Below, piece after piece: positions 1 through 64,000 of a DNA stretch of 64,000 nt. The notes beneath the pieces were generated by a model, which saw nothing but the letters and a program-made list of their open reading frames with translations, was not told the origin of the DNA and did no database searches. Source of the stretch: Phycisphaerae bacterium (lineage in GTDB: Bacteria; Planctomycetota; Phycisphaerae; SM23-33); assembly GCA_009783465.1 (NCBI GenBank), contig WRDM01000004.1, forward strand, positions 35,231-99,230, in the 5' to 3' direction. The position numbers and the translations under genes are program-made. Each line of letters starts with the position of its first letter. The first letter of the stretch is position 1.

Positions 1-3000
1 GTCACCGTCCCCTTCACCGCCCAGGGCGGAAACCAACCGATCATCCTCCATGCCGCCGGACTGGCCCGGCTGGCCTACTACCGCGCGATCCCCGAACAAT
101 ACGCCTTCCGCGCGGGAATCTACATCGACCGCGAATCCCTGCTCCGCCGCCGCGACGCGCAGGTCATCGTCCGACCGTCGCTCCAGATCGCCGGCACGCC
201 CGTCAGCGTCCACCTGCTCGAAAACGTCCACCTCGAAATCGCCACCACCGACCGCGAGGGCGTCCGCTCCGTCAAACGCGTCAACGACCTCACACTCTTC
301 GACGACAAGGAAACCGCCGTCTCCTTCCGCGTGCCCGACAACATCCTCGACGTCACCTGCACGTTGCGGGCCCAGATCAAAAGCATGGCCACCCGGCAAC
401 CCATCGACCTGACGGCCACGCAGAGTTTCCCGATCAATCAGATCGACACGACCGCCCACACGCAGGACCTGCACCTGATGCACGTCGACGGCGACTACAT
501 GATCGAACTGCTCGGAAAAACCGGCGAAATTCAGCCAAACCAGGCCGTCCGGGTGACGTTCAAACACCGCTTCTTCACGCAGACGATCCACGCGACGCTC
601 AAGACCGACGCCAACGGACGCATCCATCTCGGGAAACTGCCGCGGGTGGACCTCCTCCGCGCCGACGCGCCGCAGGGATTCCACCGCACCTGGACGCTGC
701 CTCGCGACCAGCGCGCGGGGCACGACGTCGTGCACGGTCAGTCGATGCACCGGGCGGAGCACGGTCAGGCGCTCGGCGTCGTCTTCGTCCCCTATCTCGG
801 CCAGGCCGACAAAGTAACGCCGGAGAATTTCTCGCTGCTGGAAACTCGCGGCGGAACGTTCGTCGTCGACCGGACCGCCGAACTCGCGCTGACCGGCGAC
901 GGCTACCTCACCACCGAAGGCCTGGCCGCGGGCGACTACAGCCTGCGACTCAAAGAAACAGGCCAGGAAATCACCATCCGCCTGGCCGCGGGCCCGGTCG
1001 TCGAAGGCTACGTCATGGGCGCCACCCGCAAACTGGAGTTCAACCGCCACGTCCCGCTGAACATCGTCGACGTCTCCGCCGACAACGACACCGTCACCAT
1101 CCAACTCGGCGGCGTGACCGAATTCACGCGAGTCCACCTCGTCGCCACACGGTATCAGCCGAACTTCTCCATCCTCGGCCACCTGTTCCTGCCCGTCGCG
1201 GGCCTCGACAGCGTGACCAGCGCCTACCCGCCGTCGCTCTACGTCAGCGGCCGCGATATCGGCGACGAATACCGCTACATCCTCGAACGAAAATCCGCCG
1301 CCAAATTCCCCGGCAACATGCTCGCCCGCCCAGGCCTGCTGCTCAATCCCTGGGCCATCCGAAAAACCGAAACCGGCACACAACAAGCCCACGCCGGCAG
1401 CGAGTACGAAATGCAGGGCGAGAACCTCGCGCGCGGAGCGGGCGGAAGGATGTTTAGCAGCAGCGCCGGCGGCCGCCCCGGAACCATCCCGCCGCACGGC
1501 GGCAATCTCGACTTCCTCTCGCAGACCTCCGCCGTACTGGCCAGCCTGACGCCCGACGAAAACGGCCTCGTCACCGTCAAGCGGGCCAACCTCGGTGCCC
1601 ATCAGCAGATCCACGTCCTCGCCGTCGACACCGAATCGTCCGTCTATCGCGAGTTGGCCCTGCCCGAGCAGAAAATGCCCTTCCTCGACCTCCGCCTCAT
1701 GAAGGAAGCGCTCCCCGCCGACAAACATTTCACCGAACGAAAACAGATCACCCCGCTACAGGCCGGCGGACAACTCGTCATCAACGACATCGGCGCCAGC
1801 CGAGTCGAAACCTTCGACTCCCTCGAATCCGTCTACCGGCTCTACTCCGCGCTCACCAACAACCCGACGCTCGCGGAGTTCAACTTCATCCTCGCCTGGC
1901 CGGGCCTGAACGACGAACAAAAACGCGAAAAATGGTCCCGATACGCCTGCCACGAACTGGCCTTCTTCCTCTACCACAAAGACCGCCCGTTCTTCGACAC
2001 GGTGATCCTGCCCTATCTCAAAAACAAAAAAGACAAAACCTTCATGGATCACTACCTGCTAGGCAACGACCAGCAGTTGAAAACATTCACCGACCCGTGG
2101 GCATACCGCCGACTCAACGCCGCCGAACGCGTCCTGCTCGCCCAACGACTCGCCGACGAATCCGCCCGGACCGCCCGGCACGTCGAGGACGTCTTCAATC
2201 TCACCCCGCCCAACGTCGAACGGTTCAACTTCCTCTACAACACCGCCCTGCTCTCAGGCGGACTCGACCGCGGCCCAAGGTTCGGCCTGCGTATACAAGA
2301 TGGCCAAAGCGCACGGGAACTCCGAACGAACCTCGAATACGCCGCCGCGGACGCGGACGGTGAGAGATCGTACGGGTACGATGCCGATGAGGATTCGCCC
2401 ATGCTCGACGCCTCCCAGGCCCCCGCGCCGATGATAGCGGAAAACGCCAAGAGCGCAGCCGCAACCCCACGCGCCGCCACAGCACAGGCGGACAAGGCCG
2501 ACCGGGCCGCCACAACGCTGCCAGGAACGACACTCCGTAGAACAGAACGACAACCAAACGATCTGATCGCCCGCGTCCCCAATTTCGCCGGCGCCGAACT
2601 CGAACTCGGGGAACGCGTGGAGGCCATGCGCCAACGTCGCGAAGCCACCCGGCAGTTCTATCGCAAACTCGAAGCCACCGAGGAACTCGTCGAAAACAAC
2701 TACTACCGCCTGCCCATCGGGCATCAAAACGAGTCCCTGATCCCGGTCAACGGATTCTGGCTGGATTACGCCAAGTATACCGATAGCAACGCCCGGCGGC
2801 TGGGCAGAGCGACCAACTTCCTCTCGCCAAACTTCATCCACGCCGCGAACACCTTCTCCGAAATGATGCTCGCCCTGGCCGTGCTCGACCTGCCCTTTGC
2901 CGCCGAAAAACACGACATGGCCATCGACGACGCAAAGCTCACCCTCAAGGCCGCCTCGCCGATGATCGTCTTCCACAAGGAAACCAAACCCGCCGCCGAC

Positions 3001-4785
3001 GGCCAGCGGGGAGCCATCCTCGTCGGGCAAAACTACTTCCGCCAGGACGACCGCCATCGCGACGAGGGCAACGAACGATTCGACAAATACGTCACCGACG
3101 AATTCCTCATCGGCGTCGTGTACGGCTGTCAGGTCGTCGTCACCAACCCCACCAGCACGCCGCGAAAACTCGACGTCCTCGTCCAGATCCCCCAGGGCGC
3201 CCTGCCGGTGGACAACACCCTCGCCACCAAGAGCATCCACGTCCAACTCGCGCCCTACGCGACGCAGACGCTCGAATACTTCTTCTATTGGCCAAAAACC
3301 GGCCAATTCACAGGCCTGCCCGTCCAGGTCAGCAAAGATGAACAACTCGTCGGCTTCGCCGAGCCGATGACGTTCAAGGTCGTCCGCGAACTGACGCAGA
3401 TCGACCGCACGAGTTGGGAATACGTCAGCCAGCACGGCTCCGGCGACGACGTGCTCGCGTTCCTCAAGGACAACAACGTCGAACGGCTGAACCTGTACCT
3501 CATCGCCTGGCGGATGGCCGACGCGAAATTCTTCGGCCAAACCCTCGCCCTGCTTCGCGACCGGCACATGTACGAAAACACGCTGTGGTCCTACGGCATC
3601 AAGCACAACGACGTGCCCGCCGTCCGCGAATTCCTGCTGCATCAAGACCACTTCGTCTATCAGTGTGGCCTGTGGCTGAGCAGCCCGTTGCTGAGCATCG
3701 ACCCCGTGACCCGGACGTGGTACCAGCACATGGAATACGCCCCGGTGGTCAACGCGCGGGCGCACCAGCTCGGCAAAACGCGAACCATCGTCAACGAACG
3801 GATTTTCCAGCAATATTCCGCCCTGCTGGAGGTGCTGAAATTCAAGCCCGCCCTCAACGACGAGGATCGATTGGCCGTCACGTACTACCTGCTGCTCCAG
3901 GACCGCGTGGAAGAAGGCTTGGCGTGTCTGAAATCGGTGGACGCAGCCAAGCTCGCCGAGCGGTTGCAGTACGATTACCTCCAGGCCTACGCGGGGTTCT
4001 ATACGGAAGATCTCGCCGCCAGCCGCGAGTTGACGACCGCGTACAAGGACTACCCGGTCGACCGCTGGCGGAAACTGTTCGAGGCCGTGGGTGTGCAACT
4101 GGACGAACTCGACGGCGCCGCCGCCGGTGTGGTGGATGAGCAGAGCCGCGACCAGGCAATGGGCAAACTCGCCGCCACCGAGCCGGGACTGGAATTCACC
4201 GTCGAGGGCGGCAAGGTGAAGATGACGTATCAGAACCTCGGCAACGCTTCCGTTCGCGTAAACTATTACCTGATGGACGTGGAACTGCTCTTCAGCAAGA
4301 ATCCGTTCGTCGAGCAAAGCGGCGCAACGAGCTTCGCGTATGTCCAGCCGAACGCGACGGCGGATCTGAAGTTGCCGGACTTCAAGGCCCATGTCGCCGA
4401 ACCCGCCGTCAAAACGTTCACGTTCGACCTGCCTAAAGAGATGGCCGGGCGTAACGTGATGATCGAAATCACCGCCGGGGCGGTCAAGCGACAGCAGGCG
4501 TACTACGCCAACACGATGGTCGTGACGATGCTCGAAAACTACGGCCAGGTGAAAGTCGCCGACGACAAAGGCAAGGCCCTGGCCAAAGCGTACGTGAAGG
4601 TCTACGCCCGCATGAAAACCGGCCAGGTGCGGTTCTACAAGGACGGCTACACCGACCTGCGAGGCCGCTTCGACTACGCCTCGCTCAACACCGACGACCT
4701 CGACAACGTCGAACGATTCTCCATCCTGGTCGTCAGCCCCGATAACGGCGCGCTCGTCCGCTCCGCCGCGCCGCCGAAACAATAG
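1..4785 (+). CDS. Giant exported-type protein of unknown function, 5' end outside window
   Basis: The frame is open from the first base, so the gene begins upstream; 1594 codons are visible before TAG. I do not recognise a defined family. The visible part looks like a string of beta-rich modules (alternating polar/hydrophobic, many PVV, TV and GxY turns), then an alpha-helical region (about residues 600-760) with many Trp, Tyr and Leu, a Gln/Ala/Arg linker (about 790-850), a second conserved-looking block with YYRLPIGHQNESL and FLSPNFIHAANTFSEMML, helical repeats, and a C-terminal beta domain resembling a carboxypeptidase-regulatory fold (GQVRFYKDGYTDLRGRFDYA). This resembles very large planctomycete surface or periplasmic proteins, sometimes related to alpha-2-macroglobulins, but no thioester motif (GCGEQ) is seen. 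The signal peptide, if any, is outside the window. Confidence 0.85.
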   Translation, partial: VTVPFTAQGGNQPIILHAAGLARLAYYRAIPEQYAFRAGIYIDRESLLRRRDAQVIVRPSLQIAGTPVSVHLLENVHLEIATTDREGVRSVKRVNDLTLFDDKETAVSFRVPDNILDVTCTLRAQIKSMATRQPIDLTATQSFPINQIDTTAHTQDLHLMHVDGDYMIELLGKTGEIQPNQAVRVTFKHRFFTQTIHATLKTDANGRIHLGKLPRVDLLRADAPQGFHRTWTLPRDQRAGHDVVHGQSMHRAEHGQALGVVFVPYLGQADKVTPENFSLLETRGGTFVVDRTAELALTGDGYLTTEGLAAGDYSLRLKETGQEITIRLAAGPVVEGYVMGATRKLEFNRHVPLNIVDVSADNDTVTIQLGGVTEFTRVHLVATRYQPNFSILGHLFLPVAGLDSVTSAYPPSLYVSGRDIGDEYRYILERKSAAKFPGNMLARPGLLLNPWAIRKTETGTQQAHAGSEYEMQGENLARGAGGRMFSSSAGGRPGTIPPHGGNLDFLSQTSAVLASLTPDENGLVTVKRANLGAHQQIHVLAVDTESSVYRELALPEQKMPFLDLRLMKEALPADKHFTERKQITPLQAGGQLVINDIGASRVETFDSLESVYRLYSALTNNPTLAEFNFILAWPGLNDEQKREKWSRYACHELAFFLYHKDRPFFDTVILPYLKNKKDKTFMDHYLLGNDQQLKTFTDPWAYRRLNAAERVLLAQRLADESARTARHVEDVFNLTPPNVERFNFLYNTALLSGGLDRGPRFGLRIQDGQSARELRTNLEYAAADADGERSYGYDADEDSPMLDASQAPAPMIAENAKSAAATPRAATAQADKADRAATTLPGTTLRRTERQPNDLIARVPNFAGAELELGERVEAMRQRREATRQFYRKLEATEELVENNYYRLPIGHQNESLIPVNGFWLDYAKYTDSNARRLGRATNFLSPNFIHAANTFSEMMLALAVLDLPFAAEKHDMAIDDAKLTLKAASPMIVFHKETKPAADGQRGAILVGQNYFRQDDRHRDEGNERFDKYVTDEFLIGVVYGCQVVVTNPTSTPRKLDVLVQIPQGALPVDNTLATKSIHVQLAPYATQTLEYFFYWPKTGQFTGLPVQVSKDEQLVGFAEPMTFKVVRELTQIDRTSWEYVSQHGSGDDVLAFLKDNNVERLNLYLIAWRMADAKFFGQTLALLRDRHMYENTLWSYGIKHNDVPAVREFLLHQDHFVYQCGLWLSSPLLSIDPVTRTWYQHMEYAPVVNARAHQLGKTRTIVNERIFQQYSALLEVLKFKPALNDEDRLAVTYYLLLQDRVEEGLACLKSVDAAKLAERLQYDYLQAYAGFYTEDLAASRELTTAYKDYPVDRWRKLFEAVGVQLDELDGAAAGVVDEQSRDQAMGKLAATEPGLEFTVEGGKVKMTYQNLGNASVRVNYYLMDVELLFSKNPFVEQSGATSFAYVQPNATADLKLPDFKAHVAEPAVKTFTFDLPKEMAGRNVMIEITAGAVKRQQAYYANTMVVTMLENYGQVKVADDKGKALAKAYVKVYARMKTGQVRFYKDGYTDLRGRFDYASLNTDDLDNVERFSILVVSPDNGALVRSAAPPKQ

Positions 4786-4806
4786 TTTCACAATAACGTT
4801 TTCATC

Positions 4807-4890
4807 GGCTTGCCGTTTTGTGCTGTAGAATGTCATGTACTGCAAAATGTTCTGTAGTTCATAACATCCGACAGCGCAAAACGGCAAACC
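4807..4890. repeat. Family A long hairpin, copy A1
   Basis: Arms GGCTTGCCGTTTTGTGCTGT and ACAGCGCAAAACGGCAAACC pair over about 20 bp around a less conserved centre. It lies between two convergent genes and ends two bases before the stop codon of the radical SAM gene. There is no T-tract next to the stem, so it is not a classical terminator. Confidence 0.85.
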
Positions 4891-4891
4891 A

Positions 4892-6004
4892 TTAATCCCC
4901 GCGGCAAAGATTCGCGGCGATTTCTTTCAACCGTTTTATCGAATGCGACAAGAACTGTTTGTACGCGGAACAAAAATAGTTATTCGATTTCCCAGCCCCG
5001 TCCACGATCCGATTGCGCCGACATCCGCCGCGGCATAATCGGAAAAACTCACACGCCTTGCACCGATCAGGCCACCCGCGCGACGCATCCACGAACCGCG
5101 CGGAATTCCCATGCAAACCAAGGATCCCATCCGTCAGAATCGAACCCAGGCGGCACTCATCCAAAACATAAAAATCACAGGGATACACCGAGCCATCCGC
5201 TTCGATCACATACTGATTCTGGCACGTCCCCCGCATATCGCACGATTCCGTCGCGACTCCCACCATGTGCGCCAGATAATTCTCGAACATTCGTATGTAC
5301 GGCTGCTGCTGTTTACACCAATCGTCATACCACAGATCGAACAGCTCGCGCAAAAACAGGCCATAATCTTCAGGCGTGAGCGAAAACGCTTGGCCGCCCG
5401 GTTCTTCTCCCAATGGATCAAGACACGGAATAAACTGTAGATAACGAAACCCGCGTTCTTTGTAAAAATGATATATACGGTTAATATCCCGCGCGGTTTG
5501 GCGATTGACCACTGTGAGAATGTTATAGTCAACGTTCAACCGGTCGAACAGCCCGGCCGTGGCCATCACCCGGCCAAACGTGCCCTCCCCTGCCACGTTT
5601 ACACGGTTGATATTATGATGTTCCTCCAACCCATCCAACGACAGGCCGACCAAAAACTTATGATTGGCGAAAAACGTCGCCCATGGTTCCGTAACCGCAT
5701 ACCCATTTGTCTGAATGGTGTTCTGAATCTGAACATCATGGACATTATATTGTTTCTGCAAGTGAATAACCGACTCGAAAAATTCCAGCCCCGCAAGCGT
5801 CGGTTCACCGCCCTGAAAACCGAACGTGCATTGGCCGTGGGCGAACGCGAGAACTTTTTCCGTCAGAACGTCCAGCGTTTCGTGGCTCATCACGCCGAAA
5901 CTCGCCTGGTCCCGCTTGGCCATCTCGTCGCAATAAAAACAATACCGGCACCGCAGATTGCACAGGCCGGAGGCGGGTTTGATTAATACGCTGATTGGAG
6001 GCAT
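4892..6004 (-). CDS. Radical SAM/SPASM anaerobic sulfatase-maturating enzyme
   Basis: The 370-residue protein has the radical-SAM motif CNLRCRYC (Cys15, Cys19, Cys22), the GGEPTL and SLDG motifs of the family, and a C-terminal SPASM region with clustered cysteines (CDMRGTC, YPCDFYVLDEC, CKACEFFRLCRGGC, FCSAY) that would hold two auxiliary Fe-S clusters. Length and motif order match anSME/AslB-type enzymes, which oxidise a Cys or Ser of type I sulfatases to C-alpha-formylglycine without oxygen. No sulfatase is present in this window, so the substrate gene must be elsewhere. The start ATG at 6004 lacks a strong Shine-Dalgarno. Its base composition is lower in GC than its neighbours, with more NNT/NNA codons. 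Confidence 0.88.
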   Translation of the reverse strand: MPPISVLIKPASGLCNLRCRYCFYCDEMAKRDQASFGVMSHETLDVLTEKVLAFAHGQCTFGFQGGEPTLAGLEFFESVIHLQKQYNVHDVQIQNTIQTNGYAVTEPWATFFANHKFLVGLSLDGLEEHHNINRVNVAGEGTFGRVMATAGLFDRLNVDYNILTVVNRQTARDINRIYHFYKERGFRYLQFIPCLDPLGEEPGGQAFSLTPEDYGLFLRELFDLWYDDWCKQQQPYIRMFENYLAHMVGVATESCDMRGTCQNQYVIEADGSVYPCDFYVLDECRLGSILTDGILGLHGNSARFVDASRGWPDRCKACEFFRLCRGGCRRNRIVDGAGKSNNYFCSAYKQFLSHSIKRLKEIAANLCRGD

Positions 6005-6030
6005 GATCGTCGCCCAATATATATACCTGT

Positions 6031-6150
6031 CCGACTTCGCGAAGACCGAGCGGGATTACGCGGATTAACGGATTAAGGATTTTTCGCTCTGTACGACAAT
6101 CCTTTTAATCCTTACATCCGTGTAATCCCGCTCGGTCTTCGCGAAGTCGG
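6031..6150. repeat. Family B hairpin, copy B1
   Basis: Outer arms CCGACTTCGCGAAGACCGAG and CTCGGTCTTCGCGAAGTCGG pair perfectly and continue inward through GCGGGATTAC / GTAATCCCGC and GGATTAACGG. The same core recurs at 42324-42479 and 55397-55518, with different outermost arms. Confidence 0.9.
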
Positions 6151-6155
6151 ATCAT

Positions 6156-6205
6156 ATAACGTTTTGCCTTACATAACATTCCACATCGCAAAACGGAAAG
6201 CCCTA
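6156..6205. repeat. Degenerate family A hairpin
   Basis: A short, eroded relative of family A: CGTTTTGCC and CGCAAAACGG arms around a TTACATAACATTCCACAT centre, lying between B1 and the end of metF. Confidence 0.5.
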
Positions 6206-6220
6206 TCGACGATCTGTCGC

Positions 6221-7174
6221 TTACAGTCCCGCCGCCTTGATGATGTCGGGGACGCAATGGTCCCAGCCGAGGGTCATCAGGTGGGCGCCCTGACACATGT
6301 CTTTCATTTCGCGGACCAGTTGGCCACAAATGTCGATGGAGATTTTCTGGCGGTCTTCCTTGGAGGCGTCGGTGAGTTTTTTGAGGATCCAGTCGGGCAC
6401 TTTCACACCGGGGACGGAGGTGTTCATGTATTTGCCCATGCCGGCGGTTTTGAGCTGCACGATACCCACGAGCACCGGCACGTTGATGCCGCGTTTGCGG
6501 ATTTCGGTCATGAATTTCTCGAACGCGGCGGGTTCGTAGACGGCCTGCGTCTGCACGTACTGGGCGCCGGCGGCGACTTTCATTTGCAGCTTGAGGATTT
6601 GCGGTTCGACTTCGTCGGCACAGGGCGTGACGCAGCAGCCTTTGAAGAATTTCGGCGAGCCTTCGAGGACGTTGGCGTTGCCCTTGGCGTCGAGGCCCAT
6701 GTCGCTGCCGTTTTCGAGCGTGGTCATGGCGCGAAGCAGGCCGACGCTGTCGAGGTCGAAGACGGGCTTGGCATCGGCGTGGTCGCCCATCGCGACGTGG
6801 TCGCCCGTCAGGGCCAGCACGTTGCGGATGCCCAGGCACCAGGCGGACAGCAAGTCGCTCTGGAGGGCAAGGCGGTTGCGGTCGCGCGTGACCATCTGGA
6901 AAATCGGTTCAATGCCGCGGTCGACGAGCATGTGGCTGATCGCCATCGAGCCGGTCCGCATGACGGCGGTTTGAATGTCCGTCACGTTCACCGCGACGAC
7001 GGTGTGTTTGAGGTATTCCTCGGCTTCGTGAAGGCATTTTTCGATACTCGTGCCCTTGGGCGGGCCGATCTCGCCGGAGACGACGAAATGGCCGGCCTGG
7101 AATTCGCGTTGCAGGCGGCTGACGGGTTCATTCGGATTCACAGGGGTATTTTCATTCAAGGCGGTTGTGGTCAT
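6221..7174 (-). CDS. metF: Methylenetetrahydrofolate reductase, MetF type
   Basis: This 317-residue TIM-barrel enzyme reduces 5,10-methylene-THF to 5-methyl-THF, feeding methionine synthesis or the methyl branch of the Wood-Ljungdahl pathway. Family signatures are the N-terminal SGEIGPPKG, the VNVTD strand, LALTGDHVAMGDH (flavin/NADH region) and the TQAVY segment. The start at 7174 is chosen because ATGA overlaps the TGA of metV, implying translational coupling; an upstream extension in the same frame has no recognisable content. It is the last gene of a minus-strand set (GltD-like, metV, metF). Short MetF proteins of this type normally act together with MetV. Confidence 0.93.
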   Translation of the reverse strand: MTTTALNENTPVNPNEPVSRLQREFQAGHFVVSGEIGPPKGTSIEKCLHEAEEYLKHTVVAVNVTDIQTAVMRTGSMAISHMLVDRGIEPIFQMVTRDRNRLALQSDLLSAWCLGIRNVLALTGDHVAMGDHADAKPVFDLDSVGLLRAMTTLENGSDMGLDAKGNANVLEGSPKFFKGCCVTPCADEVEPQILKLQMKVAAGAQYVQTQAVYEPAAFEKFMTEIRKRGINVPVLVGIVQLKTAGMGKYMNTSVPGVKVPDWILKKLTDASKEDRQKISIDICGQLVREMKDMCQGAHLMTLGWDHCVPDIIKAAGL

Positions 7175-7863
7175 TTGGAGAATTCCTCGGTTTCCATCAG
7201 TTCTTTGTGGGTCAATCGGCGGGCGCCTTTGCCGTTGCGGTCCTTGGACCACTTTTTGGCGGGGCGAACTTTGGTGTACAGTTCCAGTTTGCCGGCGGCT
7301 TGGAGCTTCTTGAAGATGAGATACCAGCCGCAATCCATGTCCTTGGACACTTCACATTTTCCGGTTTTGGTTCCGCCGCACGTGCCGTTGGTCAGGCCTT
7401 TGGAGCAGCGGACGATGGGGCAGATGCCGCCGGTTTCGGCGAGCAGGCAGTCGCCGCATCCGCCGCAGTATTCCTGCCAGACGCCCTTGGCGGTGCTGGC
7501 GTCGTAGGAAGTCGTGTTGAGGCCCGGCAGGACGGTCGCCTGAGGGGCCAGTTCGCTCATGAATCCCACGCCCACGCCGCAGGCGATGGAGAGCACGGCG
7601 TCGTACTGGTCGAGCGGTTTCTTCAACATCGCGGCGAATTCGCGGTCGCACTGACGGGTGATGCAGTCGACGTCGAACTGCACGTCGGCTCGTCCCGCCG
7701 CGGCGGCGGCAAGCTTCAGTTGGCTGGCGAGCAGGTCGGCCTGTTTCTCGCCGCCCGAGACGCACACCGTCACGCACCCGCCACAGGCCAACACCAGCAC
7801 CCGCTTGTACGGCGCCAGCATGGCGAGGATTTCTTCCATCGGTTTACGGTCTGCTACGATCAT
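7171..7863 (-). CDS. metV: Zinc/Fe-S protein MetV (MTHFR C-terminal type)
   Basis: The 230-residue protein matches the methylene-THF reductase C-terminal (MetV) family: an N-terminal Rossmann-like part beginning LVLACGGCVTVCVSGGEKQA and a cysteine-rich tail (YCGGCGDCLLAETGGICPIVRC, NGTCGG, KCEVSKDMDCGW) that binds metal or a cluster. In acetogens and sulfate reducers MetV pairs with MetF and is needed for reductase activity. The start ATG at 7863 has an AAGGAGAAAAG Shine-Dalgarno. It overlaps metF by four bases and follows the GltD-like gene by about 140 bp, a gap largely filled by a hairpin repeat. Confidence 0.92.
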   Translation of the reverse strand: MIVADRKPMEEILAMLAPYKRVLVLACGGCVTVCVSGGEKQADLLASQLKLAAAAAGRADVQFDVDCITRQCDREFAAMLKKPLDQYDAVLSIACGVGVGFMSELAPQATVLPGLNTTSYDASTAKGVWQEYCGGCGDCLLAETGGICPIVRCSKGLTNGTCGGTKTGKCEVSKDMDCGWYLIFKKLQAAGKLELYTKVRPAKKWSKDRNGKGARRLTHKELMETEEFSK

Positions 7864-7944
7864 TCTTTTCTCCTTCAGAACACACTGCCCCGCCGGTTTC
7901 ACGGCGTTAGACGACAATCAATATTTTGTTACAAGGAACCGTTT

Positions 7945-8022
7945 TCGTTGATTCGTTAACTCGTTGATTCGTTAATTGGTCAGTCGTTTTCCGAGTTAAC
8001 GTATTAACGTATCAACGAATTC
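7945..8022. repeat. Family H hairpin overlapping the end of the GltD-like gene
   Basis: Repeats of CGTTGATTCGTTAACTCG face ACGTATTAACGTATCAACG. The right arm encodes the last residues and the stop codon of the adjacent minus-strand gene (peptide MNSLIR then TAA), so the repeat defines the C-terminus of that protein. Confidence 0.75.
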
Positions 8023-10076
8023 ATACAGTCTCGTTCGGCCGCGACGACCACGGCGCGGTTGGCGGCGGTTCGGACGGCCAGTTGGGCCCTGTCGGGGTTG
8101 AGGCCGATTTCCTTGAGCATCGTGCGAACGCGCGTGACGTACGCGTGGGCCTTTCGCATCGTGGTCGGATAGCGGTCGGCGCCGGCCGGTTCGGTAACGA
8201 CGAGCACGCCGGTGGCGCCGGCTTCGATGGCGGCGAGAATCTCCGCCGGGCCAAGGCGACTGATGCTCGAGAGGTAGATTTCGGCCACGCCGGCGGGGGC
8301 GGGATCGGCCTTGCCGGTCCAACTGGCCGCGTCGGCGTGGAAACCGTTGATGAACGCGACGACTTTTTTTCCCGCGGGCAGTTTGCCGACGGCCGACTTG
8401 ACGCGGTCCCGCAGCGCGTGCGGTTCGTATCCCTTGGGCACGATGGCGTTGGCGGGGCAGGCGGCCATGCACAGGCCGCAGGCCTGGCACAAGGCCGAGT
8501 CGATGCGGGCAACGTCGGTGACCTTGGGGATGTCGAACGGGCAGACGCGGAAGCAGGTCTGGCAGGCGGCGCATTTATCGACGACGACTTCGGCGCCGCT
8601 GCCGCAGCTCATGCATCTCCGGGCCTCGGCCAGGGCGGTCGGCTCGGGGAACGTGTGTTCGAATTCGTTCCAATTTTTCGCCCGGACGTCGGCGGGTTCG
8701 GTGGGCGTGGGGTTGCGGTCGCAGCGGATGAGCTTGTCGGCGGTCTGGGCGTCGATCGTGCCGATGTAGGGCGGCGTCGCGTCGTTCAGGACGATCGGCT
8801 TGCCCGAAAGGAACATGTCGATGGCCTTGGCGGCGCGTTGGCCGCTGGCGCAGGCTTCGACGGCCGATCCGGGCGGCGTGACGATCTCGCCGGCGGCGAA
8901 AACGCCCGCAACGGCGGTCTCGTGCGTGGCCTTGTTGATGCCGAATAGCACGCGCCCGTTGGCGTCGGGTTTCACGTCGCAGCCGGCGAGGAAGCCCAAG
9001 TCCGGCATCTGCCCGATGGCGAGAATGACGGCGTCGCACGCGGCGACGGCCTGGTCGGCGTCGTCGTACGTCGGGCTGAATTTTTTCGCCTCGTCAAAGA
9101 CGCGCGTGACCTTGCGGTGCTTGAGGCCTGTGATTTTGCCACCCTTCACCACGATCTCGACGGGGCCTCGACGATGAATGAACGTCACGCCTTCGTCCTT
9201 GGCTTCGTGCTGTTCCCACCACCAGGCGGGCATTTCCTGCTCGTCTTCGAGCATCATCATCTGCACGCGGGCGCCGAGCCGAACGGCCGACCGGGCGGCG
9301 TCGACGGCGACGTTGCCGCCGCCGATCACCAGCACATTTTTGCCGATATCCAGCGGCTGATCGAACGCGACGGCTTCGAGGAATGTCAGCACAGGCAGCA
9401 CGCGCGGGTGATCCGCGCCGGGCAGCGGCAGCGTGCGGCTCTTGGCCAGGCCCGTCGTCACGAGCACGGCGGCGAACTGCTTTTGCAGGTCGGCGATCGT
9501 TTTATCCTTGCCGATCTCCACGCCGGTGACGATGGTCACGCCGTGCGCGGCGATCCAGTCGACGTCCTGCTTCACCACGTCGGCGGGCAGGCGATATTTC
9601 GGAATGGCCGTGCGGGGAATACCGCCGGCAACGGGGAATTTTTCAAACACGGTCGGGCGATAGCCCAGCTTGGCCAAATCCAATGCCGCCGCAAGCCCCG
9701 CGGGCCCCGCGCCGACGATCGCGACGGCGGCCTTGTTTTGCAGGATGGCCTTGTGAACCGGAGCGGAGGCCCCAAGCCCCTCGACCACGAACCGCTTGAC
9801 TTCGCGAATGGCGACGGCCCCTTCGACGTCGGCCCGGCGGCAGTTCTGCTCGCACGGGTGATGGCAGATTCGCCCGCAGATGCTCGCGAAGGGAATATCG
9901 CGGCGGATGATCTCGGCGGCGGCGACGAAATCGCCCGCCGCCGCGGCTTCGAGATACGCCCGCACGTCGGCATGCACGGGGCAGGCGTTCCGGCACGGCG
10001 CCCATTCGCGATCCAGCAACTCGGTCGTCCCAGTCAACTTCGCCATCGCGGCGGAGGTCAAATCAACATCCCGCAT
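8004..10076 (-). CDS. GltD-like FAD/Fe-S oxidoreductase with extra ferredoxin and C-terminal domains
   Basis: The 690-residue protein has, in order, a cysteine-rich N-terminal domain (CRNACPVHADVRAY, ICGRICHHPCEQNCRR), an FAD Rossmann motif (AIVGAGPAGLAAALDLAKLG), an NAD(P) motif (VLVIGGGNVAVDAARSAVRLG), a two-[4Fe-4S] ferredoxin module (CAACQTCFRVCPFDIP, CQACGLCMAACPANAI) and about 110 C-terminal residues weakly like an MvhD/FlpD domain. Such proteins beside metV and metF are thought to pass electrons to the methylene-THF reductase; here that is inferred from context. The start at 10076 is preceded by TTTGGAGAATTTC. The last six residues come from a hairpin repeat. Confidence 0.88.
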   Translation of the reverse strand: MRDVDLTSAAMAKLTGTTELLDREWAPCRNACPVHADVRAYLEAAAAGDFVAAAEIIRRDIPFASICGRICHHPCEQNCRRADVEGAVAIREVKRFVVEGLGASAPVHKAILQNKAAVAIVGAGPAGLAAALDLAKLGYRPTVFEKFPVAGGIPRTAIPKYRLPADVVKQDVDWIAAHGVTIVTGVEIGKDKTIADLQKQFAAVLVTTGLAKSRTLPLPGADHPRVLPVLTFLEAVAFDQPLDIGKNVLVIGGGNVAVDAARSAVRLGARVQMMMLEDEQEMPAWWWEQHEAKDEGVTFIHRRGPVEIVVKGGKITGLKHRKVTRVFDEAKKFSPTYDDADQAVAACDAVILAIGQMPDLGFLAGCDVKPDANGRVLFGINKATHETAVAGVFAAGEIVTPPGSAVEACASGQRAAKAIDMFLSGKPIVLNDATPPYIGTIDAQTADKLIRCDRNPTPTEPADVRAKNWNEFEHTFPEPTALAEARRCMSCGSGAEVVVDKCAACQTCFRVCPFDIPKVTDVARIDSALCQACGLCMAACPANAIVPKGYEPHALRDRVKSAVGKLPAGKKVVAFINGFHADAASWTGKADPAPAGVAEIYLSSISRLGPAEILAAIEAGATGVLVVTEPAGADRYPTTMRKAHAYVTRVRTMLKEIGLNPDRAQLAVRTAANRAVVVAAERDCMNSLIR

Positions 10077-10207
10077 GAAATTCTCCAAATCAAAACGATT
10101 ACCAAGCGGGGATTGTACACCACCGGCGGAGGAATTCAATGGCGGAAAACGCTGGGATGGCGAGGGTTCGCGTCACGTTTGTGGATGGACAACATCGAAA
10201 GCCCAAC

Positions 10208-10295
10208 CTGGCCACAGGCCCTGCCAGTTTGCGTTGCAAAACGGGCCTGGCGTCAAGAGCGTCCTACAACGCAAAATGGCAGGGCCTGTGGCCAG
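10208..10295. repeat. Family A hairpin, copy A3 (type I arms)
   Basis: Arms CTGGCCACAGGCCCTGCCA and TGGCAGGGCCTGTGGCCAG pair perfectly around TTGCGTTG / CAACGCAA. Lies in the space between the GltD-like gene and the HExxH membrane protein gene. Confidence 0.9.
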
Positions 10296-10337
10296 TCGCA
10301 CCGTCTATGCACATGACATATACCTGATGGCTTGTGG

Positions 10338-10946
10338 CTAGTGGCTTGTGGCGTTCTGCTGAGCGTACTCCTCGCTGACCCGCCAGCGCCAGACGTACCA
10401 CATTGCCGCCGCGATCATAATAACCCAGCCGGCGAAATAAATGCCGCTGGCGATGGTTTCGCAACTGTTGATGCAGCCGAGTTTGTTGAAGATGAACTGC
10501 CAGTCGTGCCGCCCGCCGCCGACCAGCGGCAGCGCACGGGCCTTCGCGTCGGCGGCGTAGCGGGCGACGTTCAAAAAATTCTCGCCAAGCCACAGCCCCG
10601 CCACCGCCACACCGGCCGTCTGGCGCCGCAGCCAGAAGTACACCCCGATTCCCAGCGGCACCATGCACTGGAGCAACGTCCCGCCCCACATTTGCAGGGT
10701 GTCGCCGAACGGCAGAAACACAATATGCCCGGCTTCGTGAATCGCCAGATTGACGTGATCGACAATAAACACAAACTGTTGTCGGGCCGTCAGAATCAAT
10801 AGCCAGAAAATCAGTGTGCCGATGGCAAAACCAATCATATGTCCGCGACTCACCACAAGCCAGCCGCCAGGAATCGCCGGCGCGGCGTTATAGGATGAAT
10901 ACGGCGACGATGAGTACTGTTGCGATGAGTTGTATTGAGGATCCAA
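10338..10946 (-). CDS. Membrane protein with HExxH metalloprotease-like motif
   Basis: The 202-residue protein has a Ser/Tyr/Gln-rich N-terminus (about 25 residues), a TM segment (HMIGFAIGTLIFWLLILTA), then NLAIHEAGHIVF, whose HEAGH matches the zinc-binding HExxH of M50/site-2-protease-like families, and two or three further hydrophobic segments. No clear second metal-ligand motif (such as LDG or NPDG) is seen, so protease activity is uncertain. The C-terminus (NATSH then TAG) lies inside a small repeat of the CTTGTGGCTAGTGGC kind at 10331-10352, so the stop codon is repeat-derived. No strong Shine-Dalgarno is visible. Confidence 0.75.
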   Translation of the reverse strand: MDPQYNSSQQYSSSPYSSYNAAPAIPGGWLVVSRGHMIGFAIGTLIFWLLILTARQQFVFIVDHVNLAIHEAGHIVFLPFGDTLQMWGGTLLQCMVPLGIGVYFWLRRQTAGVAVAGLWLGENFLNVARYAADAKARALPLVGGGRHDWQFIFNKLGCINSCETIASGIYFAGWVIMIAAAMWYVWRWRVSEEYAQQNATSH

Positions 10947-11038
10947 TGTCGCCCTCCTCGTATAACATCGGTGACTTGGGAGGACGACTTGATTTTCGCG
11001 AATTGTTTAACGGGAGTTGAAGAAATAGCTATGGATAT

Positions 11039-11122
11039 GGCTTGCCGGTTTGCGTTGTAAGACATTGTGAGCAATAAAACGTTCTGTCGTTCACAACGTC
11101 CTACAGCGCAAACCGGCAAACC
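11039..11122. repeat. Family A hairpin, copy A4 (type II arms)
   Basis: Arms GGCTTGCCGGTTTGCGTTGT and ACAGCGCAAACCGGCAAACC. The variable triplet GGT is matched by ACC on the other arm, where copies A1 and A8 have GTT/AAC and TCT/AGA: compensatory change. Confidence 0.9.
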
Positions 11123-11157
11123 ATATTTACATCAACTTTTTTTTCGCGAAAAAAGAT

Positions 11158-12321
11158 CTACGACAACAGTTCCTGGAACTCGCAGCCTTCGGATTCGGTT
11201 TCGTACAGGCCGACGATTTTTCGTTCGCGGATCGCGTTTTCCGGGCTGTCGCTGGCGTGGGCGCCGTTGCGCATCAGGTCCAGGCCGAAATCGCTGCGGA
11301 CCGTGCCCGGCTCGGCCTTGGTCGGATCCGTGCTGCCCAGGACTTTACGCACCTTGTCGATGGCGTTGGGGCCTTCGTACAGCAGGGCGAGGCACTTGGT
11401 TCGGCTGGCGGAGGCCTTCTCGGTTGGGTCAATGATGTCGTCGGGATTCACGCCCGTCATGTATTCGACGATTTTGTTGAATTCCGTGACGGCATTGCGT
11501 TCGGCCAGCCGGTCGGCGACGGCTTCGGCGTCGGGCATCGTGAACGGGAACGTGAACGCGTCGTGCAGCCGCTGGTACACTTCCTGCGTGACGTTGCCCT
11601 TGAGCTTGCGGACAAAAACGTCCTTCAGCGGTCCGTAGAACTGCTCGCCCATGGCCACGGTCATGTGGAAGAGTTTCGCGCCGACGATTCGCAGGCCTGT
11701 CCAACTGAACGCGTCGATGATGTTGCCGGGCCTTCGCGAGCGGCGTTCGAAGTTGTCCGGCTTGAGCATCACCAGCGACGTCTGCACGTCGGGCTGCTTG
11801 TACGCGATTCGGCCTTCGAGCACGCCGCCGTCGGTGCAGGCGTACTTGGCGAACAGTTTCAGGTGTTCGGCATTCATCGCCGCATCGGGGCAGGTCAGGA
11901 CGGCCGGCTCGAAGTAGCGGATGTTGCCCTTCTCGTCGCGGATGAAATCGCCGTAGGTGCCGCGGATCGTGTCGCCCACCGGCTGTTCGGTGAACGCGCC
12001 GATGACCTCGTCCTTGAGGTGCCGCACGGCATTGGGGCCTCGGAACAGCATGAACATGCACCGCGGCAGATAGCCCATCGGGTTGCTCTGACGGAGATTC
12101 AGGTCGACGTACTGCCGCCAGGCCTCCCGCAGCGTGGGGTCCATGTCCTTGGGCGCGAGGATTTCCTTGTAGGCGTCGAGGAAGGCGTCGCTGAAGACGA
12201 ACATGCGGACGGCAACCAGTTCCAGCCGGGCGTGCGCCAGCAGCCGCCCGATAATGCCGCCGGTGCGGCTCTTGTAGAGACTGTAGGGCGTAATCAACGC
12301 GTAAGCCAATTGCTCGACCAT
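11158..12321 (-). CDS. Tandem nucleoside-diphosphate-kinase-like protein
   Basis: The 387-residue protein carries two NDK-like halves. The first (residues 1-160, starting LAYALITPYSLYKSRTGGII) keeps the fold-like segments LFRGPNAVRHLKDEVIG and GDTIRGTYGDFI but lacks the catalytic His. The second (from SLVMLKPDNFERR to the end) has ALLYEGPNAIDKVRKVLG, TVRSDFG and RNGAHASDS, the last holding the phosphorylated His. NDKs transfer phosphate from ATP to NDPs and are normally about 140-150 residues; this is a fused, more than double-length form. Start ATG at 12321 follows CACAGGAG at good spacing. A monocistronic minus-strand gene. Confidence 0.88.
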   Translation of the reverse strand: MVEQLAYALITPYSLYKSRTGGIIGRLLAHARLELVAVRMFVFSDAFLDAYKEILAPKDMDPTLREAWRQYVDLNLRQSNPMGYLPRCMFMLFRGPNAVRHLKDEVIGAFTEQPVGDTIRGTYGDFIRDEKGNIRYFEPAVLTCPDAAMNAEHLKLFAKYACTDGGVLEGRIAYKQPDVQTSLVMLKPDNFERRSRRPGNIIDAFSWTGLRIVGAKLFHMTVAMGEQFYGPLKDVFVRKLKGNVTQEVYQRLHDAFTFPFTMPDAEAVADRLAERNAVTEFNKIVEYMTGVNPDDIIDPTEKASASRTKCLALLYEGPNAIDKVRKVLGSTDPTKAEPGTVRSDFGLDLMRNGAHASDSPENAIRERKIVGLYETESEGCEFQELLS

Positions 12322-12629
12322 GTCGCAAACTCCTGTGGATTAAGAAGCAGGAAAGCATAGCACGCCGCCATCGCGGCAGCAATACGGTTTTTCGCGAAAC
12401 GCGGGGGACGCATGGATGCACGGCGGTTTTTTGTCACACCCGCCTGGACCACCGCAGGCCTTTTCGGAGGCGATGATCAAAACCGCGATCGGTCTTGCCA
12501 CAGATAATTCCGGGCCCGCCATGCTGCTTCCGGGAAAAGCGGATCGTTATAATCGAGTCACAGACTGGCTGCGAGCCAATGGCGGACGATAGCAGGGTCT
12601 ACCCCGTCTCGTGACGTGAATGAACACCC

Positions 12630-12814
12630 GTCCGAGGGAACCATTCAGCCAGTAGCCAATAGCCAGTAGGTAAGGAAGAGCAAAGGCGAAACGACAAAGA
12701 GAGCGGGAATGGTTGTCCACGGGCGAAGAACGTTGATCGTGTGATGACCCATACGTTTTGCCATACCTATTGGCTACTGGCTATTGGCTACTGGCTGAAC
12801 GGCTCCCTCGGACC
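12630..12814. repeat. Family C inverted repeat, full hairpin
   Basis: Left arm 12630-12673 (GTCCGAGGGAACC, then CAGCCAGTAGCCAATAGCC) and right arm 12764-12814 (TATTGGCTACTGGCTGAACG, then CTCCCTCGGAC) are near-perfect reverse complements with an approximately 90-base loop. The inner TTGGCTACTGGCTATTGG unit recurs alone at 14710-14743. Confidence 0.85.
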
Positions 12815-12891
12815 AATCGTTCGATCGCCCGTTTTTTATTTTTTCGTTCGACGAATTTGCCCGCGGACGTTGTGTATCGTACTGTTCGTTT

Positions 12892-13133
12892 GCCACGCAG
12901 GAGTAGCACCGGCCTTCGCGGCGTGCGTCGTGTGTCGGCCAGGGAATCTGGCCGCGGGGTGGTTCACGGCGGCGTCGCTGGATGGGCGGGTGAGAGGCAC
13001 CGCGTGGCCGCTGGTCGGCCTGCTCGTCGGGCCGCCCAGCGGAATGCAACGACAACGACGCGGCCACGCGTCTTGCAATAACTGGTTCTCCTTTCGGTCT
13101 GGCCGGGCGACTCGGGGTCGCCCGGCCTTTTTT
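12892..13133 (+). ncRNA. Candidate structured small RNA ending in an intrinsic terminator
   Basis: No convincing protein is encoded here, yet the segment is closed by potential pairing of AGGAGTAGCACC (12899-12910) with GGTTCTCCT (13084-13092). It contains two perfect internal stems: GGCCAG/CTGGCC (12937/12948) and the 11-bp CGCGTGGCCGC/GCGGCCACGCG (13001/13060). It runs into a strong rho-independent terminator at 13101-13133. A weak TTGCCC/TACTGT promoter with 17-bp spacing (12857-12885) would start transcription near 12892. I find no RNase P, SRP or tmRNA signature; a 6S-like RNA is possible. Confidence 0.5.
13101..13133 (+). terminator. Strong intrinsic terminator
   Basis: Perfect 11-bp stem GGCCGGGCGAC / GTCGCCCGGCC, loop TCGGG, followed by six T. 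No protein gene lies just upstream on this strand, which supports a transcribed RNA there. Confidence 0.9.
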
Positions 13134-13145
13134 GTTGGGGGGCGT

Positions 13146-13384
13146 TTTCACCACAGAGACACCCTGCTTCGCTCTACGAGCTACGCAGGGCAAGAAGAGG
13201 ACTCGGTGAACAGGGCACTTGAAAAATCGTTTTTACCGGCTCGCCTTTTTGCGCCGTTGAATGTTGTGAACTACAAAACGCTTTTCCGCACACAACGCTC
13301 AACAACGCAAACAGGCTGAGCCATCGCGAAAGTTTTTTCGAATTCCCGGTGCCCCTCTGTGTTTCTCTGTGTCTCTGTGGTAAA
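13146..13384. repeat. Family J inverted repeat with a nested family A copy
   Basis: ACCACAGAGACAC at the left end faces GTGTCTCTGTGGT at the right end. Between them, 13238-13322 is a degenerate family A hairpin (A5: GGCTCGCCTTTTTGCGCCGT ... AACAACGCAAACAGGCTGAG). This is a repeat inside a repeat. The right arm ends 10 bases before the queF start and leaves no Shine-Dalgarno. Confidence 0.75.
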
Positions 13385-13392
13385 AAAAGCGT

Positions 13393-13770
13393 ATGGCTAC
13401 CCCCACGCTGGAATGTTTCGATAATCCGCACCCCGCCCGGGACTACGAGATTCTGCACGTCGCCCCGGAATTCACCTCCGTCTGCCCCAAGACCGGCCAG
13501 CCGGACTTCGGCACGATCGAAATCCTGTACGTCGCCGACCGGCGGTGCGTGGAACTCAAAAGCCTCAAGTTCTACCTGCAAAGCTTCCGCAACACGGGCG
13601 TGTTTTACGAGGACGTGGTCAACCGCATCCTGGACGATCTGGTGGCCGCGTTGTCGCCGCGGCACATGACCGTCACCGGCTCGTTCAGCCCGCGTGGCGG
13701 CATGCGAACGGTCGTCACGGCCCGCCACGCCGCTCCCGCCAAACGTGTAACCCGCCGAGGCCGCCCATGA
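13393..13770 (+). CDS. queF: NADPH-dependent 7-cyano-7-deazaguanine reductase
   Basis: The 125-residue unimodular (type I) QueF reduces preQ0 to preQ1 in queuosine biosynthesis. Motifs are [16 protein letters not shown], containing the catalytic Cys that forms a thioimide with preQ0, [15 protein letters not shown] with the substrate-binding Glu, and FYEDVVNRI. Length fits the family. The start ATG follows a CTCTGTGG repeat with no Shine-Dalgarno, so translation signals may have been altered by the repeat. The TGA overlaps the ATG of the next gene by four bases. No other queuosine gene is nearby. Confidence 0.94.
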
Positions 13771-14462
13771 AACCCGACTCGCGACGGTGGATCCGCCGGG
13801 CCGGCATTGCCCTGATCATCGCGCTGGCGGGCGTTGGCGTGTTTCTGCTGGCCACGGCGGACTGGGGCGCGACCAGCCAATGGTGTACCGTTACCGTGAG
13901 CGCCAGTTTCGACGGAACCGACATCTACCGCGGATGCCTCGTCGATGTACGTTTTACGGACAACACGGACTCAGGGGGAGGCCGTTCCGACGGCCCCAAC
14001 GTCGCTCAGAAAGGTCATGTGCCTCCACCCGGCAGGACACTGGTGCCTGTACGGCTGTCCGCCACCGTGCCCCGTTGGCAGGAATCACTCGCCCATGACG
14101 CGATTTCGCAGGCCCTGGCGGAAATCAGACGCCTGCTACAGGCCGCCAGTCCCGACGTGGCGGGGTCGGACATCCAGCGGCTCAATTCCGCCACGGCCGG
14201 CGAGCGTGTGCTGTTGTCCCCGGAAGCCGTCGAGATGCTGCGACTGGGCCTGAAAAATGATATCGAATCGGGCTTCGGCCTGCTCGAACTGGGCGATGAT
14301 TACGCCGTAAAAAATTACAACAGCCTGACGCTGGATTTGTCGCCCATCGCGCGTCGCTACGCCATCGACAAGGCCCTGGCCCGCATGGAATCGCACGGTG
14401 TCGCCGGCGGAAGGATCCAGATCGGCGACGACAGCAACACCTTCGGCCATGTGCCGCCGTGA
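13767..14462 (+). CDS. ApbE-like protein, C-terminally shortened at a repeat
   Basis: The 231-residue product begins with a positively charged N-terminus and one TM segment ([20 protein letters not shown]). The rest is weakly ApbE-like: a segment around [14 protein letters not shown], then [29 protein letters not shown], which corresponds to the LDLGGIAKGYAVD region of FAD:protein FMN transferases. The Gly-rich and Asp residues that bind FAD and Mg are mostly missing, and the protein stops where ApbE proteins (about 300-350 residues) continue. The stop is followed directly by hairpin E1, so truncation by repeat insertion is likely. Coupled to queF by ATGA overlap. Confidence 0.6.
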
Positions 14463-14463
14463 C

Positions 14464-14595
14464 GTGCCTGACGCCACTGGTCGAGGTCGCGCACGCGGGC
14501 CTGCACGGCTTCGAACGACGCGCATAAGGGAACGTGCGAGCCGTTCGAAGCCGTCCTCGCGTAACGGTGTGCCTTCAGCCAGTGGCGTCAGGCAC
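14464..14595. repeat. Family E hairpin, copy E1
   Basis: GTGCCTGACGCCACTGG and CCAGTGGCGTCAGGCAC form perfect 17-bp arms. The interior carries further inverted segments (CGGCTTCGAACG / CGTTCGAAGCCG). It begins one base after the stop codon of the ApbE-like gene. A second copy is at 46725-46857. Confidence 0.92.
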
Positions 14596-14709
14596 GAGAA
14601 AAGAATTCTGCACCGCAACGCGAGACCGCGGAGGCCAATCGGTTGCTTTCGCCACGAAACCAACGATTCTCCTCGTCCGGGAAACTCAACCACACGCCCT
14701 TGTCGTCCC

Positions 14710-14743
14710 ATACCTGTTGGCTACTGGCTATTGGCTACTGGCT
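14710..14743. repeat. Family C half-copy
   Basis: Contains TTGGCTACTGGCTATTGGC, the right-arm unit of the hairpin at 12630-12814. Apart from this unit and E1, the stretch 14463-14950 holds no recognisable gene. Confidence 0.8.
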
Positions 14744-14950
14744 TGCTTCCCTCCGAACGAATGGCTCACCCACGCCACGAGAATTGAAACCCTTCGCGCG
14801 AAATTCTTTTCATTTGCCCCTCGACCGTGTACATTTACGGGATGGACCGATAGGTCGGCTCGATGCCCTGGGCCGTTGTGTACTCCTATCCTATTAGTAG
14901 CTCTGTGCCCGCCACACGTCTGCCGGCGGGCGGCAAGGAAACGCCATAAC

Positions 14951-16351
14951 ATGACGACAACACCCAATCCAGAATCCGCCAAAACCAAAGGCGACCCCGC
15001 CAAAGGCAAAGGCAAAGCGTTCTTCGACCGGGCCGACCAGGTCGCCGAAACCGGTAGCTGGGACTTCGCCATCGAACTCTACCTCGAAGGCATCCTGCGC
15101 GAACCCGACGCCCTCGACCGCGGCCACAAACCCCTCCGCGAAGCCGCCCTGCAACGCAAAATCAAAGGCGGCAAGCCGGCGGGATTCTTCGAAAAAAACA
15201 AATACAAAGCCGGCAAGGACGCCCTCAGCCAATTGGCCGCCGCCGAGTACCTTCTGAGCAAAGACCCCGGCAACGAACTCCACATGGAGCAGTTTTTCAA
15301 GGCCGCCAAGGCCTCCGAACTGCCCGACGTCACCAAGTGGATCCTCGACATGCTCGTGGAATCGCAGCGGCAAAAGCCCGCCAAGGGCCGAAACAAACGG
15401 CTGCTCCAGGAAGTCACCAAGGGCTTCGACGACCTCCAGGAATTCGACCAGGCCATCGTCGCCTGCGCGCTGCTGCTGGAAGTCGACCGCAACAACAACA
15501 CCATCCAGGAAGCACTCAAGGATCTCCAGACGCGGCGGACAATCCACAAGGGCGGCTACGGCGATAAAGGCACCGACTTCACCAAGGGCGTCAAAAATAT
15601 CCAGGATCAAAAAGACGCCTTCGAAAAAGACGAGCTGGTACAAAGCCAGGATTTCAAACTCCGCGAGATCGAGAAAAAACGCACGGAGTACCTCGAAACG
15701 CCCACCGTGCCCGGCAAAATCAACGCCTACGTCGACGCCCTGCTGGCCATGGCCGACGACGGCTACGAAAACGAAGCCGCCGACGTGCTGCTGAAGGCCC
15801 ATCGCGAGACGAACAGCTATCAGTACCGCATGCGCGTGGGCGAGATCCGCATCCGTCAGGCGGTGCGGCGGGTTCGCAAAGCCAAGGAGGCCGGCGACAA
15901 AGCCGTCATCACCGAGGCCATTCGGGCGCAGGTGCAACTGGAGCTGGAAGAATTCACCGAGCGGGCGGCGAATTATCCGACCGACCTGTCGATCAAGTAC
16001 GAACTGGGCCGGCGGCAGTACGCGCTGGGGCAGTACGACTCGGCGATCGGCTCGCTTCAGCAGGCCCGCCGCGACGCGAGGCACGCCGTCCGGGCGAACG
16101 TCATGCTGGCCAAGGCGTTCGAGAAAAAAGGCATGCACGACCGCGAAGCCGCCGACACGCTCGAAGAAACCCTCAAGGGACAACTCCTCGAAGACCAGGA
16201 AAAAGAAGTCCGCTACCTGCTCGGGCTGCTCTACATCAAAATGAACCAGCTCCAACAGGCCGAACAACACCTCAGCCGCGTCACGCAAATCGACTACAAC
16301 TACGAAGACGCCCGCACCCGGCTGGAACAAATCCGGGCGAAGATGGGATAG
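14951..16351 (+). CDS. Tetratricopeptide-repeat protein
   Basis: A 466-residue soluble protein with a low-complexity Lys/Gly/Pro N-terminus and degenerate TPR units (QVAETGSWDFAIELYLEGI near residue 40; YALGQYDSAIGSLQQARRDA, EKEVRYLLGLLYIKMNQLQQ and similar in the C-terminal third), separated by a charged helical middle. TPRs mediate protein binding; no enzymatic motif or signal peptide is seen. The start ATG at 14951 follows CAAGGAAACGCC. Upstream in-frame codons lie in repeats and are not counted. It resembles planctomycete TPR proteins of unknown role. Confidence 0.85.
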   Translation: MTTTPNPESAKTKGDPAKGKGKAFFDRADQVAETGSWDFAIELYLEGILREPDALDRGHKPLREAALQRKIKGGKPAGFFEKNKYKAGKDALSQLAAAEYLLSKDPGNELHMEQFFKAAKASELPDVTKWILDMLVESQRQKPAKGRNKRLLQEVTKGFDDLQEFDQAIVACALLLEVDRNNNTIQEALKDLQTRRTIHKGGYGDKGTDFTKGVKNIQDQKDAFEKDELVQSQDFKLREIEKKRTEYLETPTVPGKINAYVDALLAMADDGYENEAADVLLKAHRETNSYQYRMRVGEIRIRQAVRRVRKAKEAGDKAVITEAIRAQVQLELEEFTERAANYPTDLSIKYELGRRQYALGQYDSAIGSLQQARRDARHAVRANVMLAKAFEKKGMHDREAADTLEETLKGQLLEDQEKEVRYLLGLLYIKMNQLQQAEQHLSRVTQIDYNYEDARTRLEQIRAKMG

Positions 16352-16366
16352 AGGCACGAGACGATC

Positions 16367-16657
16367 ATGCGACCCTCCGTTGCGTTGAACATGAAGCGAG
16401 ATGCGGTGCGTGAGGCGGCCAGCCGCTTCCGCACGGCCAATCCGCGCGTGTTCGGCTCGGTGCTGCACGGCGCCGACCGGGAAGGCGGCGACCTCGATCT
16501 GTTAGTCGATGCGCTGCCGGGCGCGACACTGTTCGACCTGGGAGGCCTACAAGATGAACTGGAATCATTACTGGGCGTCCGCGTCGACCTGCTGACCCCC
16601 GCCGACCTACCGCAAAAATTCCGGGCCAAAGTGCTCGCGGAGGCCCAGCCCATATGA
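16367..16657 (+). CDS. mntA: MntA-type nucleotidyltransferase antitoxin
   Basis: The 96-residue protein has the minimal nucleotidyltransferase motif GSVLHGADREGGDLDLLVD (GSx10DxD), with the third acidic residue probably in VRVDLL. In studied MntA/HepT pairs the MntA enzyme AMPylates a Tyr of the HepT RNase and silences it. Here it lies directly before and overlaps hepT by four bases (ATGA at 16654), the usual order of one subgroup. It starts 15 bases after the TPR gene. Confidence 0.9.
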   Translation: MRPSVALNMKRDAVREAASRFRTANPRVFGSVLHGADREGGDLDLLVDALPGATLFDLGGLQDELESLLGVRVDLLTPADLPQKFRAKVLAEAQPI

Positions 16658-17016
16658 CCGAAAACCGCCTGGAAGATTATCTTGACCACATGCGACAGGC
16701 CGCGACGGACGTGTGTCGCTTCGTAGAAGGTATGAACAAGGATACCTTCCTTGACGACACGCGAACCCAGCGGGCCGTCATCATGTGCCTCGTCATCCTC
16801 GGCGAAGCCGCCACGAAAATCATCAATCACCACGCCGAATTCGTTGAAGCGCACCCCGACGTGCCGTGGCATAGCATGCGAGGCATGCGCAACCGCGTCG
16901 CCCACGGTTATTTCGACATCAACCTCGACGTGGTGTGGGATACCGTTCAAACGGCACTGCCCGCTCTGCTGAAACAACTTTCCGCATGCAGCGATGACGG
17001 TCCGCTGTTTCCATAA
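16654..17016 (+). CDS. hepT: HepT-like RNase toxin
   Basis: The 120-residue all-helical protein has the HEPN RNase motif RNRVAHGYF (Rx4HxY), where Arg and His are catalytic and Tyr is the site AMPylated by MntA. Family-typical features are the N-terminal YLDHMRQAATDVCRF helix and LGEAATKI. The overlap with mntA and the full length suggest a functional toxin-antitoxin pair. A promoter with a palindrome begins 15 bp after the stop, so the next genes are a separate unit. Confidence 0.92.
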   Translation: MTENRLEDYLDHMRQAATDVCRFVEGMNKDTFLDDTRTQRAVIMCLVILGEAATKIINHHAEFVEAHPDVPWHSMRGMRNRVAHGYFDINLDVVWDTVQTALPALLKQLSACSDDGPLFP

Positions 17017-17030
17017 TGAATGCCAAAAAC

Positions 17031-17063
17031 AACTTGACTTATTTGTCAAGTTTAACTAGAATG
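17031..17063 (+). promoter_or_regulatory. Sigma-70-like promoter overlapping a perfect palindromic operator
   Basis: TTGACT (17034-17039), an 18-bp spacer and TAGAAT (17058-17063) form a good -35/-10 pair. AACTTGAC (17031-17038) and GTCAAGTT (17046-17053) are a perfect inverted repeat with a 7-base spacer lying across the -35 box and spacer. The HTH protein encoded two genes downstream is the obvious candidate to bind it. Confidence 0.8.
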
Positions 17064-17087
17064 TCACATCGAGTGATGCGATAACGT

Positions 17088-17666
17088 ATGCGTACGATGA
17101 AAATCCCCGCGTTTACGAACGACGGCCTGTTGCCGCCTGGCGAGTACGAGGTGTCGTTCGAGGAACTCCGGAAATCCGTGCTGGTCCTCGGGCCAGGCGA
17201 CCTCGGGGAATTTTCGCTCTGGGGTTCCGAGTGGCGTCGGCTGCTGGTGAACAATCTGGAAATCCTGACCCGACAGCTTTGGCAGGTCGGCGTGCGCGAG
17301 GTTTTTGTGGACGGTTCGTTCGCGGAAGACAACAACCACCCCGGCGACATCGACGGGTATTTCGTGTGCGAACCTGGATCGTTACATGAGGACGGCCTTC
17401 AGAAACAATTGAACGCTCTTGATCCGTACAAAATCTGGGAATGGAACAGGGCTTCGAGGACATCGTATCCCGGCTACAAGAAACCCCAGTTGCCCATGTG
17501 GCACCGTTATCGTGTTGAACTGCACCCGTATGTGCCGGAATCAGGGCTTGACTGTGGAATCTATGACGGGAGCGGACGTCGATTGGAGTTTCCCTCTGCG
17601 TTTCGTCAATCGCGAGATGGAAAACCCAAGGGAATCATAAAACTTCGCTACGGAGGTGAGCCATGA
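17088..17666 (+). CDS. DUF6932-like nucleotidyltransferase-fold protein
   Basis: The 192-residue protein begins KIPAFTNDGLLPPGEYEVSFEEL, similar to the N-terminus of DUF6932-type proteins. Its central VREVFVDGSFAEDNNHPGDIDGYF matches the GS...DxD pattern of minimal nucleotidyltransferases. The second half ends in a short conserved-looking segment around PKGIIKLRYG. The ATG at 17088 and the in-frame ATG at 17097 are both possible starts. It is coupled to the next gene by an ATGA overlap, and the pair behaves like a toxin-antitoxin unit; which partner is toxic is not known from sequence. Confidence 0.75.
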   Translation: MRTMKIPAFTNDGLLPPGEYEVSFEELRKSVLVLGPGDLGEFSLWGSEWRRLLVNNLEILTRQLWQVGVREVFVDGSFAEDNNHPGDIDGYFVCEPGSLHEDGLQKQLNALDPYKIWEWNRASRTSYPGYKKPQLPMWHRYRVELHPYVPESGLDCGIYDGSGRRLEFPSAFRQSRDGKPKGIIKLRYGGEP

Positions 17667-18181
17667 TTCACAATGAGACAGAATATCAGCAGGCTGTAGC
17701 CAATCTCGCCCAAAGCCGTGAATATTTCGCGCAGCAACGGGAACGATTGAAGAAGGAAGGTTTTCCCGACGAGGCCATCACAACACTCATTGACTCAGCG
17801 ATGCACTTTCATCTGAATTTACAGTGGGAAGTGGAACATTACGAGCGGATCATGCGAGGGGAGTTCCCGGAGTTGGAGAATCTGCATGGCCTTGGCTTTT
17901 TGCTCATCTCGTTGCGGATTGCTCAGGGGATTTCGCAACGGGAATTGGCCAAACGGTTGGATGTTCACGAGTCGCAGGTGTCGCGCGATGAGCGGAACGA
18001 GTATTTCGGGATCACCGTGGAGCGGGCCGCAAAAATTCTCGACGCCATGAATGTTCGGCTGAAAGTTGTCATGGAGAAGACGACACCTGTGGTTCCCGCA
18101 AAAAGAATTTCTTCACGGGTGCCGTCCGCTTCCGCCCATCGCCGCACGCGGCGACAAAACGGCCGCGCCGCGGCAGGATGA
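17663..18181 (+). CDS. XRE-type HTH protein, putative antitoxin/autoregulator
   Basis: The 172-residue protein has an N-terminal helical part (about residues 1-75) and an HTH_3 domain: LISLRIAQGISQRELAKRLDVHESQVSRDE, followed by RAAKILDAMNVRLKVVMEK. The C-terminal 35 residues are basic and low-complexity. Its excellent Shine-Dalgarno, CGGAGGTGAGCC, lies inside the end of the upstream gene, suggesting it is made in excess, as antitoxins often are. It probably represses the promoter/palindrome at 17031-17063. Confidence 0.85.
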   Translation: MIHNETEYQQAVANLAQSREYFAQQRERLKKEGFPDEAITTLIDSAMHFHLNLQWEVEHYERIMRGEFPELENLHGLGFLLISLRIAQGISQRELAKRLDVHESQVSRDERNEYFGITVERAAKILDAMNVRLKVVMEKTTPVVPAKRISSRVPSASAHRRTRRQNGRAAAG

Positions 18182-18825
18182 TTACACCCATGGCAAACGA
18201 GTGGTATAGAAAGACAACGTGGTCCGACGCCGACCGCGACGATTTCGAGGCGCATCTCAAACGCAGCCGCGGAGCCGCGAATAAATCGCTGTATCTGCTG
18301 ATCCAGGCCGAGCATCTTCAAGACGCCTCTCCGCCGTTATATCGCGAGGCGCTTGCCCTTCTTGAACGCGCGTTGACCGAATGGCGATATGATTCCCAAA
18401 GGGCCGTGGCGTTCCTTCGGAAGGCACAGTGCCTGCTGGAAACCGAAGGATTTGATGCCGCAATTCCTTTTTACAGGCAGTCGCTGGAATTTGAAAAACA
18501 GTATACAACGACCAGGACGATTGCCTGGCGGGAGTTTCCGTGGCAGATCGTGAAACATCGACGAACGGATCTTTACGAAGAGGCATTGAAGTGGCTGGAC
18601 ATCGAACGGGTTGCGTATCCAATCGATCGGTATTGCATGTCTACGGTCTGCGCTATCGTGTGGATGCACCAGGGAGATCCCGTCAACGCAAAAGCAGTCG
18701 CGGCCACGGCATTGAAGGCCGCGGAGATTGCATTTTCCGGTTTACGGTATCATCCGAACCACGGATTGGTTGGCGACATCGAGCCGTGGGCAAAGGCCGA
18801 GCTTGAACGCATCCTCTCCGCATAG
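18178..18825 (+). CDS. Uncharacterised TPR-like protein, third gene of the HTH operon
   Basis: The 215-residue product overlaps the HTH gene by four bases (ATGA); a second start at 18190 (MANEWYRKTTWS) is equally likely. The N-terminal NEWYRKTTWSDADRDDFEAHL is followed by helical hairpins (YREALALLERALTEW, RAVAFLRKAQCLLETEGFDA, YEEALKWLDIERVAYP) that read like irregular TPRs. I recall similar proteins annotated only as hypothetical. Its translational coupling to the nucleotidyltransferase/HTH pair could make it a third component or a passenger. Confidence 0.7.
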   Translation: MITPMANEWYRKTTWSDADRDDFEAHLKRSRGAANKSLYLLIQAEHLQDASPPLYREALALLERALTEWRYDSQRAVAFLRKAQCLLETEGFDAAIPFYRQSLEFEKQYTTTRTIAWREFPWQIVKHRRTDLYEEALKWLDIERVAYPIDRYCMSTVCAIVWMHQGDPVNAKAVAATALKAAEIAFSGLRYHPNHGLVGDIEPWAKAELERILSA

Positions 18826-18837
18826 TACAGTCGTGGC

Positions 18838-20898
18838 ATGCCCTTATTTCGCCCCCCAAAATATTGGCCGCACGTTGCCGCCACGGCGTTACTGGCGGTT
18901 TTCTGGGGGTTGTGTTATGGCAGTCTGTGGGACAAGAGTCCCATGTTTGACGAGCCGACGCATGTTGCCGGCGGGTATAGTTATTGGACCACCGGCGAGT
19001 TTCGGCTGCACACGGAGAACGGGTCGCTGCCGCAGCGGCTTGCGGGCGGGGCGTTGGTTGTGGGCGGCGTCGAGATGGACGTTCGGCGGTCGCCGGGCTG
19101 GCGGGAATCCAACGTGTACGAAGTCAGCCGGCAACTGCTCTACCGCAGCGGCCACGATCAGACGCACCTCATCCGCCTTGCCCGCGCGAGCATGACCACC
19201 GTCGCCGCCCTGCTTGGCCTGGCCGTGTACGTCCTGGCGCTGCGGCGATACGGGCATCGCGGCGCGTTGCTGAGTTTGGCCGCGTTTGCCTTCAGCCCGA
19301 CGTTCCTCGCGTACGGCGGGCTTGCCGTGTCGGACCTCACCGCGTCGCTGATGTTCCTGCTGGCCTCGGTGCTGACGTGGCAGGCGCTACGACGGGCGAC
19401 GTGGACGAGCGTGCTCTCGGCAGGCCTGGCGTGCGGCGGGCTGCTGCTGTCCAAATCCTCCGGGCCTGTGATCCTGGGCGTCATCGCCGTCATGCTCGTC
19501 GTACGGCTGATCAGCCGCGAGGGAATCACCTTCGCCGCGGGCCGGGCGTGGTCGGCGACGCTCCACTCGCGTCCGGGCCGACTGGCGGGCATGATCGCCG
19601 TCCTGTTCGTACAAGCCTTGCTGGCCGTCACGCTCGTGTGGGCGGCCTACGGATTCCGCTACGCCGCCATCCCCGCCCACAGCGGCCCCGGCGAACTCAT
19701 CGAGTCCTGGCAAAGCCTCTCGAAAAACGCGGGCCCCGCAGGCCGCTCGCTCCAACGCGCCGCCGAATACCAACTCCTGCCCGAAGCCTATCTCCACGGC
19801 CTCGCCTACACCATCGCCCACGCCGACAGCCGAATGGGCTTCATGACAGGCCAATACAGCGGCACCGGATGGCGATCCTACTTCCCCTTCTGTTTCGCCG
19901 TGAAAAACCCGTTGAGCTGGTTGGCGCTGCTGGCGACCGCGGCGGTGGCGGCGGTCGTCGCGTGGCGACGAAGCGACAAGCGACAAGTGACAAGCGACAA
20001 GAGCAGGAACGTCCTGTCTTCTACAACAACCGCTTCCCACGAGAGCGACGAAGTAAAACAAACGTCGCCTTCTCTTGTCACTAGTCGCTGGTCGCTTGTC
20101 GCGTCTTCCGTCTACGAAACCACGCCGCTGTGGGCGCTCGTTCTGATCTACGGTCTGACGGCCTGCCTCAGCCACATCAACATCGGGCATCGACACATTC
20201 TGCCGGTGTACGCGCCGCTGGCGGTGTTGATCGGGGCGGCTGCGACGATTCCCTGGCGGCGGTGGCGACTCCTGCCGCTGGCATTGGCTGCCCTGCTGGC
20301 GGCGGAGACGCTCTACTATTTTCCCCATTACGTGCCGTACATGAACCAGTTCGTCGGCGGGCCCGACAACGGCTGGCGGGTGCTGGGCGACAGCTCGCAG
20401 GAATGGGGCGGCGAATTGCCCGCCCTGAAACGATGGGTCGACGCCCGACGCGACCAACGCGGCGACGAGCCCATTTACTACTCGTATTTCGGCAGCGCCC
20501 TGCCGGCCTACTACGACATCGACGCCACGCAACTGTCCTCCTTCTACGACCTGCGAAGCCCGGACGACAAAGCCCTGGCCTCGCTGGGGCCTGGCACGTA
20601 CTGCATCAGCGCGTCGCAACTGATGCTCTGCCGCCCCTGGCCGATGGGGCCATGGAACGACGACTACGAGCGGGCGTACCAGCATCTGCGGTCGCTGGCC
20701 CTTCGCACCCGGAACGAACACCTGCGACACGACCGCCTGCGATTCGCACGCCTCTGCGCGTACCTGCGAACCCACAGCCAGCCCGTCGAAAAAATCAACT
20801 ACTCGTTCCTGGTCTTCGAAATCACGCCATCCCAACTCGACGCCGCCCTCGCAGGCCCCCCGCCGGAATTACGCCCGCGTGTGGACGCGGGGGAATAA
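18838..20898 (+). CDS. PMT/ArnT-like membrane glycosyltransferase with an in-frame repeat insertion
   Basis: The 686-residue protein has about ten TM segments and the acidic motif MFDEPTHVAGG (residues 36-46) in the first periplasmic loop, typical of GT39/GT83 enzymes that use polyprenyl-linked sugars. The periplasmic C-terminal part (from about 500) contains NGWRVLGDSSQEWGGELPAL. Residues of about 378-423 are encoded by a hairpin repeat (19967-20105): a Ser/Lys/Arg/Thr-rich stretch (SDKRQVTSDKSR ... TSRWSLVASS) between two TM segments, without breaking the frame. The donor and acceptor are unknown. The gene starts 13 bp after its neighbour with a weak Shine-Dalgarno. Confidence 0.85.
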   Translation: MPLFRPPKYWPHVAATALLAVFWGLCYGSLWDKSPMFDEPTHVAGGYSYWTTGEFRLHTENGSLPQRLAGGALVVGGVEMDVRRSPGWRESNVYEVSRQLLYRSGHDQTHLIRLARASMTTVAALLGLAVYVLALRRYGHRGALLSLAAFAFSPTFLAYGGLAVSDLTASLMFLLASVLTWQALRRATWTSVLSAGLACGGLLLSKSSGPVILGVIAVMLVVRLISREGITFAAGRAWSATLHSRPGRLAGMIAVLFVQALLAVTLVWAAYGFRYAAIPAHSGPGELIESWQSLSKNAGPAGRSLQRAAEYQLLPEAYLHGLAYTIAHADSRMGFMTGQYSGTGWRSYFPFCFAVKNPLSWLALLATAAVAAVVAWRRSDKRQVTSDKSRNVLSSTTTASHESDEVKQTSPSLVTSRWSLVASSVYETTPLWALVLIYGLTACLSHINIGHRHILPVYAPLAVLIGAAATIPWRRWRLLPLALAALLAAETLYYFPHYVPYMNQFVGGPDNGWRVLGDSSQEWGGELPALKRWVDARRDQRGDEPIYYSYFGSALPAYYDIDATQLSSFYDLRSPDDKALASLGPGTYCISASQLMLCRPWPMGPWNDDYERAYQHLRSLALRTRNEHLRHDRLRFARLCAYLRTHSQPVEKINYSFLVFEITPSQLDAALAGPPPELRPRVDAGE
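19967..20105. repeat. Family F hairpin inside a coding sequence
   Basis: Left arm units GCGACAAGCGACAAGTGACA face right arm GTCACTAGTCGCTGGTCGCT (reverse-complement units of GCGACAAG / GTGACAAG / GCGACTAG). The reading frame of the glycosyltransferase passes through both arms and the loop without a stop. Confidence 0.85.
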
Positions 20899-20916
20899 CC
20901 ACGGTAAAGTAATCTC

Positions 20917-22452
20917 ATGAACTATATTTCCACCCGAGGACGGATCCGACCGTGTGCGTTTCTCGATGCCGTGATGATGGGCCTGGCCGATGACGGCGGG
21001 CTTGTGATTCCCGAAGCCATTCCCGACGTGCGCGATCGCCTGACGGCATGGCGGGAGTTGTCCTACGCCGACCTGGCGCTCGAGATCATTTCGCTCTTCG
21101 CCACCGACGTGCCTCGCGAGGAGTTGCGGCCACTCATCGACAACGCATACGCTGCCGACCGCTGGCCTGGCGGCGTGGCGCCGACGGTGGCCGTCGGCGA
21201 CCTGCACGTGCTGGAACTCTGGCACGGCCCGACGCTGGCGTTCAAGGACGTCGCGCTGCAACTGCTGGGCAACCTCTTCGAATACGTGCTCGCCAGACGG
21301 CCTGGGGAGCGGCTCAACATCCTCGGCGCCACCAGCGGCGACACCGGCTCGGCCGCCATCGCCGGCGTGAGAGGCCGGGCGGGAATCGACATCTTCATGA
21401 TGCACCCGCGTGGCCGAACCAGCCCCATCCAGGCCCGCCAGATGACCACCGTGCTCGACGACAACGTCCACAACATCGCCATTCAGGGCGACTTCGACGA
21501 CTGTCAGCGGATCATGAAAACCCTGGCCGGCGATTTGGCATTCAAACGCCGCCACCGGGTCGGCGCGGTCAACAGCGTCAACTGGGCCCGCGTGCTGGCA
21601 CAGATCGTCTACTACTTCAAATCGGCGTTCGACGTGCAGTCACAACGTAGCACGGGCGTCCCGCCCGTGAGTCGCATGGGCGTCTCGCCCATGCAAAGCC
21701 AGCCAACAGACAAAACGCCCGCATCCCGGCAAAACCATCACGGGCAAGATGCCCGTGAGACTCACGGGCGGGACGCCCGTGCTACGGAGAAGACCGTCAC
21801 CTTCGCCGTGCCGACCGGCAATTTCGGCGACGTCCTCGCCGGCTGGTACGCGATGCAAATGGGCTGCCCCATCAGCAGGCTCATCCTCGCCACCAACGTC
21901 AACGACATCCTCGCGCGATTTTTCGCCACCGGAACATACAGCGCCGGCTCCGTCACGCCAACCTCTTCACCGTCGATGGATATCCAAGTCTCCAGCAACT
22001 TCGAACGATACCTCTACCACCGCGTCGGCGAAGACCCGGCCAGATTGACGACGTTAATGCAAAACTTCGCCGACAACGGCTCGCTGTGCGTGGCCTTGGA
22101 TCGCGACGGCGTGGTGGACCCACAACTCGCCGCCGGCTCCGCCGGCGAACAGGACGTGCTCGCCACCATCACCGACACCTGGCGGGATCACAAGTACCTG
22201 CTGGATCCGCACACCGCCGTCGGCGTCCACGTCGCCCGCCGCCTGCGACGCGACGGTGAAACGGTCGTCTGCCTGGCCACCGCGCACCCGGCCAAGTTCC
22301 CCGCCGCCATCGAGCAGGCCGTCGGCGAAAACCTCGCCCACCACGACCGCCTCGACGCCCTCGCAAACCTGCCCACACGCTGCGCCGACCTGCCAAACGA
22401 TCCACAGGCCGTGCGGATGTTCATCGAAACCACCTTGGAAAGGAAAACATAA
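20917..22452 (+). CDS. thrC: Threonine synthase with an in-frame palindromic insertion
   Basis: A 511-residue PLP enzyme of the type converting O-phosphohomoserine to threonine. It has the N-terminal TRG...F.DA.M.GLA.DGGL motif, the PLP-lysine segment GPTLAFKDVALQLLGNL, LGATSGDTGSAA, VNSVNWAR and VPTGNFGDVLAGW. Between FKSAFDVQ and KTVTFAVPTGNFGD about 46 residues (QRSTGVPPVSRMGV ... DARETHGRDARATE) are encoded by a hairpin repeat at 21647-21785. Other ThrC proteins have a short loop there. All catalytic motifs remain in frame, so the enzyme could be active if the loop is tolerated. The TAA overlaps the next ATG by one base. Confidence 0.93.
   Translation: MNYISTRGRIRPCAFLDAVMMGLADDGGLVIPEAIPDVRDRLTAWRELSYADLALEIISLFATDVPREELRPLIDNAYAADRWPGGVAPTVAVGDLHVLELWHGPTLAFKDVALQLLGNLFEYVLARRPGERLNILGATSGDTGSAAIAGVRGRAGIDIFMMHPRGRTSPIQARQMTTVLDDNVHNIAIQGDFDDCQRIMKTLAGDLAFKRRHRVGAVNSVNWARVLAQIVYYFKSAFDVQSQRSTGVPPVSRMGVSPMQSQPTDKTPASRQNHHGQDARETHGRDARATEKTVTFAVPTGNFGDVLAGWYAMQMGCPISRLILATNVNDILARFFATGTYSAGSVTPTSSPSMDIQVSSNFERYLYHRVGEDPARLTTLMQNFADNGSLCVALDRDGVVDPQLAAGSAGEQDVLATITDTWRDHKYLLDPHTAVGVHVARRLRRDGETVVCLATAHPAKFPAAIEQAVGENLAHHDRLDALANLPTRCADLPNDPQAVRMFIETTLERKT
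21647..21785. repeat. Family G palindromic element inside thrC
   Basis: GTAGCACGGGCGTCCCGCCC at the left end has its exact reverse complement GGGCGGGACGCCCGTGCTAC at the right end, and the match extends to 27 bp. Two smaller hairpins lie inside (GCATGGGCG / CGCCCATGC, and CACGGGC / GCCCGTG). The peptide products STGVPPVS and GRDARAT are familiar from planctomycete/verrucomicrobial genomes, where this element is widespread (memory, not checked). Confidence 0.93.
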
Positions 22453-23087
22453 TGAGCGCGATTCCCCCGGCACGCATGAATGAGTCCTGGCATCACGACA
22501 CCCAACCGATCCGGCCTCGCGCGATGTGGTATTGGATCGCCCTGGTAATGTTTCTCGGCGGCATCGCCATCCTCGTTTCGGGCGTGGCACAGTTTGTCCG
22601 TGTCCTGTCTCAGCCGCCGCTGGCGCGAATCGTCGTGCCCGGCTCGGCGACGGTGCAGCTCGACGCGCCCGGCGAGTATCTGCTCAGCTATTCATTGAGG
22701 GCCGCCACCGAAGGCGTGTCCTCCAATCAGCCGCCAAACACGCCGTCGATCCAAGCCTCCGTCACCGACCTGGCCACGAAGCAGCCCGTGACGCTGACCA
22801 ACAACAACTCGTTTTCGCTCACCAACTCGGACATGGCCGCCATCAGCGTATTCAGCTTCAACGTCAACACCCCAGGCCAATACCAGATCGACATCGCGTA
22901 CGCCGAAACCCCGCCAACCACGCCAACCGAAATCCTTGTCATGTCGCAGAATGTCTTCCAGACGATCATAACATTTTTCAAACACATGGGCCTCTCGCTC
23001 CTGCTGGGCCTGCTCGCCCTCATCATCTTCCTCGTCACCATCATCCGCCGCTCCAGCGCAAAACGCCGACGACTGGCGGGAGGCTGA
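22452..23087 (+). CDS. Two-TM membrane protein, paralogue 1
   Basis: The 211-residue protein has a TM segment near the N-terminus (WYWIALVMFLGGIAILVSGV), an extracytoplasmic beta-type domain starting PPLARIVVPGSATVQLDAPG and ending VNTPGQYQIDIAYAETP, and a second TM segment (GLSLLLGLLALIIFLVTII) followed by a basic tail. It overlaps thrC by one base. A paralogue lies at 23444-24100 with the same architecture. Family unknown to me; the domain could bind a ligand at the cell surface. Confidence 0.8.
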   Translation: MSAIPPARMNESWHHDTQPIRPRAMWYWIALVMFLGGIAILVSGVAQFVRVLSQPPLARIVVPGSATVQLDAPGEYLLSYSLRAATEGVSSNQPPNTPSIQASVTDLATKQPVTLTNNNSFSLTNSDMAAISVFSFNVNTPGQYQIDIAYAETPPTTPTEILVMSQNVFQTIITFFKHMGLSLLLGLLALIIFLVTIIRRSSAKRRRLAGG

Positions 23088-23202
23088 AAAACGTTCTCTA
23101 TATCCTCCGTAACAAACAAACGTGACGGAAGACGATTGAAACATCATCGGTGTGGCAACGAGTGGGTTGGCCTCCCCGGTCTCGTATGTGGAGTGCCGAC
23201 AC

Positions 23203-23265
23203 ACAGCCCCAACGGGGCGTCTGATATAGCCCAGGGTGAGCGGTACGCCGCGAACCCTGGGTTCA
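23203..23265. repeat. Family D repeat, copy D1
   Basis: GCCCCAACGGGGCG followed by GCCCAGGGTGAGCGGTACGC and CGCGAACCCTGG. The CCAGGGTTCGCGG / CCGC...CCCTGG palindrome is the same as at 46632-46694 and 46879-46945. Confidence 0.88.
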
Positions 23266-23284
23266 GGCGTTTCTTCGTTTATAA

Positions 23285-23418
23285 TCGTTCGCACGCGCCA
23301 CGGGCTGGAGTCAAGCACGCATTGTGTACGACGTCCAACAACGCTCCGTTTCGAAAACGGGTGTCGTGGGCCGCCGTGTTCGTGCGATGGCGTGACTCCA
23401 GCCAAGGCGAGAACGAAC
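23285..23418. repeat. Family L inverted repeat
   Basis: CGGGCTGGAGTCA at the left faces TGACTCCAGCC at the right, with partly matching outer bases (CGTTCGC ... GCGAGAACG). With D1 it fills the space between the two paralogous membrane protein genes; no gene is seen in 23088-23443. Confidence 0.7.
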
Positions 23419-23443
23419 GGTCATATGAGAACAAAAAGTAATA

Positions 23444-24100
23444 ATGAAAAACAAAATGTGTAATGTTACTCAAACACATGTGGCCAATTTTCGACCTCGC
23501 GCGACGGGATACTGGATCGCCGGCGTGATGTTACTCGTCGCCGCCGGCAGTGCCGCCTTTGGCTGGTGGCAGTACCATCGGTACGTGAATCGCCCGCCAC
23601 TGGCGCGAATCGTCGTGCCTGGCTCGGCGACGGTGCAACTCGACACGCCCGGCTACTATCGGATCGTTTGCGCGGATATTTTTGCATGCACCACCACGTA
23701 TCCCGATGGAACCGTCAGCCACAGGGATGGCCCCGCGGTGCCGGCGTTGCAGACCACCATCACCAACCTCGCCACGCAACAAGCCGTGCCGATGCACAAG
23801 GCCTCTTCGACGCAGTTCTTCGAGGCCGAACAGATCACGCATACCATGGAGGGCTTCGACATCGACACCCCCGGCCAGTACCAGATCGAGATCGCATACA
23901 AGTCGCCCCCACTGGACCCGCCCCTCGAACTGGCCCTCGTGCGACAACATTTCGATCAAGTGCACACGACGCTCCTGATTTCCCTCGGAATTGCGATGGT
24001 TCTGGGCCTGGTCGCCTTGATCATCGGCCTTGTCACGATCACCCGCCGCGTGAGTGCAAAACGCAGGCGACGGCTGGTATCCTCTATGCCTCTGTGGTAA
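23444..24100 (+). CDS. Two-TM membrane protein, paralogue 2
   Basis: The 218-residue protein repeats the architecture of the 22452 gene: N-terminal TM (GYWIAGVMLLVAAGSAAFGW), the nearly identical PPLARIVVPGSATVQLDTPG motif, DIDTPGQYQIEIAYKSPP, and a second TM (LGIAMVLGLVALIIGLVTI) with a basic RRVSAKRRRR tail. The two therefore arose by duplication, later separated by repeats D1 and L. The last residues (SMPLW then TAA) are encoded by a CCTCTGTGGTAA repeat unit, so the stop codon again comes from a repeat. No clear Shine-Dalgarno is visible. Confidence 0.8.
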   Translation: MKNKMCNVTQTHVANFRPRATGYWIAGVMLLVAAGSAAFGWWQYHRYVNRPPLARIVVPGSATVQLDTPGYYRIVCADIFACTTTYPDGTVSHRDGPAVPALQTTITNLATQQAVPMHKASSTQFFEAEQITHTMEGFDIDTPGQYQIEIAYKSPPLDPPLELALVRQHFDQVHTTLLISLGIAMVLGLVALIIGLVTITRRVSAKRRRRLVSSMPLW

Positions 24101-24125
24101 AAAGACGTTCGAAAGGAAGAAATTC

Positions 24126-25427
24126 ATGCCCATCACCGACCCACACGCCCTCGCCGCCACCGTTCGCAAGGCCGTGGCTGACGTTACCATTACCGATATT
24201 CACACGCACCTGTTCCCGCCATCGCATGGCGGGTTGCTGTTATGGGGCATTGACGAACTGTTGACGTATCACTACCTGCTGGCGGAGTTGTTTATCGCCA
24301 CCGGGCAGCCGCCCAAGGCGTTTTACGCGCTGCCGAAATCGCGGCAGGCGGAGATGGTGTGGGACGAAATGTTCCTGCGGCGAAGTCCCGTCACCGAGGC
24401 TGCCCGCGGCGTGTTGCAGGTGATTCAATCGCTTGGTCTGGACGCGGGCGAGCGCGATCTCGTGACGTTGCGAAAGGCCTTCGCGGGCCTGACCGCCAGG
24501 CCGGAGGAGTATCTCGAACGCGTCTTTACGCTGGCGGGGCTTGACTACGCCGTCATGACCAACGACCCGTTCGTGCCCGCCGAAGTCGACGCCTGGCTGG
24601 CCAATCGTCCCGTGCCCGAACGGCTCAAAACCGCCCTGCGAATCGACACGATGGTGACCAACTGGCCGGCCGCCGTGCTGAAAATGGCCGCCCAGGGACA
24701 CTCCAGCAGCGGCGGCGGCACCACGCAAACCGCACGAAAATTCCTCGCCGAGTGGGTCGCCCGCATCAAGCCGCTCTACCTGGCCGCCTCACTGCCCGAC
24801 AGCTTCCGTTACGACGGCGTCCGCGCCACCGATCCCAACGACGACAACCCCAGCAACCACGCCGCCGACCGCCGACACGTCTGCGAACCCTCCCGCGTCC
24901 TCGACGACGTCATCCTCCCCCTCGCCCGTGAAACGGGCCTGCCACTGGCGCTCATGATCGGCGTGCGCCGCCAGGTCAACTCCGAATTCGGCCTGGCCGG
25001 CGACGGCGTGGGCGCAACCCACGTCGCCTCCGTGGCCGCCCTGGCGGCGAAAAACCCCGACGTGAAATTCCTCATCACCACGCTCGCGCGCGGCGATCAG
25101 CACGAATTGGCCGTCACGGCGAGGAAATTCGCCAACCTGCACCTCTTCGGCTGCTGGTGGTTCTGCAACCAGAGCAGCATCATCCGCGAGATGACGACGC
25201 TCCGCGTGGAGCTGCTGGGCACCGCCTTCACCGCCAACCACAGCGACGCCCGCGTGCTGGACCAGCTCCTCTACAAGTGGCCAACCACGCGAAAAATCGT
25301 CGCCGACGTGCTGACGGAAAAATACGGCGAACTCTTCGCCACCGGCTGGCGACCGACCGAACAGGAAATCGCCACCGACATACGTCGCATCCTCGGCGGG
25401 TCGTTCGAGGCGTTCGTGGCGCGGTGA
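24126..25427 (+). CDS. Amidohydrolase-superfamily protein, uronate-isomerase-like
   Basis: The 433-residue protein begins with the metal-binding ITDIHTHLFPPSHGGLLLWGIDELLTYHYL, where HxH supplies metal ligands and the following segment is typical of uronate isomerase (UxaC)-like proteins. Later motifs include IDTMVTNWP, FGCWWFCNQSSI and a late ANHSDARVLDQLLYKW. Uronate isomerases interconvert glucuronate/fructuronate or galacturonate/tagaturonate. This branch is divergent and its substrate uncertain. Start ATG at 24126 follows GAAGGAAGAAATTC; in-frame codons upstream lie in the preceding gene and repeat. Confidence 0.78.
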   Translation: MPITDPHALAATVRKAVADVTITDIHTHLFPPSHGGLLLWGIDELLTYHYLLAELFIATGQPPKAFYALPKSRQAEMVWDEMFLRRSPVTEAARGVLQVIQSLGLDAGERDLVTLRKAFAGLTARPEEYLERVFTLAGLDYAVMTNDPFVPAEVDAWLANRPVPERLKTALRIDTMVTNWPAAVLKMAAQGHSSSGGGTTQTARKFLAEWVARIKPLYLAASLPDSFRYDGVRATDPNDDNPSNHAADRRHVCEPSRVLDDVILPLARETGLPLALMIGVRRQVNSEFGLAGDGVGATHVASVAALAAKNPDVKFLITTLARGDQHELAVTARKFANLHLFGCWWFCNQSSIIREMTTLRVELLGTAFTANHSDARVLDQLLYKWPTTRKIVADVLTEKYGELFATGWRPTEQEIATDIRRILGGSFEAFVAR

Positions 25428-25457
25428 GCGGAAGAACGCAACGTATGAATGGGAAAC

Positions 25458-25916
25458 ATGGAAAATAACGAAGATATCGTACGTGTAGGCAAGATCCCGT
25501 TCGATGAACACCTTTCTATCGGACAACTCAGAAAACTTGCGAAACAGTGGTTCAAGGAAAAATACAAGCACAACAATAAATTCGTCAACGAGGATACAGG
25601 ACAAACCATTGAGGTCAGCGGAAGCGGAATTGGACACACCATACGCGAGGCACAGGACGTACTCACTATCTACTCGCTTGATGTTCTTCCTGAGATGATT
25701 GCTCGGATGAAATGGAAAGGTTTTGAACAGCCCAAAGAGCGGAAGGACGGAAAGCCTAACCCTGAAAACTTTTTGGGGATCGAACGGTACGAAACCAGGG
25801 TACAGGTGCGAGGCAACACATATACGGCGTATTTTGTTGTAAAAGTCGAGGAAATAGGCGGAAAAAAGGTCGGAAAGATGGAAAGGCTCTACTACTACAA
25901 CCATCATATTAAGTAA
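25458..25916 (+). CDS. Small low-GC protein, possibly a phage-type nuclease-fold domain
   Basis: The 152-residue product (an earlier ATG at 25449 adds three residues) is clearly lower in GC and richer in Lys, Asn and Ile than its neighbours, a sign of recent arrival. Segments SIGQLRKLAKQWFKEKY, TGQTIEVSGSGIGHTIREA and the C-terminal YYYNHHIK resemble domains attached to phage-type polyvalent proteins (barnase/EndoU/RelE-like nuclease group). The match is from memory and weak. No toxin partner is adjacent. Confidence 0.6.
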   Translation: MENNEDIVRVGKIPFDEHLSIGQLRKLAKQWFKEKYKHNNKFVNEDTGQTIEVSGSGIGHTIREAQDVLTIYSLDVLPEMIARMKWKGFEQPKERKDGKPNPENFLGIERYETRVQVRGNTYTAYFVVKVEEIGGKKVGKMERLYYYNHHIK

Positions 25917-26084
25917 GGGCTGGCAGAAGCATAGCTACCTGACTGGACGTCACCGTCCTATCGCGGGCAGGTCATCTGTCAACCCTTCTATAAGCATTAT
26001 CGGCTGCAACCCTGGAAAAATCAAGCATGGACGGCAATTTTTCCAAGGCAAACACATGCCCCGTGACGTGGGCGTATTTCCGCG

Positions 26085-26891
26085 TCATTTCCCCAGTTCT
26101 CTGCTTCTCGCGGCCGCGGCGCGGATGGCGGCAACCAGAATGGTTTTCGCGTTGGCGTGGTCGAGGGTTTCGATGGCGCGTTGGGTGGTGCCGTTTGGGC
26201 TGGTGACGTTGGCGCGGAGAGTTTGGGGCGGCGTGTCGTCAACGGCGAGCAGGGCGGCGGCGCCGGCGCAGGTTTGCACCGCCAGCGTGCGGGCGGTGGC
26301 GGGGTCGAGGCCCTCCGCCACGCCGGCGGCGATCATCGCTTCGGCGAGATAAAACACGTACGCCGGCCCGGAGCCGGAAACCGCCGTCACTCCGTCCATG
26401 GCGGATTCGTCGACGACGACGCATCGGCCCGCCGTCGCGAAGACCGCGCCCGTCCAGTCGAGGTCGGCCCGCGTCGCGCGCGGGCCCGCACACGCCGCCG
26501 ACATGCCCTGCCCCACCATCATCGGCGTGTTGGGCATCACGCGGACGATCCGCCCTCGCCCGCCGAGCAGTCTGTCGATCGCCGCCGTCGTGATGCCCGC
26601 GGCGATGCTGACGACCGTCGCGTCAGGTTTCACGACCTCCGCGACGGCAGGCAGCGCCGCCGGAATCACCTGCGGCTTGAGCGCCACCACCACGCGGCCG
26701 CACGACGCAGGCACCGCGTTGTCGGCCGTCGCGCGTACGCCCAGTTCGGCCAGCCGATCCCGCCGCGCCGGCGACAGGTCGCTGGCGACAATGCAATCGG
26801 CCGACAAAAACCCGCCGCGAATCACGCCGCGCACAATGGCCTCGGCCATGTTGCCTGCCCCGATGACGCCAAGTTCGTATCTCGTTTCCAT
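26085..26891 (-). CDS. proC: Pyrroline-5-carboxylate reductase
   Basis: The 268-residue enzyme catalyses the last step of proline synthesis using NAD(P)H. Motifs are the N-terminal Rossmann ELGVIGAGNMAEAIVRG, VVVALKPQ, the catalytic-region RVMPNTPMMVGQG, and the signature SGSGPAYVFYLAEAMIAAGVAEGL. An alternative start at 26900 adds three residues; neither has a strong Shine-Dalgarno. The upstream region to 27306 holds family A copy A6 and no gene. Confidence 0.95.
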   Translation of the reverse strand: METRYELGVIGAGNMAEAIVRGVIRGGFLSADCIVASDLSPARRDRLAELGVRATADNAVPASCGRVVVALKPQVIPAALPAVAEVVKPDATVVSIAAGITTAAIDRLLGGRGRIVRVMPNTPMMVGQGMSAACAGPRATRADLDWTGAVFATAGRCVVVDESAMDGVTAVSGSGPAYVFYLAEAMIAAGVAEGLDPATARTLAVQTCAGAAALLAVDDTPPQTLRANVTSPNGTTQRAIETLDHANAKTILVAAIRAAAARSRELGK

Positions 26892-26999
26892 GCCCACCAT
26901 GGTGCGGTATCGGCGACCGTTTGACAAGGGGAAACAGGAGTGCACCAGGGCGAACGTATATACACCCTTTTTTCGCACAGGACTTGTGTTTAGGCTTGA

Positions 27000-27103
27000 C
27001 TGGCCGCAGGCCCTGCCATCTTGCGTTGTCGAACGTGGTGCGCGACAAAACGTTTTGATTGTCACAACGATCGACAACGCAAAAATGGCAGGGCCTGCGC
27101 CAG
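27000..27103. repeat. Family A hairpin, copy A6 (type I arms)
   Basis: CTGGCCGCAGGCCCTGCCAT and ATGGCAGGGCCTGCGCCAG arms around TTGCGTTGTCG / CGACAACGC and an inner GTCACAACGATCG segment. Lies between the divergent proC and pilin-like genes. Confidence 0.9.
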
Positions 27104-27306
27104 ATCGGGCTATGCAACGATCTCCACCTGCAAACATGGGTACACCCGAATGGACGAATGGAAAGAAATGGAAAAATCGTTGGTCCGATTGGAAAAGCGA
27201 CGATAAAATACGGCAGTGACATCTTTCGCCGGTCTCGTGTCAACTCGCTGAAGGCGAAACGCGGAACACAATGTGTGCCATGCCTCTGTCGCGAAAGGAT
27301 GGATGT

Positions 27307-28275
<969 letters not shown>

Positions 28276-28310
28276 CGCGACGGGAGAACGCATGTCGTTC
28301 GTAAAAACAC

Positions 28311-28354
28311 CGCGGGGCCGGTCATGTGACATGACCAGCCCCGCGCTCCTTTTT
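28311..28354 (+). terminator. Intrinsic terminator after the pilin-like gene
   Basis: CGCGGGGCCGGTCATG and CATGACCAGCCCCGCG form a 16-bp stem with one mismatch and a three-base loop, followed by CTCC and five T. Confidence 0.88.
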
Positions 28355-28404
28355 CAAACCGTTTTCAGACCGTTTCATCCACTCGCGTGGAAAACGCAGC
28401 CTTC

Positions 28405-29733
28405 TTACGCGCGGCGGCGACGCAGCAGCGCCAGGCCGCCCAGGGCCAGCAGGCTCATCGTCGCCGGCTCGGGAATGGCGGCTCCGAACAACTGGAACTC
28501 ATGAATCTCCCTGCCGCCGCCGCCATTAAAGCCCCAGACGCCCCACGATCCTTTTTCCTCATTCCACGTTGCTGCCGGGTCGGTCTCGCTTCGTTCCCAC
28601 CACGTCAACTCGGAGTCGTCCCAAGCCATGCGGAACATGTCGCCCGTGGCGGTCAGATCGAAGACAAGATATCCGGAGCTCCACACGTCGGTCGGGCCGA
28701 ACACGGTCGTCCAGGTCAGCCCGCCATCGTCGGAGACCTCAAACGTCAACCCCATGATCTTGGCGTTCTCGTTGTTCTCGTACTTCGACAGGGCCGCGCC
28801 GGTGAAGGTGTACGCCTGCGAGAACGTCCACTCCACCGTGCCAGCACCGCCCAGGCCAACACCTGCCGTCGTGCCATCATACAGGTTGGACGGATCGAAG
28901 GAGTCGCCGTTTACGATCCGCTGCCATTCGCGGATATCGTTATCGTTATCGTCCTGGCCAACCGTCACCCAATCGTACCTGTCCCGGATGGCGGTGACGC
29001 TCATCTTGCCCTTCTCTTCATAGAAAACACTGGTCGTCCCGTCGATGGCCAGGCTTTGCCCCTCGGCCAGGTACGCCCCGAAACCGGGCAGGTCGATCAG
29101 ACCATTGACCGACTGGCCGGAGGGTTTGAAGGTCAGGCTCGTCACGGAGGCATTGATCGAGTAGGAGTACGTGCCTGGATCGAGCCTCCAGTCAAACCCC
29201 CAATCGTCACCTACACCCGCTTGATCCAGATGCGTCTGATAGTCCTCGCCGTAGCGGCCTTGGTAGAGGATATTGTTATGATTGTTCCTGTCGATAATCA
29301 CCCAGTATGCATGGGCATCGCGAGTATCCGAGGCGAGGACGTTGCCGTCCTGATCGCAGATGTCCCACGAGGACGGCGTGTGGTTGTAGTCGCGCCACGT
29401 CACCGACAACGCGCCCAGCGTCATGGGCGTGCTGCCAAGAACAACCGTGGCTTCGATGCCGTGAGCGATCGTGCCGACCAGCTCTTCCCCGTCCCATATT
29501 TCCTCGTTCCAGCCAACCACGCCGCCATACAGCCCCGCGGCCGCGCCTTTGTACATCTGCGCAGTCGACAGGAGCCGCCCCTGGGGAGAATCCTGCACGT
29601 AATAATACGTCCCGTTGGCATTCCAACGCTCCAACAGGTTGACCTTCGTGGGGTCGGTAAATGTGGTGCCCGCCATCGCGGAACTCGTCATCAGCACAGC
29701 CACAGCCAACAGTAATGTCAGTGAAAAACGCAT
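28405..29733 (-). CDS. PEP-CTERM secreted protein, paralogue 1
   Basis: The 442-residue protein has a signal peptide (MRFSLTLLLAVAVLMTSSAMA) and a C-terminal sorting signal: IPEPATMSLLALGGLALLRR, that is PEP motif, TM helix and Arg cluster recognised by exosortase. The body is beta-rich; the part from about residue 300 (VEWTFSQAYTFTGAALSKYE, FEVSDDGGLTWTTVFG, FRMAWDD) looks like a discoidin/F5-8 type C domain, which often binds carbohydrate. Start ATG follows AAGGAGATCAGGC. Its N-terminal TTFTDPTKVNLLERW is shared with the next gene, so the two are paralogues. No exosortase gene is in the window. Confidence 0.93.
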   Translation of the reverse strand: MRFSLTLLLAVAVLMTSSAMAGTTFTDPTKVNLLERWNANGTYYYVQDSPQGRLLSTAQMYKGAAAGLYGGVVGWNEEIWDGEELVGTIAHGIEATVVLGSTPMTLGALSVTWRDYNHTPSSWDICDQDGNVLASDTRDAHAYWVIIDRNNHNNILYQGRYGEDYQTHLDQAGVGDDWGFDWRLDPGTYSYSINASVTSLTFKPSGQSVNGLIDLPGFGAYLAEGQSLAIDGTTSVFYEEKGKMSVTAIRDRYDWVTVGQDDNDNDIREWQRIVNGDSFDPSNLYDGTTAGVGLGGAGTVEWTFSQAYTFTGAALSKYENNENAKIMGLTFEVSDDGGLTWTTVFGPTDVWSSGYLVFDLTATGDMFRMAWDDSELTWWERSETDPAATWNEEKGSWGVWGFNGGGGREIHEFQLFGAAIPEPATMSLLALGGLALLRRRRA

Positions 29734-29796
29734 GCCTGATCTCCTTAAATCAGATGGGTTGAAACAAATGACTCAAACCAAAAAATTGCCATGTTC

Positions 29797-30882
29797 TTAC
29801 GCGCGGCGACGACGCAGCAGCGTCAGGCCGCCCAACGCCAGCAGACTCATCGTCATCGGCTCGGGGATGGCCTTGCCGAAAAGCTGGAAGGACGTGATCT
29901 CGGACAGACCGATGATGCTGTCTTCCCATGTCAGACGCACCCACGACCCCGTGGCGGCCTCGGCGAACGACTTGTACTGGTTATTGAAACCCCAGTCAAA
30001 GGGAATTTCATCGCCTTCGTCGTCGACGCCAAGCGCGATCAGCGGCGTCCACGTCGCTCCCTCGTCGTCGGAGACCCACACCTGGGCGCCGAACAAGGCC
30101 CGCCCGGAATTGAACGCGTGGGTCAGCGAGCCGCCGTAGAACGTATAGGCCTGCGAGAAGTGCCACTCCGCGAAACCGCCGCCGCCTGGCGGATTGGCGT
30201 AATTCGCCCCGTTGCAGTCGGCCCATCTCCACGCGTTCGCGTAGCTGTCATCCGTCATGGTCAGCAGGCCGTTTTCTTCGTGGAAAATGTTGTACGTGCC
30301 GTCGATGGCCAATTGCTGGCCCTGGGCCAGGTAGACGCCGATGCCGTCCAGTTCAAAGAAGCCGTTCGATATCCCCGTCGGGAACTCGGTATAGTCGAAC
30401 GTAACGGTCATGGTGGTAATGGTGCGTTCCGATATGGCGTATCGGACCGCGCCCTCTCGGATCTCGCCCGGTACGGCGTCAGGGCAGGCGATGGGAGCGA
30501 CGGTCACGGGAGCGCCGCTGTCGAACGAGAACGTCACGCAATTCGCGTCCGCCGACGGCATGTGGGCGGGCCGGTAAAAACTGAGCGAAACCGCGTCAAT
30601 CGTGACCGGCGCCGCGAACGTATAGGTGGCCGTGATCAAGGAACCCTCGCCAACCGTCACCCGCCAGCCGGTGCCGTCGCTGGGGTACATCATGGCCTTT
30701 TGCAGGTCCTCGGGGCCGATGCGGCCGCCATTGTGACTGCCAATCGCGTCGATCATCCACGAACCGTCCGTCGTGGACCATCGCTGAAGCAGATTCACCT
30801 GTGTAGGATCGCTAAACGTGGTCCCCGCCAACGCGGAGGCCGTTATACAAACCGCGACAAAACAAATCACCGCAACGCGCAT
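29797..30882 (-). CDS. PEP-CTERM secreted protein, paralogue 2
   Basis: The 361-residue protein has a signal peptide (MRVAVICFVAVCITASALA), the shared mature start GTTFSDPTQVNLLQRW, a beta-rich body with FAEWHFSQAYTFYGGSLTHA and VWVSDDEGATWTPLIALG (F5-8-like), and the C-terminal PEP-CTERM signal IPEPMTMSLLALGGLTLLRR. The Shine-Dalgarno GGAAGGAGAGTTCCG is strong. Only 63 bp separate it from paralogue 1, downstream on the same strand, and no terminator is seen between them, so they may be co-transcribed. Confidence 0.93.
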   Translation of the reverse strand: MRVAVICFVAVCITASALAGTTFSDPTQVNLLQRWSTTDGSWMIDAIGSHNGGRIGPEDLQKAMMYPSDGTGWRVTVGEGSLITATYTFAAPVTIDAVSLSFYRPAHMPSADANCVTFSFDSGAPVTVAPIACPDAVPGEIREGAVRYAISERTITTMTVTFDYTEFPTGISNGFFELDGIGVYLAQGQQLAIDGTYNIFHEENGLLTMTDDSYANAWRWADCNGANYANPPGGGGFAEWHFSQAYTFYGGSLTHAFNSGRALFGAQVWVSDDEGATWTPLIALGVDDEGDEIPFDWGFNNQYKSFAEAATGSWVRLTWEDSIIGLSEITSFQLFGKAIPEPMTMSLLALGGLTLLRRRRA

Positions 30883-31041
30883 CGGAACTCTCCTTCCAAG
30901 AGAAACATCTATGACAGGACGAAACCGTCTCCATCTCCAAGAGCGAGCCCTTGTATCGTACCGCGGATCCTGCCGCTGTCAAGGCCCGGCGTCGCGACAA
31001 AAAAAATTTGACGCGGGTTCCCGTTTTCCGCGCCTTACGCC

Positions 31042-31069
31042 TTGACATGCTCCTCTAACAAGGTATAGT
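31042..31069 (+). promoter_or_regulatory. Sigma-70-like promoter of tRNA-Asp
   Basis: TTGACA at 31042-31047 and TATAGT at 31064-31069 with a 16-bp spacer, 55 bp upstream of the tRNA: the best consensus promoter in the window. Confidence 0.88.
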
Positions 31070-31124
31070 GTTTGACCTGTCGCAGCGCTGGAGTGGTCGG
31101 CGCTCCGATGGCCAGTGAAAATCT

Positions 31125-31198
<74 letters not shown>

Positions 31199-31203
31199 GT
31201 CAA

Positions 31204-31238
31204 AAAACCCCTGCAAAACGCAGGGGTTTTTATTTTTT
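31204..31238 (+). terminator. Intrinsic terminator of tRNA-Asp
   Basis: AAAACCCCTGC / GCAGGGGTTTT, 11-bp stem with an AAAAC loop and a T-rich tail. Confidence 0.92.
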
Positions 31239-31293
31239 CATGGACATGCCTTCTTCCTTGGTTATAACAAATATATAACCAGGGAGAACACCG

Positions 31294-31731
31294 ATGGCCG
31301 ATCCATTGAAGAGACTTGCCGACCAGCGTGCGAAAGACTCGCGTGCGGTGGACGATCCGCTACAGGAACTTGCCGAAGACCGGGCGTCGTATCTGAAGGA
31401 AGTCAAAGCCGAGGCCCGGCGGGAGGCCGCCAGCCAGGAGGCGACCTGGCCCGCGCCGTCGCGACGATCTGCCAAGGCGAAACACCACGGCACGGGAAGC
31501 CTCCAGCCCTGTTTCGCCGAGTCGATGTGCACCGTGCTGATCGTCATCGTAATCGTCGCGGGCATCATCGGATGTGTCCTTGCCGCCTCCCTCTCATTGA
31601 TCGCACGGGATAGCACAGGACTGATCCTTGTCATACTGGGAATCGCCGTAACAGTCCTTCTCGAAGTGTTTTTTCTTGTCGCCTTGCAGTCGATCCTGCG
31701 CTATCTGCGAATCATCGCATCCAAACCGTAG
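31294..31731 (+). CDS. Small two-TM membrane protein with charged N-terminal helix
   Basis: The 145-residue protein has a highly charged, probably helical N-terminal third (PLKRLADQRAKDSRAVDDPL ... SYLKEVKAEARREAASQEA), then two TM segments (VLIVIVIVAGIIGCVLAASL and LILVILGIAVTVLLEVFFLV) and a short basic tail. Start ATG follows CAGGGAGAACACCG. I do not recognise a family. It sits alone between tRNA-Asp and the convergent tatD. Confidence 0.75.
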   Translation: MADPLKRLADQRAKDSRAVDDPLQELAEDRASYLKEVKAEARREAASQEATWPAPSRRSAKAKHHGTGSLQPCFAESMCTVLIVIVIVAGIIGCVLAASLSLIARDSTGLILVILGIAVTVLLEVFFLVALQSILRYLRIIASKP

Positions 31732-31785
31732 CACGGGTGTTCTTGCCGGGCCTTCCTGTTCAGGCGCCACTGGCCGTGAGGTTGT

Positions 31786-32553
31786 TTACACGCCAAACAC
31801 GCGTCGGGCGGTTTCTGTGGTTTGTCGTGCAAACTCTTCGGCGGGCACGTTGCGGAGGGCGGCCAGGAATTGGCCCACGTGGGCGACGTGGGCGGGTTCG
31901 TTGGTTTTTTGTTTTCGGACGGGTTCGGGGCTGAGATACGGGGCGTCAGTCTCGATCAGCAGTCGGCCTGTCGGCACAAGGCGGGCGGTTTCGTGCAACG
32001 CGGTACTTTTGGCGAAGGTGACGATGCCGCTGAAGCTGATCGTCGCGCCAAAATCGAGGGCGTCGGCAGTGTGTTCGGGCGGTTCGGTGAAGGAGTGAAA
32101 AATCACTCGCGTGCCATCGACGCGGCTGTCGCGGAGAATCGCCATCGTGTCGGCCCAGGCTTCGCGAGTGTGAACGACAACAGGTTTTCCCAGCCGAACG
32201 GCCAGGTCGAGCTGCGCGGCGAACGCCTGCTGTTGTGCCGGTCGCGGGGAGAAATCGTAGTGATAATCCAGCCCGATCTCACCGACGGCAATGTTTTTCG
32301 CGTCGCCAGCCAGCTCGCGCAGGCGGCGGTCCAGATCGGGCGGAGCGGACGCGGCGTCGTGCGGATGCACGCCCGCCGTCGCGTACACGTCGCCATGCCG
32401 ATGCGCCAACCCCAGCGCCGCCCGCGACTCATCCAGGTCGCCAGCCGCACAAACAAACGCCCCCACCCCCGCCGCCCGCGCCCGAACGAGCACGGCGGCC
32501 ACCTCCAGCAACAATCGCCCATGCGCCAAATGACAATGCGTGTCGATCCACAT
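31786..32553 (-). CDS. tatD: TatD-family metal-dependent hydrolase
   Basis: The 255-residue protein has all TatD motifs: MWIDTHCHLAH (metal-binding HxH), AVGEIGLDYHYDFSP, VVVHTREAW, a late His in VIFHSFT, and LIETDAPYLSPEP. TatD proteins are TIM-barrel DNases/phosphodiesterases. The start at 32553 (MWIDTHC) is preferred because family members begin close to the first His; an in-frame ATG at 32568 adds five residues. No Shine-Dalgarno is apparent for either. Confidence 0.93.
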   Translation of the reverse strand: MWIDTHCHLAHGRLLLEVAAVLVRARAAGVGAFVCAAGDLDESRAALGLAHRHGDVYATAGVHPHDAASAPPDLDRRLRELAGDAKNIAVGEIGLDYHYDFSPRPAQQQAFAAQLDLAVRLGKPVVVHTREAWADTMAILRDSRVDGTRVIFHSFTEPPEHTADALDFGATISFSGIVTFAKSTALHETARLVPTGRLLIETDAPYLSPEPVRKQKTNEPAHVAHVGQFLAALRNVPAEEFARQTTETARRVFGV

Positions 32554-32664
32554 GAGGGTATGATACAAATTTTATTGAGCATGAGGGCAACAAATCGCCG
32601 GCGGCTGCGTTTTGTATGGTAGGAATGTTTCTGGGAACTTTTTTTTAGTGGAGAGGAGTGCGAC

Positions 32665-32895
32665 ATGAAGAAGGTATTGGCCATTGTGTTGACGGCGGTT
32701 CTGGCGTTCGGGACCACCGCGGTCGTGTATGCCGGCGCCGGCTCCGCGGACGGCTCTGCCAAATCGGGCAAGAAGTTCGAGAAGAAGGGCGACGGTAAAA
32801 AGGACAAGGAAGGCAAGGGCAAGAAGGGCAAGGCGAAAGGTGACAAGAAAAAAGGCTGCTGCAAGGACGCCGCCCAAGCCGAGGCCACGGAGTAA
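32665..32895 (+). CDS. Small secreted Lys/Gly-rich protein
   Basis: The 76-residue precursor has a signal peptide (MKKVLAIVLTAVLAFGTTAVVYA) and a mature part of about 50 residues that is almost half lysine, ending GDKKKGCCKDAAQAEATE with an adjacent Cys pair. It has a strong Shine-Dalgarno (GAGAGGAGTGCGAC). The polycationic low-complexity chain could bind DNA, teichoic-like polymers or polysaccharide; nothing identifies the target. A short hairpin (32926-32967) follows and could end transcription. Confidence 0.8.
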   Translation: MKKVLAIVLTAVLAFGTTAVVYAGAGSADGSAKSGKKFEKKGDGKKDKEGKGKKGKAKGDKKKGCCKDAAQAEATE

Positions 32896-32925
32896 ACGCT
32901 CCGCGTTTCACCCATGCATCGTGAA

Positions 32926-32967
32926 GGCCCTGCCCTGCTGCGTTCTATCGCGCAACAGGGCAGGGTC
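32926..32967. repeat. Short family A-like hairpin
   Basis: GGCCCTGCCCTGCTGCG / CGCAACAGGGCAGGGTC stem of about 16 bp with a small loop. It resembles the family A outer arm without the long centre and is followed by GTGTTTG, not a T-tract. Confidence 0.7.
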
Positions 32968-33017
32968 GTGTTTGTAATTGGCTGTGGGTGCACGTCATGT
33001 TTGTAGGTAGCCCCGTC

Positions 33018-33119
33018 TGGCCGCAGGCCCTGCCATGCTGCGTTGTAGATCGTTGTGACAGCGAAGCGTTCAGTCGTCCACACCGTCTTACAACGCAACA
33101 TGGCAGGGCCTGCGGCCAG
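33018..33119. repeat. Family A hairpin, copy A7 (type I arms)
   Basis: CTGGCCGCAGGCCCTGCCAT / ATGGCAGGGCCTGCGGCCAG arms, then GCTGCGTTGTA / TACAACGCAAC and an inner AGCGAAGCGTTC segment, one of the most complete copies. Confidence 0.92.
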
Positions 33120-33214
33120 TGGCGCCTGAACATGAATCCCGTGCGAAGAAGAGTGCGTCCATGCGTTCGCCCTGGGCTATTGGCTTGTCGCCCGGGTTGG
33201 CTGGTCATATAATC

Positions 33215-33751
33215 ATGGCCATGAGCAGGATGGCTTTCATGATGATCGGCGTGGCGGTGCTGACCCTGGCGGGGATTCTCGGCGGGTGCGGGCCTACGCC
33301 CAATGTGATCGACCCGTATATCCAGGGGCCTAAGGCGGCGCAGGGCAAGGTTCCCCGGCCTGTGGATCTGCTGCTGCCCCAGAAGATTCGCATTCATCCC
33401 TTCACGGCCTTGCGGACGCTGGAAGACCGCAACGTGATGGGCATCGAGGCCCGCATCGAGGCCCTCGACGCGTTCGGCGACCCGACGAAGGCCTTCGGCG
33501 ACGTCCGCTTCGAACTCTACGCCTATCGCGCCAACAGCCTCGAATCCAAGGGCGACCTGCTGAACGTCTGGTCGGTAAGCATCGCCGACGCCAACAACAA
33601 CCTGCTGCACTGGGATCGCGTCACGCGAGCGTACCTGTTCAAACTGGAACTGACGCAGCAGGCCGAGCCCGCCGACCGCTACGTGCTGGTGGCGATTTTC
33701 GACAGCCCGTACACGCAACGGCTGTTCGCCGAACACGTGATGATGCGATAG
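33215..33751 (+). CDS. Lipoprotein of unknown function
   Basis: The 178-residue precursor has a short basic N-terminus, a hydrophobic core (MIGVAVLTLAGI) and the lipobox LGGC, so it should be lipidated and membrane-anchored. The mature part contains IRIHPFTALRTL, a beta-sandwich-like region (DVRFELYAYRANSLESKGDL) and YVLVAIFDSPYTQRLFAEHV. Starts at 33215 and 33221 are both possible. It lies 39 bp upstream of another lipoprotein gene and probably shares its transcript. Confidence 0.8.
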   Translation: MAMSRMAFMMIGVAVLTLAGILGGCGPTPNVIDPYIQGPKAAQGKVPRPVDLLLPQKIRIHPFTALRTLEDRNVMGIEARIEALDAFGDPTKAFGDVRFELYAYRANSLESKGDLLNVWSVSIADANNNLLHWDRVTRAYLFKLELTQQAEPADRYVLVAIFDSPYTQRLFAEHVMMR

Positions 33752-33790
33752 CAACGGTGGCTCGTTAACGAATGACGAGAGGGAGTACCT

Positions 33791-34072
33791 ATGAAGATCA
33801 CAACGTTGTGCCTTGCCGCCGCCGTGTTGGCGGCGATGTTCCTGGGCGGCTGTGCGAAATTCACGCGGCAGAATTACGAGATGGTCCAGATCGGCGACGA
33901 CCGCGGCCATGTCGAGCACGTCCTCGGTAAGCCGGAATACCGCCACAGCTCGGTGTGGACCTACGTGCATCGCAGCCCGTATTACCAAGCCAAAATCCAC
34001 TTCGAAGACAACCAGGTCTCCCGCAAGGAGTGGTTCGACGCGAAAACCACATGGAATCCACCGGCGGAGTGA
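33791..34072 (+). CDS. Small SmpA/BamE-like lipoprotein
   Basis: The 93-residue precursor has a signal peptide with lipobox LGGC. The mature domain reads FTRQNYEMVQIGDDRGHVEHVLGKPEYRHSS, matching the pattern of SmpA/OmlA (BamE) domains, in which a helix-turn is followed by a V..LG.P motif and beta strands. BamE proteins stabilise the outer-membrane beta-barrel assembly machine; planctomycetes contain many small relatives of unknown role, so the function is only inferred. Shine-Dalgarno GAGAGGGAGTACCT. Confidence 0.8.
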   Translation: MKITTLCLAAAVLAAMFLGGCAKFTRQNYEMVQIGDDRGHVEHVLGKPEYRHSSVWTYVHRSPYYQAKIHFEDNQVSRKEWFDAKTTWNPPAE

Positions 34073-34080
34073 GAAGCAAA

Positions 34081-34183
34081 GAGGCTGTTAGACTATTAGG
34101 CTGTTAGGCGCGGGCTTATGAAACGTTTGGCCTAATGATGCATAAGCCTCTCCCTAACAGCCTAACAGCCTAACAGCCTGAAG
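34081..34183. repeat. Family I hairpin, copy I1
   Basis: AGGCTGTTAG repeated on the left (AGGCTGTTAGACTATTAGGC) faces CTAACAGCCTAACAGCCT on the right, with an inner GCTTATG / CATAAGC pair. It ends only 12 bases before the start of the methyltransferase. Confidence 0.85.
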
Positions 34184-34194
34184 ATGAGGTTCCC

Positions 34195-35256
34195 GTGACG
34201 TACCAGCCCAACAGCATTGTCGTTGGCGATTGCATCCAGGTGCTCCGGCAGGCCGCCGCCGAGGGACTGCGGGCGGACCTGGTATTCGCCGATCCGCCGT
34301 TTAACATCGGATACGTCTACGACGTCTACGAGGACGCCAAAGCCTACGACGAGTACTACGCGTGGACGCGCGACTGGATGGCCGCCTGCGCGGGCGTGCT
34401 CAAGCCGAACGGATCGTTCTGGATCGCCATCGGCGACGAATACGCCGCCGAGATCCGCATCCTCGGCCGACAGCTAGGCCTGACGCTGCGGAACTGGGTG
34501 ATCTGGCACTACACGTTCGGCCAGGCGACCAAACGAAAATTCGCCCGCTGCCACGCGCACCTGTTCTATTTCACCAAACACCCGAAGGAATTCACGTTCA
34601 ATGACATGGCCGTCCGCGTGCCGTCGGCACGCCAGATGAACTACGCCGACGCCCGCGCCAACCCCAACGGCAAAGTGCCCGACGACGTGTGGTCCATCAG
34701 CCGCGTCTGCGGCACATTCACCGAACGCGTCGAGTGGCACCCCTGCCAGATGCCCGAAAAAATCCTCGATCGCATCCTCCGCGCCAGCAGCAATGAAGGC
34801 GACCTCGTGATGGATCCATTTAATGGCTCGGGCACGACGGCCGCCGCGGCCGCCCGGCTGGGACGGCAGTACTTCACCGTCGACATCTCCGATACATACG
34901 TCGCCGAAAGCCACAAACGAATCGCCGACACGCTCGCGGGAAAAAGACCGTTGGTGGAACTCAGCGAAAATCCCCACAAAAAACGAAAAGTGAATACGCT
35001 CGAAGACAAACTCCGCCGCCAGGCGGAAGACGCCCGCGAAAAAGCACTCGCCCGAGCGGCCAAACGCGCCAAACCGCTGCAAATCCGCCGCAGCGTCCTC
35101 GACATACCCCCCACCGCCGCGACGACAACGGACGTCGCCACCAAACGCGTCGGCCGACCGCGAAAAAAACGACCGACGAATGACCCAACCGAATCCACGA
35201 CAACCGTCAAACCGCCGAAGACAGATGGACTAACACCGCATTCACTGTTCGATTGA
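34195..35256 (+). CDS. Orphan site-specific DNA methyltransferase with AT-hook tail
   Basis: The 353-residue protein has the catalytic motif DPPFNIGY (residues 31-38) before the SAM-binding motif DPFNGSGTTAAAAARLGRQY (about 204-223), the order of beta-class N6-adenine/N4-cytosine methyltransferases. The C-terminal 95 residues are basic and contain KRVGRPRKKRP, an AT-hook core (GRP flanked by Arg/Lys) that would add minor-groove binding. No restriction gene is adjacent, so a solitary regulatory or epigenetic role is possible. Start codon GTG follows GATGAGGTTCCC, immediately after hairpin I1. Confidence 0.92.
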   Translation: MTYQPNSIVVGDCIQVLRQAAAEGLRADLVFADPPFNIGYVYDVYEDAKAYDEYYAWTRDWMAACAGVLKPNGSFWIAIGDEYAAEIRILGRQLGLTLRNWVIWHYTFGQATKRKFARCHAHLFYFTKHPKEFTFNDMAVRVPSARQMNYADARANPNGKVPDDVWSISRVCGTFTERVEWHPCQMPEKILDRILRASSNEGDLVMDPFNGSGTTAAAAARLGRQYFTVDISDTYVAESHKRIADTLAGKRPLVELSENPHKKRKVNTLEDKLRRQAEDAREKALARAAKRAKPLQIRRSVLDIPPTAATTTDVATKRVGRPRKKRPTNDPTESTTTVKPPKTDGLTPHSLFD

Positions 35257-35340
35257 CGGGGTCTTTCAATTCTCGCTCGAAACGAAGATTTCCATACCCG
35301 GGCGACTACCAGGGCCATCGCATCTAAAAAGGCCCATTTT

Positions 35341-35422
35341 TAGGCTGTAGGCTGTGGGCTGTAGGTTGATTTTCCTTTGCGAAACATCGGTCGCAGAGGC
35401 ATGTCTCCTACAGCCTACAGCC
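35341..35422. repeat. Family I-related hairpin, copy I2
   Basis: TAGGCTGTAGGCTGTGGGCT and CCTACAGCCTACAGCC face each other across a 40-base loop, between the methyltransferase and the convergent B12-binding-like gene. Similar in design to I1 (GCTGTTAG) but with a different unit (GCTGTAG). Confidence 0.82.
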
Positions 35423-35469
35423 TTTTCGCGAAAAAACGCGGAAATTTCGATGCGATGGCCCTGGGGCAC

Positions 35470-36222
35470 CTACGCCTTCTGCGCTTCCTGGTCGAAGATG
35501 CGGGGCTTGCGCATCGGGAGGATGGCGCGGCGGCGTTTGCGGCGGCGGCCGGGTTGCGGAATGTCAGGCCTCGGGATACGCGTCGGGTGGTCGGCGACGA
35601 CCTGTAAGGCGTCGCTGACGGTCGGAGCGAACAGGTCGGCCTTGATTTCGTCCGCCAGGCCGTCGGCGCGGTTGAACACGCCGCCTGTCACCAGCACCTG
35701 CATGTCCGCGCAGACGCCGATCTCGCGAATCATCTCGATCAGCCGCTTGGTGTTCGGCACGCCGACCGGCTGTGTGCCGTAAACGCACAATACGTCAGGC
35801 CGAAGCTTGCCGACCAGCGTGAGCACTTCATCGTTCGGCACGCCGCTGCCGAGGAACCACACGCTCCAGCCCTGGGCTTCGAACAGGTCGGCGGTGATCT
35901 GGGCGCCAAGCTCTTCCGTCTCGCCGTCGCCGCAGGTGACGATCATCCGCTGCCCGGTCTTGGGCTCGCGGGCAAGATAACCCTGAAGCTGGTCGGCGAC
36001 CATGCGGTTGATCCGGGTGGCCATGTGCTCGACCGCCCGACTGATGTGGTTCTCACGATACAGCTTCTCGATCTGCTCCATCGCCGGCCAAATCACGTTT
36101 TTGAGCAGCTTGCACGCGGGATTGCCCCGGTCCTGGGCCGCCAACAGCATCTGGCGGGCCTCGAAACGCTTCCCGGCAAACAAATGCTCCATGTACTGTG
36201 TGAAGAGGTCGGCAATCGTCAT
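35470..36222 (-). CDS. Cobalamin-binding-domain protein with altered axial-ligand motif
   Basis: The 250-residue protein has a helical B12-binding-2-like N-terminal part (to about residue 105: ISRAVEHMATRINRMVADQL) and a Rossmann-type B12-binding domain (RMIVTCGDGETEELGAQITA ... VWFLGSGVPNDEVL ... VLVTGGVFN). The overall layout is that of CarH/LitR C-termini but without the N-terminal MerR-type HTH. The usual ExHxxG motif is ETEELG, with Glu in place of the His that ligates cobalt, so His-on binding cannot occur. The tail is basic (GRRRKRRR). Start 36222 follows AAGGGAGAACAGGAT; an upstream ATG at 36282 has no Shine-Dalgarno. Confidence 0.8.
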   Translation of the reverse strand: MTIADLFTQYMEHLFAGKRFEARQMLLAAQDRGNPACKLLKNVIWPAMEQIEKLYRENHISRAVEHMATRINRMVADQLQGYLAREPKTGQRMIVTCGDGETEELGAQITADLFEAQGWSVWFLGSGVPNDEVLTLVGKLRPDVLCVYGTQPVGVPNTKRLIEMIREIGVCADMQVLVTGGVFNRADGLADEIKADLFAPTVSDALQVVADHPTRIPRPDIPQPGRRRKRRRAILPMRKPRIFDQEAQKA

Positions 36223-36282
36223 ATCCTGTTCTCCCTTGGCCTTGGTTTTCATCACGTCGAGTACCTTTTCCTTTTCCTGCAT

Positions 36283-36750
36283 GTCAGCTTTTTACCATTT
36301 TGCTAATTTAAACAGCTTTGGCAACACTGATAAATTCGGCAACGTCGGTGAAAAAACTTAAACAAAACAGGCAAGATAGATAATTTACACAGAGTAAAAG
36401 TATTACGGGGACGTGCATCCTACATGGGGCGTTCCGACGGGATGAAATGCATAATCATTTATAAAACACTGAGTTACACACAGAACGGCCCGATAGTTCC
36501 ACGATTACGCGAATGATTTCGAAAAATTCGCGAAATTCGCGGCCAAGATGTTCGACAGGCCGACGTCCCGCTCGGCACGATAAGGAGCAATTTCACCGCC
36601 GAGCGACGAAAACCGCTGGACACATCGCCGAAATCGACGTACAATGCACGCGCATTTCGATGGAGAGGTTCTATGACGTGGTTGTGTTGAGGGTACGTGT
36701 TTCGTTATGGTATGTTGTGTAATCGCGCATCAGGAAGCAAAGGAGACGAC
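36283..36750. other. AT-richer intergenic region between divergent genes
   Basis: No gene is recognisable. On the minus strand, before the B12-binding-like gene, two near-identical GTTGCC(G/A)AA elements occur within 25 bases (around 36310-36345) and could be operator half-sites. At about 36520-36545 there is a TTCGCGAAATTCGCGGCCAAG stretch resembling half of the family K hairpin. A usual AAAGGAGAC Shine-Dalgarno precedes the next gene. Confidence 0.4.
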
Positions 36751-37881
36751 ATGCGAAGTTTTTTGGTTATCACAGGATTATCGCTGGCGATGATCGCCGG
36801 CCAGGCACAGGCGGGCGTGGTGTATGCGAATAGTTCGGCGATCGACCTGATCCGCCTTCACGGCAACGACATCACCTCCTCCCAGGACCTCGCCGGGACG
36901 AACGTGGTGACTCGGCGTGCGGCGCATCCGTCGTACAACGCGGACACCCGCATCGGCTTTGCCAGCGGAGTGACAACCGAGGGCGTCTTCACAGGCACAT
37001 CGGCGTGGTGGGCGGTCGAATTCGCCGGCGGCGAATCGTACTGGGTGCAGGATTATTTCTTTTACACCCACACCATTCACACGAGCATTACCTATCGGGT
37101 GGAGACGTACGACACCGTTCTTGACGCCTGGGTGCCTCAAACCATCGGCCTTGCCGGTGCCGACGCCGACGGCTGGATCACGACGAATAACAATCCGCCG
37201 GTCCTTTCCGGCTCGTTCATCAACGCCGTGAACACCACCGCGGTGCGTCTCAATGTCGGTTCCGCCACCGGGTGGAACACCTTTATCATCGCCGCCGCGC
37301 GAGTCACGGGGCCAAACGACAACGTCGCGGTGAACCCCGCCATTTCGCTGGCCCAACCCGCCTGGAACGGTAACGCGCTGCCTACGTATACCGACAAAAA
37401 CAATGTCAACCCCGTCACGGCGGCTTACCTTACGGACAATTACACGCCCGAGCGCATGGCCGCCGGCCAAAGCTGGGGCATTCAGGTGTATCCCGACAAA
37501 GACAACGGCATCGCCGCCCAACTCACCGTGCCCCTGGCCGATCTCTACGCCGTCAACGCCGTCGCGCTGACCACCAGCGTTACGGATGCACGCAGGCCTG
37601 AGCATGTCGAAATCTGGTACTCGCCCGATGCCGCCGGCAACGTCTGGCTCCTGGCCACGACCGCAACGTTCGCCAGCAACACCACCGACCCCTACTACTA
37701 CATCGACCTGGGCAAGACCGTCGAGGCCCAGCGCATCCGATTCGACCTCCTCGACTCGCACAACAACAACAGTATCCTCATCGCCCAGCTCTACGTCTAC
37801 GGCAACGCGGTGCCCGAACCGGCGACGATGAGTCTGCTGGCGCTTGGCGGCCTGGCGCTGCTGCGCCGGCGGAAAGCGTAG
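36751..37881 (+). CDS. PEP-CTERM secreted protein with discoidin-like domain
   Basis: The 376-residue protein has a signal peptide (MRSFLVITGLSLAMIAGQAQA) and C-terminal VPEPATMSLLALGGLALLRR sorting signal. Two F5-8 type C-like segments are visible: the first ends about residue 170 (TAVRLNVGSATGWNTFIIAA), the second runs to the sorting signal (AVALTTSVTDARRPEHVEIW, RIRFDLLDSHNNN). These resemble carbohydrate- or surface-binding modules. Start ATG at 36751 follows AAAGGAGACGAC. Unrelated in its N-terminal half to the two PEP-CTERM paralogues at 28-31 kb. Confidence 0.92.
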   Translation: MRSFLVITGLSLAMIAGQAQAGVVYANSSAIDLIRLHGNDITSSQDLAGTNVVTRRAAHPSYNADTRIGFASGVTTEGVFTGTSAWWAVEFAGGESYWVQDYFFYTHTIHTSITYRVETYDTVLDAWVPQTIGLAGADADGWITTNNNPPVLSGSFINAVNTTAVRLNVGSATGWNTFIIAAARVTGPNDNVAVNPAISLAQPAWNGNALPTYTDKNNVNPVTAAYLTDNYTPERMAAGQSWGIQVYPDKDNGIAAQLTVPLADLYAVNAVALTTSVTDARRPEHVEIWYSPDAAGNVWLLATTATFASNTTDPYYYIDLGKTVEAQRIRFDLLDSHNNNSILIAQLYVYGNAVPEPATMSLLALGGLALLRRRKA

Positions 37882-37904
37882 GAGTTACTGACCGGCAAAA
37901 ATCT

Positions 37905-37987
37905 GGCTTGCCTCTTTGCGTTGTCGGACGTTGTGAATAGCGAAGCGTTCGGGTATCACAACGTCTTACAGCGCAAAGAGGCAAGCC
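37905..37987. repeat. Family A hairpin, copy A8 (type II arms)
   Basis: GGCTTGCCTCTTTGCGTTGT pairs with ACAGCGCAAAGAGGCAAGCC (one wobble). Inner arms ACGTTGTGA / TCACAACGT are also intact, making this the clearest three-tier hairpin. Confidence 0.93.
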
Positions 37988-38028
37988 GTATTTTTTTGTC
38001 AATCTGTTCATCCGAAGTCTGAGGTGTT

Positions 38029-38802
38029 ATGTCCGAACTACGATCGTTGAATCTGGCGGGAATCTGGGATTGTCACGCCCACACGGAGTTTGCATTTTGT
38101 GGCGACGGCACGTCGGCGGCGGGCGCGGCGGCGCGGGCGGCGGATCTGGGATTGGCGGGCGTCTGCCTGGTTGAGCACGCGCCGCAGTTGTATGTGGCCA
38201 GGGAGGATTTCTGGGCCGGGCGACACGTGTACGAGGCCGGTTCGTGGCGGCGAAATCCTGACCACCATCGCATGGCCGCGTATCGGCAGGCCGTTTCACC
38301 GCTGCGGTCGCCCCGCGTGAAGATCGGACTCGAGGTCGAACTCGATGCCGCCGGCGAACTGACGCTGCTGGATGAGGATCGCGGCTGGCCCGACTTGCTC
38401 GTCGGCGCGGTGCATTTTCTCCACGCCGACACGGCCACGCTCAGCGACGCCGACATCACCAGGCTGTTCCTGGACACGACGGAAAAACTCCTCGCCGCCG
38501 GCGTCGACATCCTCGCCCACCCGCTCCGCGCGATCGCCTGGGCCAAACGTCCCGTGCCCACGGACATCTACCCGCGGCTTGTCCACGGACTGGCCGCAGC
38601 CGGCACAGCGGCGGAGATCAACTATCACCACAACGCCCCCGACGCCGCCTTCTTCCGCCAATGCATCCACGCGGGCATAAAAATCGCCTTCGGCAGCGAC
38701 GCCCACACCCTACACGCCGTCGGCAACTTCAGCCAACACGTCGCGCTACTCCAAGAAGCCGCCGGCAGGGAAGATATCCTTGATCTACTCTGGCGGCCGT
38801 GA
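38029..38802 (+). CDS. PHP-domain phosphoesterase, histidinol-phosphatase-like
   Basis: The 257-residue protein has the PHP metal-site motifs: IWDCHAHTEFAFCGDGT, CLVEHAPQLY, IGLEVEL, GAVHFLHA, DILAHPLRAI, AEINYHHNAP and IAFGSDAHTLHAVG. Histidinol-phosphatases of the HisK/HisJ type dephosphorylate L-histidinol phosphate, but other PHP proteins are phosphoesterases of different substrates. No his genes are nearby, so specificity is unproven. Start ATG follows GAGGTGTT. Confidence 0.85.
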   Translation: MSELRSLNLAGIWDCHAHTEFAFCGDGTSAAGAAARAADLGLAGVCLVEHAPQLYVAREDFWAGRHVYEAGSWRRNPDHHRMAAYRQAVSPLRSPRVKIGLEVELDAAGELTLLDEDRGWPDLLVGAVHFLHADTATLSDADITRLFLDTTEKLLAAGVDILAHPLRAIAWAKRPVPTDIYPRLVHGLAAAGTAAEINYHHNAPDAAFFRQCIHAGIKIAFGSDAHTLHAVGNFSQHVALLQEAAGREDILDLLWRP

Positions 38803-38846
38803 GGACGGCAGGTTTTAGAGCAATTCAGAAATGAGATATCACAACT

Positions 38847-38916
38847 CTTGCCGCGAATTTCGCGAATTACACGAATTTTCCAAGCGAATTCGCGTCATCG
38901 CGAAATTCGCGGCAAG
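38847..38916. repeat. Family K hairpin
   Basis: CTTGCCGCGAATTTCGCG and CGCGAAATTCGCGGCAAG are perfect 18-bp arms around a loop that includes ACGAATTTTCCAAGCGAATT. Related half-units occur near 36524, 47049 and 51503. Confidence 0.9.
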
Positions 38917-38944
38917 AAAAAGTGACAGATCAATCATGGATTCT

Positions 38945-39379
38945 TCAAAGGCTGAAAATGAATCGTGCCACGACGGCCCACGCGCCGACCAGAATGGCCA
39001 GGATGCCGACTTTCGGCTGGGCGGCCACCAGTTTGACAAACGACGCTTCCGCCTTGGCCTTGACCTCCGGGGACGCCTTGGCCAGCAATCGCTTCGAGAT
39101 GATGCCCCATCCCAGCAGCGCCCCAGCCGCCACCGTGAGCACCGCGCACGCCAGCAGCGTCACCCACAACACCACGCCGCCCATGCCCGTACTCAACCAA
39201 CTCAGGGCACGAATGCTCATGATCACCACCCAGATGCCCCACAGGAACGCGCAGAAACCGATGGTTGCCTGGTACGGCTGAATTTTCTTCAGCTTTTCCA
39301 TCGCCTGGGGGCTTTTCTTCGCGATCATCCCGGGAACGCACAGCGCGCCAAGAACAATCAATAAAATCCCATACAACAT
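38945..39379 (-). CDS. Four-TM small membrane protein
   Basis: The 144-residue protein is mostly hydrophobic, with segments MLYGILLIVLGALCVPGMIA, ATIGFCAFLWGIWVVIMSIR, VVLWVTLLACAVLTVAAGAL and VGILAILVGAWAVVARFIFS, and short charged loops (KKSPQAMEKLKKIQPY; KRLLAKASPEVKAKAEASF). Start 39379 follows GGGAGTAAGAGAT. No family recognised. Confidence 0.8.
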   Translation of the reverse strand: MLYGILLIVLGALCVPGMIAKKSPQAMEKLKKIQPYQATIGFCAFLWGIWVVIMSIRALSWLSTGMGGVVLWVTLLACAVLTVAAGALLGWGIISKRLLAKASPEVKAKAEASFVKLVAAQPKVGILAILVGAWAVVARFIFSL

Positions 39380-39505
39380 ATCTCTTACTCCCGTAAAAAA
39401 ACGGCTCTCTGCACCACCCGTGCACATACACGGTGTTTATCCATCAAGGCCGCGGGCGTCCCGCGCGGAAGCCATGTCGCCTCCGCGCGGGAACGGTCCG
39501 CCGCA

Positions 39506-40972
<1,467 letters not shown>

Positions 40973-41094
40973 TTCCGCAACCGATATGCGAAAAACCCAT
41001 GCCTGAACAAAACGATTTACGCCTGCATTCCGCGACTTGCGTTTCTATCAAACCATGACACGCGTAATCTGACAAGGTTTGTTTGGAAAATAAT

Positions 41095-42231
41095 TTACTT
41101 TCCCGCGTTGTACTCGTCAATTACTTGCGTCACCAGCCGGATGCGTTCGAGGTCGCCGGTGGCGGACATTTCGTCGCTGATGCCCAGGCAAAGGTTGGGC
41201 GCGAAGAGGTCGAGGATTTTTTTCACGCAGTCGATGAGCGTCTGCTCGGTGAAATGCGTGTCGAAAAACACGGCGGGGATGCCGTCGATCAGCACCATGT
41301 CGCCTAGGGCGGCCTTGGTTTCCTCGAGCGTCACGTCGCCCTGCGGGATGGGCGTGATGGCTTCGATGCCGTCCATGCCCGTGTCGCGCGCGTACTCCAG
41401 CAGGCCCTTGCAGTTGCCGTCCCAATGGGCGAAGACGAACTTGCCGGCCCGGTGCAGTTGTTCGCTGCGGCGTTGATAGACCGGCAAAATGTACCTGGCG
41501 AAGATCTCCGGCGAGGTCGTGCCCGAATGCAGGTTGTCGCCGAAATTCACGCGCAGGATCGGGCTGGCGTTGATCACGTCGATCAGCCGGCTTTGCGATT
41601 CCTCGAGGGCGTCGAAGTATTCCTCGCACACGGCCGGCCAATCCATCAGGGCGTAAATCGTGTTGGCGATGCCCATTTCTTCGAGATACAGTTTCGCCGT
41701 CGTCGTGCGCGGAATGCAGAAATTCACCGCCCCCAGGCCCTTCCATTCCTCGCATTCCTTCTCGTACATCGCCTGGTCCCAGACCCAGGTGCGGTGCCGT
41801 TCGCGCCACGCGGCCACGCGCATTTCTTCGGGCGACGCCACCGGCCATTTGATCGGTTCGTGCCACCAACTGTTCGGGCTGACGCGATACCGCGCGTACT
41901 GCCGCCCGACGGGCGTGTGAATCGTCACCTCGTACTCATTGGGCGCGAGGTCGTTTCGTTCGATCCGCACGCGCGGATCCTCGACGTTGCGAATCGCATA
42001 GCAGAAATCGTACACGCGGTTGGCACAGCCCAGGTCGCGATACAGGGCGGGGAGGCTCATGCCTTGATAGCGTTCGGGCATGGGGAACCATTGTTGTGGC
42101 GGCAGACGGTCGGTGTACCACGCCCCGATGCGAGGCTCCCAGATCACCTTCCCGCCACTGCGGCGAAACGGCACGTCCAGCGAGAGCTGCGTCAAGTCGA
42201 TATGGGCATGATCGGTCGGTCGGCCTGGCAT
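41095..42231 (-). CDS. Uroporphyrinogen-decarboxylase-family protein 1
   Basis: The 378-residue protein has the UroD/methyltransferase fold pattern: WEPRIGAWYTDR, SLPALYRDLGC, LRVNFGDNLHSGTTSPEIFA, FAHWDGNCKGLLEYARDTGM, ITPIPQGDVTLEETKAALGD and CLGISDEMSATGDLERI. It is not a classical HemE (no N-terminal PxWxMRQAGR). In anaerobes such proteins are often corrinoid-linked methyltransferases (MtaA/MtbA-like); the HxCx(n)C zinc site is not obvious here. Start ATG at 42231 follows ATGAGGAACTTACA. The second family member in the window is at 55552. Confidence 0.85.
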   Translation of the reverse strand: MPGRPTDHAHIDLTQLSLDVPFRRSGGKVIWEPRIGAWYTDRLPPQQWFPMPERYQGMSLPALYRDLGCANRVYDFCYAIRNVEDPRVRIERNDLAPNEYEVTIHTPVGRQYARYRVSPNSWWHEPIKWPVASPEEMRVAAWRERHRTWVWDQAMYEKECEEWKGLGAVNFCIPRTTTAKLYLEEMGIANTIYALMDWPAVCEEYFDALEESQSRLIDVINASPILRVNFGDNLHSGTTSPEIFARYILPVYQRRSEQLHRAGKFVFAHWDGNCKGLLEYARDTGMDGIEAITPIPQGDVTLEETKAALGDMVLIDGIPAVFFDTHFTEQTLIDCVKKILDLFAPNLCLGISDEMSATGDLERIRLVTQVIDEYNAGK

Positions 42232-42323
42232 TGTAAGTTCCTCATGTGACAAACGTTTCCGACAACCATACCGACTGCCAGCCGAAAGCCCAACAAAAAA
42301 GCGGCGGCAACATCGTTGCGGGG

Positions 42324-42479
42324 CTTTTCGATCTTTCGACTTCGTCAAGACCGAGCGGGATTACACGGATTAACGGATTTAAGGATTTTGCATACCGTGC
42401 GGAACGATAAATCCTTTAATCCTTCAATCCGTTAATCCGTGTAATCCCGCTCGGTCTTGACGAAGTCGAAAGATCGAAG
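42324..42479. repeat. Family B hairpin, copy B2
   Basis: Outer arms CTTTTCGATCTTTCGACTTC / GAAGTCGAAAGATCGAAG lead into GACCGAGCGGGATTACACGG and its complement, with GGATTAACGGATT-type inner arms. Weak pairing continues outside (GGCAACAT / ATGTTGCC at 42306 and 42489). Confidence 0.92.
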
Positions 42480-42509
42480 ACCTCGGTAATGTTGCCACAA
42501 TCCCCCAGC

Positions 42510-42592
42510 AAAAAAAGCGGCGGTCGTGTCGCGGGGGGGGACGACACGAACCGCCTTGGCATTCCAGTTGGCCGGGGGGGAACCAACCGGAA
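42510..42592 (-). ncRNA. Candidate small RNA: two stem-loops with C-rich loops and a terminator
   Basis: Read on the minus strand, the first stem CCGGTTGG / CCAACTGG (42590-42564) has a loop with seven C. The second, GGCGG plus CGTGTCG / CGACACG plus CCGCC (42555-42519), has a loop with eight C and is followed by GC and seven T, an intrinsic terminator. No protein is encoded. It lies in the 566-bp gap upstream of the UroD-like gene, so it could be a free RNA or an attenuated leader. Confidence 0.45.
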
Positions 42593-42797
42593 AGATTCCT
42601 TATCACTTTTCACGCATTCTCTGAGACCAGACCGATTCGCCTGATCCACGTAAATGGGATTATATGAGAAAAAATGGGATGATGCAATAGCATTTATACG
42701 TTTTTTTGCGAAAATTTTCACAGCTCGCGGATTTTCGTTAAAGAATCTTCTTGAAAAACGTGCGGAACGTCCGGTATGGACTTGGACAGGAGAGTTT

Positions 42798-43949
42798 ATG
42801 GCCATTACACAGACAGAGATGCGGCTGCTTCAGCGGGTTTTGGAGTCGCCCACGGTGCCGTTTCGTGAGGAGGCGGTTGCCGCGGTCGTGGCGGAATGGG
42901 CGGCCAGCCACGGCGTGGCGATTCGTCGCGACCGATGGGGAAACGTGGTGCTCGATTGGCCTGGCGAGAAGGCGGTGCCCTGCCGCGGAGTCGGCCGGCG
43001 GCGGTCGGCGGGTCGGACGGCGTGGTGTTTGGCGGCGCACATGGACCATCCCGGATTTGTGTTGCGTCGCATGAAGGATCGGACGGCATGGGCGGATTTT
43101 CTCGGCAGCGTGCGTCAGGAGTACTTCGTCGGCGGCCGCGTGGCGTTTTTCGGTGACGGCAAGCGGATTGGCCGGGGCGTCGTCACGAAGTGTTGGCCGG
43201 CTGAGGAAGGAAAATCCGAGGCGAAACCGGCCGAGTTTCCGCGGGTGGAGATCGCGTTGGCCGATGCGGCGGCGTTGCCGGTTGGCGCGATCGGCATGTG
43301 GGATTTTCCGGCGATGCGCGTTCGCGGGGAGACGCTCAGCAGCCGGGCATGCGACGATCTGGTCGGGTGCGCGGCGGTGATGTGCGCGATGGGCCGGATC
43401 GTGGCGTCGAGGCCCGCGCATCGCGTGCTGGCGGTGTTCGCGCGGGCGGAGGAGGTTGGATTTGTCGGCGCGATGGCGGCGTGCGAGGCGGGCACGATTC
43501 CGGAGGGATCGTTGGTGATTTCGGTGGAGACGTCGAAGGCGCAGCCGGCGGCAGCGTTGGGCGACGGCGCGGTCGTTCGGGTTGGCGACGCGTCGCGGAC
43601 GTTCGATCCGGCGGTGACGGCGATGATGTCCACGACGGCGGCGGCGCTGGCGAAGGAGGACGCCGAATTTCGCTACTCGCGACAGCTTATGCCCGGCGGC
43701 ACGTGCGAGGCCACCGCGTATCAGGCCTGGGGATTGCGAACCGGCGGGCTGTGCCTTCCGCTGGCGAATTACCACAACATGGGGCCGGCCCGACGCGTCG
43801 CGTCGGAGCGGATCAACCTGCGGGACTTCGATGCCGCCGTCAAACTCCTGACCGCCGTAGCCCAACAGCCGCCCGACACGTCGGCAAACGAAGCGCGACT
43901 CAAACAACGCCTCGACGCCCTCCTGGCCCGGCGACGACAATGGCTGTGA
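42798..43949 (+). CDS. M42-like metallo-aminopeptidase
   Basis: The 383-residue protein has the M42/M20-type di-zinc motifs in order: LAAHMDHPGFVLRR (first His/Asp), LSSRACDDLVGCAAVM (bridging Asp), FARAEEVGFVGAMAA (catalytic and ligand Glu), VISVETSKAQPAA and LANYHNMG (last His). The insertion GRRRSAGRTA before the first motif is unusual. Family members remove N-terminal residues from peptides in the cytoplasm. Start ATG at 42798 follows ACAGGAGAGTTT. Confidence 0.87.
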   Translation: MAITQTEMRLLQRVLESPTVPFREEAVAAVVAEWAASHGVAIRRDRWGNVVLDWPGEKAVPCRGVGRRRSAGRTAWCLAAHMDHPGFVLRRMKDRTAWADFLGSVRQEYFVGGRVAFFGDGKRIGRGVVTKCWPAEEGKSEAKPAEFPRVEIALADAAALPVGAIGMWDFPAMRVRGETLSSRACDDLVGCAAVMCAMGRIVASRPAHRVLAVFARAEEVGFVGAMAACEAGTIPEGSLVISVETSKAQPAAALGDGAVVRVGDASRTFDPAVTAMMSTTAAALAKEDAEFRYSRQLMPGGTCEATAYQAWGLRTGGLCLPLANYHNMGPARRVASERINLRDFDAAVKLLTAVAQQPPDTSANEARLKQRLDALLARRRQWL

Positions 43950-44027
43950 CGCGAATGATAACGCGGAGAGCGGCAAACACATGGGCATTACCCGGTTTTC
44001 CGCGCGACTTTCGTGCTCGGCACAACA

Positions 44028-44127
44028 GGCCGCAGGCCCTGCCAGTTTGCGTTGTAAGACGACGTGAGCGACGGAACGCTTCGGTTGTCACAACGATCGA
44101 CAACGCAAAATGGCAGGGCCTGCGGCC
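44028..44127. repeat. Family A hairpin, copy A9 (type I arms)
   Basis: GGCCGCAGGCCCTGCCA / TGGCAGGGCCTGCGGCC arms perfect over 17 bp, then TTTGCGTTGT / ACAACGCAAA and an inner GACGTGAGCGACGGAACGCT segment. Lies between convergent genes. Confidence 0.93.
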
Positions 44128-44177
44128 AGGTTTGGGCTACTCACAAGCATGACGTACGCCCGCCTGCTATACGCCGA

Positions 44178-46475
44178 TCATCGCCCCCGTGCCGGTGGAG
44201 TGGGCCTGGCCGGCGGCTGTCTGGAATCCGGTTCCTGCTCCGGCTTCTGCTCGGGTTTCTGGTCCGGTTTCGCTGGCGGCGGCGCTGGTTGTTTTTGGTC
44301 TGGCTTTGCCGGCGGTGGCGCCGGTTGCTTCTGGTCCGGCTTTGCCAGCGGCGGCGCCGGTTGTTTTTGGTCTGGCTTCGCTGGCGGCGGCATTGGCTGT
44401 TTCTGGTCCGGCTTTGCCGGCGGTGTTGGGCGGCTGCCTTGGCCGATGTTATCGGGCTTGAAGGCGGCCTGGCGGGCGCGGCAGTCGTCGATCATTCGCT
44501 GGGCGGCCTGGTCGCGGGGAACGAACGACAGCGCGATGGACGCCTGCCGCTGGGCCTCCTGGTAGTCCATGCGTTTGTACGCCGTCTGGGCCTTGGCCAT
44601 CGCGTCCTTGTATAGCTGCTGATTGCGTTGTTGCTGAGCGTCGGCGTTGCGATTTTTTCGTTCCTCCTCCAGCCTCGCGTTACACAACGAAATGCCCCGA
44701 AACGCCTCGGTGGTGGGCTGAAGTTTGTACGCGCTGCGATACGCGTCCAACGCCTGCTGCCAGCGTCGCCGCGCGAACTCATTCCGGGCCGTGTCCATCA
44801 GGCGATCGTATTGCTGGCGGTCGCGTTTGTACTGAGCGGCGGCAGCGGGATTCTGCAAATCCCGCCCGGTCCGTGCGAGCACGCGCTGCAACTCGGCGCG
44901 GTCGCCGATGCCGTCGTACCGCATCGTGCCAGTCTCCCGCCGGGCACGAAGATCGAGCATCCTCGCCTGCACCGTGAAAAATCCGCCCGACCGGCTGATG
45001 TTCACAAACACGACAAACTGCACGTCGTCCGCCAACGCGGCCAGCGACGACGCCGCCATGTCAGGCCGCAACGTGATCCGCCGACTCCGACAGTACGTCT
45101 CCAGTTGCCGCTGCGTCACGTATGCGTACCTGGCCGTGGAAAATCCGTTGAACACGGCGTCCATGCCCAGGCCGTCCGCCTGCCCGAACGCCACCACGGC
45201 CAGCCGCGGCTTCTGCAAACTCTGGCGACACTGATCCAGCCACGAGCGAACGTCGCGGTGGTCGCGAATCGCCAACGCCAGCCGGAAATTCTCCATCGCC
45301 GTGGCGTAATCGCGTGCATTCATCGCCCGCTGACCACGATCGACGTAAAAATCAAACCGTTCCGTCTCCCGCAGCCGTTCGTGACGCGCCAACTCGTCCA
45401 TCGCCACACGGTCGTTACGCCCACGGGCAGCCTCCTTCGCCGCCAGACGCGACGCCTTCTCGTACAACTCGCCGAACTCCGCCGCGTACGACGTGTCCGC
45501 GTACGCGGACATGCAATGCCTCGCCAGCCGGCTGGCTTCGGCATACTCGCCGTCGGCCAACATCGTTTTCACTTTCATCCACCACTCGTAGGCTTCGTGC
45601 TGCCGATGCCGCCACTGCGTCTCCAGAAAATACCGCTCCTGCTCCTGGTGCTCCTGCCAGACGGGCCACTCCTCGTCGTCCTGCGTGAGGCGTTGCTGTA
45701 TTTCCAGCAGAAAGGCGGCCTTTTCCTCGTCGGTCATCACGATCATGGCGGCCAGGTCGTCCAGCGCCCGCAACAGGTCACGGTCGGAGTCCATCGCGAC
45801 CTGCGCGGTCTGCACGATCTCGCCCGTGACGGCGTCCACCAGCCGGGCCGACAGCACCGACGGCTCGCCGTAAATCGCCGACCCCATCACGAGATAGCGA
45901 ATGCCCAGCAGCGACTGATCCAGGAGTTTCTCGGGATCGCCCACCAGCCCGGCGATGGTCAAGTCCTGCTCCTTGAGCAGTTCGGTCAGGCGGCTGCGCT
46001 CGACGAGCTGATAGCGTTCGCGGCTGAGCTTGGGCAGGAACATCTCGGCCAGGTCCTGCGAGGGGTTGTCGAGCTTCCACGGGCCGCTGACAGTGAAATC
46101 CGTGACGGCCAGCCGGGGCTTGACGGCCTTTTCGATGGCCTGCTGCAACCATTCGAAAATTTCGGGATCGTCGTTTTCCATGAGGGCGGCCTGGAAGGCG
46201 CGAACGGCGGTGTCGTAGTCGCCCTCCGTCATCGCCTGTTGGCCCCGCTGCACGTAGTCGGCGAACCGTTGGTCCGTGTCGGCGTCGTCATCGGCGTAAG
46301 CGAAATATGTTTCGTCGGGGGCGGCGTCGAGTATTTCGCCGTTTTCATCGTATAACGTGCCGTCTTTGTCGTACCAGATCCCCTGCGCATGCACGCTCGC
46401 GGTGCAAGCCGACATCGCCGCCACCAACGCCGCCACGGCCCACACGCCTATCGCCGAATGTTGTTTTGATGTCAT
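44178..46475 (-). CDS. Exported CsgG-like/TPR protein with Pro-Lys-Gln repeat tail
   Basis: The 765-residue precursor has a signal peptide (GVWAVAALVAAMSACTASVHA), a TPR-like unit (QRGQQAMTEGDYDTAVRAFQ), a CsgG-type domain (KPRLAVTDFTVSG, LVERSRLTELLKEQ, YLVMGSAIYGEPSVLSARLV), a coiled region, a second TPR plus degenerate CsgG-like unit (KPRLAVVAFGQADGLG, about residues 420-545), more TPR-like helices and, from about 685, five units of the type PPAKPDQKQPAP. CsgG domains act in outer-membrane-associated assemblies; the tail may span or bind the wall. The minus-strand start follows TAGGTGAAACG. Confidence 0.82.
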   Translation of the reverse strand: MTSKQHSAIGVWAVAALVAAMSACTASVHAQGIWYDKDGTLYDENGEILDAAPDETYFAYADDDADTDQRFADYVQRGQQAMTEGDYDTAVRAFQAALMENDDPEIFEWLQQAIEKAVKPRLAVTDFTVSGPWKLDNPSQDLAEMFLPKLSRERYQLVERSRLTELLKEQDLTIAGLVGDPEKLLDQSLLGIRYLVMGSAIYGEPSVLSARLVDAVTGEIVQTAQVAMDSDRDLLRALDDLAAMIVMTDEEKAAFLLEIQQRLTQDDEEWPVWQEHQEQERYFLETQWRHRQHEAYEWWMKVKTMLADGEYAEASRLARHCMSAYADTSYAAEFGELYEKASRLAAKEAARGRNDRVAMDELARHERLRETERFDFYVDRGQRAMNARDYATAMENFRLALAIRDHRDVRSWLDQCRQSLQKPRLAVVAFGQADGLGMDAVFNGFSTARYAYVTQRQLETYCRSRRITLRPDMAASSLAALADDVQFVVFVNISRSGGFFTVQARMLDLRARRETGTMRYDGIGDRAELQRVLARTGRDLQNPAAAAQYKRDRQQYDRLMDTARNEFARRRWQQALDAYRSAYKLQPTTEAFRGISLCNARLEEERKNRNADAQQQRNQQLYKDAMAKAQTAYKRMDYQEAQRQASIALSFVPRDQAAQRMIDDCRARQAAFKPDNIGQGSRPTPPAKPDQKQPMPPPAKPDQKQPAPPLAKPDQKQPAPPPAKPDQKQPAPPPAKPDQKPEQKPEQEPDSRQPPARPTPPARGR

Positions 46476-46631
46476 CGTTTCACCTATATATGTGTAGACA
46501 TATTAATCGGTCGAAGGATAGGCGAGAGTCGATTTAAAAACGGAGCGACATTCGGAACATTAAAAAACTGTAGCCTCGCTGCATGGATACGAGCAGGCTG
46601 GCCTCCACAGTCTCATGTAGAAACGTCGGCA

Positions 46632-46945
46632 CGCAGCCCCAACGGGGCGTCTTAGGTAGCCCAGGGTGAGCGGTACGCCGCGAACCCTGGGGAACAAAGC
46701 GGGTTTTCTTACCCTCACCGTGCCTGACGCCACTGGCCGAGGTCGCTCACGCGGGCCTGTACGACTTCGAACGACGCGCACAAGGGAATGTGCGGGCCAT
46801 TCGATGCCGTCTTCACGCGACGATGCGTCCTCGGCCAGTGGCGTCAGGCACGGTGAATAAGCTCAGAAAAACACACGGTCCCAGGGTTCGCGGAGTACCG
46901 CTCACCCTGGGCTACCCAAGACGCCCCGTTGGGGCTACGTGCTGG
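46632..46945. repeat. Composite inverted repeat: D2 and D3 flanking hairpin E2
   Basis: D2 (46632-46694: GCCCCAACGGGGCG, then CCAGGGTGAGCGG) and D3 (46879-46945, reverse orientation) are near-identical and enclose E2. The stretch 46476-47089 has no gene; at 46990-47012 there is also a right-half family A fragment (CAACGCAAACAGGCCGAGCC). Confidence 0.85.
46725..46857. repeat. Family E hairpin, copy E2
   Basis: GTGCCTGACGCCACTGGCCG and its partner CGGCCAGTGGCGTCAGGCAC are perfect 20-bp arms. The interior matches E1 (14464-14595) with scattered changes. Confidence 0.92.
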
Positions 46946-47089
46946 CGCTTCAATACAAGACTGGGAAGGCCGCATTCTTCTTTTCAACGCCCCGCAACGC
47001 AAACAGGCCGAGCCATATCCGCGTCCATCCTTTCATCCTTTTATCCCCGCGAAAGAATTCGCGGAATTCGCGGCGAAATGGGGCGTTTT

Positions 47090-48136
47090 TCACGGATCCA
47101 GTTCGGCGGCGAGTTGTTGGGCAGGGAAGCGTTTGCCTTGTGTGATGCCTTGTTCGATCTGTTTCCAGTTTCGGACAGCCTGTACGTTGGGGGTGTCCGG
47201 AAGGCGGCGGAGCATGGCGGCGGCGATGCGGCGGCGTTTTTCGGCGTCGTCGCCCTGGCGGAGGTCGGGAATCACGTACGCCTGCATGTCGTTGGCGAGG
47301 TAGGCCAGACAGTCGCCCTCGCGGTCGCCCACGCCGATGACAATGCCCTCCCACCGCGTCATGAGTTCCCGCAGCCGCCGCGTCTTCACCTCGGCGGTGT
47401 CGCCCATCGCCTCCTTCGTGCGGACCGTCACGAGCACGCCGGGCGGAAACCGATGGGCCGTCAGCCAGTGCTTGCTCTTGCGCGTCAGGGCGTCGGGGCG
47501 CTGCGTGAGGTAAATGAGGCTGTAGCCGTCACGCTCGCTCAGCCGCCACAGGACGTCGCTGGCGTCGGCCATCGCGGGCGGCTCGCCGGTGACCACCTGG
47601 TACGCCCGGCCGTCGACAATCGTGTGATCGAGGTCCACGACGATGAACCGCTCGCCAGGCGGACGGACGGCAACCAGCATGTCGTAGCGGATTTGCAACA
47701 CGTCGCCGACGTCATCGGACATCCTGGCGGGCGTTTGAATGGGCGTGAGCGTGACGATCGTGTCGCCAGGCCGCGACGGCGCGGTATACGCCAACCGCGC
47801 GAAACCGTCCCTGTCCGTGACGGCCGTCCCAAGCCGCTGCGCCCCCGCGTCAAACGCCACAACGACATCGGCAATCCCCCGAAACGATTTGGGCTTCCGC
47901 AGCCGGGCGATCAACTCCACCGGCTCCCCCGGCATAGCGAGCACGTCCTGTCCATAAAACAACGCCCCCTGCTCCGCCGCCACCGCCCCGCCGCCACGAT
48001 ACGTGCCAATCATCGTCGTGGCTTTGCAGCCCGACAACAAAACGGCAGCGACTAGAACGGCAGCGACAAACGATAAATGATACGCGACCAGTGACAAGCC
48101 GTGGGACAACATTTTTGCACTCGAACGCAAGATCAT
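47090..48136 (-). CDS. Lipoprotein with HAD/LNS2-type phosphatase domain
   Basis: The 348-residue precursor has a long hydrophobic signal (VAYHLSFVAAVLVAAVLLSG) with lipobox LSGC, an Ig-like or beta domain (residues 40-150: PVELIARLRKPKSFRG, RDGFARLAYTAP), then a HAD-like domain: FIVVDLDHTIVDG (nucleophile and acid Asp), YSLIYLTQRPD, KTRRLRELMTRW and IVIGVGDREGDCLAYL. It resembles LNS2/Lipin-type HAD domains found with Ig-like modules, suggesting an extracytoplasmic phosphatase. An alternative start is 48112. The signal-peptide codons contain CTTGTCACTGGTCGC-like bases reminiscent of family F repeats. Confidence 0.8.
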   Translation of the reverse strand: MILRSSAKMLSHGLSLVAYHLSFVAAVLVAAVLLSGCKATTMIGTYRGGGAVAAEQGALFYGQDVLAMPGEPVELIARLRKPKSFRGIADVVVAFDAGAQRLGTAVTDRDGFARLAYTAPSRPGDTIVTLTPIQTPARMSDDVGDVLQIRYDMLVAVRPPGERFIVVDLDHTIVDGRAYQVVTGEPPAMADASDVLWRLSERDGYSLIYLTQRPDALTRKSKHWLTAHRFPPGVLVTVRTKEAMGDTAEVKTRRLRELMTRWEGIVIGVGDREGDCLAYLANDMQAYVIPDLRQGDDAEKRRRIAAAMLRRLPDTPNVQAVRNWKQIEQGITQGKRFPAQQLAAELDP

Positions 48137-48240
48137 AATGTGCTTATATAATCGAAAACCGCTTGGTTTTCGCGTCAAAAAAACTTGTGACGCGGAGAAA
48201 ACGCATGTGCATTGTCAGGTTTTTCGCGTACCTTCGTGTT

Positions 48241-48278
48241 CAGGCGCAACTGGCCACAGGCCCTGCCAGTTACGCCTG
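48241..48278. repeat. Minimal family A fragment
   Basis: CAGGCGCAACTGGC / GCCAGTTACGCCTG stem with CACAGGCCCT in the loop: the type I outer arms without the TTGCGTTGT centre. Confidence 0.7.
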
Positions 48279-48393
48279 AACACGAAACCCCTCGTCGCTC
48301 GTTACCCCTCCCTCGTCACTTTCGCCCCTTTTCCCTTGACCCGCCGCGACGTTCACGGTGAAGTGTGCGAACACAAAATTAAGGATATTACCC

Positions 48394-51300
48394 ATGCTGA
48401 CCAACGACTGGAAGACGCGGATCGAGCAGTGGCGGGCGGAGTTGAAGACGCAGTGTTTCACCGCCCTCGGACAGGTGGCGGTGCAGGGGTTCATGACGAT
48501 GGATCATCTGCCCTACGAGCAGGCGGTAAAGGGGAAATTCAACCCCATGCCCGTCGGCACGCCGTGGGGCCGCAAGTGGGAGTACGGCTGGTTCAAGTTC
48601 GATATCACGACGCCCAAGGCCGCCGCGGGCGGGCGGTTCACGCTCGAGTGCGACCCCGGCTACGAGGGCATCATTTTCGTGAACGGCGTGGTGGCGGGCG
48701 CGACGGACTGGGGGCGGCGGCATCTCACGCTGTCGCACAACGCCAAGCCCGGCGAAACATTCCGCATCCTGATCGAAGGCTACGCCGGCCACGGCGACAC
48801 GCCCTGCTGGAAAGGCCCGATCCCGCCAGGCCGAGTCGCCCTCCCCGAACCCCCCGCCGCCCAACGCACCATCGGAGCGATCTCCTTCGGCTGCTGGAAC
48901 GAGGAAATCTACCAACTCTCCATGGACGTTGACATCCTGCTGAGCCTGCGCGATCTGCTGCACGCCGACTCGCTGCGACTCCAGGAAGTCGACCTGGCCT
49001 TGCGCGAATTCACCACCCTCGTCGACTTCAGCCTGACGGGCGACGCGCTGGCCAAGTCCATCGCCGCCGGACGACGACGACTCGCCCAGGTCCTCAAATG
49101 CCGCAACGGCGACACCGCGCCGGAAATCTTCGCCGTCGGCCACGGCCATCTCGACGTCGCCTGGCTGTGGCCTCTCGAAGAGACCCAGCGCAAGGCCGCC
49201 CGCACGCTGTCCAACCAGATGGCCCTGGCGGACGAATATCCCAGCCACCGATTCATCAACAGCCAAGCGCACCTGTTCTGGATGGTCAAAAAACACTACC
49301 CCGAATTCTACAAACGCGTCGTCCAGGCGGTGAAAAAAGGCCACGTCATCGCCGACGGCGGCATGTGGGTCGAAGCCGACACCAACGTCGCCGGCGGCGA
49401 GGCGCTCATCCGCCAATTCCTCCACGGCAAACGATTTTTCCGCCAGGAATTCGGCGTCGACAGCCGGCTGATGTGGCTGCCCGACGTCTTCGGCTACAGC
49501 GGCGCGATGCCGCAGATCATGCGTGGCTGCGGGGTCGACTACTTCTCGACGGCGAAACTGACCTGGACCTACAACGGCGGCGAACCGTTCCCGCACAACA
49601 CGTTCACGTGGGAGGGCATCGACGGCAGCGAGATTCTCGTGCACCTGATCGCCAACGGGTACAACGCGCAGATGACGCCCTCGGACATCGGCGGGCGGTG
49701 GAACGCCCGCGTGCAGAAGGACGGCCTGCAGACGCAGTTGCACGCGTTCGGCTGGGGCGACGGCGGCGGCGGACCGACGCGGGATCACGTCGAGGGCGGA
49801 CTTCGGATGGCGGATCTCGAGGGCTGCCCGCGTGTGCGTTTCGCCTCGCCGGCGGCGTTTTTCCGCGATCTGGAACGTCGCGGCGTGCCGGCCAATCGCT
49901 ACGTCGGCGAGTTGTATTTCCAGTGCCATCGCGGCACGTACACGACGCAGGCGAAGACCAAAAAGGGCAACCGTTTCTGCGAGTTGGCGCTTCGCGAGGC
50001 GGAGATGTGGGCGTCGGCGGCGTTGGCGGTTGGCGCGAAAAAGTATGAGTTTCCCGAGGCCGTCATGGAGGAATTGTGGCGGGATCTGCTGCTGCATCAG
50101 TTCCATGACATTCTGCCGGGTTCGTCGATTCAGCGGGTGTACGAAGAGACGGAGCAGGCCCACGCGCGGATTCTCGGTGGCGCGGTCGCCGTTCGCGACA
50201 TCGCCACGTCGGCGGTGGTCGCAGGCGGGCGGACCAAGGCAGACGACGGCCTGACGGTATTCAACTCGCTGGGCTGGGAGCGTTCGGCGCTGGTGTCGAT
50301 CGGCCAATCGCGTGCCGCGACGTCGGCGGACGGCGAGTCGTTACCCACGCAGGCCGTCGACGGGCAGACGTTCGCGGAAGTCACCCTGCCCTCGTGCGGC
50401 TGGACGAGCGTGACGACCGCCACGAAGGCCTCCGCGACGGCAACGACAAAAGCAACCAACGTGAAGGCGACGACCCGCTCGCTGGAAAACGAACTCCTCC
50501 GCGTGACCTTCAACGACCGCGGCGAAATCGTGGGCCTCTTCGACAAGGAAACCGCCACCGAACTGGCCGCAGGCCCCTGCAACGCCATGCACCTCTACGG
50601 CGACGTGCCGGCCATGTTCGAAGCCTGGGACATCGACGCCACCTACACGCACTGCCCCGTCGAGCTGACCGAAAAGGCGACCATCGAGGTCCTCTCGCAA
50701 GGCGAACTGGCCGGCGTGCTGCGGATCCGCAGGCCCATCAACGACTCCGTCATGGAACAGGACGTCTGGCTGCGACGCGGCAGCCGGCGGATCGATTTCG
50801 TCACGCGGATCGACTGGGCCGAGCGGCAGAAACTGCTCAAGGTCAACTTCCCGGTGACCGTCCACGCCAACGAGGCAATTCACGAAATCCAGTTCGGCCA
50901 TCTGCGCAGGCCCAACCACCTGTCGCGACAGTTCGACCAGGACCGCTACGAGGTCTCCGCGCACAAGTGGACGGCCCTGGCGGAGGAAAACCGCGGCTGT
51001 GCGGTCCTCAACGACTGCAAATACGGCGTGAACGTGCTGGGCAACAGTATCAACCTGACGCTGTTGCGTTCGACGCTCTTCCCCGACCCGCAGGCCGACC
51101 AGGGACGGCAGGAATTCACGTACGCGTTCTACGCATGGAACGGCCCGCTGACAACGAGCGGCCTGGTGCGGCAAGGCTACGAACTCAACGTCCATCCGAC
51201 CACACAGCGTGGCAACGGAGGCACGGCCAGCCTGTTCCGCGTGGACGATCCAAGCATCGTGATCGACACGGTAAAACCGGCAGAAGACGGCAGCGGCGAC

Positions 51301-51489
51301 CTCGTCGTGCGACTGTACGAATCCCTCCGCAGCCGGACGAAGACGGTGCTGCACGTGCCGCCGGTAATCAGTTCCGCCCAGCAGACCGACATGCTGGAAA
51401 CCCCGCAACGAAAACTCGCGATCCGCGACGGAAAAATCAGCCTGGAATTCCGACCGTTCGAGATCAAGACGGTGCGGCTGACGAGGTAG
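48394..51489 (+). CDS. Alpha-mannosidase, glycoside hydrolase family 38 (first)
   Basis: The 1031-residue enzyme has an N-terminal beta domain (to about 240), then the GH38 catalytic domain: VGHGHLDVAWLWPLEETQRK (zinc His/Asp, near residue 250), FINSQAHLFWMVK, GMWVEADTNVAGGEAL, MWLPDVFGYSGAMPQI (nucleophile Asp, near 365) and LLHQFHDILPGSSIQ (near 568), followed by C-terminal beta-sandwich domains. Layout and length fit large alpha-mannosidases that trim alpha-mannose from glycans. No signal peptide is seen, so action on imported oligosaccharides is likely. A Thr/Ala/Lys-rich linker (TTATKASATATTKATNVKA) precedes the sandwich. Start follows AAGGATATTACCC; a terminator follows. Confidence 0.93.
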   Translation: MLTNDWKTRIEQWRAELKTQCFTALGQVAVQGFMTMDHLPYEQAVKGKFNPMPVGTPWGRKWEYGWFKFDITTPKAAAGGRFTLECDPGYEGIIFVNGVVAGATDWGRRHLTLSHNAKPGETFRILIEGYAGHGDTPCWKGPIPPGRVALPEPPAAQRTIGAISFGCWNEEIYQLSMDVDILLSLRDLLHADSLRLQEVDLALREFTTLVDFSLTGDALAKSIAAGRRRLAQVLKCRNGDTAPEIFAVGHGHLDVAWLWPLEETQRKAARTLSNQMALADEYPSHRFINSQAHLFWMVKKHYPEFYKRVVQAVKKGHVIADGGMWVEADTNVAGGEALIRQFLHGKRFFRQEFGVDSRLMWLPDVFGYSGAMPQIMRGCGVDYFSTAKLTWTYNGGEPFPHNTFTWEGIDGSEILVHLIANGYNAQMTPSDIGGRWNARVQKDGLQTQLHAFGWGDGGGGPTRDHVEGGLRMADLEGCPRVRFASPAAFFRDLERRGVPANRYVGELYFQCHRGTYTTQAKTKKGNRFCELALREAEMWASAALAVGAKKYEFPEAVMEELWRDLLLHQFHDILPGSSIQRVYEETEQAHARILGGAVAVRDIATSAVVAGGRTKADDGLTVFNSLGWERSALVSIGQSRAATSADGESLPTQAVDGQTFAEVTLPSCGWTSVTTATKASATATTKATNVKATTRSLENELLRVTFNDRGEIVGLFDKETATELAAGPCNAMHLYGDVPAMFEAWDIDATYTHCPVELTEKATIEVLSQGELAGVLRIRRPINDSVMEQDVWLRRGSRRIDFVTRIDWAERQKLLKVNFPVTVHANEAIHEIQFGHLRRPNHLSRQFDQDRYEVSAHKWTALAEENRGCAVLNDCKYGVNVLGNSINLTLLRSTLFPDPQADQGRQEFTYAFYAWNGPLTTSGLVRQGYELNVHPTTQRGNGGTASLFRVDDPSIVIDTVKPAEDGSGDLVVRLYESLRSRTKTVLHVPPVISSAQQTDMLETPQRKLAIRDGKISLEFRPFEIKTVRLTR

Positions 51490-51554
51490 CGGAAAAGCGT
51501 TCGCCGCGAATTCTTTTCGCGGGGATTATGGGCATAAAGGATGAAAACATGAAA

Positions 51555-51590
51555 AGAGGCGTTCGGTTGCAACGAACGCCTCTTCTCGTA
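51555..51590 (+). terminator. Probable terminator after the first mannosidase
   Basis: AGAGGCGTTCG / CGAACGCCTCT, perfect 11-bp stem with a GTTGCAA loop and a TCTCGTATT tail (only moderately T-rich). Confidence 0.7.
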
Positions 51591-51615
51591 TTCTCAAGGA
51601 AAGAAATAGTATCCC

Positions 51616-52293
51616 ATGAAATGCTACTGTTATGAAACCGAAACAGAATTTATCTATTGCGTGGAAGGCGCGGAGGGGAAAATATACGAAAATCTTCAAG
51701 CCGATAGATACTGGACGAAAACCGACGACGATAAATTCATCAAAATTTATTCTATGAATACCGGCTGGAACGACGCATGGTATACGGTTCCGGGATATAA
51801 AGAAGCCGTCATGGCCAATTTCGCTCGGCTAGGGCAGTCCTGGCTTGAAGGAGTATTCGACTGGGAAAAAGTCTTGCTGTTGCTTGCCCAAACGTTTACG
51901 AAGAATGGAATCGAATGGTACATATTCGGAAGTGTCAGTGAAGCCGTGCTTGGCGTTGACATTAATCCGCATGACATTGACATCGTTGTCCATACAAGAG
52001 ATTTTTATATAGTAAAAGATTTATTCCGCGAATGTACTGTTGAGCCGCTGGGGGACAATAAAGGCAGTTGGCTCATACGATTCTTTGGAAAATTGTGCAT
52101 TGAGGGGGCTTCGATTGATATAGCGGCGGATGATAAACTGAATTTGGAAAATCGTCAACGTCCTTATGAAAAAGCTTCATGGAATGGCTACGACGTATCT
52201 ATCGAACCTTTACAAGCTCGGTATGAGGTTGAGATACAGCGTGGCAGAAAAGATAGAATAAAAGCGATCGAAGCATACATGAACAAATCATAA
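51616..52293 (+). CDS. Low-GC nucleotidyltransferase-like protein, probably acquired
   Basis: The 225-residue product is far lower in GC than the flanking mannosidase genes and uses NNA/NNT codons freely. Its centre reads NGIEWYIFGSVSEAVLGVDI then NPHDIDIVVHTRDF, the pattern of nucleotidyltransferase-fold proteins (GS...DxD), and ASIDIAADDK could supply a third acidic residue. The N-terminal CYCYETETEFIYCVEG strand region is unfamiliar. A toxin/antitoxin or RNA-modification role is possible but no partner is adjacent. A weak AAGGAAAG Shine-Dalgarno lies rather far upstream. Confidence 0.7.
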   Translation: MKCYCYETETEFIYCVEGAEGKIYENLQADRYWTKTDDDKFIKIYSMNTGWNDAWYTVPGYKEAVMANFARLGQSWLEGVFDWEKVLLLLAQTFTKNGIEWYIFGSVSEAVLGVDINPHDIDIVVHTRDFYIVKDLFRECTVEPLGDNKGSWLIRFFGKLCIEGASIDIAADDKLNLENRQRPYEKASWNGYDVSIEPLQARYEVEIQRGRKDRIKAIEAYMNKS

Positions 52294-52307
52294 TTGCTTT
52301 TGTCGAC

Positions 52308-52380
52308 GTATAAGGCGAAACGGATACCGAAGTATCCGTTTCGCCTTATACAACATCCTGCAGCGCAAACAGGTAGAGCC
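52308..52380. repeat. Perfect 20-bp palindrome joined to a family A half-arm
   Basis: GTATAAGGCGAAACGGATAC and GTATCCGTTTCGCCTTATAC are exact reverse complements separated by CGAA; on the minus strand the loop is C(TTCG)G, an extra-stable tetraloop. It is followed by AACATCCTGCAGCGCAAACA, like the right half of family A. It lies between convergent genes and could act as a terminator hairpin. Confidence 0.85.
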
Positions 52381-52384
52381 ACAT

Positions 52385-54682
52385 TTACGCAATTCGTATG
52401 GTGTGAATCTCGTGTTTATGCAGCGTCGTTTTGTAACAACTGATTTCCACCGGTTCACCGAGCGGGCGTTCCAGTAAATCGCAGACCGTTACCTGACAAT
52501 CGCGGCCGAGATCGACCGTCACGGGCGAATCCTGGCCCGCGATTTCCTGAACGCGCAACACCCACCCCCTGCCGTCCTGGGCGGGTTTCCATGCGGTGGC
52601 GATCGCGTTGCCTTCGACGGCCAACGGCACCGCCAGCGGGGCGGGAAGGTTGTACGCGTAGCCGGCGCGCGTGAGGTCCGGCTCGCTCACGCCGTCGGTG
52701 TACGGCCAAATGCTGTACTCGAACTCGTGCCTCCCCGTGTCGCGCCAGCCGTCGATCGCGTAGGGCTCGATGCCCAGCGGGTAGGAACAGAACGGCATCT
52801 CCGGGCTTCGCAGCAGCGAGAAATCCCACCGCCCCGGCGACCAGCGGAAGCACGGCAACCCCTTGTTCAGAATCGCCACGCCGCGCGACGCGTCGATCCG
52901 CTTGCGAACCCAGTGCAGGGCGGGGAATTCCATCGTGTTGCTCTTCCAGTCGCTGTAGTCCAGCCGCGATTCGTCGTACGTGCGGTCGATGAAGCCGAAA
53001 GGCACCTCCCACGTCGCGGTGGGGTCGGAGCTTCGCACAGGCACCAGCACGCGAAGCCGCTTGCTGTGCGTGTCCCAGTCGACGGTCGTGTGAAAATCCA
53101 GCCGCCGGCCGTCGGCGCTGAGGCAGGCCGTCACGGTCCATTTGAGCTTCTTGATCCGCGGATCGTTGCCCCGGTATTGGCCGATCCATCGGATGGCCGA
53201 TTCGGCGACGTCGACGGCGGCGTTGGCATCCGCCAGCGCCACGCTGGAATAGTCGTACTGCACGGAAGCGTGCGGCGATTTCCGCGTGCCCCACGCGTCG
53301 CCCCAGTCGTCCTCGACGACCAGTTCACCCACACGAAACGGCCTGTCCGCGTACACCGCGCGCGGCGAGGCCCCGAAGAGATCCTGCCCGTTCACCAGCA
53401 GCCTGGCGATGCCGTGCAGGTCGTACTGCACTTCGAGAGGCCCCATCTGCATCATGCCCTCGGCGGAGCGGCATTTGGCGAATGCGTGTTTGGGCCTGAC
53501 CGCCGGCGCGACGCCGTACGACCGCGTGACAGCCTGCGCGGCGTCGAGCATGTCCATCAATTCGTCGTTGGCGTCGTCGATGTGCGTGCCGGTGATCGCG
53601 TCGTGAAACTGATTGAACAACACGTTCCGCCAGGCGTCGTCGATTTTTTTCGGCGGGGCCTTGGGCTTACCCTTCCGCCACGATGTCGTCGCCAGCGACG
53701 CCTCCACCGCCAGCAGTTCATACGCGATCTGCTTGGTCCGCTGCTTGTTGCGGATGTACGTGACGTAACAGCCGGGCATGCCGGGATTGAGGTCGTCGGG
53801 CGTCGTCGGCAGCGGCTGGGCGTCGAGATCCATCAGGTCCAACAGCTCGGTGTAATTGCCCATGCGGATTTCGCACTGGCCCGCGTACCTGGCCGCCGCC
53901 TGGCGGATGATGTCGAGGTACTTCTGATTGGGCCTCTGCTCCTCGCACGAGAGCATGACGATGGCCCACGGCTCGGGCTTGGCGACGGACCGGTCGATCA
54001 TCTCCGCCAGCGGGGCCGTCAGCGGAACGTCCGCCCAGATCATGCCGCTCTTGCCGCACTGCGTGCAGCCATGGCCTTTGCAGCGGGTGCAGGGCACGTG
54101 CTTCATGTATTCGCCGGCGTTTTCGCGCGGGCCGTGATCCAGCACGGGGATGCTCGTGCCGTCGATGCCCAGCCAGGCCTGTCCGGCGGGCACCTGCCGG
54201 TACGACAGATACGCCGCCGCCCGACAGCCGCACAGGCGAAGAATCTGCGGCGTGTTGGGCCCGTTGCCGAACGCGTCGGCCACCCAGCCGATTTGCAGAC
54301 TCGAATTGTCCGCGCCGGCGATCTCCTCGTACATCGGCCAGGCGAGCAGATAATTCCGCACCAGCCCCTCCGCCGCGGGCATGTTCGTGTCGCTGATCGT
54401 CTCGCCGCAACACACCATGTTGAAGTTGCCGCTCCGCGCGTGCTCCATCACCGCCGCCCGCGACGCACGGTTCCGCCGCAAAAACGTCCGCCAGACGGCC
54501 ACCTGGCCCTCAGCAAACGTATATCCCTCCCCCGCCAACTCCAGCCACTTGTGAATAATCGCCGCCTCCACCTCCGTGTAAGGCCTCATCACCACGCCGC
54601 CGATCTCCACCGCCCGATCAAACGCGCGACGCCACACCGGATCCATGTGATAATGCGGAACCACCAACACCAACTTGGCCAT
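52385..54682 (-). CDS. GH38 mannosidase-like protein with an inserted DnaJ-type cysteine cluster
   Basis: The 765-residue protein begins LVLVVPHYHMDPVWRRAFDR (zinc HxD), followed by GWVADAFGNGPNTPQIL (nucleophile Asp, near residue 132) and LFNQFHDAITGTHIDD, the GH38 hallmarks, with C-terminal beta domains. At about residues 196-213 it has CTRCKGHGCTQCGKSG, four Cys in the CxxCx4CxxC spacing of DnaJ-type zinc fingers. I do not know of this as a normal part of GH38. It is shorter than, and only distantly similar to, the mannosidase at 48394. Start 54682 has an AAAGGAAATGCC Shine-Dalgarno. Its substrate is probably an alpha-mannoside. Confidence 0.87.
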   Translation of the reverse strand: MAKLVLVVPHYHMDPVWRRAFDRAVEIGGVVMRPYTEVEAAIIHKWLELAGEGYTFAEGQVAVWRTFLRRNRASRAAVMEHARSGNFNMVCCGETISDTNMPAAEGLVRNYLLAWPMYEEIAGADNSSLQIGWVADAFGNGPNTPQILRLCGCRAAAYLSYRQVPAGQAWLGIDGTSIPVLDHGPRENAGEYMKHVPCTRCKGHGCTQCGKSGMIWADVPLTAPLAEMIDRSVAKPEPWAIVMLSCEEQRPNQKYLDIIRQAAARYAGQCEIRMGNYTELLDLMDLDAQPLPTTPDDLNPGMPGCYVTYIRNKQRTKQIAYELLAVEASLATTSWRKGKPKAPPKKIDDAWRNVLFNQFHDAITGTHIDDANDELMDMLDAAQAVTRSYGVAPAVRPKHAFAKCRSAEGMMQMGPLEVQYDLHGIARLLVNGQDLFGASPRAVYADRPFRVGELVVEDDWGDAWGTRKSPHASVQYDYSSVALADANAAVDVAESAIRWIGQYRGNDPRIKKLKWTVTACLSADGRRLDFHTTVDWDTHSKRLRVLVPVRSSDPTATWEVPFGFIDRTYDESRLDYSDWKSNTMEFPALHWVRKRIDASRGVAILNKGLPCFRWSPGRWDFSLLRSPEMPFCSYPLGIEPYAIDGWRDTGRHEFEYSIWPYTDGVSEPDLTRAGYAYNLPAPLAVPLAVEGNAIATAWKPAQDGRGWVLRVQEIAGQDSPVTVDLGRDCQVTVCDLLERPLGEPVEISCYKTTLHKHEIHTIRIA

Positions 54683-54857
54683 GGCATTTCCTTTCGTCAT
54701 CCATTCGTCACCAAAGGATAGCCTCGCCGGGCACCAGCGACAAGTGGCAAGTCCCTGGCGTTTCTTCGCTTCCCTCTTGTATTACGGCGCGAGATGGCTA
54801 TGCTGTGGGGCAGTTGTGGGTTTTCTAACTTTTTTCATCTCATGGGAGAACGTGGAC

Positions 54858-55367
54858 ATGACAAACGCAGGTGAGTCGAGCGGTACGCCGTTGCGGGCGA
54901 CGCCCAGCAAGGACCCGGCGGTACGGATGCTGATCGTGGCCGCCATGGCGCTGGGCTTCGGGCTGTGGTGCATCTATCACGCGGCCTTCGATCCCAGTCC
55001 CGAGAGCCAAAAGTATCGCGAGCTCGCGCCCGACGCGGACATCAACGCCATGGCGACCTACTATTTCAATCTCGCCGGCGCGTTTATTCTGCCGCTGGTG
55101 GGCGTGGTGTTCCTGGCCTTGAGCATCCGTCAGGGGCGGCGCAAGTTGAGCATGGACGAGGCCGGCATCCACGCGGACTCGACGACGGTCGCCTGGTCGG
55201 ACATCAAGGAAGTCGACGCGAAAGAGTTCAAGCAGAAGGACATTCTTCGCGTGATTCACGGCAACGGCGCCCTCAAGCTCGACGGCTATCTCTGGCAGAA
55301 ATCGGACTTCCAGAAACTCGTCGCCTACCTCGAACAGCACGTGCCCGCGGAGAAGATTACACGGTAG
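54858..55367 (+). CDS. Two-TM protein with PH-like C-terminal domain
   Basis: The 169-residue protein has TM segments MLIVAAMALGFGLWCIYHAA and LAGAFILPLVGVVFLALSI, then a cytoplasmic or periplasmic domain of the bacterial PH type (KLSMDEAGIHADSTTVAWSD then IKEVDAK, GNGALKLDGYLWQK). Start 54858 follows GGGAGAACGTGGAC. The role is unknown; PH-like membrane proteins often act in envelope stress or lipid contact. Confidence 0.75.
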   Translation: MTNAGESSGTPLRATPSKDPAVRMLIVAAMALGFGLWCIYHAAFDPSPESQKYRELAPDADINAMATYYFNLAGAFILPLVGVVFLALSIRQGRRKLSMDEAGIHADSTTVAWSDIKEVDAKEFKQKDILRVIHGNGALKLDGYLWQKSDFQKLVAYLEQHVPAEKITR

Positions 55368-55396
55368 GCGATCCAGCCGCCCAATATGAGCCTGTT

Positions 55397-55518
55397 CGCC
55401 TTCGCGAAGACCCAGCGGGTTACGCGGAGTAACGGATGATTGGATTGCCGTGCTGGAACGATAAATTTTCCTTAAAATCCTTTAATCCGTGTAATCCCGC
55501 TCGGTCTTCGCGAAGGCG
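55397..55518. repeat. Family B hairpin, copy B3
   Basis: CGCCTTCGCGAAGACCCAGC / CTCGGTCTTCGCGAAGGCG outer arms, then GCGGGTTACGCGGAGTAACG and its partly eroded complement. The left arm has more mismatches to the family core than the right arm. Confidence 0.85.
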
Positions 55519-55551
55519 GTTGATGTAACGCGTAGCGTCTGGAGGCGACAT

Positions 55552-56664
55552 ATGAACAGCACGGAACGACTGCTCGCCTGCCTGCACGGCGAGGTGCCCG
55601 ATCGTGTGCCGATCAGCACGTACGAACTGGCCGGATACAATCCCGATAATTTCGAAAACAAGGATCCCAGCTACGCGGAGTTGATGGCGTTCATCCGCGA
55701 GCACGCCGACTGTATTTATATGACCGGTGTCGGCGTGCCCAATACGCGGAGCGACGCCTGCTCGTGGGAGACGCTCGAACAATACGACGACGGCGACCAG
55801 CACGTCACGCGACGCGTCCTGCACGCGCCCGGCGGCGACCTCACGCTCACCACCAGCCGCAGCGACGACGTCATGACCACCTGGACGCGAGAGCACCTCT
55901 GCAAAAATCTCGACGATTTGCAGGTTTACCTCGACATCCCGTGGGAGCCAGGCGAGGCCGATTTCTCACAGCTCAACGTGGCATGGCAGCGGCTCGAGGG
56001 CCGTCACGGGCTGCCGATGCTCGACATGGGCGACCCGCTGTGCGAAGTCGCAGCCATGTTTTCGATGGAGGATTTCGTCGTGCTGGCGATGACGGAAACC
56101 GACGCCTTCGTCGCAGCCATGGATCGGCTGCACGAAAAATACGTCGAAGTGCTCCGCCGCACGCTGGCCGGGCCTGTGAAGAATTGCCTCTTCCGCATTT
56201 ACGGCCCGGAGTACGCGACGCCGCCGTTCCTGCCGCCGGAACTGTTCGCGAAATTCGTCACGCGCTACGACCGCGTGTACTGCCGCATGATGCGCGAAGC
56301 GGGCGTCTTCCCGCGAATCCACAGCCACGGAAAAATCGGCCGCGTGGTGGAGGAAATCCGAAAAATCGACCCCGTCGCCATCGACCCCGTCGAGCCGCCC
56401 CCCGACGGCGACATCACCATCGCGCAGCTCAAACGGCAACTGCCCGAACTGGTCCTCTGCGGCGGGCTGGAACTCAAGCACATCGAGGCCGCCGACGCGA
56501 CATTCATCGACGCCCTCGTGCGCGACCTCATCGCCCAGGGCAAACCCGGCGGACGCTACATCATCCTCCCGACGGCCGCCCCCATCAACATCCCCCTCCG
56601 CCAGAAAACCGCGGCCAACTACCGCCAATTCATCGAAACGGCCCTGGAGGCGGGACGATATTGA
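55552..56664 (+). CDS. Uroporphyrinogen-decarboxylase-family protein 2
   Basis: The 370-residue protein begins MNSTERLLACLHGEVPDRVP, typical of UroD-like methyltransferase-family proteins, with FSMEDFVVLAMTETDAFVAA, RIYGPEYATPPFLPPELFAK, PRIHSHGKIGRVVEEIRKI, DPVEPPPDGDITIAQLKRQL and LCGGLELKHIEAAD. The RIHSHG segment corresponds to the metal/active-site region of this group. Not an ordinary HemE; its substrate may be a corrinoid protein or another C1 carrier. Shine-Dalgarno TGGAGGCGACAT is strong. Confidence 0.87.
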   Translation: MNSTERLLACLHGEVPDRVPISTYELAGYNPDNFENKDPSYAELMAFIREHADCIYMTGVGVPNTRSDACSWETLEQYDDGDQHVTRRVLHAPGGDLTLTTSRSDDVMTTWTREHLCKNLDDLQVYLDIPWEPGEADFSQLNVAWQRLEGRHGLPMLDMGDPLCEVAAMFSMEDFVVLAMTETDAFVAAMDRLHEKYVEVLRRTLAGPVKNCLFRIYGPEYATPPFLPPELFAKFVTRYDRVYCRMMREAGVFPRIHSHGKIGRVVEEIRKIDPVAIDPVEPPPDGDITIAQLKRQLPELVLCGGLELKHIEAADATFIDALVRDLIAQGKPGGRYIILPTAAPINIPLRQKTAANYRQFIETALEAGRY

Positions 56665-56883
56665 GGATCCGTTCTACGCACGGCACGAACGGGAAAACTC
56701 GAAACTCGAAGCACGACAGCCGTTACCCCACGGCGCCCTCATGATCGGCCACCCCGCCGAACACTACCACCGCATCCCACCCCGCAAACCAGCAGACGTG
56801 CGGTGCCTTGTTTTTTTTCGCTGTCGGCTCTATGGTATCCCTGCGCACGATAAGAACCGCCGTGGGCGCGGAAGGAGCCAGTC

Positions 56884-57492
56884 ATGACGATGTCGGAGAA
56901 AGAGAAGTCGCACGCCGAAATGTTGTATCAGCCCAACGATCCCGAACTGTGCGCGGACCGCGACGTCACGCAGCGGAAGCTGTATGACTACAATCGCATG
57001 CACCCGCTGGACCGCGAGGCCCGGCGGGCGGCGATTCGCGAAATTTTCGGGGCCGTCGGCGAGAACAGTCTTGTCGAACAGCCGTTGTTTTGTACCTACG
57101 GTTACAACACGCGGGTCGGGAAAAACTTTTTCCTCAACGTCAATTGCAAGATCATGGACAGCGGCAAGGTGACGATCGGCGACAACGTGTTCATCGCGCC
57201 CAACGTCTGCATCGTGACGGAAGAACACGCGATGGACGTTGAGCAGCGGCTGGCGGGGCTGGAGTACACGCACCCAGTGACGATCGGCGACAACGTGTGG
57301 ATTTGCACCGGCGCGATCATCCTGCCGGGTGTAACCATCGGCGAGGGCAGCGTCATCGGTGCCGGCGCCGTCGTTTCGAAGGACATCCCCGCCCACAGCC
57401 TCGCCGTCGGCGTGCCCGCCAAAGTCATCCGCACGTTGAGGCACGCGGCCAAGGAAACGTGGAGCCCTGAAAACGTTCCCGGAGGCAAATAG
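56884..57492 (+). CDS. Maltose/galactoside O-acetyltransferase-type hexapeptide-repeat protein
   Basis: The 202-residue protein has the MAC N-terminal domain (SEKEKSHAEMLYQPNDPELC, RKLYDYNRMHPLD) and a left-handed beta-helix of hexapeptide repeats (NTRVGKNFFLNVNCKIMD, VTIGDNVFIAPNVCI, VTIGDNVWICTGAIILPGVT). The catalytic His is in TEEHAMDVEQR. It ends with the usual AVGVPAKVIRTL. Such enzymes transfer acetyl from acetyl-CoA to sugars. Start 56884 follows GGAAGGAGCCAGTC. Confidence 0.93.
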   Translation: MTMSEKEKSHAEMLYQPNDPELCADRDVTQRKLYDYNRMHPLDREARRAAIREIFGAVGENSLVEQPLFCTYGYNTRVGKNFFLNVNCKIMDSGKVTIGDNVFIAPNVCIVTEEHAMDVEQRLAGLEYTHPVTIGDNVWICTGAIILPGVTIGEGSVIGAGAVVSKDIPAHSLAVGVPAKVIRTLRHAAKETWSPENVPGGK

Positions 57493-57566
57493 TCGCCCCC
57501 AGTCCAGTGAAAACAGAGAAATCGAAGCCCAATTCGTGCTGAAACAATCGTGGTACACCTGTGTTT

Positions 57567-58214
57567 TCAGGAATCGACCGATGGGACAGACGCTGGATTA
57601 TGAATGTGAATGGACAGAGATTCCTTTTTCTCTTTACTGTTCAGTCTGGCCTGTTGTTGTAGATATAGCATGGCTACTTTTCGACGCCCCTCGTCGTTGA
57701 GCTTATTCAACTCGGCCCGTTCGACAGGTTTGTCTTCCGCTTCCTCAATCAAGAACGCCACGATCCGATCCGCTTCCTCTTGCGTAACACTGTCGGACGG
57801 ATCGTCTTCGCGATTATCCTCAATGCTTCTGCCAACCCACGTTTCCTCGGAATCGAGATTGTGATCATGGCCTTGATCGTGATCGTGACCGCTCTGGTCT
57901 TTTTGACCCATCCAATCTTTCAGCAATGGCGAATCATTGATGGCTCTGCTGATGGTCGAAGGTGCGCAGCCTACATGTGCAGCCAGTTTGCGCAGCGACG
58001 AGAACGACTTGCCGTTTGCGCGGATACGGAGAAGGCGATCCTGCACATCGCGCCAGTTCGCTTCGACCGCGCCGTCCTTGGGTGACCGGCTTTGTTTCGA
58101 CTGGCCGATCGGCGATAAATCGTTTTTGCCGGGACGATCACTTTTGTAAGCGCCACCTTCTATCAGCCAGGCAGGCAGAACCGGTGCCTCGCCAGGCGGA
58201 GCGGCCAACGACAA
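57567..58214 (-). CDS. HTH protein of mobile-element type, N-terminus uncertain
   Basis: The central part NGKSFSSLRKLAAHVGCAPS then TISRAINDS is a helix-turn-helix. It is followed by an acidic, His/Asp-rich linker (GHDHDQGHDHNLDSEE) and a helical C-terminus (EEADRIVAFLIEEAEDKPVE, RRKVAMLYLQQQARLN). The codons before residue 28 overlap the start of the oppositely oriented transposase remnant, so the true start may be inside or lost. Base composition is lower in GC than nearby genes. Family not recognised. Confidence 0.65.
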   Translation of the reverse strand: MSLAAPPGEAPVLPAWLIEGGAYKSDRPGKNDLSPIGQSKQSRSPKDGAVEANWRDVQDRLLRIRANGKSFSSLRKLAAHVGCAPSTISRAINDSPLLKDWMGQKDQSGHDHDQGHDHNLDSEETWVGRSIEDNREDDPSDSVTQEEADRIVAFLIEEAEDKPVERAELNKLNDEGRRKVAMLYLQQQARLNSKEKKESLSIHIHNPASVPSVDS

Positions 58215-58821
58215 AACCCACAGCTACGCGGTGGGCACCAGCGGCGACTGCAACGCGCTGGGTCGGCTGATGCGTCGCGAAGCGTGCAAACTCAAATTCG
58301 ACCAGGCCAACCATCTCTACGCCGTCACCGACGGTGCCGAATGGATCGCAAGACAGTACGCCAAACAACTGCCGCTGGAACTACACGTTCTGGACTACTA
58401 CCACCTGCAGAACCATGTGATCGCCGCCGCCCAGGCCCTCTACGGCGAAGGCACAAAACAGTCCATCGCGTGGCGGGAAGACATGATGGGCTATGTGTGG
58501 AACCGGGGCTCGCTGGTGATGCTCGACCACCTGGGCCATTACCTGCAACGCCACCGCGAGGGTCCCAAACATGAAGCCCTCCTCTCGTTACGTGACTACG
58601 TGGCCAAACGGGTGAATATGACCGACTACCCCTCGTACCGCCAGATCGGCTACGACTGCGGCTCGGGCCCGACGGAATCGTTCTGCGGCACCCTGACCCG
58701 CCGCCTCAAAGGCCGCGGCATGCACTGGGACAAGGATAATGCCGAAGCCATCATGGCCTTGGGCAGCCTCTACTACTCCAACCTGTGGAACCACTACTGG
58801 AAAAAACAACGAGCCGCCTAA
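58204..58821 (+). pseudogene. 5'-truncated transposase remnant, ISKra4-like
   Basis: The open frame (with NDKTHSYAVGTSGDCNAL before the first GTG at 58231) shows YAVTDGAEWIARQYAKQLPL, LDYYHLQNHVIAAAQALYG and DCGSGPTESFCGTLTRRLKG followed by RGMHWDKDNAEAIMALGSLY, the DDE-type pattern of ISKra4-like transposases. About half of the expected N-terminal part is missing, cut at about 58200 where the HTH gene begins. The sequence 58822-58908 may contain the old right end of the element, but no inverted repeat pair can be assigned. Confidence 0.75.
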
Positions 58822-58908
58822 CCCAATGCCAGAAAAGAAGGTCACTCACGTTTTCACCGACCCTCCGGTTTTTCTGTACTTTTCGGGGGGTTATGGTAAA
58901 ACCCCTGT

Positions 58909-60243
58909 GTGTTAAACAGTGAATCTCCAACCGTGACGACGACTTCCGCACCGCGTGGCCGAGTGGCTGCGTGGGTGCGGTTTGTTTTGGACAACTCCCT
59001 GCTCCTGCTGGCTGGGGCGGTGGCGGCGATGGTGTGGGCGAATCTTTCGCCGGCCAGTTATGCCGCGATGTTGCATGCGCCGCTGTTGGCGAATCCGTAT
59101 TTTGGCGTGGCGGTGGACGGCGCGGTGGTGTCAAGTGCGGCCGCCGATGGCGTGGTGTCGGGCGTGGTGACGGTGGGCGGTGGTGGGAAAATCATCGACC
59201 TGCACTATCTCGTCAACGACATTTTCATGGCCTTGTTTTTCGCCCTGGCAGGTCGGGAGGTTTGGCACGCGTTGTTGCCGGGCGGGCCGTTGAGTCGCGC
59301 GAAGCAGGCGGCGACGCCGATGTTGTGTGCTGTCGGGGGCATGATTGGCCCTATCGGGCTATATCTTACCGGGGTGACGGCATTCGGCCGGTGGGACGAC
59401 CTCGCGCGAGGCTGGGCGGTGCCGACGGCGACGGACATCGCCTTCAGCTATTTCGTCGCACGGCTGATTTTCGGCAAAGGCCACGCGGCCGTCGCGTTTT
59501 TGCTGCTATTGGCCATCGTGGATGACGCGCTGGGGTTGATGATCCTGGCGATTTTCTACCCGCAGGGCGAGGTCGCACCGGCCTGGCTGCTGCTAAGTGT
59601 CGCCGCGGTCGGCGTGTGTGTGCTGTTGTACACGTTGCGGCGGCGACATTTCCTGTGGTTCCTGCTGCTAGCGGGGCCGCTGTCGTGGACGGGGTTCGCG
59701 TGGGCGGGGCTGCACCCCGCGCTGGGCCTGCTGCCGATCGTCCCCATGCTGCCGCACGCGCACCTGCACACATGGCGGGCGGGCTGGAATTTCGTCACGC
59801 CCCGCGATGCCGAAAAGTTTGAAGTTTGGATGAAGCCGCCCGTCGAAATCATCCTCTGCCTCTTCGGCCTGCTCAACGCCGGCGTGCTGCTGACGGGCCC
59901 GGCGGGGCACGACCTCACCGCCGCGGGGCTGGTATTCGGTGGCCTGGTGGTGGGCAAACCGCTGGGCATCTTCCTCACGGCCCTGCTGGCAACAAAACTG
60001 GGCCTTGGCCTGGCCGCGGGCCTGCGACGGCGGGACCTGCTGGTCGTCGGCTGCGTAGCCGGCATCGGATTCACCGTCGCCATCTTCGTCGCAACCGTCG
60101 CCTTCCCCTACACGACAGACGCCAGCAAAGCCCTCCAATCCGCCGCCAAACTCGGCGCCCTGGCCTCCTTCGCGTCGGCGCTGGTCGCCTGGCTGGTCGC
60201 CCGCATCGTCGGCGTAAAACGACACGACGAGGCCACACGGTAG
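58909..60243 (+). CDS. nhaA: Na+/H+ antiporter NhaA
   Basis: The 444-residue protein has about 12 TM segments. Family signatures are the early VRFVLDNSLLLLAGAVAAMV, DLHYLVNDIFMALFFALAGREV, WAVPTATDIAFSYFVARLIF and LLLAIVDDALGLMILAIF, whose Asp pair is the sodium/proton site; a late Lys-containing MKPPVEIILCLFGLLNAGV helix is also typical. NhaA exchanges external H+ for internal Na+. The start GTG at 58909 is tentative; another GTG is at 58933. Confidence 0.93.
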   Translation: MLNSESPTVTTTSAPRGRVAAWVRFVLDNSLLLLAGAVAAMVWANLSPASYAAMLHAPLLANPYFGVAVDGAVVSSAAADGVVSGVVTVGGGGKIIDLHYLVNDIFMALFFALAGREVWHALLPGGPLSRAKQAATPMLCAVGGMIGPIGLYLTGVTAFGRWDDLARGWAVPTATDIAFSYFVARLIFGKGHAAVAFLLLLAIVDDALGLMILAIFYPQGEVAPAWLLLSVAAVGVCVLLYTLRRRHFLWFLLLAGPLSWTGFAWAGLHPALGLLPIVPMLPHAHLHTWRAGWNFVTPRDAEKFEVWMKPPVEIILCLFGLLNAGVLLTGPAGHDLTAAGLVFGGLVVGKPLGIFLTALLATKLGLGLAAGLRRRDLLVVGCVAGIGFTVAIFVATVAFPYTTDASKALQSAAKLGALASFASALVAWLVARIVGVKRHDEATR

Positions 60244-60662
60244 TGGAGAGGCGTTTCGCAAAGGCTTCTCTCGAACCCACGACCTACGCATTAAAAGTGC
60301 GTTGCCCATCACACGCAGATACAGAAAAATCAAAAACTTGCGCCCCAACAACTGAACCACTCACCGAAAAACTCACCGCCAGCGAAAAAACCGCCGAAAA
60401 ACAGGGCGAAAAACTGGTCGAAAACCTCACGGAAAAGCTCCTCGAAAAGTTCACCGAATCGCTCATCGAAAAACTCACCATCACCGAGCCACTCACCGCA
60501 CTACTGACCGCTTGGACAAACCCAACCACCCCAATCGACCCCAATCTCGCCACCATACTGACAACCTGGCCAACCCTACCCGACCCCATCAAAACCGCCA
60601 TCGCCACCATCGCCCAAACAACCCCCACCACACCGACTACCTCACCCCCTGCCGCCGATTGA
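60243..60662 (+). CDS. Possible small planctomycete-type ORF spanning the tRNA fragment
   Basis: A 139-codon frame begins with the GTG that overlaps the nhaA stop. Its first 25 codons run through the tRNA-Lys fragment (LEPTTYALKVRC), a well-known kind of spurious peptide. The rest is amphipathic (EKLVENLTEKLLEKFTESLI) then LLTAWTNPTTP and ILTTWPTLPDPIKTAIATI. I recall the WPTLPxPIxxxI motif at the C-terminus of many planctomycete hypothetical proteins (not checked). It probably has its true start after the tRNA fragment, but no good start codon is visible. Confidence 0.35.
   Translation: MERRFAKASLEPTTYALKVRCPSHADTEKSKTCAPTTEPLTEKLTASEKTAEKQGEKLVENLTEKLLEKFTESLIEKLTITEPLTALLTAWTNPTTPIDPNLATILTTWPTLPDPIKTAIATIAQTTPTTPTTSPPAAD
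60270..60307 (-). other. tRNA-Lys (TTT) fragment, possible attachment-site remnant
   Basis: On the minus strand: GGGCA, a perfect anticodon stem ACGCA / TGCGT with loop CTTTTAA (anticodon TTT), variable AGGTC, T-arm half GTGGG and TTCGAG. The D-arm side and the acceptor 3' end are missing, so this is a fragment, not a gene. Partial tRNAs of this kind mark integration sites of mobile elements. Confidence 0.75.
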
Positions 60663-63576
60663 CCAATGTGCGGAGGATGGTGTCCAGAACGGTATCGAGA
60701 TTTTTGGCAACATCCTGAGCGAGGAAGCGGAGGACGAAGTAGTGGTTTTCTTGGAGTAATGCGTCTTTGCGGCGGTCACGGCGGTAGGCGGCGGGGTCGT
60801 TCAGGTGTTGGTCGCCATCGAGTTCGATAGCGAAGCGGGCCACGGGGCACAACAGATCGACTTCCATTTTGCCCCAGCCGTCGAAGGCGATGGGCAGTTC
60901 GGCGTTCAGGTGGAACAGGCCCGCTGTTTGCGGCAGGGTCGCCAACCGGCGGTATAAAAACGCCTCCGTTGCGCTGCGGGCGCGAGTCACCTCGACCGCT
61001 TCGCGGTCTCCCAAAACCGCATCAACGTTCGTCACAATTGTTTCTGGCCTGGCGGCGTGGACGAACAGGTTGGCCAGGGGCGAATCCACGCCGTCGCAGA
61101 TGAGGCGGCGGACGCTGGCGGCGTAGTCTTGTTTCCATTGTGGATCGACCGGTAACGGGACATCGGCGGGCCAGCCGGGGACGGCGCTGGCGGGGAGGTG
61201 AATGCTGTAGCCGATGGCGTCATAGCCGCGACACCGCCGGTCGAACATTCGCGAGAGCATGGGCACGTTGAGGTCGGCGTAATCATAAATGCGAACCTCC
61301 CGCTTGCGGTCGTGCAGCCGGTGCAGTCGGCCCGCGTATTGGGCGACGGTGCCGCGCCAGGAGATCGGCAGCGTCAAAAACAGCGTGTCCAATCGGGCAT
61401 CATCAAACCCTTCGCCGATGTACCGCCCCGTCGCCAGCAACACGCGAGGTTCGTCGGCGGGAATCGACGCCAGCTGGGCGGACAGGGCGGCCAATTGTTT
61501 TTTGCCCATGCCGCCGCGCAGGACAATCACATGTTGAACCTCCGGTGTTAGCCGCTCGGCCAGCCGCTCCAGATGATCGGTGCGTTCCGTGAGCACGACC
61601 GGCGAGCGGCCTTCACGAACGGCCTGCACGACATCCTGACAAATCATGCCGTTGCGAACGTTGTCGGCAATCAGATCGCCGTACAAATCCTGGAACTGCA
61701 CGCGGACATCCGGGGCCGCCTCCGTTCGCGGGAAGAAGCCCGTCGGACGGACGAAAACCGAATGGGCAAAGGGCCGGGCGAGGGCCTGGGCTTTGGCGTC
61801 AACGCGATGTCGCACCGGCCCGCACTGCATGAAGATAATCGGGTGATGGCCGTCCTTGCGGGCCACGGTGGCGGACAGGCCCGTGACGTATTTCGCCTTC
61901 GCGCGGCGTGCGACCTGTTCGAAACTCTGGGCCGACAGATGGTGGCACTCGTCAACGATGAGTTGGCCATACTCGCCGACTCGATCGTCCACGACGCCTT
62001 TGCGAACCAAACTTTGAATGACGGCGACGTCCAGCGAGCCAGTCGATTTCTTCCGGCCGCCGCCGATTCGGCCAACGGCGTTTGGATGCAAATTCAGAAA
62101 TGTCGCCAAGCGCTCTGCCCATTGTTCCAACAGTTGTCGGCGGTGCACGAGAACCAATGTGTTGACGCGGCGCTGCGCGATCAGCCATGCCGCCAGGACC
62201 GTTTTGCCGAACGCCGTCGTCGCCGACAGGACGCCCGTGTCGTGCGCCAGCATCGCTTCGGCGACGGGTTGTTGTTCAGGCCGTAATTCGCCGTGGAAGG
62301 TCACATCCAACGGCTGGCCCTGGCAACGTTCATCGCGAAGGGTGTGTCCAATTCGCAGGCCGTCCAGCAATTCCCGCACGTCGTCCAGACACCCGCGAGG
62401 CAGGCCTATGTGTTTGGGAAAATCTTCCGCACAGGCGATGACACGAGGCTTGTCGTATGTGGGCAGCCGCATCGCCTGGGCCTTGTAAAACTCGGGATTC
62501 TGAAACGCCGCCAGCCGCGTCAACCGATTGCGAAGCGGCGCGGATAAGTCAGCCTTGGCGATGTAAATTTGATCGCCCAACACCAGTTCCAGACTTTCCG
62601 GCAGCGGCCCGGCGACGGGCGGCTCCGCGTGTCGCCGCGACGGTGGCGTCGTCCAAGGCATGCCTTCGTCCTCGTCATCTTCCGGTAGTGACAGCCGCAC
62701 TCCCACAACCCGTCCCTTGCCTTCCGCCGCACGGACGACCTCCTCCGCCCGCGCCCTGCTGATCTTTTCAATCGCCGCCAGGAATGCCCATTGGTCGGAA
62801 TAGGGTGTAAAATCGGCGGCCATATCTACAAAAACACTGTTCCCAAACTCGCGAGGCCCTTTCTGCAATGGCAACGCGATCAAATTCCCGAACCCGCCTC
62901 TGGGCAGCGTGTCTTGATTGGGAAAGAACCGATCATACGAATCCAACCCAACATCAGGCCGCCGCTCCATCGTCTCAGTCAACAAGTGCGCCCCAAGTTT
63001 CCGCGCCAACACGGCGGGGATTGCCTGCTCAAAAAACATCCACACATGCCCGCCGTTCCCGCTACGCGACCGTTCCACCACAGCCGGCATCTCCGCCTGC
63101 CGACACGTCTCCAGAAACGCGGCCACATCCTCCCGCCAATTCGTTTTGTCAAAATCCGCCGCCAGAAAACAGCATGTCTCGTCCAGCAGCATCGGATAAA
63201 CACCCATGACGAAATCCCGTCCAAAACCATCGCAACCGGACAAGTGCCATCGAATCACATCATCCGTAACCGCCAAAAACCGCCGATTCACACATTCCGC
63301 ACACTTAACCGCCCGCTTGTCACACACCCCGCGAACCCACTCATTCCCACACGCCGGCGCATAACCACACTTCCCAGTTTTCCGACTCTCAAACCGCCGC
63401 GGCCACACATCCTCCCGCCCACGAAACAACGACCGAAACAACGCAATCTTCATTTCCGGCGCAGAATGGTGATTCACCCCGGCGAAACGGTGATCCACGG
63501 CAGCAGTTGGCCCGCCCAGAGGCCATTGCTCACCATCCAAAGGCGCGTTCGAGAGGTTATTGTCAGATCGTTCCAT
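60637..63576 (-). CDS. Primase-helicase-nuclease fusion protein of the TOTE conflict type
   Basis: The 979-residue protein (a GTG at 63630 adds 18) has three parts. N-terminal (to about 330): an archaeo-eukaryotic-primase-like domain with a Cys cluster (CGYAPACG, CDKRAVKCAECVNR), the acidic CCFLAADFDKTNW, SRSGNGGHVWMFF and FFPNQDTLPRGGFGNLIALP. Middle: a superfamily II helicase with VLSATTAFGKTVLAAWL (Walker A), LIVDECHHLS (DECH), VTGLSATVARKDG, VLLATGRYIGEGFD and QYAGRLHRLHD. C-terminal (from about 890): a DUF559/Vsr-like nuclease with FAIELDGDQHLNDPAAYRRD and VLRFLAQDV. This order matches TOTE conflict system proteins, inferred to act against invading DNA. Confidence 0.9.
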   Translation of the reverse strand: MERSDNNLSNAPLDGEQWPLGGPTAAVDHRFAGVNHHSAPEMKIALFRSLFRGREDVWPRRFESRKTGKCGYAPACGNEWVRGVCDKRAVKCAECVNRRFLAVTDDVIRWHLSGCDGFGRDFVMGVYPMLLDETCCFLAADFDKTNWREDVAAFLETCRQAEMPAVVERSRSGNGGHVWMFFEQAIPAVLARKLGAHLLTETMERRPDVGLDSYDRFFPNQDTLPRGGFGNLIALPLQKGPREFGNSVFVDMAADFTPYSDQWAFLAAIEKISRARAEEVVRAAEGKGRVVGVRLSLPEDDEDEGMPWTTPPSRRHAEPPVAGPLPESLELVLGDQIYIAKADLSAPLRNRLTRLAAFQNPEFYKAQAMRLPTYDKPRVIACAEDFPKHIGLPRGCLDDVRELLDGLRIGHTLRDERCQGQPLDVTFHGELRPEQQPVAEAMLAHDTGVLSATTAFGKTVLAAWLIAQRRVNTLVLVHRRQLLEQWAERLATFLNLHPNAVGRIGGGRKKSTGSLDVAVIQSLVRKGVVDDRVGEYGQLIVDECHHLSAQSFEQVARRAKAKYVTGLSATVARKDGHHPIIFMQCGPVRHRVDAKAQALARPFAHSVFVRPTGFFPRTEAAPDVRVQFQDLYGDLIADNVRNGMICQDVVQAVREGRSPVVLTERTDHLERLAERLTPEVQHVIVLRGGMGKKQLAALSAQLASIPADEPRVLLATGRYIGEGFDDARLDTLFLTLPISWRGTVAQYAGRLHRLHDRKREVRIYDYADLNVPMLSRMFDRRCRGYDAIGYSIHLPASAVPGWPADVPLPVDPQWKQDYAASVRRLICDGVDSPLANLFVHAARPETIVTNVDAVLGDREAVEVTRARSATEAFLYRRLATLPQTAGLFHLNAELPIAFDGWGKMEVDLLCPVARFAIELDGDQHLNDPAAYRRDRRKDALLQENHYFVLRFLAQDVAKNLDTVLDTILRTLVNRRQGVR

Positions 63577-63650
63577 ACGGAGATTCTGTTCGGATTCCAG
63601 TTCGAAATAATACTGCGAAATCAGGTACACGTCACGTTGTTATCGAATCT

Positions 63651-64000
63651 GACCCCCGACATTTCCATGAAAGTTTCGATGCCGGCTTGGTGCCCGATGC
63701 CGATCTGAGCGACCTCGACGAAGCCGCCATTGCCGATTACCGCCAGACCCGGGCCGAAGCCAACCCGATCGCCGAAGAGTTGCGATGGCCCGACCTCGAA
63801 CTGTTGCAGTCGTTGAAGGCGGTGCGTCGCGACCCGGCAGGGAATTGGAAACCCACGGTCGCTGGCATGTTATTGTTCGGAAAATCGGTGGCCTTGCGAC
63901 GCACGTTTCCGATGACGCGCGTGGATTACATCCGCGTCCCAGGCAGGGAGTGGATACCGCATCCAGAACGCCGTTTCGATACGGTCGAACTGCGAGCCCC
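63651..64000 (+). pseudogene. 5'-truncated AlbA/schlafen-type ATP-binding regulator, runs off the window
   Basis: The frame reads DPRHFHESFDAGLVPDADLS, DLDEAAIADYRQTRAEANPI, LELLQSLKAV, PTVAGMLLFGKSVALRRTFP and RVDYIRVPGREWI, the middle portion of COG2865-type proteins (AlbA_2 DNA-binding plus ATP-binding domain). The N-terminal AlbA_2 domain, normally about 150 residues before this point, is missing: upstream bases are the 5' end of the oppositely oriented TOTE-type gene. It is therefore probably cut by the insertion of that unit. A GTG at 63687 could start a shortened product. Confidence 0.7.

Follow-up and report, generated by a model that had tools for sequence, protein, structure and literature searches.

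A locus at the end of a Phycisphaerae contig raises the question of what a protein does when a nuclease is added to an AEP primase and a helicase, and of how its gene came to lie where it does. AEP-helicase proteins are common and are mostly annotated as just 'DEAD/DEAH box helicase'. The helicase-fused CAPP type and its non-CRISPR relatives are already known, the latter being common in mobile genetic elements and transposable elements (PMC8211822), and the AEP families described by Kazlauskas et al. are likewise encoded in mobile genetic elements (PMC5862659). Our literature search found no paper naming AEP-TOTE and no functional test of AEP-helicase proteins. As far as that search shows, what is new here is the analysis of a nuclease fusion confined to a single clade, and a passenger role of its relatives in recombinase-in-trio (RIT) elements. 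The window, by which we mean the whole 64,000-nt stretch analysed (G000:C4:35231-99230), ends where its contig ends, and the source assembly is a draft that is 70% complete. A first-pass annotation had read the locus as a TOTE-type, three-domain unit that moved in as a module between a tRNA-Lys fragment and a truncated regulator gene.

The gene and its three parts are placed as follows.
60637..63630, minus strand: fusion gene for a PrimPol (AEP), an XPB-like SF2 helicase and a Vsr/DUF559-type nuclease (ORF and Pfam).
62740..63450, minus strand: AEP primase-polymerase domain with a Cys cluster, residues 61-297 (Pfam AEP-TOTE, 7nqd).
61183..62598, minus strand: XPB-like part, residues 345-816 (6p4f, 7egb, Pfam ResIII).
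60649..60981, minus strand: Vsr/DUF559-type nuclease domain, residues about 884-994 (Pfam DUF559, 3hrl, I-Bth0305I, Vsr 1cw0).

From a GTG start the ORF encodes 997 aa; an alternative ATG at 63576 corresponds to residue 19, and the homologues have possible starts approximately 12-25 residues ahead of a shared LFRSLF motif. The N-terminal stretch of approximately 44 residues is predicted to be disordered (pLDDT about 26). A Pfam search with the 997-aa protein gave AEP-TOTE (PF22548, E 9.8e-95, above the cut-off, residues 61-297), ResIII (5.3e-20, residues 448-590) and DUF559 (1.9e-10, residues 921-989), and the helicase motifs TAFGKT, DECHH, SAT and QYAGRLHR can be read between the outer domains. 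Across 39 fused homologues the AEP residues D159, D161, S190, H195, D233 and D240, the Walker A GKT and motif VI residues, and the nuclease residues E923, D925, E936, D938, H942 and D952 are all invariant, and a second alignment of 48 sequences also underlies the conservation of the motifs. The catalytic motifs of all three domains are intact, and because these residues are invariant the enzyme appears to have been kept active. A single protein would thus probably be able to prime, unwind and cut DNA.

The predicted fold agrees with the Pfam domains and bears out the three-domain fusion first proposed for this gene. An AlphaFold2 model built with 48 homologues as input reached a mean pLDDT of 78. 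In the model, the AEP part (residues 59-305) resembles the Prim-Pol domain of 7nqd, a CRISPR-associated Prim-Pol (Z 22.9, rmsd 2.5, 196 aligned, 28% identity). The best predicted-fold matches of the helicase part are XPB, XPB-Bax1 and RadD: residues 345-816 align to XPB in the holo-PIC 7egb (Z 28.0) and residues 345-801 to the XPB-Bax1-DNA complex 6p4f (Z 25.3, rmsd 4.2, 391 aligned), with residues 345-442 aligning to the N-terminal part of XPB and two RecA lobes following. When the C-terminal 182 residues were modelled alone, the nuclease came closest to the DUF559-like protein 3hrl (Z 12.9), followed by the homing endonuclease I-Bth0305I (Z 11.9), Vsr 1cw0 (Z 10.3) and AbaSI (Z 9.6), and the match to Bax1 was weaker (Z 7.5).

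These models place the protein with the non-CRISPR CAPP-helicases already published, plus an added nuclease. Like CAPP_A 'CAPP-helicase' it has a PrimPol domain, then a helicase, and a CAPP-like fold with AEP motifs, but it differs in its C-terminal Vsr/DUF559-type nuclease and in the lack of any CRISPR array at 108 homologous loci or in the window, as judged with a simple repeat detector; no cas family is among the recurrent neighbours listed. The protein also resembles archaeal XPB-Bax1 (6p4f, 6p4o, 6p66), in which an XPB-type helicase is coupled to a nuclease of the restriction-endonuclease fold, and the likeness extends to the N-terminal region of XPB that precedes the first RecA lobe. In contrast to XPB-Bax1, the nuclease of the window protein is fused in cis and is nearer to Vsr/DUF559 (Z 10-13) than to Bax1, and a PrimPol is present in addition. 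Opening, cutting and synthesis within one polypeptide would suit chromosomal DNA repair, in which an XPB-Bax1-like helicase-nuclease serves excision repair and the primase-polymerase refills the gap. The resemblance to XPB-Bax1 and RadD, with the nuclease aligning to Bax1 too, fits repair as well as it fits restriction. We nevertheless consider repair improbable, given that the family is patchy (AEP-TOTE is carried by 22 of the 150 genomes of the class), that it has no fixed site between genera, that one species has lost the gene by deletion (described below) and that no repair gene recurs as a neighbour at homologous loci.

A second question is whether the protein acts with partners. TOTE stands for TPR, OB, TBP and Effector (PMC12458937), and a TOTE effector whose TPR, OB and TBP partners lie beyond the contig end is favoured by the strong AEP-TOTE match and by a contig that stops approximately 370 bp past the gene's 5' end. 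On the side of the window locus that can be read, TPR, OB and TBP genes are absent, and neither these nor cold-shock families are among the 25 most frequent families in 272 neighbours at positions +-1 to +-3 of about 94 homologous loci. Homologues with this fused make-up are encoded as stand-alone genes, and we regard a TOTE effector as very improbable here. The likeness to TOTE conflict systems is that of the AEP domain family, whereas the window protein is a single gene without partners found. The 'TOTE-type' label is therefore dropped, since only the domain matches, and the companion suggestion that the fusion may be self-sufficient gains ground: by mechanical gene calls, no partner gene recurs at more than 7 of the 94 loci. 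The genes next to the fusion gene do agree with the mobile or defence-type neighbourhood described at first pass. Among 132 proteins at +-1 there are AbiEii (8), DUF4143/AAA_14 (4), schlafen AlbA_2 (3), Fic (2), ParE (2) and RhuM (1); these toxin-antitoxin and candidate defence families are a minority of the 132, and the figures are raw counts, not set against a genome background.

The surroundings of the gene in the window are made up of the following pieces.
58231..58821, plus strand: ISKra4-family transposase remnant, C-terminal part only.
60270..60305, minus strand: tRNA-Lys(UUU) fragment, D-stem to T-loop, 36 nt (comparison with intact tRNA-Lys).
60453..60638, plus strand: short ORF/repeat ('...DPNLATILTTWPTLPDPIK...'), one of several dispersed copies, overlapping the 3' end of the fusion gene.
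63672..64000, plus strand: 5'-truncated schlafen-type gene without AlbA_2, running off the contig end (homology to the SLFN of G012).

The tRNA-Lys fragment is real, being identical at 35 of 36 positions to the intact tRNA-Lys(UUU) of a relative, although it has no tRNA 3' end; neither ARAGORN nor Rfam detects it, and it is therefore counted as a fragment only. Its proposed role as the boundary of a module does not hold up. In the window it is followed by a repeat of approximately 200-270 bp, a short ORF ending '...DPHLAAVLTAWPTLPETVK.IV', of which this genome has seven copies, six of them at sites without the fusion gene (C3, C5, C6, C12, C14 and C27; loci L145-L150), and the same repeat occurs in 66 of the 150 genomes of the class. 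In 13 of the 28 copies whose orientation was assigned, an antisense tRNA T-loop is located no more than approximately 180 bp upstream; none has one downstream. Since the repeat occurs at gene-less sites and often has such a T-loop upstream, the tRNA-Lys fragment is better taken as belonging to the dispersed repeat than as marking the limit of a TOTE module. Neither a second copy of the fragment nor an integrase near it was found in the assembly, which is incomplete and in which the contig ends close by. An integrase tail was considered as the source of the repeat, and no integrase lies beside its copies in this genome.

On the other side, homology to schlafen begins at about 63672, corresponding to residues 171-277 of the intact 629-aa SLFN of the relative G012 (46% identity). 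The AlbA_2 domain of that protein occupies residues 31-155 and is accordingly missing from the window gene. The loss of the regulator's N-terminal domain thus stands, and the break lies approximately 90 bp from the plausible start of the fusion gene. A search of the assembly for the missing remainder of the schlafen gene returned only a different paralogue, on C46. Altogether, the window locus is a decayed mobile-type stretch. The fusion gene shows no anomaly of composition and has that of the window. Elsewhere in the window, between 51250 and 52500, G+C drops from approximately 0.65 to 0.44 within about 1 kb.

Species genomes hold at least 577 relatives, and the nuclease-fused form makes up one clade, with a single change on the tree, which indicates that the Vsr/DUF559-type nuclease was joined to the AEP-helicase once in evolution. 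Identities of 57-79% across phyla had raised the possibility of inter-phylum transfer of the fused gene, which the tree opposes: it mostly tracks phylum and requires 10 label changes, where 8 is the minimum and shuffling gives 19.4. The fusion gene is a member of an accessory family that is widespread and inherited in a patchy way. Three species of one genus have the gene at a common site, and their DNA is approximately 85% identical both in the gene and in its flanks. One of them (G126; L181, G126:C33, around 8263-8286) has lost approximately 2.37 kb inside the gene, between short direct repeat copies TTTTCTGGCGG, while its sister species keep the whole gene at the shared site; the gene is therefore dispensable and decays in place. 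Shared site and in-place decay argue against recent arrival in general and give no date for the window copy, but together with the tree and the window-like composition they leave a recent arrival as a module unsupported.

Mobility is nevertheless evident in the wider family, among relatives without the nuclease. Plasmid homologues of this kind are about 810 aa long; the plasmids inspected were not a random choice. In each of Pukyongiella, Gemmobacter and Sagittula, a unit of approximately 6.3 kb (6.29 kb) made up of the AEP-helicase gene and three tandem tyrosine recombinases is present, identical or near-identical, on two plasmids of one strain. These RIT elements (L156, L164-L169) have terminal inverted repeats of approximately 180 bp and precise ends: the ends match as inverted repeats at 178 of 180 positions in Pukyongiella and at 128-129 of 180 in Sagittula (ungapped count), and those of a Dinoroseobacter element match the same repeats at 90-92%. 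They share with known RIT elements the three tandem tyrosine recombinases, which here accompany a nuclease-less homologue on alphaproteobacterial plasmids, but differ in their length, passenger gene and long terminal repeats, given that RIT elements in the literature measure about 3.5 kb and are noted to have just a short inverted repeat (PMC3414803). On plasmid pTB1 of Sphingobium yanoikuyae (L154 2020-10289), the AEP-helicase gene overlaps tniQ by 4 bp and closes an rve-TniB-TniQ operon, taking the position of a final transposition gene. With their long inverted repeats and this closing position, the nuclease-less relatives make a role in transposition directly testable.

Such contexts suggest that the protein could be a primase-helicase accessory to the replication or transposition of integrative elements and plasmids, left behind here in a decayed element with a nuclease added. 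Three occurrences of RIT-type elements on paired plasmids, the operon on pTB1 and the mobile elements that encode the AEP families of Kazlauskas et al. point in this direction. So may an enrichment of T-loop-like sequences within 400 bp of the gene at homologous loci (12 seen against 5.7 expected; uncorrected P 0.014), which hints weakly at insertion close to tRNA genes. For the window gene itself we find service to an element possible but rather unlikely: its readable side has no recombinase or replicon, and specifically no three tandem tyrosine recombinases, the nuclease-fused members form a clade of their own, and one site is kept across three species of a genus. A combined history is also conceivable, though we hold it to be doubtful: PrimPol-XPB would be a general accessory factor by which unrelated transposition systems (recombinase-in-trio and TniB/TniQ) link their mobility with replication or repair, and the nuclease-fused clade, to which the window gene belongs, would have become a host-chromosomal restriction factor made of a single protein.

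The reading that we prefer, and to which we give about an even chance, is that the fusion is a stand-alone accessory enzyme for self-contained processing or restriction of foreign DNA. We infer both the enzymatic steps and the defence role from the domain logic, the type of neighbours and a precedent in Thermus. The XPB-like motor would load on double-stranded DNA, foreign or replicating, and open it, after which the PrimPol domain would prime and extend on the exposed strand or mark the intermediate, and the nuclease would cut the DNA, so that plasmids, incoming DNA or phage might be restricted without a partner. In Thermus, absence of the AEP primase-polymerase of ICETh2, which is encoded beside a helicase, is reported to raise transformation by 2-3 orders of magnitude (PMC7693054). 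The likeness, one of make-up, is that of an AEP primase-polymerase and a helicase on a mobile element that limit uptake of environmental DNA; the Thermus functions are on two separate genes, and no nuclease domain is mentioned in the account of them. Against restriction count the nuclease-less homologues in transposition and plasmid modules, which fit a role for the element itself, the folds shared with XPB-Bax1 and RadD, the small share of defence-type genes among adjacent neighbours, and a gene that mostly tracks phylum, unlike a freely traded defence gene. Priming, unwinding and cutting would in the fused clade reside on one partnerless polypeptide, and one gene is therefore enough to test restriction of foreign DNA by non-CRISPR CAPP-type proteins.

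As to phages, a full-length homologue was sought there and not obtained: matches in 1058 records were below 60% identity, and the best 20 cover at most 44% of the query, in the helicase part. Relatives lie on eight IMG/VR contigs. At two Akkermansiaceae loci (L069 and L099) the gene is two genes away from dnaN and dnaA and so probably close to the origin of replication.
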